This document shows positions 1 through 38,732 of a stretch of DNA of 38,732 nucleotides, one piece after another (positions within the stretch are counted from its first letter, which is position 1; each line of letters starts with the position of its first letter). Location of the stretch: NCBI GenBank assembly GCA_001820485.1, contig MHPU01000020.1:11589-50320 (forward strand), written 5' to 3'. A program made the position numbers and the translations under genes. The notes under the pieces are model-generated. The model had not been told where the DNA came from. It did no database searches and saw only the letters and a program-made list of their open reading frames with translations. This DNA is from Candidatus Staskawiczbacteria bacterium RIFOXYD1_FULL_32_13 (GTDB taxonomy: Bacteria; Patescibacteriota; Minisyncoccia; Minisyncoccales; Staskawiczbacteraceae).

Positions 1-1660
1 GTAAAACAATCGCTCTAAACTTTGTGATATAAGCTTTAACATCATCTCCTGGTTTTGGACTACAACATTTAGCAATGTTTATAAGCATTCCTTTTTGACC
101 TGCAATAAAAATATGTTGTGGTTTTTCTTTTATTATTTTTTGCTTTTCTTCTTTTCTTTTTTGAAACCTCTCTGTAATTTCTAATACTTTTTTTCTAATA
201 AAACTAGGAATTGGAATTTTAAATCCAGAGTTTTTTGCAGAAATAATTTTTTTAATATGACTTTTTGCCATATTTGTTTTTACAAATTTTAACCAATCTT
301 GTGATGGTTCTTTGTTTTTATTTGTTATAATTTCCACAACATCTGCATTTTCAAGCATATAAGATAATGGAACAATTTTACCTAAAATTTTAGCTGATTC
401 GCAATGATTCCCAATATCAGAATGTACAGCATATGCAAAATCAACAGGAGTTGAATCTTTTGGCAAAGAAATAATATCCCCTTTTGGCGTAAAAACAAAA
501 ACAAAATCTTCAAAAAAATCTATTTTAAATGTTTCCCAGAATTTTGGAGTTTGAGCCACCCATTCAAATTTTTTACTATCTTTCTTTAAATCTATCTTTT
601 CTTTATAGCTCCAATGAGCACAAACTCCATATTCTGCTTCTTTATGCATATCTTGAGTTCTTATTTGAATTTCAGAAATATGATCTTTATCTAAGTAAAC
701 ACTAGTATGAAGTGATCTATATCCATTAATTTTTGGTTTAGCAATATAATCATCAATCTCTTCTGATATCGGCTTAAAATATTTATGTAATATCCCTAAG
801 GCTTTATAACAATCTGAGACTTCTTGTGTTATAATTCTAATAGCTACTAAATCATGGATTCTTTCGATATCCATATCTTTTTTTAAAAGCTTTCTATAGG
901 TTGACCAATAAGATTTTGCCCTATAATTTATCTCTATAAATTTTATTCTCTCTTTTTTTAAAATTCTATTTAATTTTGGAATAAATTTTCTAATATATTT
1001 TTCCCTTTCTTCATATTTTTCTTTTGTATTATTTTGAATCCATTTATATTTGTCTCCAAACAAATAGAAAAATGAGCCATCTTCAAGTAATCTTTTTATT
1101 TCTCCAAGCCCAAGTCTATTAGCTATAGGTACAAATATTTCTAAAGTTTCCAAAGAATATATTTTTCTCTGTTCTTCTGAAAGCGAAGCTAAATGTTCCA
1201 ATCCATCTAACCTAGAAACCAACTCAATTAATAGCACCCTTAAATCACCCGCTAAAGCTATAAATGTTTTTCTTAAATTCTCAATTTTTTCCTTTGTAAA
1301 AATCTTTTTTTCTTTTAAGTTAAGATTTAAGGAAAACCTTATTTTTCTTAAATTTGAAACTTTTTTAATTAAATCTGCAACCTCTATACTAAATTTTTTG
1401 CCAATTTCTTTTAATTCTGTTTCCTGAACTAAAGATAATTTATCATCAATAGCATCGTGCAATAAAGCTGTAATTAATGTTTTTTCATCAACTTTCATTT
1501 TATCTAAAAATAAAGCAACTCTTAATGCATGTTCTATATAATTTTCTCCAGATAGTCTTTTTTTGTCCTTATAAATTTCTTTAGCAAATTCAAAAGCTTC
1601 CAAAATTAATTTTGGATTTTCTTTGCCTTTTAGTAATTTTTCGATTGACAATTCTTTCAT
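1..1660 (-). CDS. RelA/SpoT-family (p)ppGpp synthetase/hydrolase, 3' end outside the window
   Basis: Minus-strand reading from ATG at 1660 gives MKELSIEKLLKGKENPKLILEAFEFAKEIY..., with HD motif (ALLHDAID), a synthetase region (RSLHTSVYLDKDHISEIQIRTQDMHKEAEYGVCAHWSYK) and a TGS domain (DIISLPKDSTPVDFAYAVHSDIGNHC). Confidence 0.93.
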   Translation of the reverse strand, partial: MKELSIEKLLKGKENPKLILEAFEFAKEIYKDKKRLSGENYIEHALRVALFLDKMKVDEKTLITALLHDAIDDKLSLVQETELKEIGKKFSIEVADLIKKVSNLRKIRFSLNLNLKEKKIFTKEKIENLRKTFIALAGDLRVLLIELVSRLDGLEHLASLSEEQRKIYSLETLEIFVPIANRLGLGEIKRLLEDGSFFYLFGDKYKWIQNNTKEKYEEREKYIRKFIPKLNRILKKERIKFIEINYRAKSYWSTYRKLLKKDMDIERIHDLVAIRIITQEVSDCYKALGILHKYFKPISEEIDDYIAKPKINGYRSLHTSVYLDKDHISEIQIRTQDMHKEAEYGVCAHWSYKEKIDLKKDSKKFEWVAQTPKFWETFKIDFFEDFVFVFTPKGDIISLPKDSTPVDFAYAVHSDIGNHCESAKILGKIVPLSYMLENADVVEIITNKNKEPSQDWLKFVKTNMAKSHIKKIISAKNSGFKIPIPSFIRKKVLEITERFQKRKEEKQKIIKEKPQHIFIAGQKGMLINIAKCCSPKPGDDVKAYITKFRAIVL

Positions 1661-1679
1661 AAATTTATAATATCAAAAT

Positions 1680-2186
1680 ATGAAGAAAGAAGCTAATAAA
1701 AATAAAATTGAAAGTGTTGCAGTCTGGCTAATAATAGAAAATGGCAAAAATGCCAGCAAAGTTGCCCTGCAAAAAAGAAGTGAAAAAGATGGAAAAAAAG
1801 TTCAATCATTTCCTTTTATTTGCCAGCCAACTTTTAATGGAAAATTAGAAATAGGGGAAAGCGTAGAAAATGCTATGCAAAGGGAGGCAATGGAAGAATT
1901 AGGCAAAAATTTTAAATTGCCCAATGATTTGGGTTTGTTTGACACAGCAAAGTATGAATTTAAGGGCATTCTAGCTGTAAGCTATAATTTTTACGCCAAA
2001 ATTTCAGAAAAAGATTTACAAACCATTAAATTGCATTCTGCTGCAATGTCAGAATTAGTTTTTGTTGGCAAAGATGATTTATCAAAAATAAAAACTACTG
2101 AAGACAAAAATGCAAATCCCAAAAAAGAAATTGTAATGTTTAAGGACCAATATTTGGCAATAAAAAAATTATTTTCTATACTTTAA
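1680..2186 (+). CDS. NUDIX hydrolase-like protein
   Basis: ORF with Nudix-like box GKLEIGESVENAMQREAMEELG. Confidence 0.75.
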   Translation: MKKEANKNKIESVAVWLIIENGKNASKVALQKRSEKDGKKVQSFPFICQPTFNGKLEIGESVENAMQREAMEELGKNFKLPNDLGLFDTAKYEFKGILAVSYNFYAKISEKDLQTIKLHSAAMSELVFVGKDDLSKIKTTEDKNANPKKEIVMFKDQYLAIKKLFSIL

Positions 2187-2188
2187 TA

Positions 2189-4372
2189 TCATGTTTTAAA
2201 ATCACATTCTTTAGAAGAGCATTTGATAATGCCTTTTTTTGTTTCTACGAGAATTGATTTACATTTAGGACAAAAATCTGATTTACCATCTTTATTAATA
2301 AATGGCTTGTCCCAAACTGCAAAATCACATTTTGGATAAATACTACAACCATAAAATATTTTGCCACGTTTTGATTTTTTAAAAATAATTTGTCCTTCTT
2401 TACATTTTGGACAATCAATATTAAGACTTTTTACTTCTTTAGATTCTTTAGTTTCTAAAGATTCTGTATGTTTACATTCTGGGAAACCAGTACAAGCATA
2501 AAATCTACCAAATCTCCCCAATTTTTCTACCATAGGTTTTGCACACTCAGGGCAAATTTTATCTGTAGCAACATCTGTATTTTCTTTTTTAACTTCTTTA
2601 TATTTTTCTTCTAACTTTTTTGCAAAAGGTATATAAAAATCTTTTAAAGTTTTTTGCCAAGTATCTTTGCCTTCTGCAACTTCATCAAGCTCTTTTTCCA
2701 TTTTAGCTGTAAAATCAACATCTACAATTTCAGGAAAGTTTTCCATTAAAACATTATTTACCAAAACTCCCATTTCAGTTGGAAAAAATCTTTTTTGGTC
2801 ATTTTTATTTATATAGTTTCTAGTTTGTATTGTACTTAAAGTTGGGGCATAAGTTGAGGGCCTACCAATTCCAAATTTTTCAAGAGCTTTAATTAAGCTT
2901 GCTTCATTGAATCTTGGCGGTGGCTCTGTAAAATGCTGACTCGATTCAATTTTTACCAAATCAAGCTTTTCTTTTTCTTGCAAAACAGGAAGATCCGCCT
3001 CGCTAAACTTTGTAGGATAAACTTTGAGAAAACCATCAAACTTTAAAACTTGCCCCGACGCCCGAAAAGTATATTCACCGTCATTGCGAGGAGCTGGCGA
3101 CGAAGCAATCCCAGAGGTTGAGATTGCTTCGCTTCGCTCGCAATGACGAGAAGCAACAATATCCACGGTTGTAGCATCAAATATAGCAGAGCTCATTTGA
3201 CAAGCCACAAATCTTTGCCAAATTAAAGTATAAAGCTTTAATTGCTTTGCATCTATACCTCCCAATGATTCTGGAGTTATGACTGGGCGGGTAGGTCTTA
3301 TAGCTTCATGAGCTTCCTGTGCATTTTCCTTAGCTTTAAATTTTCTAAAATTATAATAATTTTCTCCAAATTTTTCTGTAATAAATTTTTTACTAGCTTC
3401 CAAAGACGTTTCTGAAAGATTTAAAGAATCTGTTCGGTGATAAGTAATATGCCCCTGTTCATAAAGTTTTTGAGCTAATTGCATTGTAAATTTTGCAGAA
3501 AAACCAAATTTATTTGAAGCTGTTTGTTGAAGCGTACTAGTTGTAAATGGAGCAAATGGATTTTTTTTAGTCTCTTTTTTTTCAACTTTTCCTATTATAT
3601 AATCTGAATTTTCTAAATCTTTTAAAATTTCATCTGCTTCTATTTGGTTTTTAATATCTAACTTTTCTATAGGTTTCCCATCTTTTTTTACCAAAGTCGC
3701 CACAAATTTCTCGTTGTCATTCCCGTGCAAACGGGAATCCAGAGTTAATTTTGCATTCTCTGGATACCCGCTTTCGCGAGTATGACACTTACAAAGTTCT
3801 GCTTGAACAGTCCAATATTCATCGGGCTTAAAAGCTTTAATTTCGTTTTCTCTATCTACAACAAGTCTAACTGCTACAGATTGAACTCTGCCTGCTGACA
3901 AACCTCTTGAAATCTTTTTCCACAAAAAAGGCGAAAGCTTATACCCAACTAATCTATCTAAAATTCTTCTTGATTGTTGAGAATTAACCAAAGCAATATC
4001 AATTTTTCTTGGATGTAAAATTGCTTCATTAATTGCATCTTCTGTAATTTCATGAAAAACAATTCTTTTTGGATCTTTTAATTTTAATGCTTCTGCTAAA
4101 TGCCAAGAAATTGCTTCTCCTTCGCGGTCTTCATCAGTAGCTAAAATAGTTTCTTCTGCTTTTGCTGATTCTTTTTTAAGCAAAGTTAAATTCTTTTTAG
4201 CTTTTGTTGGAATAATATATTTTGGCTCAAAATTATTTTCAACATCTACCCCAATCTCAGATTTTGGTAAATCTCTTACATGCCCCATAGAGGCTAAAAC
4301 TTTATAATCTTTACCCAAAAATGATTGAATATTTCTTCCTTTTGCAGGAGACTCAACTATAACTAATTTCAT
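2189..4372 (-). CDS. topA: DNA topoisomerase I with C-terminal zinc ribbons and two in-frame repeat-derived insertions
   Basis: MKLVIVESPAKGRNIQSFLG..., TDEDREGEAISWHLAEAL, active-site region ITYHRTDS, C-terminal Cys4 ribbons. Contains peptides CHTRESGYP..DSRLHGND and RHCERSEAIS..APRND, which match palindromic repeats. Confidence 0.96.
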   Translation of the reverse strand: MKLVIVESPAKGRNIQSFLGKDYKVLASMGHVRDLPKSEIGVDVENNFEPKYIIPTKAKKNLTLLKKESAKAEETILATDEDREGEAISWHLAEALKLKDPKRIVFHEITEDAINEAILHPRKIDIALVNSQQSRRILDRLVGYKLSPFLWKKISRGLSAGRVQSVAVRLVVDRENEIKAFKPDEYWTVQAELCKCHTRESGYPENAKLTLDSRLHGNDNEKFVATLVKKDGKPIEKLDIKNQIEADEILKDLENSDYIIGKVEKKETKKNPFAPFTTSTLQQTASNKFGFSAKFTMQLAQKLYEQGHITYHRTDSLNLSETSLEASKKFITEKFGENYYNFRKFKAKENAQEAHEAIRPTRPVITPESLGGIDAKQLKLYTLIWQRFVACQMSSAIFDATTVDIVASRHCERSEAISTSGIASSPAPRNDGEYTFRASGQVLKFDGFLKVYPTKFSEADLPVLQEKEKLDLVKIESSQHFTEPPPRFNEASLIKALEKFGIGRPSTYAPTLSTIQTRNYINKNDQKRFFPTEMGVLVNNVLMENFPEIVDVDFTAKMEKELDEVAEGKDTWQKTLKDFYIPFAKKLEEKYKEVKKENTDVATDKICPECAKPMVEKLGRFGRFYACTGFPECKHTESLETKESKEVKSLNIDCPKCKEGQIIFKKSKRGKIFYGCSIYPKCDFAVWDKPFINKDGKSDFCPKCKSILVETKKGIIKCSSKECDFKT
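3079..3148. repeat. Palindromic repeat inside topA (CGTCATTGCGAG...CTCGCAATGACG type)
   Basis: Encodes RHCERSEAISTSGIASSPAPRND in the topA frame. Confidence 0.9.
3716..3786. repeat. Palindromic repeat inside topA (GTCATTCCCG...type)
   Basis: Encodes CHTRESGYPENAKLTLDSRLHGND in the topA frame. Confidence 0.92.
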
Positions 4373-4469
4373 AATTTTATTTTTAAATTTTAAATTTTGC
4401 CTTTTGAATTTGCTTTACTATATCATACAATTTTAAAAGCACCAAAAAAAACTCCTATCTTAAAAAACA

Positions 4470-4508
4470 AAAATCCGCTTTAAATAAATCAAATAAGCGG
4501 ATTTTTAT
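4470..4508. terminator. Rho-independent terminator-like hairpin
   Basis: AAAAATCCGCTT ... AAGCGGATTTTT followed by a T-rich run. Confidence 0.75.
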
Positions 4509-4515
4509 TTTTCGC

Positions 4516-4541
4516 ATTCGCTCAGACCCGTGTGAGCGAAT
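4516..4541. repeat. 26-bp palindromic site, orientation 1
   Basis: ATTCGCTCA gacccgtg TGAGCGAAT. Confidence 0.85.
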
Positions 4542-4617
4542 AGCCTTATTTAGTATTTTGCATTGAAAACTCTCTAAGTGCCTGCAAATCCTGTTTTTTA
4601 TATTTTTGCTATTTATT

Positions 4618-5064
4618 TTACCAACCAAACTCACTATAAATAATGTTATTTTTAATATTTTCTAGAGCTGTTTTAATATACAGGATTATATTTTCTGGCA
4701 AATTAGACACATCAAACCATTTTAAATCATCACATTTATTTGGCTCTTTATTTTCAATATTTCCTTGCCACTTTTTACAAATAATAAAAGCATCTATCCA
4801 TTCATTATCTTTTGGTTCTTTTGTTATTCTATTCATTAAGTGAGCCATTTTTAAATCTTCTGATTTAATCGTTATTCCAATCTCTTCACTAGCTTCTCTG
4901 ATAACGCATTTACTAAATGACTCTCCCTTGTCTACTTTGCCTGCAACCATCATATATTTTCCATCTTCATAACCAGTATTAAATCTCCTTTGTAGCAAAA
5001 TTTTATTATCTTTTATCAAAACTAAATATGACGCTGGCACAATTTTATGTTTTTCATTTATCAT
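4618..5064 (-). CDS. NUDIX hydrolase
   Basis: Nudix box GKVDKGESFSKCVIREASEEIGI. Confidence 0.88.
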   Translation of the reverse strand: MINEKHKIVPASYLVLIKDNKILLQRRFNTGYEDGKYMMVAGKVDKGESFSKCVIREASEEIGITIKSEDLKMAHLMNRITKEPKDNEWIDAFIICKKWQGNIENKEPNKCDDLKWFDVSNLPENIILYIKTALENIKNNIIYSEFGW

Positions 5065-5079
5065 AAATTTATTTTTAAT

Positions 5080-5526
5080 TTAATTATTTTTTACTCCTTT
5101 AATATTAATATCCTCTTCATATAGATCCGCACTGTTTAAAATATCATTACGCATAGATATAACAAATTGTTTATAAATAATATTTCTTTCATTTTTTGCT
5201 TCTTCCGTTTCTGATGTAGAAGTTTTAGCCATTGCTTCCAATAATTTATTAAAATTCCTAACGACATCAACAGATCCCCAAATTTGTATTTTTCTATAAT
5301 ATTCTAGTAATTTATCTGTATATTTATTTGATTCTTCTTCATTAACAGTATCAAAAAATTTTGATAGTATTTCATGAACATTTACATATGCATCTCTTCT
5401 ATATTCCATCATTCTAATATGCCTGTCTAAATTTTTATTTGACAAATAATTAACAAGACCTCCTGCTATTGCACCAATTATTCCACTAGGAACTACAATT
5501 AAAATAATAATTTGTAAAATATCCAT
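5080..5526 (-). CDS. Hypothetical protein with N-terminal transmembrane segment
   Basis: MDILQIIILIVVPSGIIGAIAGGLVNYL followed by a helical soluble region; intact ORF. Confidence 0.6.
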   Translation of the reverse strand: MDILQIIILIVVPSGIIGAIAGGLVNYLSNKNLDRHIRMMEYRRDAYVNVHEILSKFFDTVNEEESNKYTDKLLEYYRKIQIWGSVDVVRNFNKLLEAMAKTSTSETEEAKNERNIIYKQFVISMRNDILNSADLYEEDINIKGVKNN

Positions 5527-5603
5527 AAATTTATTTTTAATTATTATTTTATCTTACACCTTGAAGTTTTTTAGTCAACAACAATACAGCAAAATAAATA
5601 AAA

Positions 5604-5641
5604 AAATCCGTACTGGTGCGAGAGCCGCCAGTACGGTTTGA
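5604..5641 (-). terminator. Terminator of the 5663-5968 unit
   Basis: On minus strand: CCGTACTGG CGGCTCTCGCA CCAGTACGG ATTTTTTT. Confidence 0.8.
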
Positions 5642-5662
5642 ATTTTCGCGCTAAAACGCCGA

Positions 5663-5968
5663 CTATTGGTGAGCTCGGCGATATGCACGCTGAGCGTCTT
5701 CAGCCTCAAGCTCCCTTATTTCAGCAATCTTACGACGACGCGCATTATCGTCAAGATACTGACGCAACCTTTTTTTGCCCATCGAAAGCATCGCGAAATG
5801 ATCGAGATCGAGCGATGGATGAGAAACATCTTTTCTGATCCATAGACGGTACCACCACAACTTGATACCTGCGTTCCAAATCAAGCAACGAAGCTCGTGA
5901 AGCTTTTCACGCAACCCCCAACGAAAGAACAAAACCGTGTAATTCCACCACTTTCGCCAACTTTTCAT
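5663..5968 (-). CDS. Small Trp/Arg-rich hypothetical protein in a GC-richer unit
   Basis: AAGGAG Shine-Dalgarno upstream of ATG, own promoter (TTGACT-16-TAATAT in 6020-6055) and own terminator; GC-rich codons against AT-rich surroundings. Confidence 0.6.
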   Translation of the reverse strand: MKSWRKWWNYTVLFFRWGLREKLHELRCLIWNAGIKLWWYRLWIRKDVSHPSLDLDHFAMLSMGKKRLRQYLDDNARRRKIAEIRELEAEDAQRAYRRAHQ

Positions 5969-6169
5969 GATGTTTTCTCCTTATCAAGCGGATTTAATCA
6001 ACACAATCATTTACACAGATTATTTTATATTACACCTTGAAAGTTTTTAGTCAACTCTTTACTATTTGGGCAATATAGCATCATAAATAACAAAAATATT
6101 AGAGTTATTATGATTGTAATAAATATAAAACAACCTGTATAGTGAAGAGTCAACTACAAAAACTACAAC

Positions 6170-6215
6170 CAAAAATCCGTCCTAAGCGAAGTTAAATGGA
6201 CGGATTTTTGTTTTT
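6170..6215. terminator. Terminator-like hairpin next to hppA
   Basis: AAAAATCCGTCC ... GGACGGATTTTT followed by T-run. Confidence 0.75.
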
Positions 6216-6219
6216 TTGT

Positions 6220-6245
6220 ATTCGCTCACACAGGTCTGAGCGAAT
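6220..6245. repeat. 26-bp palindromic site, orientation 2
   Basis: ATTCGCTCA cacaggtc TGAGCGAAT; core is the reverse complement of the 4516 site core with one mismatch. Confidence 0.85.
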
Positions 6246-6256
6246 TGATTTATAAT

Positions 6257-8287
6257 TTAAATAATAAAAGCGACAATAAGCAAGGCTACAATGTTAAGCA
6301 CTTTAATCATTGGATTTATAGCTGGACCTGCGGTGTCTTTATAAGGGTCACCAACAGTATCTCCTGTAACTGCAGCTTGATGAGCAAAACTTCCTTTGCC
6401 TCCATAATTACCTTCTTCAATATATTTTTTAGCATTGTCCCAAGCAGCTCCGCCAGTTGTCATAGAAATACCCACAAAAATTCCTGTAACAATTGAACCA
6501 ATTAAAAGCCCTCCCAAAGCTTGAGGCCCTAAAATAAATCCTACTAAAACTGGAACCACTACTGGGATTAAAGCTGGAAGTAGCATTTCTTTAATAGCAG
6601 CTTTAGTAACAATATCAACACATTTGCCATATTCTGGTTTTGCTGTACCTTCCATCAAACCTTTTATTTCTCTAAATTGTCTTCTAATCTCTTCTACAAC
6701 TTTACCTGCTGTTTTACCTACTGCTTGCATTAAAAATGATGCAAATAAATATGGCAAAAGTCCCCCAATCAACAAACCTGCAATTACCATTGGATCATCT
6801 AAAATAAATCCCGGTCCTTTATTAAGCGATAATTCAGTAACTTTTTGCGAATATGCAGAAAACAACACCAAAGCAGCAAGTCCAGCTGAAGCAATCGCAT
6901 AACCTTTTGTTACAGATTTTGTTGTATTTCCAACTGAGTCTAAAGCATCTGTAATTTTTCTTGTTTCTTGTGGCATATCAGACATTTCGGCAATTCCGCC
7001 AGCATTGTCTGTGATTGGGCCATAAGCATCAACTCCTACAATAATTCCTGCAACTGAAAGCATTGCCATAACTGCCAAAGCCACTCCATAAATACCAGCA
7101 AGCCAAAAACTTACAATTGTAGCTAAAGCAATTAAAATTACAGGATAAGCAGTTGATTGCATCCCAATAGCAATACCTTTAATTATATTTGTTGCATGTC
7201 CTGTTTCAGATGCTTTTGCTAAACTTCTTACAGGACTGTATTTTTTTGAAGTATAATATTCTGTGATTACAAACATTAAAGCAGCTACAACAAGGCCAAC
7301 TAGTGTGGATAAATATAAATTCATTACAGAAACATTTTGTCCTGCCATTGTGTTAGATATTAAAGGATAAAATCCAATTGCTGATAAAACAATTGAAACT
7401 GCTACTCCTTTATACATAGCTCCCATAATATTTTGAGTTTTGCCAAGCTTTACAAAAAAGCTTCCAATTATAGAAGTTAAAATTGAAACTGTTCCAATAA
7501 ATAATGGCAGTAAAATAAATTGTGTTTTTCCTGCAAAAAGCAAAGACCCCAAAATCATAGCAGCTACTGTTGTTACAGAATATGTTTCAAAAATATCAGC
7601 TGCCATTCCAGCACAGTCTCCAACATTATCTCCAACTTGATCAGCTATAACTCCCGGATTTCTTGGATCATCTTCTGGAATATTTTTTTCAACCTTGCCT
7701 ACTAAGTCAGCTCCTACATCTGCAGCTTTAGTATAAATACCTCCACCAATTCTAGCAAATACAGAAATTAAGCTAGCTCCAAATCCCAAAGCAATTAAAT
7801 ATTCTAAAGAGAATAAACTTTTTGATGTTACAAAATAAACGCAAGAAACAGCTAAGAGTCCAAATGATACAACCAAAAGTCCTGTTACCAAGCCACCTTT
7901 AAATGCTAAGTCTAAAGCAACCCCCATTCCTTTTCTTGCAGATTCAGCAACTCTTGTATTAGCTTGTGTTGAAATTAACATTCCTACAAAGCCAGAAAGT
8001 CCAGATAAAAATGCTCCAATTAAAAATGATAAAGCCATCCCAAATCCTACCCAAGCCCCTGATTGAAAACCAAAAAATATCCAAATTGCAAAAAACAAAA
8101 CAACAGCTACCATACCTATTGTTTTATATTGTCTTTTTAAATAAGACATTGCTCCTTCTTGAACTGCTTTTGTAATTTCAATAGCTTTGCCTTTAGCTAC
8201 TGGCATTTTATTTATTTTAGTTACCAAATAAAATACAAACGCAATTGCAAATAACGACACAATTATTGGCGAATATAGCAAAAACAT
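6257..8287 (-). CDS. hppA: Membrane-bound proton-translocating pyrophosphatase, probably K+-independent
   Basis: Conserved [52 protein letters not shown] motif in [14 protein letters not shown]. Confidence 0.96.
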
Positions 8288-8301
8288 AGTTTTTAAAATT
8301 T

Positions 8302-8366
8302 CAAATTACAAGCACCAAATTACAAACAAATTATTTGTGATTTGTGATTTGTAGTTTGTGATTTTT
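8302..8366. repeat. Short inverted repeat (CAAATTACAAGCACC family), gene-less copy A
   Basis: caaattacaagcaccaaattacaaacaaattatttgtgatttgtgatttgtagtttgtgattt: imperfect inverted arms; lies between the hppA start codon and an upstream TATACT on the minus strand. Confidence 0.8.
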
Positions 8367-8407
8367 TATTTAATTAGTATACCCCAAAAATTATCATAGG
8401 TAAACTC

Positions 8408-8436
8408 TTGACAATCCAAAATTTTTAGAGTAAATT
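8408..8436 (+). promoter_or_regulatory. Putative sigma70-type promoter for 8482
   Basis: cTTGACA-17-TAAATT ahead of the GC-richer ORF. Confidence 0.55.
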
Positions 8437-8481
8437 AAATTTGGTTTCGAAATTTAAGCAGACCTATTCGGAGGAAGTAGT

Positions 8482-9024
8482 ATGTTTCGCAAAATGCTTA
8501 TCATCGTTTTGGCACTTTGTTGTTTTGGCACAGGATTTAGGCTCTTTTCACATTTTTGTTCTTATGTGAGGTCAAAAGAACCTGCAACTTGGGAATTGGA
8601 ATTACCAACATTTGCAGGCAGGATCATTCCGCCAGAAAAGGTCGAAGAAGGAACCTTTGCCATCACAGTGGATTTTAGTGAAATCGGACACTGGGGTAAA
8701 GATGGCATTCTTACATGGGAACCTTTATTGAGAAGAAGTAAGATGGAGGGTATCAAAATCATCGCTTGGAGATCAGACCCTCAAACACCAGGTGCTTTTC
8801 AAAAAGCGGAGAAGTTCTTCCCTCAACCCCAGCACTGGAACTGGATGTTTTCATCTGGGAGGGCCAGCCAATCCGAAACACTAGGGCAAATAAATATCAC
8901 CCCGCAGGTTTCTATGTCGTGTTGCTTGGCGACTCTAGTGATATTTATTGTCACATTAGTCAGCTCACTGGTTTGTTTCCTTTGGCTAAAAAAGAAAACT
9001 GCCAGATGGTATCAACCCAAGTGA
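8482..9024 (+). CDS. Hypothetical membrane/secreted protein in a GC-richer unit
   Basis: CGGAGGAAGTAGT-ATG strong Shine-Dalgarno; N-terminal signal-like and C-terminal TM segments; terminator follows. Confidence 0.65.
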   Translation: MFRKMLIIVLALCCFGTGFRLFSHFCSYVRSKEPATWELELPTFAGRIIPPEKVEEGTFAITVDFSEIGHWGKDGILTWEPLLRRSKMEGIKIIAWRSDPQTPGAFQKAEKFFPQPQHWNWMFSSGRASQSETLGQINITPQVSMSCCLATLVIFIVTLVSSLVCFLWLKKKTARWYQPK

Positions 9025-9052
9025 GATAGATCCACGCTACACATACCATATT

Positions 9053-9082
9053 ACCGCATGGTTCGCCCTGCGGTCTTTTTTT
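9053..9082 (+). terminator. Terminator of the 8482-9024 unit
   Basis: ACCGCA tggttcgccc TGCGGT CTTTTTTT. Confidence 0.8.
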
Positions 9083-9085
9083 ACA

Positions 9086-9120
9086 AAAAAAATCCGCTGG
9101 TTTTTTACCAACGGAATTTT
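9086..9120 (-). terminator. Terminator-like hairpin downstream of nusA
   Basis: aaaaaaaatccgctggttttttaccaacggaattttt; read on the minus strand it is a stem followed by a T-run. Confidence 0.6.
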
Positions 9121-9126
9121 TGCAAT

Positions 9127-9198
9127 GTCATTCCCGCGAAAGCGGGAATCCAGAGAACGTTAATTTAACTCTGGATCCCCGATCAAGTCAGGGATGAC
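9127..9198. repeat. Palindromic REP-like element, intergenic copy
   Basis: gtcattcccgcgaaagcgggaatccagag...ctctggatccccgatcaagtcagggatgac. Confidence 0.9.
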
Positions 9199-9206
9199 AA
9201 GTGAAA

Positions 9207-10475
9207 TTATTTTGCTTCTTCCGGCTCTTCGCCCTTCTTCTTTTTGGATTTTTTAACTTTTTTTTCTTTTACTGGCTTATCTTCTTTTACTTCTTCTATT
9301 TTTTCCTCATTTTCTTCCTCTTTTAGAGCAGGTTTAATATCTATTTTCCAACCTGTTAAATTAGCAGCTAATCTTACGTTTCTACCATCTTTACCAATTG
9401 CTAAAGATAATTGATCTTCTGGCACAAAAACTGTAGCTGTATTTTTGTCTTCCACTTTTACACTACTAACTTTAGCTGGGCTTAGGGAATTAGCAATAAA
9501 TTTTTCTGGTTTTTCAGTCCATTCTACTACATCAATTTTTTCTCCTCCTAATTCATTTATCACAGCAATAATTCTTGTTCCACGCTGACCAACACAACTT
9601 CCTATTGGATCAATACCATCTTCTGTGGAAGCTACTGCCATTTTTGTTCTAAAACCCGGTTCTCTGGCAATTGCTTTAATAACTACTGTGCCTGCTGTAA
9701 TTTCTGGAACTTCTAATTCAAAAAGCCTTGAAACCAATTTTGGATAAACACGAGAAAGTAACACAATAGAACCCTTTGAAGTATCTTCAACTTTTAAAAT
9801 ATAACATTTTACTCTTTGTCCTGGTTTGTAATATTCTCCAGGAATTTGCTCTTCTCTGTTTAAAAGACCTAAAGTTTTACCAATATCAACATAAATAGTA
9901 GAGCCTTCAATCCTTTGAACTAGTCCAGATACAATTTCCCCTTCTTTAGATTTAAATTCATTTGCAATAGTTTCTTTTTCTGCTTCTCTAATTTTCTGCA
10001 AAATAACTTGTTTTGCAGTTTGAGCTGCAATTCTACCATAATCCTCTTGAGGCTTTAAAGGAATTTCAATTTCTTCTCCAGCCTTTATACTAGGATAATC
10101 TTTTTTAGCATCTTCAATCATTATGTGTTTTTCTGGATTAAAAATAACTTTTTTTGGTTCTTCTAATGCGCCATCTTCTGTGGTTTTTTGAATTCTATCA
10201 AAATCTTCGTGAGGAATAATCTTTTTTTCTTTTAATTCTTCAATTTCTTCTTCTGTATAAAGCATTGAATCATCTACTACAAGCTTTATTTGCCAAAATT
10301 TTGAATCACCTGAGACTGGGTCGAATTTTGTTTTAATTTTTTGTCCTTTTTCTCCATAATCTTTTTTATAAGCAGTTGCCAAAGCAGCTTCTATTGTTTC
10401 AATAATTTTTTCTGGTGTAATTCCTCTTGCTTCTGCAATTTGAGCTAATGCTCTATGAAATGATTTTATATCCAC
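9207..10475 (-). CDS. nusA: Transcription termination/antitermination factor NusA
   Basis: NusA N-terminal, S1 and KH regions (GIDPIGSCVGQRGTRI; LAIGKDGRNVRLAANLTGWKIDI). Listed ORF starts at 10505, but its first residues MLFGIWNFST lie in repeat sequence; GTG at 10475 (VDIKSFHRALAQIAEARG) is the likelier start. Confidence 0.93.
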   Translation of the reverse strand: MDIKSFHRALAQIAEARGITPEKIIETIEAALATAYKKDYGEKGQKIKTKFDPVSGDSKFWQIKLVVDDSMLYTEEEIEELKEKKIIPHEDFDRIQKTTEDGALEEPKKVIFNPEKHIMIEDAKKDYPSIKAGEEIEIPLKPQEDYGRIAAQTAKQVILQKIREAEKETIANEFKSKEGEIVSGLVQRIEGSTIYVDIGKTLGLLNREEQIPGEYYKPGQRVKCYILKVEDTSKGSIVLLSRVYPKLVSRLFELEVPEITAGTVVIKAIAREPGFRTKMAVASTEDGIDPIGSCVGQRGTRIIAVINELGGEKIDVVEWTEKPEKFIANSLSPAKVSSVKVEDKNTATVFVPEDQLSLAIGKDGRNVRLAANLTGWKIDIKPALKEEENEEKIEEVKEDKPVKEKKVKKSKKKKGEEPEEAK

Positions 10476-10481
10476 TGTACT

Positions 10482-10555
10482 AAAATTCCAAATTCCAAAT
10501 AACAAATTCCAAACTATTCGTTTGTGATTTGGTGCTTGTGATTTGTGATTTATTT
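10482..10555. repeat. Short inverted repeat (CAAATTACAAGCACC family), gene-less copy B
   Basis: Left arm AAATTCCAAATTCCAAATAACAAATTCCAAAC; reverse complement of right arm AAATCACAAATCACAAGCACCAAATCACAAAC. Same family as 8302 and 27301. Confidence 0.85.
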
Positions 10556-10681
10556 AAAATAAAAGTCCGTGGTCAAACGGACAAACTTTCTTATCTTCTA
10601 TATATAATGCTATCAGAAGTGGGTTTTAATGTCAATATCTATTGAAAATCTGTCAAATTTATGTTTAAATTAAAAAAATAA

Positions 10682-10765
10682 GCCACGGTGATGAAATTGG
10701 CAAACATTCGGCACTCAAAATGCCGCGAGCGCAAGCTCTTGTGGGTTCAAGTCCCACCCGTGGCA
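10682..10765 (+). tRNA. tRNA-Leu (anticodon CAA)
   Basis: Acceptor GCCACGG/CCGTGGC, anticodon arm CGGCA-CTCAAAA-TGCCG, long variable arm CGAGC-GCAA-GCTC, T arm GTGGG-TTCAAGT-CCCAC; CCA not encoded. Confidence 0.95.
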
Positions 10766-10766
10766 C

Positions 10767-11387
10767 ATGAGAGGGTATTTTCGTAAAACAATTCTTAATA
10801 AAGACAAGGGATTACAAGCTTATGTTATTGGTCTCGCACTCGGCGATGGTAATTTATCTAATCCAAACGGCAAAGCTACAAGATTAAGAATAACCTGCGA
10901 CAAAAAATATCCTTTTTTGATTACAAAAATTTGTAAAGCATTAGAAAAACTGTTTCCAGAAAATAAAGTTTCTATCGTAGACAGAGATAAAGGGTGTGTT
11001 GATATAAGTATTTATTCAAATCATTTTGAAAAATTGCTAGGATGGAAAGCAAAAAACGGTTCAAAATTTGTCCAAAAAGTTAACGTACCAAATTGGATTA
11101 AAGAAAATAATAACTATAAAATAAATTGTTTACGAGGACTCATAGAAACTGATGGTTCAATTTATAACGATAGAGGCTATACAATGATGATTTTTACTTC
11201 AGTAATACCCGCGCTTGCAAAAGATTTTTATGATATGATTTTATCTCTTGAATTTAATCCTCATCTGTATTTAATAAAAAGAGGTAAAACTGCGGAATAT
11301 AAATATAGCCAGCAAGATGTTTATCATATTCGGCTTTCAAAAAATGTTTCTAAATTTTTAGAACTAGTAAAACCAGAAAAAATATAA
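10767..11387 (+). CDS. LAGLIDADG-family homing endonuclease-like protein
   Basis: Two LAGLIDADG-type motifs: YVIGLALGDGNL and LRGLIETDGSI. ATG lies 2 nt after the tRNA-Leu discriminator base. Confidence 0.85.
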   Translation: MRGYFRKTILNKDKGLQAYVIGLALGDGNLSNPNGKATRLRITCDKKYPFLITKICKALEKLFPENKVSIVDRDKGCVDISIYSNHFEKLLGWKAKNGSKFVQKVNVPNWIKENNNYKINCLRGLIETDGSIYNDRGYTMMIFTSVIPALAKDFYDMILSLEFNPHLYLIKRGKTAEYKYSQQDVYHIRLSKNVSKFLELVKPEKI

Positions 11388-11391
11388 AATA

Positions 11392-11425
11392 AAAACGGCT
11401 TTGAGAAATTCAAGGCCGTTTTGTT
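11392..11425. terminator. Terminator between the LAGLIDADG ORF and the MBL-fold gene
   Basis: AAAACGGCTTTGAGAAATTCAAGGCCGTTTTGTTTT. Confidence 0.8.
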
Positions 11426-11431
11426 TTATAT

Positions 11432-12178
11432 TTATAAAATATATTCTTCTAGAGGCTCTGGCAAAATTATTTTTAAACCTGTGTCGGGTATTGCTTCTTT
11501 AACTTTAGCCCTAGTTTCATTATTAAATTTTCTTTTAAAGTGAGCTAACGCCAAACATTTTACATTTTGTCTTTTTGCCATTTCAAAAATATCAACTGCT
11601 GCAACATGTCCTTTTATTCTTTCGTCAAACATATAACATTCGTGCATTAAAATATCTGCATCTTTATATAATTTTTCTGGATTTTCATCAAAAGGTCCAT
11701 CCCCACTATAACAAACAATATTTCTACCATTATCAATTCTTATAGCTAAATTATAGGCAGTATGCAAGGTTTTTGCAAAACTTAATTTTAATTCATTAAA
11801 CTGAACACTTTCCCCATCTTTTGCAATCACAAAATTAACTTTGAATCCATAACTATCTATTCCAAAATATGAATGCTGACATAATCTTTCAATATCTACT
11901 TTAAGTTGCTCTGAGCAAATTATAGTTAATTCTTTTTTTCTATCTTCTTCCAACATTCTACCTAAAAGATTTGGCACTCCAAATAAATGATCTGAATGCC
12001 TATGAGTTATATACAAAACATCAATTAAAGAATGGTCTTTGGTATATTTCCATAACTGTCTTACGGCCGAATCTCCACAATCAAGCATTATGGCGGTTTT
12101 TTCTGACAAAACTAAATGCGAATGATTGGGGTATCTTTCGTCAAACGCTTCGCCTACTCCCAAAAATATTATTTTCAT
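11432..12178 (-). CDS. MBL-fold hydrolase, RNase Z-like
   Basis: MKIIFLGVGEAFDERYPNHSHLVL, ITHRHSDHLFGVPNLLGRM, YSGDG, HECYM. Confidence 0.82.
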   Translation of the reverse strand: MKIIFLGVGEAFDERYPNHSHLVLSEKTAIMLDCGDSAVRQLWKYTKDHSLIDVLYITHRHSDHLFGVPNLLGRMLEEDRKKELTIICSEQLKVDIERLCQHSYFGIDSYGFKVNFVIAKDGESVQFNELKLSFAKTLHTAYNLAIRIDNGRNIVCYSGDGPFDENPEKLYKDADILMHECYMFDERIKGHVAAVDIFEMAKRQNVKCLALAHFKRKFNNETRAKVKEAIPDTGLKIILPEPLEEYIL

Positions 12179-12189
12179 ATTTCTGATAC

Positions 12190-12732
12190 TTAATTATTAT
12201 AATTTTTTATTATTTTGTGCGCATGTTTCCTAAATAATATATTTAAAGTAAAGCCCATTATAACCCCGATTACAGCTCCAGCTAAAATATCACTTGGCCA
12301 ATGTATTCCTACAAAAACGCGAGAAAACACAATTAATAAACTAAAAATATAAAAAGCAATTCCTAGTTTTTTATGATAAAAATAAATTATTGTAGAAAGC
12401 GCAAAATAAAAACAAGCATGGCCCGAAGGGAATGAAGCTTCAAGAGAATTATAATTTATTAATTGATTTACTTGATGATTTACAAAAGGTCTTGGCCTAA
12501 ACCAAATTTTCCTAATAATTTCAGCTACAACAAATCTTGTAACCACAGCTGCAATTACAGCTTCTAAACCCATCTTCCAATATTTTTTAAAGTTATAAAT
12601 TAAAATCATTACTAAAAAAACAGCTAAAATATATTCAGAATTTTCTGCCACAAAAATAGCTAGCGTGTCTAGCCATGCATATTTTCCCGCCAGTCCATTT
12701 ATTAAATTAAATAAATATAAATCTAAGTTCAT
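12190..12732 (-). CDS. PAP2-family phosphatase
   Basis: KIWFRPRPF ... SFPSGHA ... SRVFVGIHWPSDILAG motifs. Confidence 0.92.
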   Translation of the reverse strand: MNLDLYLFNLINGLAGKYAWLDTLAIFVAENSEYILAVFLVMILIYNFKKYWKMGLEAVIAAVVTRFVVAEIIRKIWFRPRPFVNHQVNQLINYNSLEASFPSGHACFYFALSTIIYFYHKKLGIAFYIFSLLIVFSRVFVGIHWPSDILAGAVIGVIMGFTLNILFRKHAHKIIKNYNN

Positions 12733-13317
12733 TTATTTTATGTAGTATTGCCATGGCACGTGTTCCATAGAAGCTCCCGCGAGCTTTCTCCTTTCTTCTA
12801 TAATATTTCTTATTTTTCTAGGATTATCTACCTGTACTATCTTGCGCAATTTAAAACTATCTTTATCTAACTCTTCTAAAATTCTCAACGATCCAACATT
12901 AAATTTTTTATAGTATACTGGCATATCCGTACTTATACCAATTATGTTTTTGTAAAAAATATCTTTATTATTATCATTCATTGATGGGCTAAAAGACCCC
13001 CTTTTAAAACTTATTCTATCTTTTTTCAAATAATATTCCGTATTAAATATTGTTTGTATTTTTATCATAGTCAAAATAGTATTTAAAATTAAAACACAAC
13101 CTATCACACGTATTACTAAATCAAAACTGAGAACTCCTGACGTTGGCAAAAAAATATCAAATGGTTTAAGCATAAAATGTGCACCAATGTATCCAAAAAC
13201 AAGAACCGCAATACTAACAAGTATTTCACTAATAAATGCCAATGGGGCATCTATCCAAAAAATAATTTTTGGTTTTAATATAATTATGTCACCCGAAATA
13301 GTTGTATGATTTTTCAT
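12733..13317 (-). CDS. Membrane protein, PH-domain-like
   Basis: Two TM segments then a beta-rich region (TEYYLKKDRISFKRGSF...); family assignment tentative. Confidence 0.5.
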   Translation of the reverse strand: MKNHTTISGDIIILKPKIIFWIDAPLAFISEILVSIAVLVFGYIGAHFMLKPFDIFLPTSGVLSFDLVIRVIGCVLILNTILTMIKIQTIFNTEYYLKKDRISFKRGSFSPSMNDNNKDIFYKNIIGISTDMPVYYKKFNVGSLRILEELDKDSFKLRKIVQVDNPRKIRNIIEERRKLAGASMEHVPWQYYIK

Positions 13318-13321
13318 ATTT

Positions 13322-14650
13322 TTATTTAGGAAGAGGGAATTTTTTACAAAATTTTAAAACTTCCTGACTTATTTTTTTTAATTCTTTGTTTACTTTAATC
13401 TCTTTTCTAAAATTCCTCAAATAAATAATTCTTTCTTCTTTTTCTGTTGGAAGTTGATATTTTTTTATTTCTTCTACTGTTTTTGCAATCCAAGTGGCAA
13501 TTATTTTCATTTCTTTTTCTTTCATTCCCCTTGTTGTAATAGCTGGGGTTCCAAGCCTTACTCCACTTGGATAAAAAGGGCTTGAAGGATCTTGGGGAAT
13601 CATATTTTTGTTTACCGTAATGCCTGCAATATCTAAAGCATCACTTAAAAATACCCCGCGCCCAGCACTAATATCTGTTAAATCAATTAAAAGCATATGA
13701 TTATCTGTTCCACCAGAAACAATTTTTACTTTATTTTTTACAAGCTCTTGTCCTAAAACTTTCGCATTTTTGACAATTTGCTTTCCATATTTTTTAAAAT
13801 CTGGTTTTAAAGCTTCTCCTAAAGCTACAGCAATAGCAGAAATTTGATGTTCATGCGGACCACCTTGAACTCCACCAGGGAAAATTGCTTTGTTTATTTT
13901 TTCTCCAAGCTCTGGATCTTTCTTTAAACCTTTTTCTGTTACCATTACCATGCCACCCCTTGGACCTCTTAAAGTTTTATGAGTTGTAGTAGTTACAATA
14001 TGTGCATAAGGTACTGGACTTTTATGAGCTCCTGCTATTACTAACCCTGAAATATGAGCAATATCAGCTACAAAATATGCTCCAACTTCATCTGCAATTT
14101 TTGCAAATTCCTCAAAAGGAAATTCTCTAACATACGCTGTAGCTCCGCACCACATCAATTTTGGTTTATGCTCTAAAGCTAATTTTCTAATTTCATCCAT
14201 ATCTAAATACCCATCTTTTTTCACATGATAAGGAATACTTTTATAGATTTTTGAAGTTATGTTTACTTTCCAACCATGAGAAATATGTCCTCCATCTGGT
14301 AAATTATGACCCATAATTGTATCCCCCGGCTCACAAGTAGCTAAATAAACAGCAAAATTAGCAGGACTACCAGAATATGGCTGAACATTAACAAAAGGCA
14401 CGCCAAAAGCTTTTTTAGCCCTTTCAATACATAAATTTTCAACCATATCTATAATTTGGTTTCCACCATAATATCTTTTACCAGGATAACCTTCTGCATA
14501 TTTATCTGTAAGAATTGAACCTAAAGCTTCTCTTACAGCGGGCGAGCAATGATTTTCTGAAGGAATCATTTGTAAAGAATTTTTTTGACGATCTGTTTCA
14601 AGCTCAATTAATTTTGCAATTTCTGTATCAAGTTTTTTTAATTTTGCCAT
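13322..14650 (-). CDS. glyA: Serine hydroxymethyltransferase
   Basis: MIPSENHCSPAVREALGS, YPGKRYYGGNQ, TTTTHKTLRGPRGGMV, FPGGVQGGPH. Confidence 0.97.
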   Translation of the reverse strand: MAKLKKLDTEIAKLIELETDRQKNSLQMIPSENHCSPAVREALGSILTDKYAEGYPGKRYYGGNQIIDMVENLCIERAKKAFGVPFVNVQPYSGSPANFAVYLATCEPGDTIMGHNLPDGGHISHGWKVNITSKIYKSIPYHVKKDGYLDMDEIRKLALEHKPKLMWCGATAYVREFPFEEFAKIADEVGAYFVADIAHISGLVIAGAHKSPVPYAHIVTTTTHKTLRGPRGGMVMVTEKGLKKDPELGEKINKAIFPGGVQGGPHEHQISAIAVALGEALKPDFKKYGKQIVKNAKVLGQELVKNKVKIVSGGTDNHMLLIDLTDISAGRGVFLSDALDIAGITVNKNMIPQDPSSPFYPSGVRLGTPAITTRGMKEKEMKIIATWIAKTVEEIKKYQLPTEKEERIIYLRNFRKEIKVNKELKKISQEVLKFCKKFPLPK

Positions 14651-14732
14651 TTTTTTATAATATTAATTTTAGTTATTTTAGTATAACACTTTGCTTTTAG
14701 GAAACAATAGTTTATAATAGATAAATAAACTT

Positions 14733-15761
14733 ATGATAAATCCACAAGATGAAGCTCAAGCTAAAGAATTTCTAAAAAGAATTGAAATTATCACAATGAA
14801 AAAAGACCTCAGAAAACTGAGAGAAGCTGATGCTATAAAAGAAAAAAGTAAAATAGTTTCTGGAGGGTTCAAAAAAACCTTTGGCTTTGCTCAGGACGGG
14901 TCTACTCCAAATAAAGCAGTACCGGAAGAATTGAAGGAAATAAAAGAAAAATTTGAAAGAGAAAAAATTCTTAATGAAAATTACATACAAGAAATAGAAG
15001 CAGAAAAACAATTAAAAAACTATGCAAATGAAGAAGAAAAGCAAAGAATTTTTATTTTAGAATCTCAAAAAATTGAACTAGAAAAAAAAGTAAAGGATGA
15101 AAGATTAAGACAAGAACCAGCTCTTGTAATGAAAAAAAATGATTTAAATTTAGAAAAAAAAGAAATCGAATTAAAACTTCGTGATTTAAGATCGCAAGAG
15201 GAGAAGCTTGAAGCAGAAGAAAAAGTTATATCTGAAAGAGAAAAAGCTACCAATGTTCCTTTGGAAAAAGAAACTTTAGAAAAAACTAGGCAAGATTTAG
15301 AAGCAAAAATACAAGAAATTGAAAAAAAGAGATGGGAAGTTGAGCGCGAAATATCCAAAGAAGATTCTAGTATTGAAATTGTAAATCAAGATTACAAAAA
15401 AATAATAAATGAAGAAAATGATTTAAAACAAAGAATCACAGATATTGACAAACAACTAAGACAAATATATTCTCAAATAGTGCAAAGAATTCAAGAATTA
15501 AAGAAAAAAGAAAAGGAAGATATAAAAACAGCTCAAACAGAAATAGCTAAAATAGAAACTAAAGAAAAAGAAGAAGTACAAAGAAATCAGTGGGCAAGAT
15601 CTCCATCAACTAGATATTCAGAAAAAGAATATTTAAGAACAATACCAGATAAAGTTAAAGAAAATTTAGAGAAACAAGCAGAAGCTGAAGAAGAACATAG
15701 AAGAAAATTTTTAGAGAATATAGAAACTAAAGCAAAACAAGAAGATAAAAAATATAATTAA
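14733..15761 (+). CDS. Coiled-coil protein of unknown function
   Basis: Long Glu/Lys-rich heptad-like sequence. Confidence 0.6.
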   Translation: MINPQDEAQAKEFLKRIEIITMKKDLRKLREADAIKEKSKIVSGGFKKTFGFAQDGSTPNKAVPEELKEIKEKFEREKILNENYIQEIEAEKQLKNYANEEEKQRIFILESQKIELEKKVKDERLRQEPALVMKKNDLNLEKKEIELKLRDLRSQEEKLEAEEKVISEREKATNVPLEKETLEKTRQDLEAKIQEIEKKRWEVEREISKEDSSIEIVNQDYKKIINEENDLKQRITDIDKQLRQIYSQIVQRIQELKKKEKEDIKTAQTEIAKIETKEKEEVQRNQWARSPSTRYSEKEYLRTIPDKVKENLEKQAEAEEEHRRKFLENIETKAKQEDKKYN

Positions 15762-15772
15762 TCAAAAAATTT

Positions 15773-16144
15773 ATGTTAACAAAAAAAGATATAGAAGCTT
15801 TAAAAGAAAAATTAGAAATTGAAAAAGAAAAACTAACAAAGGAATTAGAATCTTTTGCAATAAAAGATAAAGAACTAGAACATAATTGGAATGCTCAATT
15901 TCCAAATAAAGAAAAGGGAGATAAAGAAGAAGAGGCTGATGATGCAACAGAGTATGAAAATTTAATTTCACTTGAGCATAGCTTAGAATTAAAATTAAGA
16001 GATATCACTTTAGCTTTAGAAAAAATTATAAAAAGTGAAAATGGTAAATATGGAATATGTGAAAGCTGTAATAAAGACATTGAAGAAAAAAGATTACAAG
16101 CGTGCCCAGAAGCAAAACTTTGTATGAGTTGTAATAAAGAATAA
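15773..16144 (+). CDS. TraR/DksA-type zinc finger protein
   Basis: Coiled coil then GKYGICESCNKDIEEKRLQACPEAKLCMSCNKE. Confidence 0.88.
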   Translation: MLTKKDIEALKEKLEIEKEKLTKELESFAIKDKELEHNWNAQFPNKEKGDKEEEADDATEYENLISLEHSLELKLRDITLALEKIIKSENGKYGICESCNKDIEEKRLQACPEAKLCMSCNKE

Positions 16145-16148
16145 ATTT

Positions 16149-16175
16149 AAAGCCACATCTAAAGTGGCTTTTTGT
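16149..16175 (+). terminator. Terminator after the dksA/traR-like gene
   Basis: AAAGCCAC atctaaa GTGGCTTT TTG. Confidence 0.75.
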
Positions 16176-17171
16176 TTAACTATGAAAAAATATTTTATTT
16201 TATTAATTTTTGTTATTTTTTGTTTCTTTATAAAAGATACCTTTGCTTTAGAAAAAATAAATATTAATATTGCCACCCTTGAACAATTAGATCAAATAAC
16301 AAGCGTAGGGAAGGTAACAGCACAAAAAATAATAGACTCTCGACCATTTTTATCCCTTAATGACCTATTAAAAGTCAAGGGCATAGGAGAGGCTACTTTA
16401 CAAAAAATAAAAGACCAAGGATTAGCTTGTGTTGATTGCATACCTGTCATTCCCAGCTTGACTGGGAATCCAGTAACAAACATAGAAAACTCGCAAGACA
16501 CTCTGGATTCCCGCTTACGCGGGAATGACACTAGTGATGTGCCTGTTGTTTCCATAATATATCCAAGTGGAATTATTTTTAATGAAATTTTACCAAGCCC
16601 AGAAGGGCCAGACGAACAAAATGAATTTATTGAGCTTTATAATACAAATAATTTTGATGTTGATTTATCAGAATGGAAAATAATGGACAAAGAAGGCACA
16701 AGTACAACTTTTACAATTCTGAAAGACACAAAAATTTTAGCAAATAACTTTTTAATTTTTAAAAGGCCACAAACAAAAATAAGTTTAAACAATACTAGTG
16801 ACACATTAAATCTATTTTTACCAAATGATAAAATTATAGATTCTGTTTCTTTTCCAAAGGCCATAACAAATCAATCTTATAACAAAACAGGTTTTGGATG
16901 GGCGTGGAGCTCTACTATAACCCCTAATTCAAAAAATATAATTTCTCAGCCCACTGCAACTAAAACTAATAATAATTCTACAGATAATTTAAAACTAATA
17001 GATGAAAATTTAGCTTCATTAAATAATTCTCTTGACTCGTCACCAAGCCCCATAAAAAACAATTTTTTAAGCAACAATCCTATAATATTATTTTTAATAG
17101 TTTTAATAGTAGCTATAATTTTAGCAGTTGTTGTTTTTATAATTAAACTCAAACTTTCAAAAAAACAATAA
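16164..17171 (+). CDS. ComEA-like helix-hairpin-helix protein with lamin-tail-like domain
   Basis: ININIATLEQLDQITSVGKVTAQKIIDSRPF (HhH); FNEILPSPEGPDEQNEFIELYNTNNFDVDLSEWKIMD (LTD); C-terminal TM. Repeat-derived insert between the two domains. Confidence 0.85.
   Translation: MAFCLTMKKYFILLIFVIFCFFIKDTFALEKININIATLEQLDQITSVGKVTAQKIIDSRPFLSLNDLLKVKGIGEATLQKIKDQGLACVDCIPVIPSLTGNPVTNIENSQDTLDSRLRGNDTSDVPVVSIIYPSGIIFNEILPSPEGPDEQNEFIELYNTNNFDVDLSEWKIMDKEGTSTTFTILKDTKILANNFLIFKRPQTKISLNNTSDTLNLFLPNDKIIDSVSFPKAITNQSYNKTGFGWAWSSTITPNSKNIISQPTATKTNNNSTDNLKLIDENLASLNNSLDSSPSPIKNNFLSNNPIILFLIVLIVAIILAVVVFIIKLKLSKKQ
16446..16529. repeat. Palindromic repeat inside the ComEA-like gene
   Basis: gtcattcccagcttgactgggaatccag...ctctggattcccgcttacgcgggaatgac; encodes VIPSLTGNPV...DTLDSRLRGND. 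Confidence 0.92.
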
Positions 17172-17241
17172 ATAACTTGCTAAAATAAAATTTGTTTGGT
17201 AAAGTAAAGTCAAAGAATTTAAAATTAAATAATAAAAAACT

Positions 17242-17982
17242 ATGTCAGGACATTCTCATGCAAAAACAGTTATGGGCACAAAAATGGCCAATGCTGCTAA
17301 AAAAGGAAAAATATTTTCTAAATATGGTCGCCTTATTACAATAGCTGTAAAAGATGGCGGTGGTTCTGGAGACCCATCCAAAAATTCTAAGCTCAAAGCT
17401 ATAATGGAACAAGCTAAAAAAATGGATATGCCTAAGGAAAATATTGAAAGAGCTATTAAAAAAGGTACTGGTGAATTGGCTTCAGATAATTTAGAAGAAG
17501 TTTCATTTGAAGCTTTTGGCCCGGGAGGGATTGCAATGATTATAACTGGAATTACAGATAATAAAAACCGCACTTTAGGAGAAATCAAAGTTGCTTTAAA
17601 TATGAATAATGGCAAGCTAGCTGGAGAAGGAGCTGTGGCTTGGATGTTTGAGAATAAAGGCACAATTATTATTGATTTAGTTTCGCAAACAGAAGAATTA
17701 AAAAATAAGGAAAACCTAGAAATGATAGCTATTGAAGCAGGTAGCGATGATATAAAATTAGAGAATGATATTTTAATAATTTATACAAAACCAGAAGATT
17801 TAGAATTAGTTAAAAAATCTTTAGAAGAAAAAAATATAAAAATAGATTCTGCTTCCTTAAACTTGGTGGCTAAAGAAGAAGTGACTGTTTCTGATAAAGA
17901 AAGCCAGCAATGCCAAAAACTTTTTGATGTACTGGATGATAATGATGCAGTGCAAGATGTTTATTCAAACTTAAAAAACTAA
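17242..17982 (+). CDS. yebC: YebC/PmpR-family regulatory protein
   Basis: MSGHSHAKTVMGTKMANAAKKGKIFSKYGRLITIAVKDGG. Confidence 0.96.
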   Translation: MSGHSHAKTVMGTKMANAAKKGKIFSKYGRLITIAVKDGGGSGDPSKNSKLKAIMEQAKKMDMPKENIERAIKKGTGELASDNLEEVSFEAFGPGGIAMIITGITDNKNRTLGEIKVALNMNNGKLAGEGAVAWMFENKGTIIIDLVSQTEELKNKENLEMIAIEAGSDDIKLENDILIIYTKPEDLELVKKSLEEKNIKIDSASLNLVAKEEVTVSDKESQQCQKLFDVLDDNDAVQDVYSNLKN

Positions 17983-17986
17983 ACAA

Positions 17987-18508
17987 ATGATTATCTTAGG
18001 GATCGATCCCGGAACCGCCACAATTGGATATGCAATAATAAAAAAAATAAAAGATTGCAAAGCTATAGATGATAAAAGGTTTGAGGTACTTGATTTTGGA
18101 TGTATTACAACTTTAACTAATTTTACAACCGGAGAAAGATTACAGCAAATTCATGACCAAATAAATGCTTTAATAAAAAAACATAAACCAGACTTAATCT
18201 CTGTTGAAAGTTTATATTTTTTTAAAAATTTAAAAACTGTAATGCCTGTAAGCCAAGCAAAAGGAGTTATTTTATTATCTGCTGCCCAAAAGAAAATCCC
18301 TGTATTAGAATTTACTCCACTTCAAATGAAAATGACAATAGCTGGCTATGGAAGAGCAGAAAAAAAACAAGTTCAAGAAATGACAAAAAAACTATTAGAT
18401 TTAAGTAGTTTTAATATGAAAGAAAATAATAGAAATAAAGATGATGCAGCTGATGCATTAGGAGTAGCAATCTGTGCTGGCCTTCATAATAAATTTTTAA
18501 TAAATTAA
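17987..18508 (+). CDS. ruvC: Crossover junction endodeoxyribonuclease RuvC
   Basis: MIILGIDPGTATIGYAII, ESLYFFKNLKTVMPVSQAKGVIL, DDAADALGVAICAG. Confidence 0.96.
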   Translation: MIILGIDPGTATIGYAIIKKIKDCKAIDDKRFEVLDFGCITTLTNFTTGERLQQIHDQINALIKKHKPDLISVESLYFFKNLKTVMPVSQAKGVILLSAAQKKIPVLEFTPLQMKMTIAGYGRAEKKQVQEMTKKLLDLSSFNMKENNRNKDDAADALGVAICAGLHNKFLIN

Positions 18509-18633
18509 TATACCAATAAATTGTAAGCTTATATCTGTTTCTTTATTATATTCTAAATTACCAAATGATAAATATACTACATTAAAATCACTTTCTTTAT
18601 ACGTTTTTTCCATAGTAGAGAACTAAATTTGAT

Positions 18634-18690
18634 AATTTTTATCAACATATATTTTACAAATCAATAAAATTAGTATATAATAATCTTGCA
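18634..18690 (+). promoter_or_regulatory. Putative promoter for the 18732 unit
   Basis: TTTACA-17 bp-TATAAT within atattttacaaatcaataaaattagtatataataatc. Confidence 0.6.
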
Positions 18691-18731
18691 GTTCATTGAC
18701 AACCAATCAAACTTTCGAACATGGAGGACTT

Positions 18732-19097
18732 ATGACAATCAGGGTTCTGATAAAAAATTTCAAAAGCAATGGCTTTACTGATCCAAAGTGGATCAAAAGA
18801 GCTAAAGCAGATGTTGAAGCTTTTTATGAAGATCATGAAGTTGTCTTTATTTCTAGTGACGAAGAAGACAATAAGCTTGGCAGTATTTCTGCAGAAGCAG
18901 AACATCACAACTGCCAGGCAGTTTTGTGGACAGAACTGGTAAAAAAAGATTCTTTAACTTCCACAAAAACTTTTTTGGGTTTAGGCATCCATCTTTGCCC
19001 AATTTCGCTAATTGTAGCAATCCAAGAAAGAGGAAGATACAACAGACTAAAAAAACTTTTTGTCTCGTGGAGAAGCTCCGGTCAGATTCATCATTGA
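18732..19097 (+). CDS. Hypothetical protein in a GC-richer unit
   Basis: ATG at 18732 preceded by GGAGG; better start than 18696. Confidence 0.6.
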   Translation: MTIRVLIKNFKSNGFTDPKWIKRAKADVEAFYEDHEVVFISSDEEDNKLGSISAEAEHHNCQAVLWTELVKKDSLTSTKTFLGLGIHLCPISLIVAIQERGRYNRLKKLFVSWRSSGQIHH

Positions 19098-19139
19098 AAT
19101 TACGCTTAACATTGCCCTGCTATTTTGTGGGGTTCTTTT

Positions 19140-19168
19140 TTTACAAAAATAAATTAAAATGATATAAT
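19140..19168 (+). promoter_or_regulatory. Promoter for a leaderless GNAT gene
   Basis: TTTACA (19140-19145), 17-bp spacer, TATAAT (19163-19168), ATG at 19175. Confidence 0.7.
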
Positions 19169-19174
19169 ATAAAT

Positions 19175-19618
19175 ATGGAAATTATAAAAGCAAAACTAAA
19201 AGACAAGCTGGGCATAAAAGAAATTGCCAACTTACTTAAAATTGATACTATGTCTGATACTGATTTTGTTTGGAATAAAGATGATTTCATAGAAAAACAA
19301 ATTAATAATGAAGAATATTTTATTGTCAAAGATAATGACAGAATTGTTGGAATTATGAGTTTTCGCCAAAGACAGGATATAATGTATATAGAAACAATGG
19401 CAATAATAAAAGAGTTCCAATCAAAAGGGATGGGCACGCAGTTTATTAATTTTGCCAAAAAATACACTTTAGAAAATAATCTAAACACTTTGAGAGCTTA
19501 TACTTTTTATAAATATAATACTAAAGAATTTTATTTAAAAAAAGGTTTTACTTTATTAAATAAAATAGGGAAATATGGCAAAGAAAAATATTATAGATTT
19601 GAAATGAAAATAAACTAA
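19175..19618 (+). CDS. GNAT-family N-acetyltransferase
   Basis: ETMAIIKEFQSKGMGTQFINFAKKY ... FYLKKGFTLLNKIG. Confidence 0.82.
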   Translation: MEIIKAKLKDKLGIKEIANLLKIDTMSDTDFVWNKDDFIEKQINNEEYFIVKDNDRIVGIMSFRQRQDIMYIETMAIIKEFQSKGMGTQFINFAKKYTLENNLNTLRAYTFYKYNTKEFYLKKGFTLLNKIGKYGKEKYYRFEMKIN

Positions 19619-19620
19619 CA

Positions 19621-19650
19621 AAAAACTGCGAAAACATATCGCAGTTTTTT
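19621..19650. terminator. Bidirectional terminator
   Basis: AAAAACTGCGA aaacata TCGCAGTTTTTT. Confidence 0.8.
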
Positions 19651-19662
19651 ATTTATAATTTA

Positions 19663-20877
19663 TTATTTAAATTTTAGTTTTGATCCCAATATATAACCTG
19701 ATAAAGGATTTTTACCTCCTCTAATATCAAAATGTAAATGACAACCAGTTGATATTCCAGCTCCTGCCATTCCTTTACCACCACCAACTAAGGCAATTCT
19801 ATCTCCTGTTTTTACAACATCTCCTGGTTTTACAAAAGCTGTCATAAAATGTCCATAATAAGAAACTACTCCGTTTGAATGCAATATTGTAATGTAATTT
19901 CCTCCACCTAAATTCCAGCCATAAGCCACTCTTTGGACTGTGCCATAAGCTGCAGCATAAAATGGGGTCCCGCATTTATTTGCAATATCAATTGCATTAT
20001 AAAAATGTAATTTTTGACTTATTGTACCCTCTACAGGAATTATAAAGAAGTTATTTGCAATTGGAGCTTGAGTAATTGAAGGGACTGGTTTTTGTGGCAT
20101 TACTCCACCAGGAACAATCAAAATATCTCCAAGAAATATATCATTTTCATTATTAAAACTATTAAAAGAAACTATATCATCAACTTTTACTTTATAAGTT
20201 TTAGCTATATCTGAAATTGTGTCCCCTGATTTTACAATATGCAAAAGCCCAGAAACTGGTAAAATAACAATTGTTTGGCCAACTTTTAATGTAGAATTTT
20301 TTGTTAAATTATTTGACCACAATATAGTATTTATTGATATATTAAAATTTTGTGCAATAGACTCAAAAGTGTCTCCAGGGAGGACTGTATATTCAACAAT
20401 TTCTTTTGAATTTTGCAAATCTTCACCAAAAATAGATCCTAAAACCTGAGTACTTAAAACTCTATAAGAAGCAATTCCATAAACACTGTTATCTTCAATT
20501 ATTTTTAAATCTGGAACTTCTAAAGCCAAAATATTTTTAGAATTTAAAAATAAGCTATCTTTTGTTACTCCCTCTGACCCTTCTAAAAAAGAATTTAAAA
20601 AAACACTCTTATTTTTTAAGGTGTCATTAAAATCTGAAAAATTTTCAAATCCAAAACAAACAAATGCAAACAAAAGAAAAGAAATCATTCCAAAATAAAA
20701 CAAAGGATTCTTTAAAACCCTTTTTGGTCTGTTTACTTTTTGTTTATTTTTTTTGGAAAAATCAAGTGTCCCCATTAAAACTAGTGTATCATTTAGAGGC
20801 GAGCTAGTCAAGTTTTTTATCCACACTTTTATATGGTATAATAACATCATGAATTTAACCTCGCCTATAGCAATCAA
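19663..20877 (-). CDS. LysM-containing M23 peptidase
   Basis: Two LysM repeats (YTVLPGDTFESIAQNFNISINTILWSNNL; HIVKSGDTISDIAKTYKVKVDDIVSFN), M23 region ending GCHLHFDIRGGKNPLSG. Confidence 0.92.
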   Translation of the reverse strand: MIAIGEVKFMMLLYHIKVWIKNLTSSPLNDTLVLMGTLDFSKKNKQKVNRPKRVLKNPLFYFGMISFLLFAFVCFGFENFSDFNDTLKNKSVFLNSFLEGSEGVTKDSLFLNSKNILALEVPDLKIIEDNSVYGIASYRVLSTQVLGSIFGEDLQNSKEIVEYTVLPGDTFESIAQNFNISINTILWSNNLTKNSTLKVGQTIVILPVSGLLHIVKSGDTISDIAKTYKVKVDDIVSFNSFNNENDIFLGDILIVPGGVMPQKPVPSITQAPIANNFFIIPVEGTISQKLHFYNAIDIANKCGTPFYAAAYGTVQRVAYGWNLGGGNYITILHSNGVVSYYGHFMTAFVKPGDVVKTGDRIALVGGGKGMAGAGISTGCHLHFDIRGGKNPLSGYILGSKLKFK

Positions 20878-21811
20878 AGAAATTTTAGAAAAATACCAGA
20901 TTAAACCATCAAAAAGTTTAGGTCAAAACTTTTTAATTGATAAAAATATTTTAGATAAAATTATTCTGGCAGGTAATTTATCAAAACAAGATGTTGTTTT
21001 GGAGGTAGGGCCTGGTCTTGGAGCTCTTACGCAAGAACTAGCAAAATCAGCTGGCAAAGTAATTGCTATAGAAAAAGACCACGATATGATAAATATTCTT
21101 TCTGAAACTTTAAAAGAATTTGAAAATATAGAAATTATAGAAGGTGACGCATTGGAAATTCTTATTTCATCGTCATTGCGAGGAAGCTCGCAAGCTGACG
21201 AAGCAATCCAGAATGAGTGCACAGACTCTAGATTGCCACGCTCGTCGCCTGCAGAGCAGGCGAACTTCACTCGCAATGACAAAACTGATATTTTTCAAAA
21301 TTATAAAGTTGTTGCCAACATTCCTTATTATTTAACTTCTCACTTAATCCGAACATTTTTAGAATGTAAAAATCCACCAGAAGAAATTATTTTACTTATT
21401 CAAAAAGAAGTAGCTTTAAGAATTTGCGCTAAACCTCCAGAAATGAGTTTGCTTGCTGTATCAGTTCAATTTTATGCAAAAGTAAAAATTATTTCTTATG
21501 TTTCAAAAAATTGTTTTCTACCAGCCCCTAAAGTTGATTCAGCAATAATTAAAATAACTCCACATATAATAGAAGGGGATAAAGAATTAAATAATTTTTC
21601 AGGGGAAGAGTTTTTCAAAATTGTAAAAGCTGGATTTTCTCATCCAAGAAAACAGCTAGCGAATAATTTTATAACGTCTCTTAAATTAAATAGAAAGCAA
21701 GTTGAGGAGTGGCTTTTAAAAAATAATATTAAACCAAACCAAAGAGCAGAAACACTATCCATAAAAGATTGGAGAAACTTAGTAGAAAGTTTTCCACAGT
21801 TTGACAGCTAA
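20849..21811 (+). CDS. rsmA: 16S rRNA adenine dimethyltransferase RsmA/KsgA with repeat-derived insertion
   Basis: PSKSLGQNFLID, VLEVGPGLGALTQELA, VVANIPYYLTSHLI. Start placed at MNLTSPIAIKEILEKY, 6 nt after TATAAT at 20837-20842. Confidence 0.95.
   Translation: MNLTSPIAIKEILEKYQIKPSKSLGQNFLIDKNILDKIILAGNLSKQDVVLEVGPGLGALTQELAKSAGKVIAIEKDHDMINILSETLKEFENIEIIEGDALEILISSSLRGSSQADEAIQNECTDSRLPRSSPAEQANFTRNDKTDIFQNYKVVANIPYYLTSHLIRTFLECKNPPEEIILLIQKEVALRICAKPPEMSLLAVSVQFYAKVKIISYVSKNCFLPAPKVDSAIIKITPHIIEGDKELNNFSGEEFFKIVKAGFSHPRKQLANNFITSLKLNRKQVEEWLLKNNIKPNQRAETLSIKDWRNLVESFPQFDS
21172..21280. repeat. Palindromic repeat inside rsmA
   Basis: gtcattgcgaggaagctcgcaagctgacgaagcaatccag...ttcactcgcaatgac. 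Confidence 0.9.
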
Positions 21812-21847
21812 CACTAATAACTTGTTTTATGATATACTTTAAATATG

Positions 21848-21893
21848 AATATACCGCATATTTGCCACGACCGTAGAATTTTTGCGGTATAAA
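21848..21893. repeat. 46-bp direct repeat with inverted ends, copy 1
   Basis: aatataccgcatatttgccacgaccgtagaatttttgcggtataaa; ends ATACCGCA/TGCGGTAT. Confidence 0.97.
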
Positions 21894-21928
21894 ATTTTAT
21901 TTTTTTACTTTCTAGATACTTTTAAAAT

Positions 21929-22477
21929 ATGTCTTATTCTACTAATCAAAAAATATTATTCACATTATTGGGTTTGATTGCTACTGGTTTTTGTCACACG
22001 CCAGGGCAACAAAGGAGAGCTTTCCGAGAAATTGGGAAAATTTGGGAGAAAAATACAAACAACAAAACATTAGACAATCAAATAGATAATCTTTATCGCT
22101 CCAAATTAGTAAAACGCAAAATAAACAAAGATGGCACAATCACTTTAACTCTTACAGATAAAGGTAAGATGAAGGCTTTAACCTACAAATTTGAAGAGAT
22201 GAAGCTATCTAAGAAGAAAGACTGGGACGGCAAATGGCACATAGTGTTTTTTGATATTCCAGAAAAACAAAGGGTAGCCAGAGATATATTTAGAGATAAA
22301 ATTAAAAAAATTGGGTTTTATGAATTGCAACATAGTGTATTTGCTTTTCCTTATGAATGTGAGAATGAAATAGAATATATAATCGAAACGTATAAAATCT
22401 CAAAATGGGTAAGGTTTGGTATTTTAGAGAAGATTGACAACGATATTTATTTGAGAAATTTTTTTGGAATTAAATAA
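21929..22477 (+). CDS. PaaX-like protein: N-terminal winged helix plus C-terminal Cas2-like fold
   Basis: LDNQIDNLYRSKLVKRKINKDGTITLTLTDKGK (wHTH-like), WDGKWHIVFFDIPEKQRVARDIFRDKIKKIGFYELQHSVFAFPYECENEIEYI (PaaX-C/Cas2-like). Confidence 0.8.
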   Translation: MSYSTNQKILFTLLGLIATGFCHTPGQQRRAFREIGKIWEKNTNNKTLDNQIDNLYRSKLVKRKINKDGTITLTLTDKGKMKALTYKFEEMKLSKKKDWDGKWHIVFFDIPEKQRVARDIFRDKIKKIGFYELQHSVFAFPYECENEIEYIIETYKISKWVRFGILEKIDNDIYLRNFFGIK

Positions 22478-22501
22478 GCAAAAAATAATATCTATAATAT
22501 A

Positions 22502-22547
22502 AATATACCGCATATTTGCCACGACCGTAGAATTTTTGCGGTATAAA
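22502..22547. repeat. 46-bp direct repeat with inverted ends, copy 2
   Basis: Identical to 21848-21893; TATAAT at 22493-22498 just upstream. Confidence 0.97.
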
Positions 22548-22712
22548 TAAATTATAAAAAGTGTGATATTGATATAAATAAAGACATTAAAAAAATGACC
22601 ATTTAAAAACATATAAAATAGTTATTCACATGTGAGCTTGTTCTTTTTATTTGCTTGATTTTTTAATTAGATGTATAATTATTTAATATTTTAATTCTCT
22701 AAAAATATATTT

Positions 22713-24698
22713 ATGGCTTTGCAAATCAAAAGTTTGTTTTCTCAAATCTCTAAGAACATTTTAAATATTTTTAAAGGCAAAAGATTTTTTGTAATAATTC
22801 TTTTGTTTTTTGTTACACTTGGCCTTATTATGCCTCAAACTTCCCTTGCTGTTGCATGTGGAACTGATAATAAATATCTTGAATTTTTTTGCGATTTGGC
22901 GAATCCTATTACTGGCCCATTAGCTATGTTAACAGGAGAAGATCCAATGACTGGCTTTTTGGCAAAAGGTTTTATAATCGCATTTGGAACAATTGCAATA
23001 ACAATTTCTTCTATATTATCAAATTGGGCTGCAGGAATTTTGCTGTGGGTGATGTCTACAGGAATAAATATTAGTTATACAGGATTTGATAATCCTGTTG
23101 TTGCTGCGGGCTGGCCAATAATGAGAGATTTAGCAAATATGTTTGTGGTTTTGGGTTTTGTAATTATTGGTCTTGCAACAATTTTAAGACTTAAAAACTA
23201 TGAAGCACAAAAACTTTTACCAAGATTAATTGTTGTAGCTCTTTTAATAAACTTTTCTTTAGTAATTTGTGGATTTTTTATTGATGCTTCAAATATTGCT
23301 ATCGGTACTCTTTTTAAGGGGGGTGGTTATCTTGAAAGATCAACATTATCACAAACGGGTAAAGACTTAAGTACAATTTGGAGTTCAAATTTTTTTAATA
23401 AATCTCCAGCAACTTTTTTAGCTATAGTCACGGGAATGGTTATAAAAAATTATATTTCTTTATTTATATTTATAGCTTATGCTTTTTTATTTTTATTAAG
23501 ATATATGATGCTTTGGATTTTAGTTACCTTTTCTCCACTAGCTTTTGTGTGTGCTGTTTTTCCGATGTCTCAACAATTATATAAAAAATGGCGAGATAAT
23601 TTTATACAATGGTGTATAATAGGAATGCCTGCAGGGTTCTTTCTATTTGTTGCAGATAAATTAACCTCAAGACTTTGGAATACAACAACAGTCTCTTCTG
23701 TAGCAAGTGCATCAATGGTAAGCAATGCAGCGGAAATAATTATTGCAATTATTCCTGCTCTTTTTTTGGGAGCAGGATTCTTATTTTCATTACAAACATC
23801 AGCAATGGGCGCAGGTATAATTACCTCTCAAGCTAAAAAAGCATGGGGTGCGAGCAATGCCTTCTTTAGTAAAAACGCCAAAGCCGGAGCCAAACTTGCA
23901 GGTGGCAAATTAGCAAACATCAGCGGTGCAAGCGGGCTTTATAATAGAGCAGGTGACAGCTTAACAAAACTTGGAGAAAGAACCGGCTTCTTAAAAATGG
24001 GGGCAGCGGCAAAAAGAAAAGCAAAACAAATGGAGGGATATGGCACAGAAATCGATTCTATGGAATCAGAAGATTTGGGCAAATCATACAAAAGAAATCC
24101 TCGGACAGAAGAAGATCGTAAAAATAATGCAAAAATTACAGAAATCCTATCTAGAAGAAAGAAACTCAAAGAAATTGGCAATGCAGACGAAATTGCTACA
24201 GCTCTTGAAAATACAGACCAATACTATGGCGGTGACAAGGCCAAAAATATAAGAAAGGAGGCAGAAAAAGCATCACCAATTTTGAAAACAAAAAATAAAG
24301 ATGCATTGGTAAAAGCTAAGGCAAGATTACCAGTTGGCGCAAGTCAAGCTGAAATAGAAAGAGAAGTATTAAGAGAAGCACACTCAGAAATGGGAGTTTC
24401 AGATATGAGAAATTTAGACGCATCTCAATTTAATTTAAGTTTTATACAAGATACTAATAACAAAACATTTGAGAGAGCTGCCCTAGAATTTTCAACAGAT
24501 CAAAAACAAAAAGCTAAAAGTTTGGTTAATGACATTAAAACAGAAATTGCAAGAATACTCGCGATTACAATACCTATTACAGATCCTGGCTTTATAGCTG
24601 CTGCTCGAAGCGCCTATTCATTATTGCCTACTGGTAATCCAAAAAGACAAATGGTATATGATTTAAATGAAAAATTAAAAATAGTTGATAAATTTTAA
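22713..24698 (+). CDS. Polytopic membrane protein with charged C-terminal tail, VirB6/TrbL-like T4SS component
   Basis: Signal-like N terminus, multiple TM segments, long hydrophilic tail; position in T4SS locus. Family assignment inferred. Confidence 0.6.
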   Translation: MALQIKSLFSQISKNILNIFKGKRFFVIILLFFVTLGLIMPQTSLAVACGTDNKYLEFFCDLANPITGPLAMLTGEDPMTGFLAKGFIIAFGTIAITISSILSNWAAGILLWVMSTGINISYTGFDNPVVAAGWPIMRDLANMFVVLGFVIIGLATILRLKNYEAQKLLPRLIVVALLINFSLVICGFFIDASNIAIGTLFKGGGYLERSTLSQTGKDLSTIWSSNFFNKSPATFLAIVTGMVIKNYISLFIFIAYAFLFLLRYMMLWILVTFSPLAFVCAVFPMSQQLYKKWRDNFIQWCIIGMPAGFFLFVADKLTSRLWNTTTVSSVASASMVSNAAEIIIAIIPALFLGAGFLFSLQTSAMGAGIITSQAKKAWGASNAFFSKNAKAGAKLAGGKLANISGASGLYNRAGDSLTKLGERTGFLKMGAAAKRKAKQMEGYGTEIDSMESEDLGKSYKRNPRTEEDRKNNAKITEILSRRKKLKEIGNADEIATALENTDQYYGGDKAKNIRKEAEKASPILKTKNKDALVKAKARLPVGASQAEIEREVLREAHSEMGVSDMRNLDASQFNLSFIQDTNNKTFERAALEFSTDQKQKAKSLVNDIKTEIARILAITIPITDPGFIAAARSAYSLLPTGNPKRQMVYDLNEKLKIVDKF

Positions 24699-25275
24699 TA
24701 TGATTACAAACACAAATAATCTTAATAAAAGAGAGGAAATTTATTTTTCTAATATTGATATTTCTAAAGATATCTCTGATATTTTAAAAAAAGTTGAGAT
24801 ACAAGAAGATCCCATAGATTCACTTTTTATGAATAATACAAAAGAAGAATCAAAAATATATTTTGTTTTAAACGCTACAAAAGATTTTGTAAAAAAAAAT
24901 ATGACCGAATATAATTTTATTAATTTATTAGAAAATAAACTTGTTATAAATAACCAAAAAGCAAAAATGATGTTTGACGATTTGAAAAAAAATCTGATAC
25001 CTTTTGCAGAAATAATAAAAATAAGTGATAATACTGAAGATATCAACACTACTAAGATGCCAAAGCTTAAACAACCTATAGAAATTGAAAAAATGTTACC
25101 AACTCAACAATATCCAGATAAAGTAAAAAAAGTTGATTTAGATGTTAAAACCTATAAAGATGACGATTTAAAATTGAAAAAAAATTTACAAAAGATTAAA
25201 AAAGAAAGATTGCCAAAAACAGAAATAAATAATAAATCTAATAAATCGGACACATACAGGGAATCTATAGAATAA
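24685..25275 (+). CDS. Hypothetical protein
   Basis: Intact ORF overlapping the end of the preceding gene by 14 nt, suggesting translational coupling. Confidence 0.6.
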   Translation: MINFNMITNTNNLNKREEIYFSNIDISKDISDILKKVEIQEDPIDSLFMNNTKEESKIYFVLNATKDFVKKNMTEYNFINLLENKLVINNQKAKMMFDDLKKNLIPFAEIIKISDNTEDINTTKMPKLKQPIEIEKMLPTQQYPDKVKKVDLDVKTYKDDDLKLKKNLQKIKKERLPKTEINNKSNKSDTYRESIE

Positions 25276-25286
25276 TAAAAAAAAAC

Positions 25287-25316
25287 AGGTGGTCGTACAA
25301 CATACGGCCACCTTTT
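25287..25316. terminator. Bidirectional terminator
   Basis: AGGTGGTCGTA caaca TACGGCCACCTTTT. Confidence 0.75.
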
Positions 25317-25319
25317 AAA

Positions 25320-26462
25320 TCATGGCGATTCTAAATCGCCTAAATCACTCCCCGTCCCATTTTTTTCTCCTGTGTTCTTGCGACGACCACCGCTATTCTG
25401 ACCTCCGAGAAGAACGCCGGCACCTCCACCACCACCACCGATGACCACAGTGCCTGCGTTTTCAAGACCGTGAACCTCTTGATATTGTCCTCCAGCCTTT
25501 AGATAAGCTCTCCTTGCCAGCTCACGTTGTTTCTCATCAATCTGCTCTTGAGAAGCCTTGGGGTGGACTTTTTTCCAAGCTTCCAGTGCTTGGTTTGTAT
25601 CATCAAGCAATGTGGCACTCGCCTCTGCCTGATGCTTTGCTGCCTTGGCTTTTTGCTCCGCCTCGTACGGAGCAAGAGTGATATTTCTCCAATTATCTGG
25701 AGGATCAATACTTGCCAAGTCAATAGACGAAATATCCAATCCACAGAGCTTGAGGATCTTTTCAATAGACGAAAGACCATCGTCGCCACGCGCGTTCATT
25801 GCCTCATTCAAAAGCGTGTTGACTACATCCTTCATCCTTCGTCTTGCCGCTTCCTCTGTTTCTTCGGTTGCCTCGGTGCTTCCGACAGCTTCCGCGTAAG
25901 AAACCTCGTCTAAGGCATTTCGTAGCCTTGGCATTACTTCCATATTCATAGAAGCATACCAATCGCTTTCGCTAAAGAACGAAACGCGTGGCCTTCTCAT
26001 GCGGGCTTTAACTATCACGAGCCCGTGCATATGCAGGCCGTTTTTATCCTCCACGTCTTTGAATGGAACGGCGTAAGGATAACGCGTTGACTTGAAGCTA
26101 TTAACACCTTCGTCTTCATGAACTTTTGCTTCGACGGCTCCATCCTCCTTTACGACCGCCTTCAAAAAGCTCATCTTGCGAGAGTGCAGAGTGTGTATTC
26201 CTGGAATACCAATCACGTGGAATCCCGGCTTGATAATCCTGTGAAACTTCCCTGCTTTCAAAACAATCCTAAACCATCCTTGCTCAACGAAAGTAAAGAT
26301 AATGTTGTGATTTGCAAGATAAATCACAGTTGGGTATGCCATAGCCAATGCAACGAGACTGCCCATGCCAAACGGCCACCACGGACCAAACAACAAGGCG
26401 ATGGGCAGAACGACAAACAAAACGATTGCCAAACCGACAACAACTTGCATGCGATTACTCAT
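25320..26462 (-). CDS. Membrane-anchored SPFH/band-7-like protein in a GC-richer unit
   Basis: N-terminal hydrophobic segments, IIKPGFHVIGIPGIHTLHSRKMS, Ala/Glu-rich helical stretch, Gly-rich tail. ATG at 26462 has AAGGAG upstream; listed ORF extends to 26519. Confidence 0.6.
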   Translation of the reverse strand: MSNRMQVVVGLAIVLFVVLPIALLFGPWWPFGMGSLVALAMAYPTVIYLANHNIIFTFVEQGWFRIVLKAGKFHRIIKPGFHVIGIPGIHTLHSRKMSFLKAVVKEDGAVEAKVHEDEGVNSFKSTRYPYAVPFKDVEDKNGLHMHGLVIVKARMRRPRVSFFSESDWYASMNMEVMPRLRNALDEVSYAEAVGSTEATEETEEAARRRMKDVVNTLLNEAMNARGDDGLSSIEKILKLCGLDISSIDLASIDPPDNWRNITLAPYEAEQKAKAAKHQAEASATLLDDTNQALEAWKKVHPKASQEQIDEKQRELARRAYLKAGGQYQEVHGLENAGTVVIGGGGGGAGVLLGGQNSGGRRKNTGEKNGTGSDLGDLESP

Positions 26463-26570
26463 TCTGAACTCCTTCGCGAAAGCGACTAAACGGTGATTCA
26501 ACACATATCCAATTGTCAAGGAACATCCTTAACTTTTTTGCCTGAAAAACACTTTCAAGCTACAATTTAA

Positions 26571-26600
26571 TTATAGCATAAAACAATATCCCTGTCAAGG
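26571..26600 (-). promoter_or_regulatory. Consensus promoter for the SPFH-like gene
   Basis: Minus strand: TTGACA GGGATATTGTTTTATGC TATAAT (17-bp spacer). Confidence 0.7.
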
Positions 26601-26656
26601 TATTTACATATAACTTAAAAGGAATTATAGTAAAATTAAGCTAAATAAATAATCAT

Positions 26657-26944
26657 ATGAAAAATATTTTATTAGAATTTAATCTACCAATGTCCATTTT
26701 AAAAGAGGGTAAAAAATTTATTGCCTACACACCGGTGCTAGATTTGTCTACTTCGGGGAATAATTATGAACAAGCTAAAAATCGATTTACTGAAATTGTG
26801 GAAATTTTCTTTGAAGAAATAATCAAAAAAAATACTATAGAAGAAGTCTTAACTGATTTGGGGTGGAAAAAAAATCAAACTAAATGGACCCCACCAATTG
26901 TTATCTCAAACGAATTACAAAACATTAAATTAGCTTGCCGATAA
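26657..26944 (+). CDS. HicB-family antitoxin
   Basis: KEGKKFIAYTPVLDLSTSGNNYEQAKNRFTEIVEIFFEE; directly adjacent to hicA-like ORF. Confidence 0.8.
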   Translation: MKNILLEFNLPMSILKEGKKFIAYTPVLDLSTSGNNYEQAKNRFTEIVEIFFEEIIKKNTIEEVLTDLGWKKNQTKWTPPIVISNELQNIKLACR

Positions 26945-27175
26945 ATGCCAAGAATAATCCCTATAAACTGGAAAAGATTTGAAAAATTTGTCCTTTTTGT
27001 GGGATGTGTTTTTGAGAGAGAAAAGGGCGATCACAGAATTTACAGCCGAAAAGATTTACCAAGACCCATTGTTTTCCCAAGAGATAATGAATTACCAATT
27101 TTTATTATAAGGAATAATCTTAGAGTGCTTAAAATTAGCCCAGAAGAATATATTGATATTTTAAAAAGAATATAA
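26945..27175 (+). CDS. HicA-family toxin
   Basis: FVGCVFEREKGDHRIYSRKDLPRPIVFPRDNELPIFIIRNNLRVLKISPEEYIDIL. Confidence 0.87.
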   Translation: MPRIIPINWKRFEKFVLFVGCVFEREKGDHRIYSRKDLPRPIVFPRDNELPIFIIRNNLRVLKISPEEYIDILKRI

Positions 27176-27204
27176 AATTTATAAATTTTGATTTATCTAT
27201 GATG

Positions 27205-27228
27205 CAAGCATTATTGCTTGTTTTTTTG
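27205..27228 (+). terminator. Terminator after hicBA
   Basis: CAAGCA ttat TGCTTG TTTTTTT. Confidence 0.7.
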
Positions 27229-27284
27229 TTGCTATTTTTGGGTTATTCACAGAGCTATGTATATTGATTGTTTTTTAGATGTGG

Positions 27285-27299
27285 TATAATAACTTAATG
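27285..27299 (+). promoter_or_regulatory. -10 box and ATG now cut off from prgI by an inserted element
   Basis: TATAAT aactta ATG, then immediately the inverted-repeat arm. Confidence 0.5.
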
Positions 27300-27300
27300 T

Positions 27301-27752
27301 AAAATTACAAATTACAAGCACCAAATTACAAACAAATTCTAATGACTGAAAATAAAAATTCAAAACCATATGATCTTGAAGAACGAACTGCAAAATTTGC
27401 AGAAAACTGCAGAGATTTTATTAAAGGTTTGTCTAAAACAATTTCAAATATAGAATATTCTAAACAACTTATTAGATCCTCTGGCTCACAAGCAGCAAAT
27501 TATATTGAAGCCAATGAAGCACTAAGTAAAAAAGATTTTATTCATAGAATTAGAATTTGTAGAAAAGAAACAAAAGAAAGTTGTTTATGGTTAAGATTAT
27601 CTGAAACTAATAATATTGATATTTCAGAAAAACAAAAACAATATTTACAAAATGAAGCAATAGAAATTAGAAAAATCTTTACATCAATATTAAATAAAAG
27701 TGTTTTGTAATTTATTATATTTTGTGATTTGTTATTTGTAATTTGTAATTTT
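27301..27752. mobile_element. Compact element: asymmetric terminal inverted repeats enclosing one S23/IVP four-helix-bundle ORF
   Basis: Left arm AAAATTACAAATTACAAGCACCAAATTACAAACA; reverse complement of right arm AAAATTACAAATTACAAATAACAAATCACAAAAT. Confidence 0.7.
27342..27710 (+). CDS. Four-helix-bundle protein (23S rRNA intervening-sequence protein / S23 family)
   Basis: RTAKFAENCRDFIKGL ... SKQLIRSSGSQAANYIEANEALSKKDFIHRIRICRKETKESCLWLRL. Confidence 0.93.
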   Translation: MTENKNSKPYDLEERTAKFAENCRDFIKGLSKTISNIEYSKQLIRSSGSQAANYIEANEALSKKDFIHRIRICRKETKESCLWLRLSETNNIDISEKQKQYLQNEAIEIRKIFTSILNKSVL

Positions 27753-27758
27753 CGTTTT

Positions 27759-28166
27759 ATGGAGCAATATCCTATTCCACAATTTATTGAGCAAGAAGGA
27801 AAAATAGCTTTCTTTATTTCTTTTAGACAATTCTTTTACCTTTGCGGTGGAGGAGTAATTTGTTTTATTTTATATTATACAGTTCCATTTTTTATATTTG
27901 CAATTTTATCTTTACTTATTATGGGAGTTGTTGGATCTTTAGCTTTCTTAACAGTAAACGGAATGCCAATAATAAATATTGTTTTAAATTCTATTGGTTT
28001 TTTAACTCATACCAAAAATTATACTTGGCACAAAAAAGAATCAGCTTATCCATTTAAAACTGTAAAAAGAATACAAATAAGAAAAATTGATGAGGGCTCA
28101 AAATTGCAAGCACAAACAAGTAGATTAAAAAAAATACACACTCAAGTAGAAATGAGAACCAAATAA
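27759..28166 (+). CDS. PrgI-family membrane protein (T4SS)
   Basis: MEQYPIPQFIEQEGKIAFFISFRQFFYLCGGGVICFILYY. Listed ORF start at 27729 lies in the repeat arm. Confidence 0.8.
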   Translation: MEQYPIPQFIEQEGKIAFFISFRQFFYLCGGGVICFILYYTVPFFIFAILSLLIMGVVGSLAFLTVNGMPIINIVLNSIGFLTHTKNYTWHKKESAYPFKTVKRIQIRKIDEGSKLQAQTSRLKKIHTQVEMRTK

Positions 28167-28167
28167 A

Positions 28168-28833
28168 ATGCCAACAAACTCAACACAAGATTTTTTAGAA
28201 ATAAAAGATATAAGAGAGGGAGTTATTATTTTAAAAAATAACTCAATTAGAGGAATACTAATGGTTTCCTCGCTTAATTTTGCTTTAAAATCTGAAGAAG
28301 AACAAACAGCAATTATTTATGCTTATCAAAGTTTTTTAAATTCTTTAGATTTTTCTTGCCAAATTATTATTCAATCAAGAAAAATTAATATCACTCCATA
28401 TTTAGATGGCTTGCAAGAATTAGAGAGAAGACAAACTTCCGATTTGATGCGCCAACAAACAGCAAGTTATAGAAAGTTTATTAAAGAAATGGTGAGAGGA
28501 GATATGGTTATGACTAAAAACTTTTATGTTGTAATTCCTTATGAATTAATGGAAATTTTTGGTGCTTCGGGGATTACAAAACAATTTGATTTTTTAAAAA
28601 ATGTCAAAGGTAAAAAACAAGAGACACAAGAAGTAAAAGACCAAGATTTTGAAAGATGCAAAACTCAGCTTTGGCAAAGAATGGAGTTTTTAGCTATGGG
28701 ACTTCGCAGATGTGGTCTTGAAGCTGTTCCCTTAACAACTCCTGAATTAATTGAACTTTTTTGGTCAATACACCATCCAGAGCAAGCAGAAATTGGATAT
28801 TATCCTGAAATATTACCAGAGTTATTAAAATAA
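28168..28833 (+). CDS. VirB4 N-terminal/TraC-like protein
   Basis: Position between PrgI and the VirB4 ATPase; sequence of the N-terminal VirB4-like type. Confidence 0.65.
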   Translation: MPTNSTQDFLEIKDIREGVIILKNNSIRGILMVSSLNFALKSEEEQTAIIYAYQSFLNSLDFSCQIIIQSRKINITPYLDGLQELERRQTSDLMRQQTASYRKFIKEMVRGDMVMTKNFYVVIPYELMEIFGASGITKQFDFLKNVKGKKQETQEVKDQDFERCKTQLWQRMEFLAMGLRRCGLEAVPLTTPELIELFWSIHHPEQAEIGYYPEILPELLK

Positions 28834-28842
28834 AATCATAAA

Positions 28843-30657
28843 ATGAATTTACCTTTTTTAGACAATTTAATGGGAAAGAAAAAGGATGACTTGATGAATA
28901 ATATCTTTGAGGAAGAGAAATTTGACGTGCGAGATATTATAGCTCCACCATATGTTGGAGTAAATCAAGATAATATAAAATTAGGAGAAAGATTCTCTAA
29001 ATCATTTTTTATTTTTTCTTATCCAAGATACTTAAATACTGGGTGGTTTTCTCCTGTGATTGATTTAAACGTTCCAATGGATATTTCATTTTTTATTCAT
29101 CCAATTTCTAGCGAATTAATTCTAAAGAAATTAAGAAAGAAAATTACCGAGGTTTCTTCGGAACTTTTAGAAAGAGAAGAAAAAGGATTAATTAGAGATC
29201 CATCACTGCAAACAGCTTATCAAGATATTGAAGCTTTAAGAGACAAATTAATGACAGCTCAGGAAAGAATGTTTAGGTTTGGTTTATATATTACAATTTA
29301 TGATACTTCAGAAAAAGGACTCAAAGAAACAGAACTTACATTTAGATCAATTTTTGAATCAAGATTAATTTATATTAAACCTGCTTTATTTCGCCAAAAA
29401 GAAGGGTTTATTTCTTGCAATCCTTATGGAATGGATTTACTAGATGTACATGTTCCAATGGACACCGAGCCCCTGTCAACTGCTTTTCCATTTATTTCTT
29501 TTGATTTAAGTTCTAATGAAGGAATTTTGTATGGAGTTAACAGACATAACAATTCTTTGGTTTTGTTTGATAGATTTTCTTTGGAAAATGCCAATATGGT
29601 TGTTTTTGCAAAATCTGGATCAGGAAAATCTTATGCTATAAAACTGGAAATTTTAAGATATTTAATGCAACAAGTTGATGTAGTTGTAATTGATCCTGAA
29701 AATGAATATGAAACTTTGGCTGATTCTGTTGGTGGTGCATTTTTAAAAATTTCTTTAACTTCGGAAAATCATGTAAATCCTTTTGATTTGCCAATTCCAG
29801 CAGAAGGAGAAAATCCTGAAGATATTTTAAGAAGTAATATTATAAACTTGGTTGGATTACTTAGAATTATGCTTGGGGGACTTTCTGCAGAAGAAGATAG
29901 TATTATTGATGAAGCATTAACACAAACATATGCAATTCGCGATATAACAGCAACTTCTGATCCAAAAAAATGGAAAGAAAATACACCTTTAATGTCTGAT
30001 TTTGAAGAAATTTTAAATAGTATGCAAGGTGCTGAATCTTTATCTAGAAGGCTTGGCAAATATACAAAAGGGACTTTTTCTGATTTTTTTAATCAAAAAT
30101 CAAATTTAACAATGGATAAAAATTTGGTTGTTTTTGGAATAAGAGATATGGAAGAATCTTTAAAACCAATGGCCTTGTATATTATAATGCGTTATGTTTG
30201 GAACATTGTAAGATCTCAAATTAAAAAAAGAATTTTAGTGGTTGATGAAGCTTGGTGGCTTATGCAAACAGAAGATGGTGCATCATTTTTATTTGGAATG
30301 GCTAAACGTGGTAGAAAATATTATTTAGGAGTAACAACTATCACTCAAGATGTGGCTGATTTTATGCAATCAGATTATGGAAAAGCTATAATTTCAAACT
30401 CATCTTTACAACTCTTATTAAAACAATCTCCAGCTACAGTTGAAGTTGTTAAAAAAACATTTAATTTAACAGAACAAGAAAAATATTTATTGCTTGAAGC
30501 TGGTGTTGGAGAAGGATTATTTTTTGCTGGAAAAAAACATGTTGCAATTTCTGTGGTTGCCAGTCAAACAGAAGACAGAATTATAACAACTAACCCAAGA
30601 GAAGCCATGGAAAGAGGAGAAGCAAAAAGAAAGATAGATGCAGCAAGAAACCAGTAA
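28843..30657 (+). CDS. VirB4-like T4SS ATPase
   Basis: Walker A VFAKSGSGKSYAIKLEI, VVIDPENEYETLA, Walker B ILVVDEAWWLM, ITQDVADFM. Confidence 0.93.
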   Translation: MNLPFLDNLMGKKKDDLMNNIFEEEKFDVRDIIAPPYVGVNQDNIKLGERFSKSFFIFSYPRYLNTGWFSPVIDLNVPMDISFFIHPISSELILKKLRKKITEVSSELLEREEKGLIRDPSLQTAYQDIEALRDKLMTAQERMFRFGLYITIYDTSEKGLKETELTFRSIFESRLIYIKPALFRQKEGFISCNPYGMDLLDVHVPMDTEPLSTAFPFISFDLSSNEGILYGVNRHNNSLVLFDRFSLENANMVVFAKSGSGKSYAIKLEILRYLMQQVDVVVIDPENEYETLADSVGGAFLKISLTSENHVNPFDLPIPAEGENPEDILRSNIINLVGLLRIMLGGLSAEEDSIIDEALTQTYAIRDITATSDPKKWKENTPLMSDFEEILNSMQGAESLSRRLGKYTKGTFSDFFNQKSNLTMDKNLVVFGIRDMEESLKPMALYIIMRYVWNIVRSQIKKRILVVDEAWWLMQTEDGASFLFGMAKRGRKYYLGVTTITQDVADFMQSDYGKAIISNSSLQLLLKQSPATVEVVKKTFNLTEQEKYLLLEAGVGEGLFFAGKKHVAISVVASQTEDRIITTNPREAMERGEAKRKIDAARNQ

Positions 30658-30661
30658 TTAT

Positions 30662-30780
30662 TTAGTATATTGTATTTAGAAGCTAGAAGCTTGAATAGAA
30701 TTTAGAATATAGAATATTAAAGATTCTTTACTTAAAATTTATTATTCAATTCTAGCTACCAGATACTAAATTCTAAATAC
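30662..30780. repeat. Long imperfect inverted repeat
   Basis: gtatttagaagctagaagcttgaatagaattt ... aaatttattattcaattctagctaccagatac; arms roughly 45-55 nt. Confidence 0.7.
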
Positions 30781-30787
30781 AAAGAAT

Positions 30788-31273
30788 TTGGCAGATGATA
30801 GTGGAGAAATAACAAGCCCAGAAGGCGTTTTAATGCTAATGGTAGCTGTGATTTTAGATGGGATTGGATTAATAATTCTTTGCTTTGCTTTAGATGATTT
30901 TTGGATTTTAGACATGACAGGTCTTTTAACAATTGGTGCTTGGATTTTTTTTCGCACAGGACACGTATCTGCTACTGCCACAGCTAAAAAAACTGGCAAG
31001 AAATTATTATCTCGACTTGGCCTCGGCCTTATAGTAGAACTTATCCCATGGTTTGGCGGACTTTGCCCTTCTTGGGTTATTATAGTTTGGAGAGAGATGA
31101 ACGGTAAAAATGTTAAAGATACTAAAATACAATCTCAGGAAATACAAATGTCATCTAATAGAGAACTAAGAAAAGCTGGAATAAATGAATTAAGGCCAAA
31201 TTGGAAAAATAAACAAAAAAATGAAAACAATTCCCCAGAATTAGAATCAGAAGAACCAGATGAAGAATATTAA
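30788..31273 (+). CDS. Hypothetical membrane protein
   Basis: TM segments and charged tail; TTG start; overlaps the following ORF by 14 nt. Confidence 0.6.
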   Translation: MADDSGEITSPEGVLMLMVAVILDGIGLIILCFALDDFWILDMTGLLTIGAWIFFRTGHVSATATAKKTGKKLLSRLGLGLIVELIPWFGGLCPSWVIIVWREMNGKNVKDTKIQSQEIQMSSNRELRKAGINELRPNWKNKQKNENNSPELESEEPDEEY

Positions 31274-34200
31274 AGCAATTTTATTATTACTAATTTTATC
31301 CATACTGGTTTTGCCTGTGGGGGTTTTGGCTTTGGAGAATGATTACCCTGATATTTTAGGTAATGTACTTCCAGCGAATCCTGATATTGCAGATTTGGTA
31401 AGCTATTTTGCAAATATTGGCATATCAATATCTTTAATTTTAGCAACACTTGTAATTATTTTTGGAGGCCTGCAATATATGGTTTATAATGCTTTAGGTA
31501 AATCAACCTCCGAAGGCAAAGATTGGGTTAAATCTGGGCTTTTGGGAATGTTTTTATTGGTTACTGCTTACATAATTTTGTCTACCATAAATCCTGCATT
31601 AGCAAACCCAACAATAGGAAAACTTTTAGATGTAATTCCTTTTATTAATAGATCTATACCTAGTTTGAACCAAGGTCCGCCAAAAATGATTTATAAAGAA
31701 ATTCCTTTGGGAACATTAGCTGAAACAGTTTTGTCTCGCAAAATAAGTTGTTATACATATAATGAAATGGGAGATCCAATTCAAAGCCCAATGAAAACTG
31801 ACCGTGGAGATATTATTGATGGCCCAGCACATTTAGATCACGATAGAGTTGATTGTATGAAAGAACTAAACCAAGCAATTGAAAAAAAATCAAAATTAAT
31901 TAAAGAATTATCTACAAAAATTGCTAGTTTAATGACAAGCTGTAAATGTAAAGATACTAATAGCTCAACCTCAAATACAACTTCAAACACAACCTCAAAT
32001 ACAACTTCAAACACAGAATGTAAAACAGATCTCTTATGTCCTGATTTTGCCCCATATGTAGATTCATCAACATGTAAAGCACATTGTGGTCCAGCTAGAC
32101 CATGTAATTGTGGTGGTTCTTGCGAAACAGTAGAATCACCGGAATTCGAATTGTGCCCTGAAGGAACAAAAAAAATGGTAAAAGAAGGCCCAATAGAAAT
32201 GGGCGGGCTTGATTGGTTTGAATTTACTGGAATTGTTTTTGATAATTTGCCTAATCCACCAGTAGGTTATACTTATTATACAAACGAACTTCATAAATGT
32301 ATGGCTACAGGATCTTTAAAACCGAAAGAATATAAAGGCTTAAAAGAATTTGATGATGATGGTCTTTCATTTCAAGATATAGCTAATCTTATTGAAACAA
32401 ATACAAAAGTAAATGGAAAAGATGTTATTTTATTAAATGAAAAAAATTGGAATAACTTAAGATTAATTCAGCAATTAATGTATTTGAGAGAAAAATTAAA
32501 TCAAATGAATATAACCTTGAATCAAGATAATAGAAACTTAAATTCAGCTAAGGCAGAATTAGGTAGATGTTATATGGCTACGCCTTATGTTGATTATCTA
32601 AAAAAAGTGGAACAAACTAAGAAAGAAGATTTGGTTTTACTAATACAAAAAAACTTTAATCAGTATGAACAAAAATATACTGATATTTCCAAATATTGTA
32701 ATGGTTTTGGTTATGTAAACTCAAGTTGCTTTTATAATTGTGAAAATGCTTGCCCTTCAACAATGTCCAATGTTCTGTTGTCTTTTGCATCTTGTAAAAC
32801 AGAAAACTGCGATAATATTTGCTCAGAAAATACCATGGCTTGTATTACTCAAAAAAATAATTGTGTAATTAATCAAAATAATTGTTTAGCAGAAAAAATA
32901 TTTAAACAAGAACCTTGCCCTAATGATAGCTCGGGTAATTTTGGCAATTTTGAAGAATGTTTAGACAATTGTAAAACAAAATGTAATGATAATTGTAAAT
33001 CAAAATTTGAAGTATGCTCAAATGTTGGTGCTTCTTGCCAAACCTGTAGCACAAATTTAGATCCAACTGCAAATTTCCCTGGGGTATGTGAAATACTTTT
33101 AAAAAATTATTGCACTGATGAATTTACAAAATGCCAAAATATTTGCAATAATAATTCAAATTGTATTATAAGCAATAAAGAAAAATGTTTATACAGTCCA
33201 CAATCATTACTCAACTGCACCATTACAAATACTGATGATGAAAATAAGAAAAATTGTGTAGAAAGTTCTGGCTTTACTTGTAAATATGGATCTTCCCAAC
33301 AAGCAGGTTATGCTGATTGTTTAGAAGATCCACAATCTTTACAAAACAAATTTTCTGCATCTGATATTTTTAAAGGTGTTGTTGATGGTCCAGACTACCA
33401 AAAATGCCCAAACCCATATTTGCCAAACCCTCAAGGTTCTTGTTATTCAGTAAATAGCCCTTACACACTATGTGGTGATTCTTGCCCTGAAGTTTCAAAA
33501 TGTCCTTCTGCCTCAAATTGCCCTGATTGCCCATGTACAACACTACCTTTAAATTTAGCTTCTTCTAGCTCAACAAGTAGCAATAGTAGTGGTAGTGGTA
33601 GTGGTAGTGGTAGTACTAGCAATAGTGGCAGTACCCCCTCTCAAATAACTGATTATCAGATGGTTGGGGGAGAATGCCAAGAATATAAATATAATGATGA
33701 TCCTTTGACTTTTTATTGTCGGCAAGATTGGTGGAATGAGCCAGCACTGCAAGCAAAAGAACCACTTGCCAATAGCTATATTTGTCCTAAAGAAAAAGAA
33801 ATTCCAGTAGGTCAAGCAATAGATGATACTGGAATATGGGCACAAAAACTTATAAATTACAATATTAATTTTATTAGAACAACGGACCAATTAATAAATA
33901 GCCTTAAAGTAATTGATACCTTAAATAAATCTGATAATTATTGCAAATGCGGGTCTACTTGTGATGATGCGGGTACAGAAACAGTTTGCAATGCTCCTTG
34001 TATTCCAAAATTACTAATATTAATAAATCCAGATGGAACAGAAAATAAAATCTGCACTTGTGTAAGTCAAGGGTGTACAGGAAATCCCTGCCAAAGAATG
34101 TTAAATTTGTTAAAAGGAAAAGGCAAAACAGCCCCTTGTCCTAAAGATAAAATAATTTATGGACCAATACAATTTTATACACAAATTAAAAAACTTTTTG

Positions 34201-34544
34201 ACACAATAGATGATTTTTCTTTAAAGAGTAGAACGGATATTGTCAAAAAGTTAATTTATTCTAGAAAAACTATGAATAGCTGTAGTTCTGAGAGTAAAGC
34301 TAATACAGTGGCAGAACAAACAAGATTAGAAAGTTGTAGAAGGGTAAGAAATAATTTTATTTCTCCAATTGCCAACGAAGAATATATTATTAATGGTCAA
34401 AAAGTAGATTATCCTTGTTATGGAATTGACCTTGGTGGTATATTTGGTTCTTCTTTCGGATCATCTGGAGCTTCTGTTTCAATTTCTCAAACCCCAATTA
34501 TACCAGCTACTGATAATTGGTTTTGTTGTCTACCAAGAGATTAA
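31260..34544 (+). CDS. Very large cysteine-rich surface protein with N-terminal VirB2/TrbC-like membrane module
   Basis: Signal peptide, two TM helices (SYFANIGISISLILATLVIIFGGLQYMVYNALG...GLLGMFLLVTAYIILSTINP), long Cys-rich region, SNSSGSGSGSGSTSNSGS linker. Confidence 0.75.
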   Translation: MKNIKAILLLLILSILVLPVGVLALENDYPDILGNVLPANPDIADLVSYFANIGISISLILATLVIIFGGLQYMVYNALGKSTSEGKDWVKSGLLGMFLLVTAYIILSTINPALANPTIGKLLDVIPFINRSIPSLNQGPPKMIYKEIPLGTLAETVLSRKISCYTYNEMGDPIQSPMKTDRGDIIDGPAHLDHDRVDCMKELNQAIEKKSKLIKELSTKIASLMTSCKCKDTNSSTSNTTSNTTSNTTSNTECKTDLLCPDFAPYVDSSTCKAHCGPARPCNCGGSCETVESPEFELCPEGTKKMVKEGPIEMGGLDWFEFTGIVFDNLPNPPVGYTYYTNELHKCMATGSLKPKEYKGLKEFDDDGLSFQDIANLIETNTKVNGKDVILLNEKNWNNLRLIQQLMYLREKLNQMNITLNQDNRNLNSAKAELGRCYMATPYVDYLKKVEQTKKEDLVLLIQKNFNQYEQKYTDISKYCNGFGYVNSSCFYNCENACPSTMSNVLLSFASCKTENCDNICSENTMACITQKNNCVINQNNCLAEKIFKQEPCPNDSSGNFGNFEECLDNCKTKCNDNCKSKFEVCSNVGASCQTCSTNLDPTANFPGVCEILLKNYCTDEFTKCQNICNNNSNCIISNKEKCLYSPQSLLNCTITNTDDENKKNCVESSGFTCKYGSSQQAGYADCLEDPQSLQNKFSASDIFKGVVDGPDYQKCPNPYLPNPQGSCYSVNSPYTLCGDSCPEVSKCPSASNCPDCPCTTLPLNLASSSSTSSNSSGSGSGSGSTSNSGSTPSQITDYQMVGGECQEYKYNDDPLTFYCRQDWWNEPALQAKEPLANSYICPKEKEIPVGQAIDDTGIWAQKLINYNINFIRTTDQLINSLKVIDTLNKSDNYCKCGSTCDDAGTETVCNAPCIPKLLILINPDGTENKICTCVSQGCTGNPCQRMLNLLKGKGKTAPCPKDKIIYGPIQFYTQIKKLFDTIDDFSLKSRTDIVKKLIYSRKTMNSCSSESKANTVAEQTRLESCRRVRNNFISPIANEEYIINGQKVDYPCYGIDLGGIFGSSFGSSGASVSISQTPIIPATDNWFCCLPRD

Positions 34545-34567
34545 ATTTTATAATTAAATAAAAACTT

Positions 34568-35893
34568 ATGGAACAAAAACAAAAAAAGTTTATATTTTAT
34601 TCACTAATATTTATAGCATTAACTTTGTCTAATATTACTTTTGCGTTAGAGGCAAAATATCCTGTTTTTCCGGGATTACCGCAAATAACAGATAACACTA
34701 TGAAAAACCCTGATGCTATAGGTCAGTTGGTGCAATATTTTTTTGGAATTGGAATTATTTTTTCTGGGGCTATTGCCTTAATTTCTTTAGCTGTTGCCGG
34801 AGTTCAGCTTATAATTGGGCAAGCTAATCCCGAAGGAGTATCTCAAGCTAAAGATAGAATTAGAGGATCTTTACTTGGAGTGGTTTTGTTAATGGTTTCT
34901 TTTATAATTTTAAAATCAATTAACCCTGTTTTACTTAAAACAGAAGTTACCCCCTTAACAACGGGGCCTGGAGTTTTTTATGTAAGTGCTGATAACAAAG
35001 TGGAAACAACTTGTCCTCCATCAGAAAGTGACACCAGTTCTCTTACTACCTTTGCTGGTGGCAATATAGTCTATAGGTGTGCAACTCCCACAGAGCCAAA
35101 CCTTTTAATTTGGGTATATGATAAACCAAATTTTGACCCTTCCTCTACTAATAAATTTACATATGAAAAAAAATGTGGAGAAAATTTCCCAATTCCTGCT
35201 TCCGGCTCTTTTAAAATAGGATTTAAAACTCCTGGGGTGTATTTTTATATAGATGGTAATTGTATTAATGATGGTTATAGGTCTAGTGTTGTCTTAACAA
35301 GTGGGCAACTGCCAGAAGAATTTAAAAATATAAAAGGTTCAGTTGAATTTGTTAATGATGTTACATATAAAAATTATTATGGAGTCATTTTACATGAGAG
35401 AATTAATGAATCTGGTGGAGGAAATTGTCAATATCCAATGTTCTCCTCCATACTTGCTACAGATTGTAAAGAAATTACACTTAATAGTGCTTCTGCCACC
35501 GTGTTTACTCAAAACGACCAGCCAATTAAATCTGGAGATGGAATAGATTTTTATAGTGGAGCTTATGGTTGGGACACCAAAGGATCAAGAGCTGGCATAT
35601 ATGAGTTAAAAAACATTTTTATTACCGGTCCCAAAAAATATGATCCAGCAACAATGATATTTAATTATATTGGGTCAGGTGTAGATCTAAATGAACAAAT
35701 AGCAAAACCAAATTTCAAAAAAAGCCCTGGCTCTATAAGAATAAAAGGAAATTACTTAGTTGCTTTGTACTCAAGTCTTAGTAGTGGTTATTGCCAAGTT
35801 TTTAAAACAAATGCAGTTGATTTAAAAGGAACAGAATATGTTGGCCCAGGAAATATTTCCATAGAAGCCGTTCACGTAATACCAACAAAATAA
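34568..35893 (+). CDS. Surface protein with VirB2/TrbC-like module, paralogue 2
   Basis: QYFFGIGIIFSGAIALISLAVAGVQLIIGQANPEGVSQAKDRIRGSLLGVVLLMVSFIILKSINP. Confidence 0.7.
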   Translation: MEQKQKKFIFYSLIFIALTLSNITFALEAKYPVFPGLPQITDNTMKNPDAIGQLVQYFFGIGIIFSGAIALISLAVAGVQLIIGQANPEGVSQAKDRIRGSLLGVVLLMVSFIILKSINPVLLKTEVTPLTTGPGVFYVSADNKVETTCPPSESDTSSLTTFAGGNIVYRCATPTEPNLLIWVYDKPNFDPSSTNKFTYEKKCGENFPIPASGSFKIGFKTPGVYFYIDGNCINDGYRSSVVLTSGQLPEEFKNIKGSVEFVNDVTYKNYYGVILHERINESGGGNCQYPMFSSILATDCKEITLNSASATVFTQNDQPIKSGDGIDFYSGAYGWDTKGSRAGIYELKNIFITGPKKYDPATMIFNYIGSGVDLNEQIAKPNFKKSPGSIRIKGNYLVALYSSLSSGYCQVFKTNAVDLKGTEYVGPGNISIEAVHVIPTK

Positions 35894-37069
35894 ATGCTAA
35901 AAATAAATAAAAAAATATTATTATGTTTCTTGTGTGGGATTTTTATATTTTCTGTTATTTTTGTTTGCCTGCCAGCAGGCAGTGTTTTAGCAGGAAAGCT
36001 TGAAGTTAGTTATCCAACTTCTCAAACAGGCATTACTCTTACAGACACCAATACACCTATACCTATATTTTTAAAATATATTTTTGATATGGGTATGTTT
36101 TTGGGCCTTGCAGCAGCTGTATATAGCTTAGGAGCTAGTGGAATTTATTATTTAATGTCTCCTGCTAAACCAGAATATAGATCTATTGCTAAAGACCGGG
36201 TTACTGGAGCTATCTCTGGAATTTTGATTTTAGCAATGACATATTTAATTCTAACTACCTTAAACCCACAATTAAAATTTTTCCAACTTGGAGATTTACA
36301 AGATATTCCACCAATTGCAGTTAATAAATCACCTGGAGTTTATTTTTATAAATCAAGCGATTGCTCAGGCGATGAAAAATATTTTACCTCAAATATAAAT
36401 GACTTTGGAACAGCATTGAGTAATCAAATAAATTCTGTTTTGGTTGTACAAGGTAAAGATGCTTCTTATATTTCAACATTATATTCAAGCCCTGGTCTTT
36501 TTGGCAGATGCCAAGATGCAAGCCCAAACAAAACAACTTGTCAAAATAGTACTCCGCCGGGCACACTTACCCCAAATTTTGCTAGCTCTGTGTCAATTCA
36601 CAGATATGATTTTAATCCTAACTCTAATCCAGACAATGATGGCGTTTATTTTTATAGAAAATCATTTTATAATCCGGAGGGCGGATGGCTTAAAATAGAT
36701 AAAACACAAATTAAAAGTAATACTCAAGGATTTTTTGGATCAAAATTGGAAGATTTAATATTTCAAGATGTTCCGATAGAAGATCAAATCTGTGATAAAT
36801 GGGATGACAAAGGTATTTGCACCAACAAAAAAAATCCGACATTAGCCGGTAAAGAAATATCCTCCATTAAAATTGCAGGTAATTATATTGTATATTTTCT
36901 TTATTTTGCTCCAACAGATAACGCTAATGGGCCATGGTCATACTGCCAAGAATTTCCAACTCCTGATGATGTAAATAGAGAGGGTCCTTTACAATTTAAA
37001 TGGGAAAAAACTCCAAATCAAAAATATTTGCCGAATTGGCTATATATATATCCTGTTAAAGAAAAATAA
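35894..37069 (+). CDS. Surface protein with VirB2/TrbC-like module, paralogue 3
   Basis: KYIFDMGMFLGLAAAVYSLGASGIYYLMSPAKPEYRSIAKDRVTGAISGILILAMTYLILTTLNP. Confidence 0.7.
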   Translation: MLKINKKILLCFLCGIFIFSVIFVCLPAGSVLAGKLEVSYPTSQTGITLTDTNTPIPIFLKYIFDMGMFLGLAAAVYSLGASGIYYLMSPAKPEYRSIAKDRVTGAISGILILAMTYLILTTLNPQLKFFQLGDLQDIPPIAVNKSPGVYFYKSSDCSGDEKYFTSNINDFGTALSNQINSVLVVQGKDASYISTLYSSPGLFGRCQDASPNKTTCQNSTPPGTLTPNFASSVSIHRYDFNPNSNPDNDGVYFYRKSFYNPEGGWLKIDKTQIKSNTQGFFGSKLEDLIFQDVPIEDQICDKWDDKGICTNKKNPTLAGKEISSIKIAGNYIVYFLYFAPTDNANGPWSYCQEFPTPDDVNREGPLQFKWEKTPNQKYLPNWLYIYPVKEK

Positions 37070-37072
37070 TTT

Positions 37073-37576
37073 TTATTTAGGCAAAATAACTACATATCTG
37101 TTTACACCTTCTCCACGACTTTCAGTTTTTACATCTTGTCTTTTGGATAATTCAGAATGAACAATTCTTCTTTCATAAGAAGACATTGGAAGCATTGATT
37201 TTTCTACCTTTGAAACCATAACTTCATCTGCTAACTCTTTTGCTGTTTTTTTTAAAAAATCTATTTTTTTCTTTTTATAATCATTAATATCCAAATTTAA
37301 ATGAAATATATTTGGAAACTTTTTATTTATCATCATCCTTAAAAGTTTCTGTATTTCGAAAAGTGTTTGTCCATTTTCTCCGATTAAAATTTGTGGATCT
37401 TTTGATTTTACAACAAGGTTAAGCGAATCTTTTTCATCTTTTTTACTATCTTCTGCTAAAATATCTTCTATTTCTAGACTAGTAGGATTTATATCTAAAT
37501 TATAAATATCAAAAGTCATTTTAGAAAAAAAATCTTCAATTATTTTTTTAATCTTTCCTAAATCTTCTTTATTCAT
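37073..37576 (-). CDS. Jag/KhpB-like KH-R3H RNA-binding protein
   Basis: LIGENGQTLFEIQKLLRMMINKKF (KH), MLPMSSYERRIVHSELSKRQDVKTESRGEGVNRYVVI (R3H). Confidence 0.9.
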   Translation of the reverse strand: MNKEDLGKIKKIIEDFFSKMTFDIYNLDINPTSLEIEDILAEDSKKDEKDSLNLVVKSKDPQILIGENGQTLFEIQKLLRMMINKKFPNIFHLNLDINDYKKKKIDFLKKTAKELADEVMVSKVEKSMLPMSSYERRIVHSELSKRQDVKTESRGEGVNRYVVILPK

Positions 37577-38292
37577 ATATTTTTTTGCTTTTTTAGTATG
37601 TAATATTGTTGAACAATTGAAAAAATACTACTAATTATCCAATACAAACCAAGAGCTGAAGGTAAACTTAAAAGTATTATTATTGTTATAATTGGAAAAA
37701 CATATAACATTTGAGTTTGCATAGCCTGAGCCATATCTGGCGCACCACCTTTATCTTTCTTTTGACTAGAAGCTACCATTTTGGTTTGGAAAAATTGAAG
37801 TATCCCAGCTATTATAGCAAAATATATATTTGGTTTTGATAAATCTATTATTCCTAAAAAAACAGGATTTATTACAATAGGACGGGTGACAAAATTATAT
37901 AAATTGTTTAGCTGTTCAGGTTTTAATCCTTGCCAAAATACTTGATATAAAGCTATTAAAATTGGTAATTGTATAAAAGCTAAAAAAAGTCCAGAAAATG
38001 GATTAATTTTTTCATTTTTATAAAGCTCTAATGTTGCTTTGGCTAATTTTTCTTTATCATCTTTATATTTATTTTGTATTTCCTTAACTTTTGGTTGCAA
38101 ATCCTGCAGAACCTTTTGTGAAGCAAATGCTTTTACAGATAAAGGATATAAAATAAATTTTATAACTAAAGTTAAAAATATAATCGCTATTCCAAAATCA
38201 TGTCCCGGTATAATATTATAAAATAAAACCAAAGAATTAAACAATGGCTTATATAAAAAAATATTAAAAATATTTGCTATAAATTCAAACAT
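37573..38292 (-). CDS. yidC: YidC/OxaA-family membrane insertase
   Basis: PLFNSLVLFYNIIPGHDFGIAIIFLTLVIKFILYPLSVKAFASQKVLQDLQPKVKEIQNKYKDD. Confidence 0.95.
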   Translation of the reverse strand: MFEFIANIFNIFLYKPLFNSLVLFYNIIPGHDFGIAIIFLTLVIKFILYPLSVKAFASQKVLQDLQPKVKEIQNKYKDDKEKLAKATLELYKNEKINPFSGLFLAFIQLPILIALYQVFWQGLKPEQLNNLYNFVTRPIVINPVFLGIIDLSKPNIYFAIIAGILQFFQTKMVASSQKKDKGGAPDMAQAMQTQMLYVFPIITIIILLSLPSALGLYWIISSIFSIVQQYYILKKQKNI

Positions 38293-38304
38293 TATAGTAG
38301 TAGT

Positions 38305-38376
38305 GTTATTCCCAACTTGATTGGGAATCCAGGGTTAAATGTGTGAACTCTGGATCCCCGTTTTCACGGGGATGAC
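38305..38376. repeat. Palindromic REP-like element, intergenic copy
   Basis: gttattcccaacttgattgggaatccagggttaaatgtgtgaactctggatccccgttttcacggggatgac. Confidence 0.9.
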
Positions 38377-38385
38377 AACTTAATA

Positions 38386-38727
38386 TTATATTTTTACCTT
38401 CGCTTTTTGTAAAATATCCTCTACGCTTTCTTTTATTTGATCAAAACTTTTATCTTTTGCAGACAGCAAAACTATAAAAACAAAATCAAACCCAATTTTC
38501 ATCTTTTGAAAGTTTTCCTCTAAAAAACTAGACATTCTTCTTTTAATTTTGTTTCTTTCTGTGGCTTTTTTAGAAACTTTTTGGCTAATTACAAAAGCAA
38601 AACGACTTATTTTAAGATTATTATTTAAAACTTTTAAAATAAAAAAACTATTTTTAAAAGATTTACCTTTTTTAAAAATCACTTCAAAATCTTTTTTCTT
38701 TTTTATTCTATTTTCTTTTGGCAACAT
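38386..38727 (-). CDS. rnpA: Ribonuclease P protein component
   Basis: MLPKENRIKKKKDFEVIFKKGKSFKNSFFILKVL ... FVISQKVSKKATERNKIKRRM. Confidence 0.95.
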   Translation of the reverse strand: MLPKENRIKKKKDFEVIFKKGKSFKNSFFILKVLNNNLKISRFAFVISQKVSKKATERNKIKRRMSSFLEENFQKMKIGFDFVFIVLLSAKDKSFDQIKESVEDILQKAKVKI

Positions 38728-38732
38728 AAAGA

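Follow-up and report, generated by a model that had tools for sequence, protein, structure and literature searches.

A free-standing LAGLIDADG endonuclease gene tethered to tRNA-Leu(CAA) in Patescibacteria and its probable expression through tRNA maturation

How does a gene for a LAGLIDADG endonuclease come to start immediately behind an uninterrupted tRNA gene, and how is it expressed there? We examined such a locus in a window of 38,732 nucleotides (the whole stretch of DNA that was analysed) from a patescibacterial genome of 1.03 Mb and 93% completeness, close relatives of which are named Staskawicz- and Nealsonbacteria. The features of the locus, in window coordinates, are as follows.

9207–10505, minus strand: nusA (TIGR01953, E 2.6e-114), divergent flank, outside the element
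10642–10671, plus strand: promoter-like -35/-10 pair, TTGAAA-18-TAAATT, about 10 nt 5' of tRNA-Leu(CAA), from a consensus scan
10682–10765, plus strand: tRNA-Leu(CAA), uninterrupted, discriminator A10765, CCA not encoded, from ARAGORN and Rfam
10766, plus strand: single base C between the discriminator and the ATG, read from the sequence
10767–11387, plus strand: free-standing LAGLIDADG endonuclease gene, ATG start, 206 aa
10824–10850, plus strand: first LAGLIDADG motif (..IGLALGDG) with catalytic D27, kept in 58 of 59 relatives
11130–11156, plus strand: second LAGLIDADG motif (LRGLIETDG) with catalytic D129, kept in 59 of 59 relatives
11392–11422, plus strand: strong intrinsic terminator closing the tRNA-ORF unit, 14-pair stem and T-tract
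11432–12178, minus strand: RNase Z-like metallo-beta-lactamase gene from profile matches, convergent flank, outside the element

ARAGORN placed the tRNA at 10682–10766 and the Rfam tRNA model at 10682–10765 (52.9 bits). The first-pass annotation had described an intact tRNA-Leu(CAA) that ends at discriminator A10765 without an encoded CCA, and this was borne out by the Rfam model and the sequence; the ATG of the ORF indeed lies at 10767, two nucleotides after the tRNA, with C10766 as the one intervening base. C74 was encoded in 178 of 182 tRNA-Leu(CAA) genes, with or without an adjoining endonuclease ORF. In the source genome, the endonuclease ORF is single copy and the tRNA at 10682–10765 is the sole match to the tRNA-Leu(CAA) pattern. 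The same annotation saw no promoter between the tRNA and the ORF and a terminator behind the ORF, which agrees with our scan: the only plus-strand promoter-like pair near the unit was that at 10642–10671, upstream of the tRNA, in a consensus scan whose set of pairs did not rise above shuffled sequences, and the terminator at 11392–11422 follows the ORF. The -10 region and the A/T-rich stretch upstream of the tRNA are kept in the congeneric genomes G021 and G022, and both have nusA in the equivalent place. The terminator holds the same position 3' of the ORF in G021 and stands directly behind the tRNA in G022, in which the site is empty. The RNase Z-like gene also adjoins tRNA-Leu(CAA) in relatives that have no endonuclease ORF. 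An intron- or intein-encoded endonuclease was rejected, as the tRNA is uninterrupted, no intron model matched and the ORF has no splicing domains.

The 206-aa product matched Pfam LAGLIDADG_3 (PF14528) at 1.8e-9, above the cut-off. The best Foldseek matches of its AlphaFold model (pLDDT 94, pTM 0.90) were PI-SceI and I-DmoI, with E about 2e-9, probability 1.00 and TM-score 0.6–0.7 for I-DmoI and related single-chain enzymes, and the protein is a predicted single-chain LAGLIDADG nuclease with the alpha-beta-beta-alpha-beta-beta-alpha fold of I-DmoI. Both catalytic aspartates were retained together in 58 of 59 relatives, and selection on the endonuclease was purifying, with dN/dS of about 0.06–0.33. 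These values do not fit vertical conservation of a degraded nuclease, which the first-pass annotation had named as one of two cases against its reading. No helix-turn-helix (HTH) or other added regulatory domain was found in the tRNA-Leu(CAA) endonuclease clade.

Relatives were collected by a contig search. With a single protein as the query, no match was obtained; with an alignment of four close relatives, the search yielded 60 loci in named genomes, nearly all of them Patescibacteria. A tRNA-Leu(CAA) gene adjoined 57 of these 60 loci (58 of 61 when the window's own copy is counted), and none of the 61 copies was adjacent to any other leucine tRNA. The ORF lay downstream on the same strand in 55 of the 58 adjoining copies; two (L082 and L097) lay directly upstream and ended 1–2 nt before the tRNA, and one (L068) was convergent and faced it. 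No tRNA was in view at L055, at L085, which lies close to the edge of its contig, or at L101, which is disrupted as well. Of the 55 same-strand downstream copies, 53 had their first in-frame start codon 1–23 nt behind the discriminator. The two exceptions were L054, where we read an in-frame ATT two bases behind the tRNA, and L089 (2668–3477), a degenerate and truncated copy with the substitution D27N, 250 nt from an intact tRNA-Leu(CAA), with its own TATAAT and a second, partial copy of the tRNA 3' end in front. As a control, an ORF was equally close in 2 of 22 tRNA-Leu(CAA) loci that lack this ORF and have long flanks, and one of these two belonged to a different LAGLIDADG clade. Since the layout recurs in 53 of 55 copies, the start codon directly behind tRNA-Leu(CAA) in the window is not due to chance.

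Other LAGLIDADG clades are also placed on tRNA genes. More distant relatives, of 340 aa, were found at the 5' side of tRNA-Ser (GCT, GGA, CGA, TGA) or tRNA-Gln(CTG), always co-oriented with the tRNA (L005–L012 and L028–L045). The stop codon of 26 of these 27 genes falls in the interval from 24 nt inside the tRNA to 35 nt ahead of its 5' end. When the stop codon is inside the tRNA, it would be removed by RNase P maturation, and consequently one transcript could not yield both products. We read an HTH-like stretch at the N terminus of the 340-aa proteins from their sequence, with no Pfam HTH match. The same bacterial family has further clades: some have their end inside tRNA-Cys(GCA), others are located between tRNA-Cys and tRNA-Leu(UAA), and others adjoin tRNA-Leu(UAG) and tRNA-Leu(CAG) (the loci of these tRNA-Cys(GCA), -Leu(UAA), -Leu(UAG) and -Leu(CAG) clades are L329, L343, L344, L334, L348, L335 and L336). 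Of the stand-alone LAGLIDADG loci in the family, 25 were examined and 19 of them lie directly against a tRNA, whereas chance alone would by a rough estimate place fewer than 1% there. In this group, a stand-alone LAGLIDADG gene is as a rule tethered to a tRNA gene. Two members of different clades were located 3' of tRNA-Leu(CAA) itself, one 5 nt (L139, genome G013) and the other about 40 nt (L233, genome G177) behind it, which indicates that this flank was colonised more than once. The best reading of these sequence comparisons is a guild of free-standing homing endonucleases that would be specialised on tRNA loci.

None of the 53 copies with a start 1–23 nt behind the tRNA had a Shine-Dalgarno motif in the gap between tRNA and start codon, as against two of the six copies not behind a tRNA (L068 and L101). 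Shine-Dalgarno-like motifs were found in only 6 of the 37 ORFs of the window, where about 10% would be expected by chance. Since these motifs are near background, a leaderless message suits this genome, as the first-pass annotation had assumed. The tRNA-coupled architecture that it had put forward also stood up: promoter, tRNA, ORF and terminator follow one another with no Shine-Dalgarno motif and no room for a promoter, and the arrangement is deeply conserved. Probably, the ORF is co-transcribed from the tRNA promoter and freed as a leaderless or near-leaderless mRNA by tRNA 3' processing. If RNase Z cuts after the discriminator, C10766 is the expected 5' end of the mRNA. In the 93%-complete source genome, just one RNase Z-like protein was found, the product of the gene at 11432–12178, which scored 101 bits against an RNase Z cut-off of 293 and left profile positions 149–201 unmatched. 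To judge by its sequence, this protein is atypical, which counts against the explanation that we prefer. An encoded CCA usually blocks RNase Z, and CCA was encoded in 13 of 58 endonuclease-linked tRNAs. In a genome without the endonuclease (G006), an ordinary ORF of 154 aa begins 1 nt behind tRNA-Leu(CAA) (L134). Because of this ORF, tRNA-led leaderless expression may not be limited to the endonuclease elements.

An empty site was available within the genus. In G022, nusA, tRNA-Leu(CAA) and the RNase Z-like gene are in the same order with nothing inserted, whereas G000 and G021 are occupied, and the comparison of the occupied and empty sites revealed an insertion of ORF size only, between the tRNA 3' end and the terminator. 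The survey of loci with and without the ORF that the first-pass annotation had suggested thus yielded both a congeneric empty site and the tethering of 58 of 61 copies to tRNA-Leu(CAA). The ORF is present in 4 of 36 genomes of the family and about 12 of 383 genomes of the class (about 3%), with presence and absence mixed inside four genera. Remnants were searched for behind tRNA-Leu(CAA) with the tRNA sequence removed, and two were found, one with stop codons and truncation (G275) and the other a C-terminal fragment (G096). The endonucleases of G000 and G021 were rejected as sisters (AU p 0.0009) while the NusA proteins are 94% identical, and the G021 endonuclease groups with the copy of another genus. 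A ParB neighbour is common to 43 of 59 loci, indicating that the tRNA locus itself is partly syntenic. For the 43 loci with this neighbour, the endonuclease tree recovered 7 of 17 well-supported ParB clades, and one was rejected (p 0.046). Since the endonuclease tree is mostly without conflict with the ParB tree, much of the history of the endonuclease may have been vertical with losses. Across the class, tRNA-Leu(CAA) is often syntenic with parA/parB and miaA, as seen in the flanks of many of the loci L052–L104; MiaA modifies A37 of UNN-reading tRNAs. The random, unrelated neighbourhoods that had been expected are contradicted by this ParB/MiaA synteny, which lowers the case for free movement. 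Searches of phage, plasmid and viral-contig sequences found no close relative of the clade and only three phage matches at about 25% identity, and an origin in such sequences was rejected. We read these data as a spread that would have occurred mainly among close relatives, with frequent loss.

Taken together, the gene is likely a parasite of the patescibacterial tRNA-Leu(CAA) locus, namely a free-standing LAGLIDADG homing endonuclease gene with its catalytic residues intact that is expressed through the tRNA and homes into empty alleles. The promoter of the tRNA would drive a cotranscript of tRNA and ORF, and maturation of the tRNA 3' end, by an RNase Z or equivalent cut, would free a leaderless or near-leaderless endonuclease mRNA. 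The endonuclease would then cut a tRNA-Leu(CAA) allele without the gene, and in repair from the occupied copy the gene would be installed, probably along with a portion of the tRNA beside it. For the gene, the tRNA would be a safe, conserved and essential docking site and a ready-made promoter, and distant relatives would exploit other tRNA genes likewise, mostly from the 5' side. The first-pass annotation had placed the likely target at the tRNA 3' end. The locus is clearly tRNA-Leu(CAA), but the flanks beyond C74 are not conserved and the anticodon arm is what distinguishes CAA from other leucine tRNAs. Since CAA is defined by this arm whereas acceptor stems and downstream flanks vary, we consider it more probable that the target extends into the tRNA than that it is restricted to the 3' end.

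If the target is inside the tRNA, the occupied allele must differ from it. This leads to a further explanation, in which the enzyme cuts inside the resident tRNA-Leu(CAA) and the diverged, resistant tRNA-Leu(CAA) of the occupied allele replaces it, that is, intronless homing with an essential tRNA as cargo. The CAA specificity suits it, as this points to the anticodon arm and not to the variable acceptor stem. Endonuclease-linked tRNA-Leu(CAA) genes had fewer close relatives than unlinked ones (median best identity 0.845 versus 0.905, p 4e-4), and the D-stem pair 10-25 was not G-C in 36 of 58 linked versus 16 of 124 unlinked tRNAs. The differences seen at positions 52 and 62 were not counted, since both positions are fixed by the search pattern. 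In addition, tRNA-Leu(CAA) is the most variable of the four leucine isoacceptors in the family, and no second tRNA-Leu(CAA) matching the pattern was found in the linked genomes. However, the tRNA-Leu(UAG) control was as variable between congeners as tRNA-Leu(CAA), the matched test was not significant (p 0.08), the anticodon loop was unchanged in the linked tRNAs, and the samples are not phylogenetically independent. Because the tRNA-Leu(UAG) control and the matched test both weaken it, a resistant rescue tRNA was not adopted as the verdict; it is retained as a lead that we consider possible but on the unlikely side. As a separate observation on leucine tRNAs, the tRNA-Leu for CUN codons has the anticodon AAG and not GAG in G000, G022, G024, G025 and G035 (fragments TAAGG).

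Alternatively, the protein could have been domesticated and serve the host as a regulator or a factor in tRNA processing. It might, for instance, bind the tRNA-Leu(CAA) gene or its transcript, much as WhiA retains the fold as a DNA-binding regulator, and be encoded beside its target for autoregulation. The tight tethering to one isoacceptor, the purifying selection and the partial congruence with ParB would be expected of such a factor, and the 206-aa protein had a weak, sub-threshold match to PF14527 (LAGLIDADG_WhiA). WhiA is likewise a bacterial protein of the LAGLIDADG fold. It is a regulator with an HTH domain that is conserved across its lineage and not patchy, and WhiA-type regulators have lost the catalytic aspartates. 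The present clade, unlike WhiA, retains the catalytic acids, has no added regulatory domain, is confined to about 3% of the class genomes with mixed presence within genera, and leaves pseudogene remnants. A host-serving role is thus improbable.

An old, vertically inherited gene could also sit behind this tRNA by happenstance and be held there by the compactness of the genomes. The ParB/MiaA neighbourhoods common to many loci and the shallow congruence with ParB are compatible with such passive linkage, but we regard it as very unlikely in view of the empty sites and mixed presence within genera, the AU rejection in the window's own genus, the presence of at least three neighbourhoods, the independent LAGLIDADG clades on the same and other tRNAs, and the use of both sides of the tRNA. 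Cargo of an integrase-type island is scarcely credible and is refuted at this locus: although tRNA 3' ends are classic integration sites and the L089 copy is preceded by a partial duplicate of one, the window contains no integrase and only a single copy of the tRNA 3' end, the insertion is of ORF size only, and the clade has no phage, plasmid or viral-contig relatives.

The favoured reading, a homing endonuclease parasitising the tRNA-Leu(CAA) locus, can be compared with known systems. I-DmoI is encoded in an archaeal rRNA intron. The present endonuclease resembles I-DmoI and other single-chain LAGLIDADG homing endonucleases in its size, two motifs and predicted fold, but its ORF lies in neither an intron nor an intein. 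Free-standing endonucleases of phage T4, namely SegB and the other Seg and Mob enzymes, are engaged in intronless homing and lie beside the genes they convert, and SegB, located among the tRNA genes of the phage, cuts both inside these genes and in their surroundings (PMC2988022, PMC13096335). The gene studied here is similarly free-standing beside the conserved gene region of its presumed spread, with no intron or intein. SegB is a GIY-YIG phage enzyme with its own late promoter and control by an RNA hairpin, whereas the present endonucleases have the LAGLIDADG fold, reside on bacterial chromosomes with one tRNA species per clade, and are apparently expressed from the tRNA. Patescibacteria carry LAGLIDADG genes in rRNA introns (PMC7143001), which share with the present ORFs the phylum, the nuclease superfamily and RNA genes as targets; those genes lie inside introns, whereas the ORFs described here adjoin tRNA genes that are uninterrupted. 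Group I introns of bacterial tRNA-Leu(UAA) and tRNA-fMet have anticodon-specific endonucleases (reviewed in PMC3984707). They are also mobile elements directed at one particular tRNA gene, and their target specificity lies at the anticodon, but they interrupt the anticodon loop and are spliced, and nothing is spliced here. We found no description of an association of LAGLIDADG or other homing endonucleases with tRNA genes in Patescibacteria, CPR or Parcubacteria in the literature within the search, which covered few subscription journals. The family is LAGLIDADG by fold and resembles intronless homing endonucleases by behaviour; what is new is the host, the strict tethering to tRNA and the apparent tRNA-driven expression. 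To our knowledge, no bacterial chromosomal homing endonuclease family specialised on intact tRNA genes is known from earlier work.

It would thus be the first such family, and it occurs in a phylum whose genomes are reduced and in which few mobile elements are known. The protein gene would be a clean example of expression by way of tRNA maturation, and the family is a supply of new compact nucleases, each with neighbouring genes that point to its likely target. More speculatively, the guild may consist of natural cleave-and-rescue drives with one tRNA species per clade, which would cut the essential tRNA gene of a rival allele, supply a resistant copy together with themselves, and be switched on by tRNA maturation. 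If this tentative proposal is true, the elements would be the counterpart in nature of rescue-type gene drives, with a tRNA as the essential cargo, and they would cause the leucine and serine tRNA genes of these reduced genomes to turn over unusually fast, giving a concrete and testable reason for fast tRNA gene turnover in Patescibacteria.

Follow-up and report, generated by a model that had tools for sequence, protein, structure and literature searches.

A family of PaaX/Cas2-like genes in Patescibacteria paired with their own palindromes

In Candidatus Staskawiczbacteria bacterium RIFOXYD1_FULL_32_13, a gene for a PaaX/Cas2-like protein lies between two identical palindromes, and together they are one member of a large family of self-contained units in Patescibacteria. 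Each unit is made up of a palindrome, a PaaX/Cas2-like gene and a second palindrome, with about 640 bp between the palindrome centres. Family genes have paired palindromes of their own type, the domains of the protein covary with parts of the palindrome, solitary palindromes (hereafter solos) lie between genes, and some palindromes stand in frame within genes whose relatives do not have them. From the sequences we infer that the protein may bind DNA, dimerize, and cut or move DNA. The favored explanation, held with modest confidence, is a REPtron-like system in which a gene is accompanied by dispersed cognate palindromes and a Cas2/PaaX-type protein takes the place of the HUH transposase. Each protein, probably a dimer, would bind its own private palindrome as double-stranded DNA, with the Cas2-like domain reading the symmetric core and the N-terminal winged helix reading the outer arms. 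The palindrome would be a small non-autonomous mobile repeat whose spread or maintenance the protein assists, much as RAYT/TnpA_REP proteins may assist that of REPs.

The query locus and its protein

The window (the whole stretch of DNA analyzed, 38,732 nt) contains two identical 46-bp repeats around one gene, exactly as originally predicted (Table 1). A third copy was not found in the window at up to three mismatches, nor in 100 shuffles. The arm pattern of the repeat occurs at just these two places in the whole 1.03-Mb assembly, and the 40-bp form of the palindrome is absent elsewhere in the 35 family genomes searched, so this is not a common genome-wide repeat. The left palindrome belongs to a family-wide set of flanking palindromes. 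The gene had been described as lone, which is true of this site but not of the genome, where nine further paralogs bring the family to 10 members. A −10 box had also been proposed before each repeat. The hexamers TATACT (21833-21838) and TATAAT (22493-22498) do exist upstream of the two copies, but promoter-like sites in the stretch are no commoner than in shuffles (7 vs 5.9) and do not include these two hexamers. Elsewhere in the window, a 206-aa open reading frame resembling LAGLIDADG endonucleases (10682-11387) begins directly after a tRNA gene.

Table 1. The query gene and its flanking palindromes, with positions in the window.
Feature	Position	Strand	Description
Left palindrome	21848..21893	+	Outer arms ATACCGCA/TGCGGTAT with core CACGACCGTA between; exact copy of right palindrome
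Gene for 182-aa winged-helix and PaaX_M/Cas2-like protein	21929..22477	+	Single gene between the repeats
Right palindrome	22502..22547	+	Identical to left palindrome; starts 24 bp past the stop codon; position follows the family rule

The assignment of the protein to PaaX/Cas2-like proteins was borne out by Pfam PaaX_M (E=4e-21; 75.4 bits against a 24-bit cut-off) and NCBIfam cas2 (27.7 bits, over its 24.5 cut-off). Pfam Cas2 falls just under its cut-off of 23.8 (E=2e-4, 22.1 bits), and the NCBIfam PaaX equivalog matches residues 74-167 only, at 31.2 bits, and does not reach its cut-off of 264.55 bits. The architecture is a winged helix followed by a PaaX_M/Cas2-like domain, without PaaX_C. 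An AlphaFold model of low-to-moderate confidence (pLDDT 68 overall, about 80 in the C domain) predicts three helices and a wing, then a ferredoxin fold of order beta-alpha-beta-beta-alpha-beta. Its best fold match is E. coli PaaX (PDB 8a39), followed by several Cas2 and VapD structures, none of them below E=0.001; sequence searches of the PDB gave weak winged-helix and Cas2-like matches only. Residues F108, D109, R118, Q134, and S136 are conserved at 98-100% across 94 family genes, and an H-x-H motif is not among the conserved columns of this alignment. None of the searches used revealed a relation to HUH proteins, and Pfam and NCBIfam return PaaX_M/Cas2 only.

The absence of cas1, originally noted for the window, holds for the whole genome: this 93% complete assembly gave no Cas1 match in a search that detects Cas1 in 9 of 14 controls. 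A CRISPR link was rejected since the genome lacks cas1. A phage origin was likewise rejected, with no relative among viral contigs (searched with single-sequence peptide patterns) and no convincing PHROG. To our knowledge, proteins of this Cas2-like type do not move DNA on their own, and Cas2-like genes of this kind have been little studied.

Paired palindromes and their covariation with the protein

At least one family gene was found in 88 of 287 genomes sampled across the phylum, and relatives of the query genome contain 0-12 members. Two hits from outside the phylum (L038, L039), both of them short fragments, were excluded, as was genome G002, in which these searches found neither ksgA nor a family gene. 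The genomes compared are mostly metagenome assemblies. In those inspected first, almost every gene copy had a palindrome pair of its own type. The palindrome statistics pick the best pair for each gene, and for this reason the controls were allowed to pick in the same way. In 80 of 94 distinct family genes the upstream and downstream flanks match (above the 99th percentile of swapped flanks), and the joint palindrome score beats 99% of random windows in 74 of the 94. Across the phylum, 16 of the 22 scorable loci are flanked by palindromes; several of the unflanked loci have a palindrome at one end only and a start codon that is often doubtful. The proposed association of the repeats with this gene family is thus a general one. 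The shared palindrome is about 36-44 bp long and specific to each element, the distance between centres has a median of 642 bp (5-95% range 596-690 bp), and the flanking copies are in direct orientation in 56 of 68 elements. No target-site duplication was found.

The core of the palindromes, ~8 bp long, is self-complementary through its middle, as in CGATCG, GCTATCGC, CTCGAG, and CCATGG. The two central pairs, 71-83% self-complementary, are among the most symmetric parts. At positions 5-7, counted from the centre, complementarity falls to 55%; in the outer arms it climbs to 82-89%. Agreement between the two flanking copies drops to background past about 24 bases from the centre. Each repeat was originally thought to be transcribed as a 5′ stem-loop, and it does fold better than shuffles (z −3.5). 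An RNA hairpin at both ends of the message, bound or cut by its own Cas2/VapD-like protein, would fit this folding and the ribonucleases known among Cas2 and VapD folds. However, a hairpin cannot contain the two central pairs, so that their symmetry points to duplex DNA, and the part next to the core that a stem needs is the least complementary. An RNA hairpin would also leave the solos unexplained, and is highly improbable. RNA stem-loops and riboswitches were rejected on this symmetry profile and on the lack of any Rfam match to the query repeat. The anatomy of the palindrome instead suggests that a symmetric protein binds it as duplex DNA.

Which part of the protein would read which part of the palindrome? 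Among 68 elements, those with more nearly identical Cas2-like domains have more similar cores (rho 0.48, partial 0.41, 0/300 permutations), and the core does not track the N domain; among paralogs within one genome the partial correlation of core with Cas2-like domain is 0.50. The arms stay similar only where the N domains are closely similar, and changes in the arms hit all four half-sites together, even at orthologous sites. The query protein and its nearest paralog are 94% identical in the C domain and 66% in the N domain, and their palindromes have similar cores and unrelated arms. One paralog (G000:C8:51481) shares 81% identity with the query protein. In the pairs tested, conservation is strong in the C domain (dN 0.03-0.07 at dS of 0.7-2.4), and dN is 0.06-0.26 in the N domain.

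Joint variation of protein and site would also be expected of autoregulated transcription factors, with the palindromes as operators on both sides of the gene (for repression, perhaps by looping) and the solos as further operators. Phage repressor genes are placed in this way between left and right operators. The winged helix, the symmetric duplex-like sites and the repressor PaaX as best fold match all suit such a role. An operator of its own was one half of an alternative in the original prediction and comes close to this covariation; the other half, a structured RNA, is not supported. Retention of a downstream operator as well as an upstream one counts against transcription factors, as does the distribution of the solos described below.

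Solo palindromes and the history of sites

The search for solos covered 990 kb of the 1.03-Mb query assembly (~96%). Several of its ten element types have strong further matches, mostly of 40-55 bits compared with chance top scores of ~6-22, and two of the types with such matches have the CCTTGT type in common. The numbers are small, from 0 to about 5 per type, and no solo of the query type was found in this genome or in the 35 family genomes. A scan blind to type returned 19 strict palindromes against 0-1 in controls. Eight of 28 solo candidates picked by structure alone match types of the same genome, a number that was also reached in 7 of 2000 sets drawn at random from foreign elements. Solos lie mostly between genes or at gene 3′ ends, with a few upstream of genes (e.g., a lexA-like and a csoR-like gene) and some in frame inside rnhB, tsaE, and a miaB-like gene. 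Some solos are of types with no corresponding gene found in the same genome.

The type of palindrome flanking the G003:C68 gene stands in frame in two genes, rnhB of the query genome (QVSHKSSDRHICAIV) and tsaE of G003 (NITSHKSSDRHIYAI); it is missing from orthologs of both. The same loop of rnhB contains palindromes of another kind in G006, G014, and G023, and in G006 (57 bits) and G014 (38 bits) they correspond to the type of an element that the genome itself contains. These in-gene insertions support palindrome mobility and speak against a pure operator role. The few solos upstream of genes would suit transcription factors; the majority lie away from promoters, those inside rnhB, tsaE, and the miaB-like gene point to insertion, and for the query type there is no other site to regulate. 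Regulation as the main role of the units is unlikely.

Several other observations concern these repeats. The rnhB loop is a spot that tolerates palindromes of several kinds, including short ones of other kinds in G003 (L190; GAGCGGTCCGACCGCTC) and G010 (L198; GGTGGGGTGTCGGACACCCCACC), and rnhB of G008 (L199) has an intein-like insertion of several hundred residues. A second, unrelated repeat class (SLRGSSQADEAIQNECTDSRLPRSS..., DSRLRGND) is also read in frame within genes, namely ksgA (window 21160-21290), topA (2189-4372), the open reading frame at 16164-17171, and the rnhB and tsaE of the query genome. In G000, pairs of solos of mostly unlike types lie 49-69 bp apart (C29:29027/29085, C18:33287/33343, C40:8214/8272, C42:28469/28535, C26:983/1032, and C18:8463/8532), oftener than chance for so few sites; these pairs bring REPIN doublets to mind.

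Many elements are found at a shared site in several species, and some of these (e.g., G000:C16 and G003:C61) have had the arms of all four half-sites replaced. Others, that of the query included, are missing at the corresponding site in relatives. The units are therefore inherited mostly, and gained or lost now and then. Orthologous elements keep matched palindrome pairs over long divergence, which leaves recent duplication, originally one of two explanations offered for the identity of the repeats, unsupported as a general cause. The gene order lysM-ksgA-X-virB6 is widely common, where X is nothing, other small genes or different family members (G006, G011). As the original prediction allowed, the gene is not always present in syntenic relatives: the query unit is missing between ksgA and virB6 in those checked. 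This site gives no clean empty site because relatives hold unrelated genes in that stretch. Across L100-L129 the ksgA-virB6 interval is variable, being empty or containing an S23-like, MNT/HEPN-like or Y1-transposase-like gene, or PaaX/Cas2-like elements.

A different history, resembling that of solo LTRs, would make the whole unit mobile in the manner of an IS element and the solos scars left after recombination between flanking copies had deleted the gene. The direct orientation of most flanking copies would permit such deletion, paralogs do stand at different sites within one genome, and ksgA of G028 is followed by a palindrome alone, at the spot that the full unit takes in the query genome. 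However, solos in frame in conserved genes would need a prior 640-bp insertion that broke the gene, and some solos belong to types for which their genome yielded no gene. A history of this kind is quite unlikely.

Most gene copies are inherited at fixed sites and are not freshly moved, which counts against the REPtron-like explanation, as do the low solo numbers, the complete lack of query-type solos, the missing target-site duplication and the moderate quality of the protein model. The original idea of a mobile cassette survives in that gene and repeats form a unit, but not as a simple one-off cassette; that reading missed the family-wide rule, the dispersed solos and the insertions in genes.

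Comparison with known systems and implications

REPtrons usually have one gene per type, two cognate palindromes and dispersed copies, with joint evolution and housekeeping-like inheritance (PMC2817692, PMC8266576, PMC3116915). The Patescibacteria units are alike in having a single gene between two cognate palindromes with further cognate palindromes scattered, in the joint evolution of protein and palindrome, in a gene mostly inherited at fixed sites, and in the lack of a larger target-site duplication. They differ in their winged-helix and Cas2-like protein, where REPtrons have an HUH Y1 tyrosine transposase, in their symmetric cores without a conserved GTAG-like head motif (no shared tetranucleotide was seen beside the palindromes in the aligned list), in far fewer solo copies, and in several unit types per genome. 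Since the features of a REPtron are present but the protein has no HUH relation, the system works like a REPtron and is not one.

The PaaX repressor shares the order of a winged helix followed by a PaaX_M Cas2-like domain. In contrast, the Patescibacteria protein lacks PaaX_C, has no paa genes nearby in the loci read, is flanked by private palindromes and has up to 12 paralogs in genomes of <1.1 Mb. Cas2 and VapD nucleases share the ferredoxin fold and the FD, R, and Q-x-S motifs, but the family adds a winged helix and palindromes of its own in a genome without cas1. Rickettsia palindromic elements, of about 150 bp, have likewise entered unrelated genes in frame, and there too the genome is a reduced one (PMC10969869). 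The insertions in rnhB and tsaE, at places empty in relatives, resemble these, whereas the palindromes here are about 40 bp long and have a candidate partner gene.

In papers open without subscription, no link of PaaX/Cas2-like genes to palindromes was found. The pairing of a Cas2-fold protein with its own palindromes would be new. It is possible, but doubtful, that this Cas2-type protein, without Cas1, is the enzyme behind the movement or copying of its own palindromic DNA. If it is, DNA would be mobilized here by a system with no relation to the HUH, DDE, tyrosine or serine recombinases, which would hint at how Cas2-fold proteins handled short DNA outside CRISPR.

With about ten proteins and ten private sites in one genome, specificity is directly testable. 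If the REPtron-like explanation is right, the Cas2-like domain appears to read DNA sequence, and dispersed palindromes within genes would gain a named candidate partner gene. The streamlined Patescibacteria would then harbour small palindromic DNA, selfish or domesticated, as a family that spans the phylum.

Follow-up and report, generated by a model that had tools for sequence, protein, structure and literature searches.

A 452-bp S23 gene unit with heptamer-repeat arms in a Staskawiczbacteria genome is one copy of a probable small mobile element akin to the intervening sequences of rRNA genes

The intervening sequences (IVS) of 23S rRNA genes have been suspected of mobility since the 1990s, and no catalytic residues are known in the S23 proteins encoded in them. 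S23 genes are very common in uncultured bacteria, where they are unexplained. S23-encoding IVS of this kind, as in Coxiella and Leptospira, measure 428-444 nt, and that of Coxiella has a 28-bp stem and is processed by RNase III (PMC4990558). S23 genes are also known from rRNA insertions of CPR bacteria (PMC11270868) and from positions beside cas genes (PMC3936711), and the family is related to the Avd protein of diversity-generating retroelements (PMC10053308). Tandem heptamer repeats are likewise known in several phyla without a mechanism, and the text of the papers describing them in cyanobacteria, Xanthomonas and Beggiatoaceae neither mentions S23 nor proposes how they arise (PMC4692102, PMC4679880). 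Among open-access papers, we found no link between S23 and heptamer arms and no description of the dispersed hairpins reported below; subscription journals could hold an earlier one. The element to which the present locus belongs offers one home to both, the S23 proteins that have long been orphans and the heptamer repeats that lacked an explanation.

The window analysed is a stretch of 38,732 nucleotides from Candidatus Staskawiczbacteria bacterium RIFOXYD1_FULL_32_13 (contig MHPU01000020.1). It contains the only S23 gene of its genome (27342-27710, forward strand, 122 aa), the product of which matched PF05635 with 44.5 bits (cut-off 33.8) and TIGR02436 with 64.4 bits (cut-off 24). The best solved relative was PDB 2rld, with five chains, while an AlphaFold single-sequence model reached a pLDDT of 51 and was not used. 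An earlier note had described this ORF as enclosed by inverted arms, and such arms are indeed present at 27301-27332 and 27721-27752, 32 nt each and 388 nt apart. They are complementary at 28 of 32 positions (88%), whereas no ungapped inverted pair of 32 nt exceeded 25/32 when this 1.5 kb was dinucleotide-shuffled 150 times. The left arm (forward strand) reads as the heptamer units AAAATTA, CAAATTA, CAAGCAC and CAAATTA followed by CAAA, and the right arm holds the units in inverted form. Directly upstream of the unit lies a -10-like TATAAT (27285-27290, forward strand). Downstream it adjoins a PrgI-family gene (T4SS; 27759-28166, forward strand; PF12666), which marks the insertion site by synteny in relatives. 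The whole unit measures 452 bp and sits between a HicA gene and PrgI, not in a 23S rRNA gene helix, and Rfam at gathering score gave no match in 26600-28200. The neighbours identified by family tests were HicA, Band_7, PrgI and a TraG/VirB4-type ATPase. The unit itself has one ORF, as the earlier note had held in calling S23 its only protein, and a reverse transcriptase was absent both from it and from these neighbours. The HicA toxin gene and a small ORF before it (probably its HicB partner, with no Pfam match) occupy 26657-27175, just upstream of the unit, and were absent at the PrgI site in the relatives read out.

The unit resembles the 23S rRNA IVS of Coxiella and Leptospira in having S23 as its sole gene, terminal inverted repeats and a similar length (452 bp versus 428-444 nt). 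It differs in its position in a spacer between protein genes, its arms made of heptamer runs, its dispersed gene-less copies and its occurrence in many phyla. Diversity-generating retroelements share the related protein family, but the S23 unit lacks a reverse transcriptase, a template and a variable repeat. We file it with the S23/IVS kind, as a variant located outside rRNA.

Among 289 genomes of the class, 204 had S23 genes, and relatives 47-69% identical to the window copy were drawn from this set. At nearly every one of these loci read out, inverted arms directly adjoined the ORF; their absence from other S23 loci would, by the earlier note, have refuted its proposal. Each arm is built of about five units of about 7 nt, and the variable letters change in concert across all units and both arms. 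We call these variants dialects: CAAATTA (the C dialect) in the window copy, and TAAATCC, GAAATCC, CAATTTT or CAAGAAA in other loci. Arms with z > 3 accompanied 51 of 62 S23 genes in this class of the CPR (control ORFs, 13/189) and 51 of 69 in other phyla (11/163). The pooled count over many phyla was 102 of 131 versus 24 of 352 control ORFs; the controls came from the same loci and were partly neighbours of the element, so that the contrast is, if anything, understated. With controls at 7%, we rejected the idea that gene flanks in general carry such arms. The S23 flanks showed an autocorrelation peak at lag 7, and plasmid S23 genes of Nostoc, Geminocystis and Bernardetia were flanked by like heptamer runs. 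The 7-nt intergenic tandem units and horizontally patchy occurrence of the published heptamer repeats (PMC4692102, PMC4679880) are similar, except that the heptamer runs found here form the ends of S23 units. The earlier note had also pointed to a difference between the arms (GCACC in the left, ATAAC in the complement of the right) and had given weight to asymmetric ends. The difference is real in the window copy. As a general rule it failed, and the idea of asymmetric ends is weak because both arms contain GCACC in several copies, L045, L053 and L067 among them; asymmetry varies between copies, and fixed asymmetric ends were rejected since many copies differ.

DNA matches between relatives of different families covered the arms and S23, about 450-490 bp, and stopped at the arms. 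For example, L188 and L190, from different families, shared 471 bp at 85.6% identity, beginning 39 nt upstream of the start codon and ending 63 nt past the stop codon, and L206 and L207 shared a 446-bp match. In 43 pairs the match spanned S23 and both arms and ended there. Pairs within one genome also occurred (L294/L318, 91% over 561 bp; L301/L317; L311/L330). The closest S23 relative of the window copy belongs to another order and lies at another locus with unrelated flanks. The insertion site in the window is the spacer between the TATAAT box and the PrgI start, which was empty in seven family relatives (L247, L249, L250, L252, L254, L255, L256). In other relatives this spacer was occupied: by a gene-less hairpin in L243, L244 and L246, by an S23 gene of the window subfamily with a different dialect in L253, by S23 genes of other types in L240 and L251, and by a GxxExxY gene in L238 (PDDEXK_3 according to Pfam) and L241 (judged by resemblance). 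A gene-less hairpin on contig 43 of the same genome was missing in the congeners G001 and G002; at this empty site, the one clean case, no target-site duplication was seen and some site bases were replaced. For some S23 loci (L028/L029/L032), gene order is conserved and inheritance is vertical, and the hairpin on contig 14 is common to the genome and G001. Because whole units match between loci with unrelated flanks and empty sites exist, the S23 unit is, as judged from these comparisons, mobile, passing in one piece from site to unrelated site and from one bacterial family to another; vertical inheritance alone is ruled out on the same grounds. The mobility proposed in the earlier note thus gained support from arms at unrelated loci, from whole-unit transfer and from empty sites, the lack of which it had named as a refutation. 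The heptamer units within the arms, the hairpins lacking a gene and the occurrence in many phyla go beyond it.

Searches of the genome for further arm copies, on which the copy counts rest, revealed gene-less hairpins consisting of a left arm, a short loop and a right arm at window positions 8295-8366 (forward strand) and 10482-10553 (reverse strand), others on contigs 14, 43 and 11, and single heptamer runs within conserved genes. When two of the hairpins were folded as DNA, z was -3.5 (8295-8366) and -5.0. The exact pattern AAATYMCAAGCACCAAATYMCAAA occurred in at least 119 stretches of the species collection, including, among the matches listed, Desulfobacterota, Planctomycetota, Aminicenantes, Omnitrophota, Bacteroidota, Acidobacteria, Elusimicrobia, Patescibacteria, Nanoarchaeota and others. 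Within the class (289 genomes), the pattern was present at 22 places in 15 genomes, and its reversed form at none. A partner arm was identified for 91 of 127 pattern copies, in most cases within 115-175 bp; one copy carried S23. The motif AATGAC[CT] was found in 34% of hairpin loops versus 0.9% of shuffles, 40, 33 or 26 nt after AAGCAC. For actual S23 genes of the subfamily, the usual distance of the start codon from AAGCAC is 26, 33 or 40 nt, with 30 and 52 seen once each. On this shared spacing, AATGAC[CT] in the gene-less hairpins represents a vestigial S23 start codon at heptamer-quantised distances, and the hairpins are best read as internally deleted derivatives of S23 units. S23 genes were present in 47 of 50 genomes with a hairpin and in none of 14 control genomes, a co-occurrence that is no more than supportive, since lineages of this kind commonly have S23 in any case; the three hairpin genomes with no S23 match are draft assemblies.

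Heptamer runs also lie in frame inside conserved genes (L015, L019-L025, own genome), where they encode KSQITNHKSQ-like peptides. From the encoded peptides, we take these genes to be TrmD, MetG, TatD, CysS and others. In such in-frame copies and in gene-less hairpins of 70-175 bp, the system is similar to MITEs and Rickettsia palindromic elements (PMC10969869); unlike them, it has an identified parent that bears the gene and shares the arms and the start codon, and no target duplication was seen at the single empty site examined. The congeners carried other dialects at the same in-gene places, and hairpins of other dialects in G001 and G002 at the sites orthologous to 8295-8366 and 10482-10553. 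These differences suggest re-invasion or rewriting of the arms in place, with in-place turnover as plausible as fresh insertion, and a plain cut-and-paste model explains neither. They also speak for an account in which nothing moves at all, the arms arising where they stand by heptamer slippage and quasi-palindrome correction, also inside the presumed TrmD, MetG and TatD genes, and S23 being vertical or moved by ordinary recombination. Xanthomonas heptamer repeats, which for the most part keep to the same intergenic positions (PMC4692102), fit that account. Nonetheless, we consider it very improbable, the least favoured of the explanations weighed here, since whole units that match at unrelated loci already contradict it and it has against it the empty sites, the GCACC hairpins with a vestigial start codon in many phyla and the coupling of dialects described below.

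If the arms move, does S23 contribute? Among the matches listed, 59 of 82 dispersed arms in ten genomes matched the S23 of their own genome in dialect (8 expected; the low-complexity CAATTTTC dialect was excluded from the count), and the maximum in 5000 label permutations was 54. The closest S23 pairs had pN/pS of 0.06/0.78 and 0.06/0.36; the subfamily is under strong purifying selection at the protein level. S23 units lying between co-directional genes were in sense orientation in 55 cases versus 1 in the CPR and in 46 versus 3 in other phyla, and gene-less hairpins were split 31:38. Ten cyanobacterial and Bernardetia plasmid loci showed no such bias (3:4), hence it is not universal. The act of insertion seems to favour neither orientation, and copies in sense are apparently retained because transcription of S23 is required. 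The coupling of dialects, the purifying selection on S23, the sense bias of its units and the vestigial start codon in gene-less copies together provide indirect indications, read from sequence, that S23 contributes to movement.

A different enzyme could still do all of the work in trans, with S23 riding along as cargo or regulator. REP hairpins in other bacteria are moved by Y1 transposases, and REP/REPIN sequences with their RAYT resemble the present system as short dispersed palindromes of a type coupled to one protein per genome, although S23 is a helical bundle and not a Y1 enzyme. Two Y1 genes are indeed present in the genome. One of them (L013, 1293-2033) has its own, unrelated palindromic ends GATCGAAGTCGGGCTTCGATC, so that the Y1 transposase gained no support as carrier of the heptamer ends, and the second (L026) has no adjoining C-dialect arms. 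The other candidate, a PD-(D/E)XK protein of the GxxExxY type, is encoded by genes that occupy the same PrgI site and are flanked by similar heptamer arms. Set against both is the tracking of each genome's S23 by the arm dialect, and we judge a passenger role for S23 unlikely, while giving it more weight than any other rival. With its GATCGAAGTCGGGCTTCGATC palindromes, the L013 gene forms a REP/RAYT-like unit of the genome in its own right. As for the GxxExxY (PDDEXK_3) genes, inverted heptamer-like arms of the ACAGATT and ACGAATT types were seen at the PrgI region in L238, L240 and L253, and such a gene with its arms, able to occupy the site of S23, is possibly a sister element.

The stem might instead act in RNA, being processed like a 23S rRNA IVS and spreading by reverse transcription. 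The homology of S23 with Avd (PMC10053308), the Coxiella IVS with its 28-bp stem, S23 ORF and RNase III processing (PMC4990558) and the sense orientation of S23 units are consistent with this. However, mismatches between the arms, read on the S23 strand, gave G-U and A-C in 249 versus 242 cases in gene-less hairpins and 88 versus 110 at S23 loci; in the absence of a G-U excess, we discarded an RNA stem under selection. The gene-less hairpins have no orientation preference, and the unit encodes no reverse transcriptase. Spread through RNA is in our view highly unlikely, only slightly less so than an absence of mobility.

We regard as probable, if well short of certain, that the unit is a DNA-level mobile element related to the rRNA intervening sequences, with S23 as its putative arm-binding factor and the catalyst supplied in trans. 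The 452-bp unit would then be one copy of a widespread small element consisting of an S23 gene between heptamer arms. S23, the solved relatives of which are homopentamers, may bind heptamer units of its own dialect, in double-stranded DNA or in a single-stranded hairpin, and bring the arms together for excision and insertion. Host replication or repair, or some nuclease or recombinase, could provide the enzyme, and gene-less hairpins of the right dialect might be moved by the same S23. The S23-encoding 23S rRNA IVS would be copies of the element that inserted into rRNA genes and that RNase III can cut out there thanks to the stem. More tentatively, and as a possibility to which we give somewhat less than even weight, S23 proteins could be the sole dedicated mobility factors of an undescribed class of transposable elements in Bacteria and Archaea, their pentamers recognising heptamer arms and directing host enzymes, with 23S rRNA IVS, dispersed repeats and in-frame peptides as products. 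The proposal gives the old suspicion of mobile rRNA intervening sequences a general form. It offers S23 a candidate ligand in its own arms and the heptamer repeats a candidate source, both testable. As the sole protein of the unit has no known catalytic site, it also raises the question of what does the cutting; should S23 prove to be the mobility factor, this would be a new class of element.

No S23 relatives were found in viral contigs by tblastn. In two cyanobacterial plasmids, from Pseudanabaena and Anabaena (L284, L285), S23 genes lay in cas loci, one flanked by cas6 and cas4 and one by cas2 and cas1, which agrees with the published occurrence of S23 beside cas genes. Another dispersed repeat, GTCATTGCGAGGAGCCCGCAGGCGACGTGGCAATCTAGAG, was present at some twenty places of the genome and in the congeners, for instance in L016 around 746-965 and 1013-1232 and on many contigs of G000.
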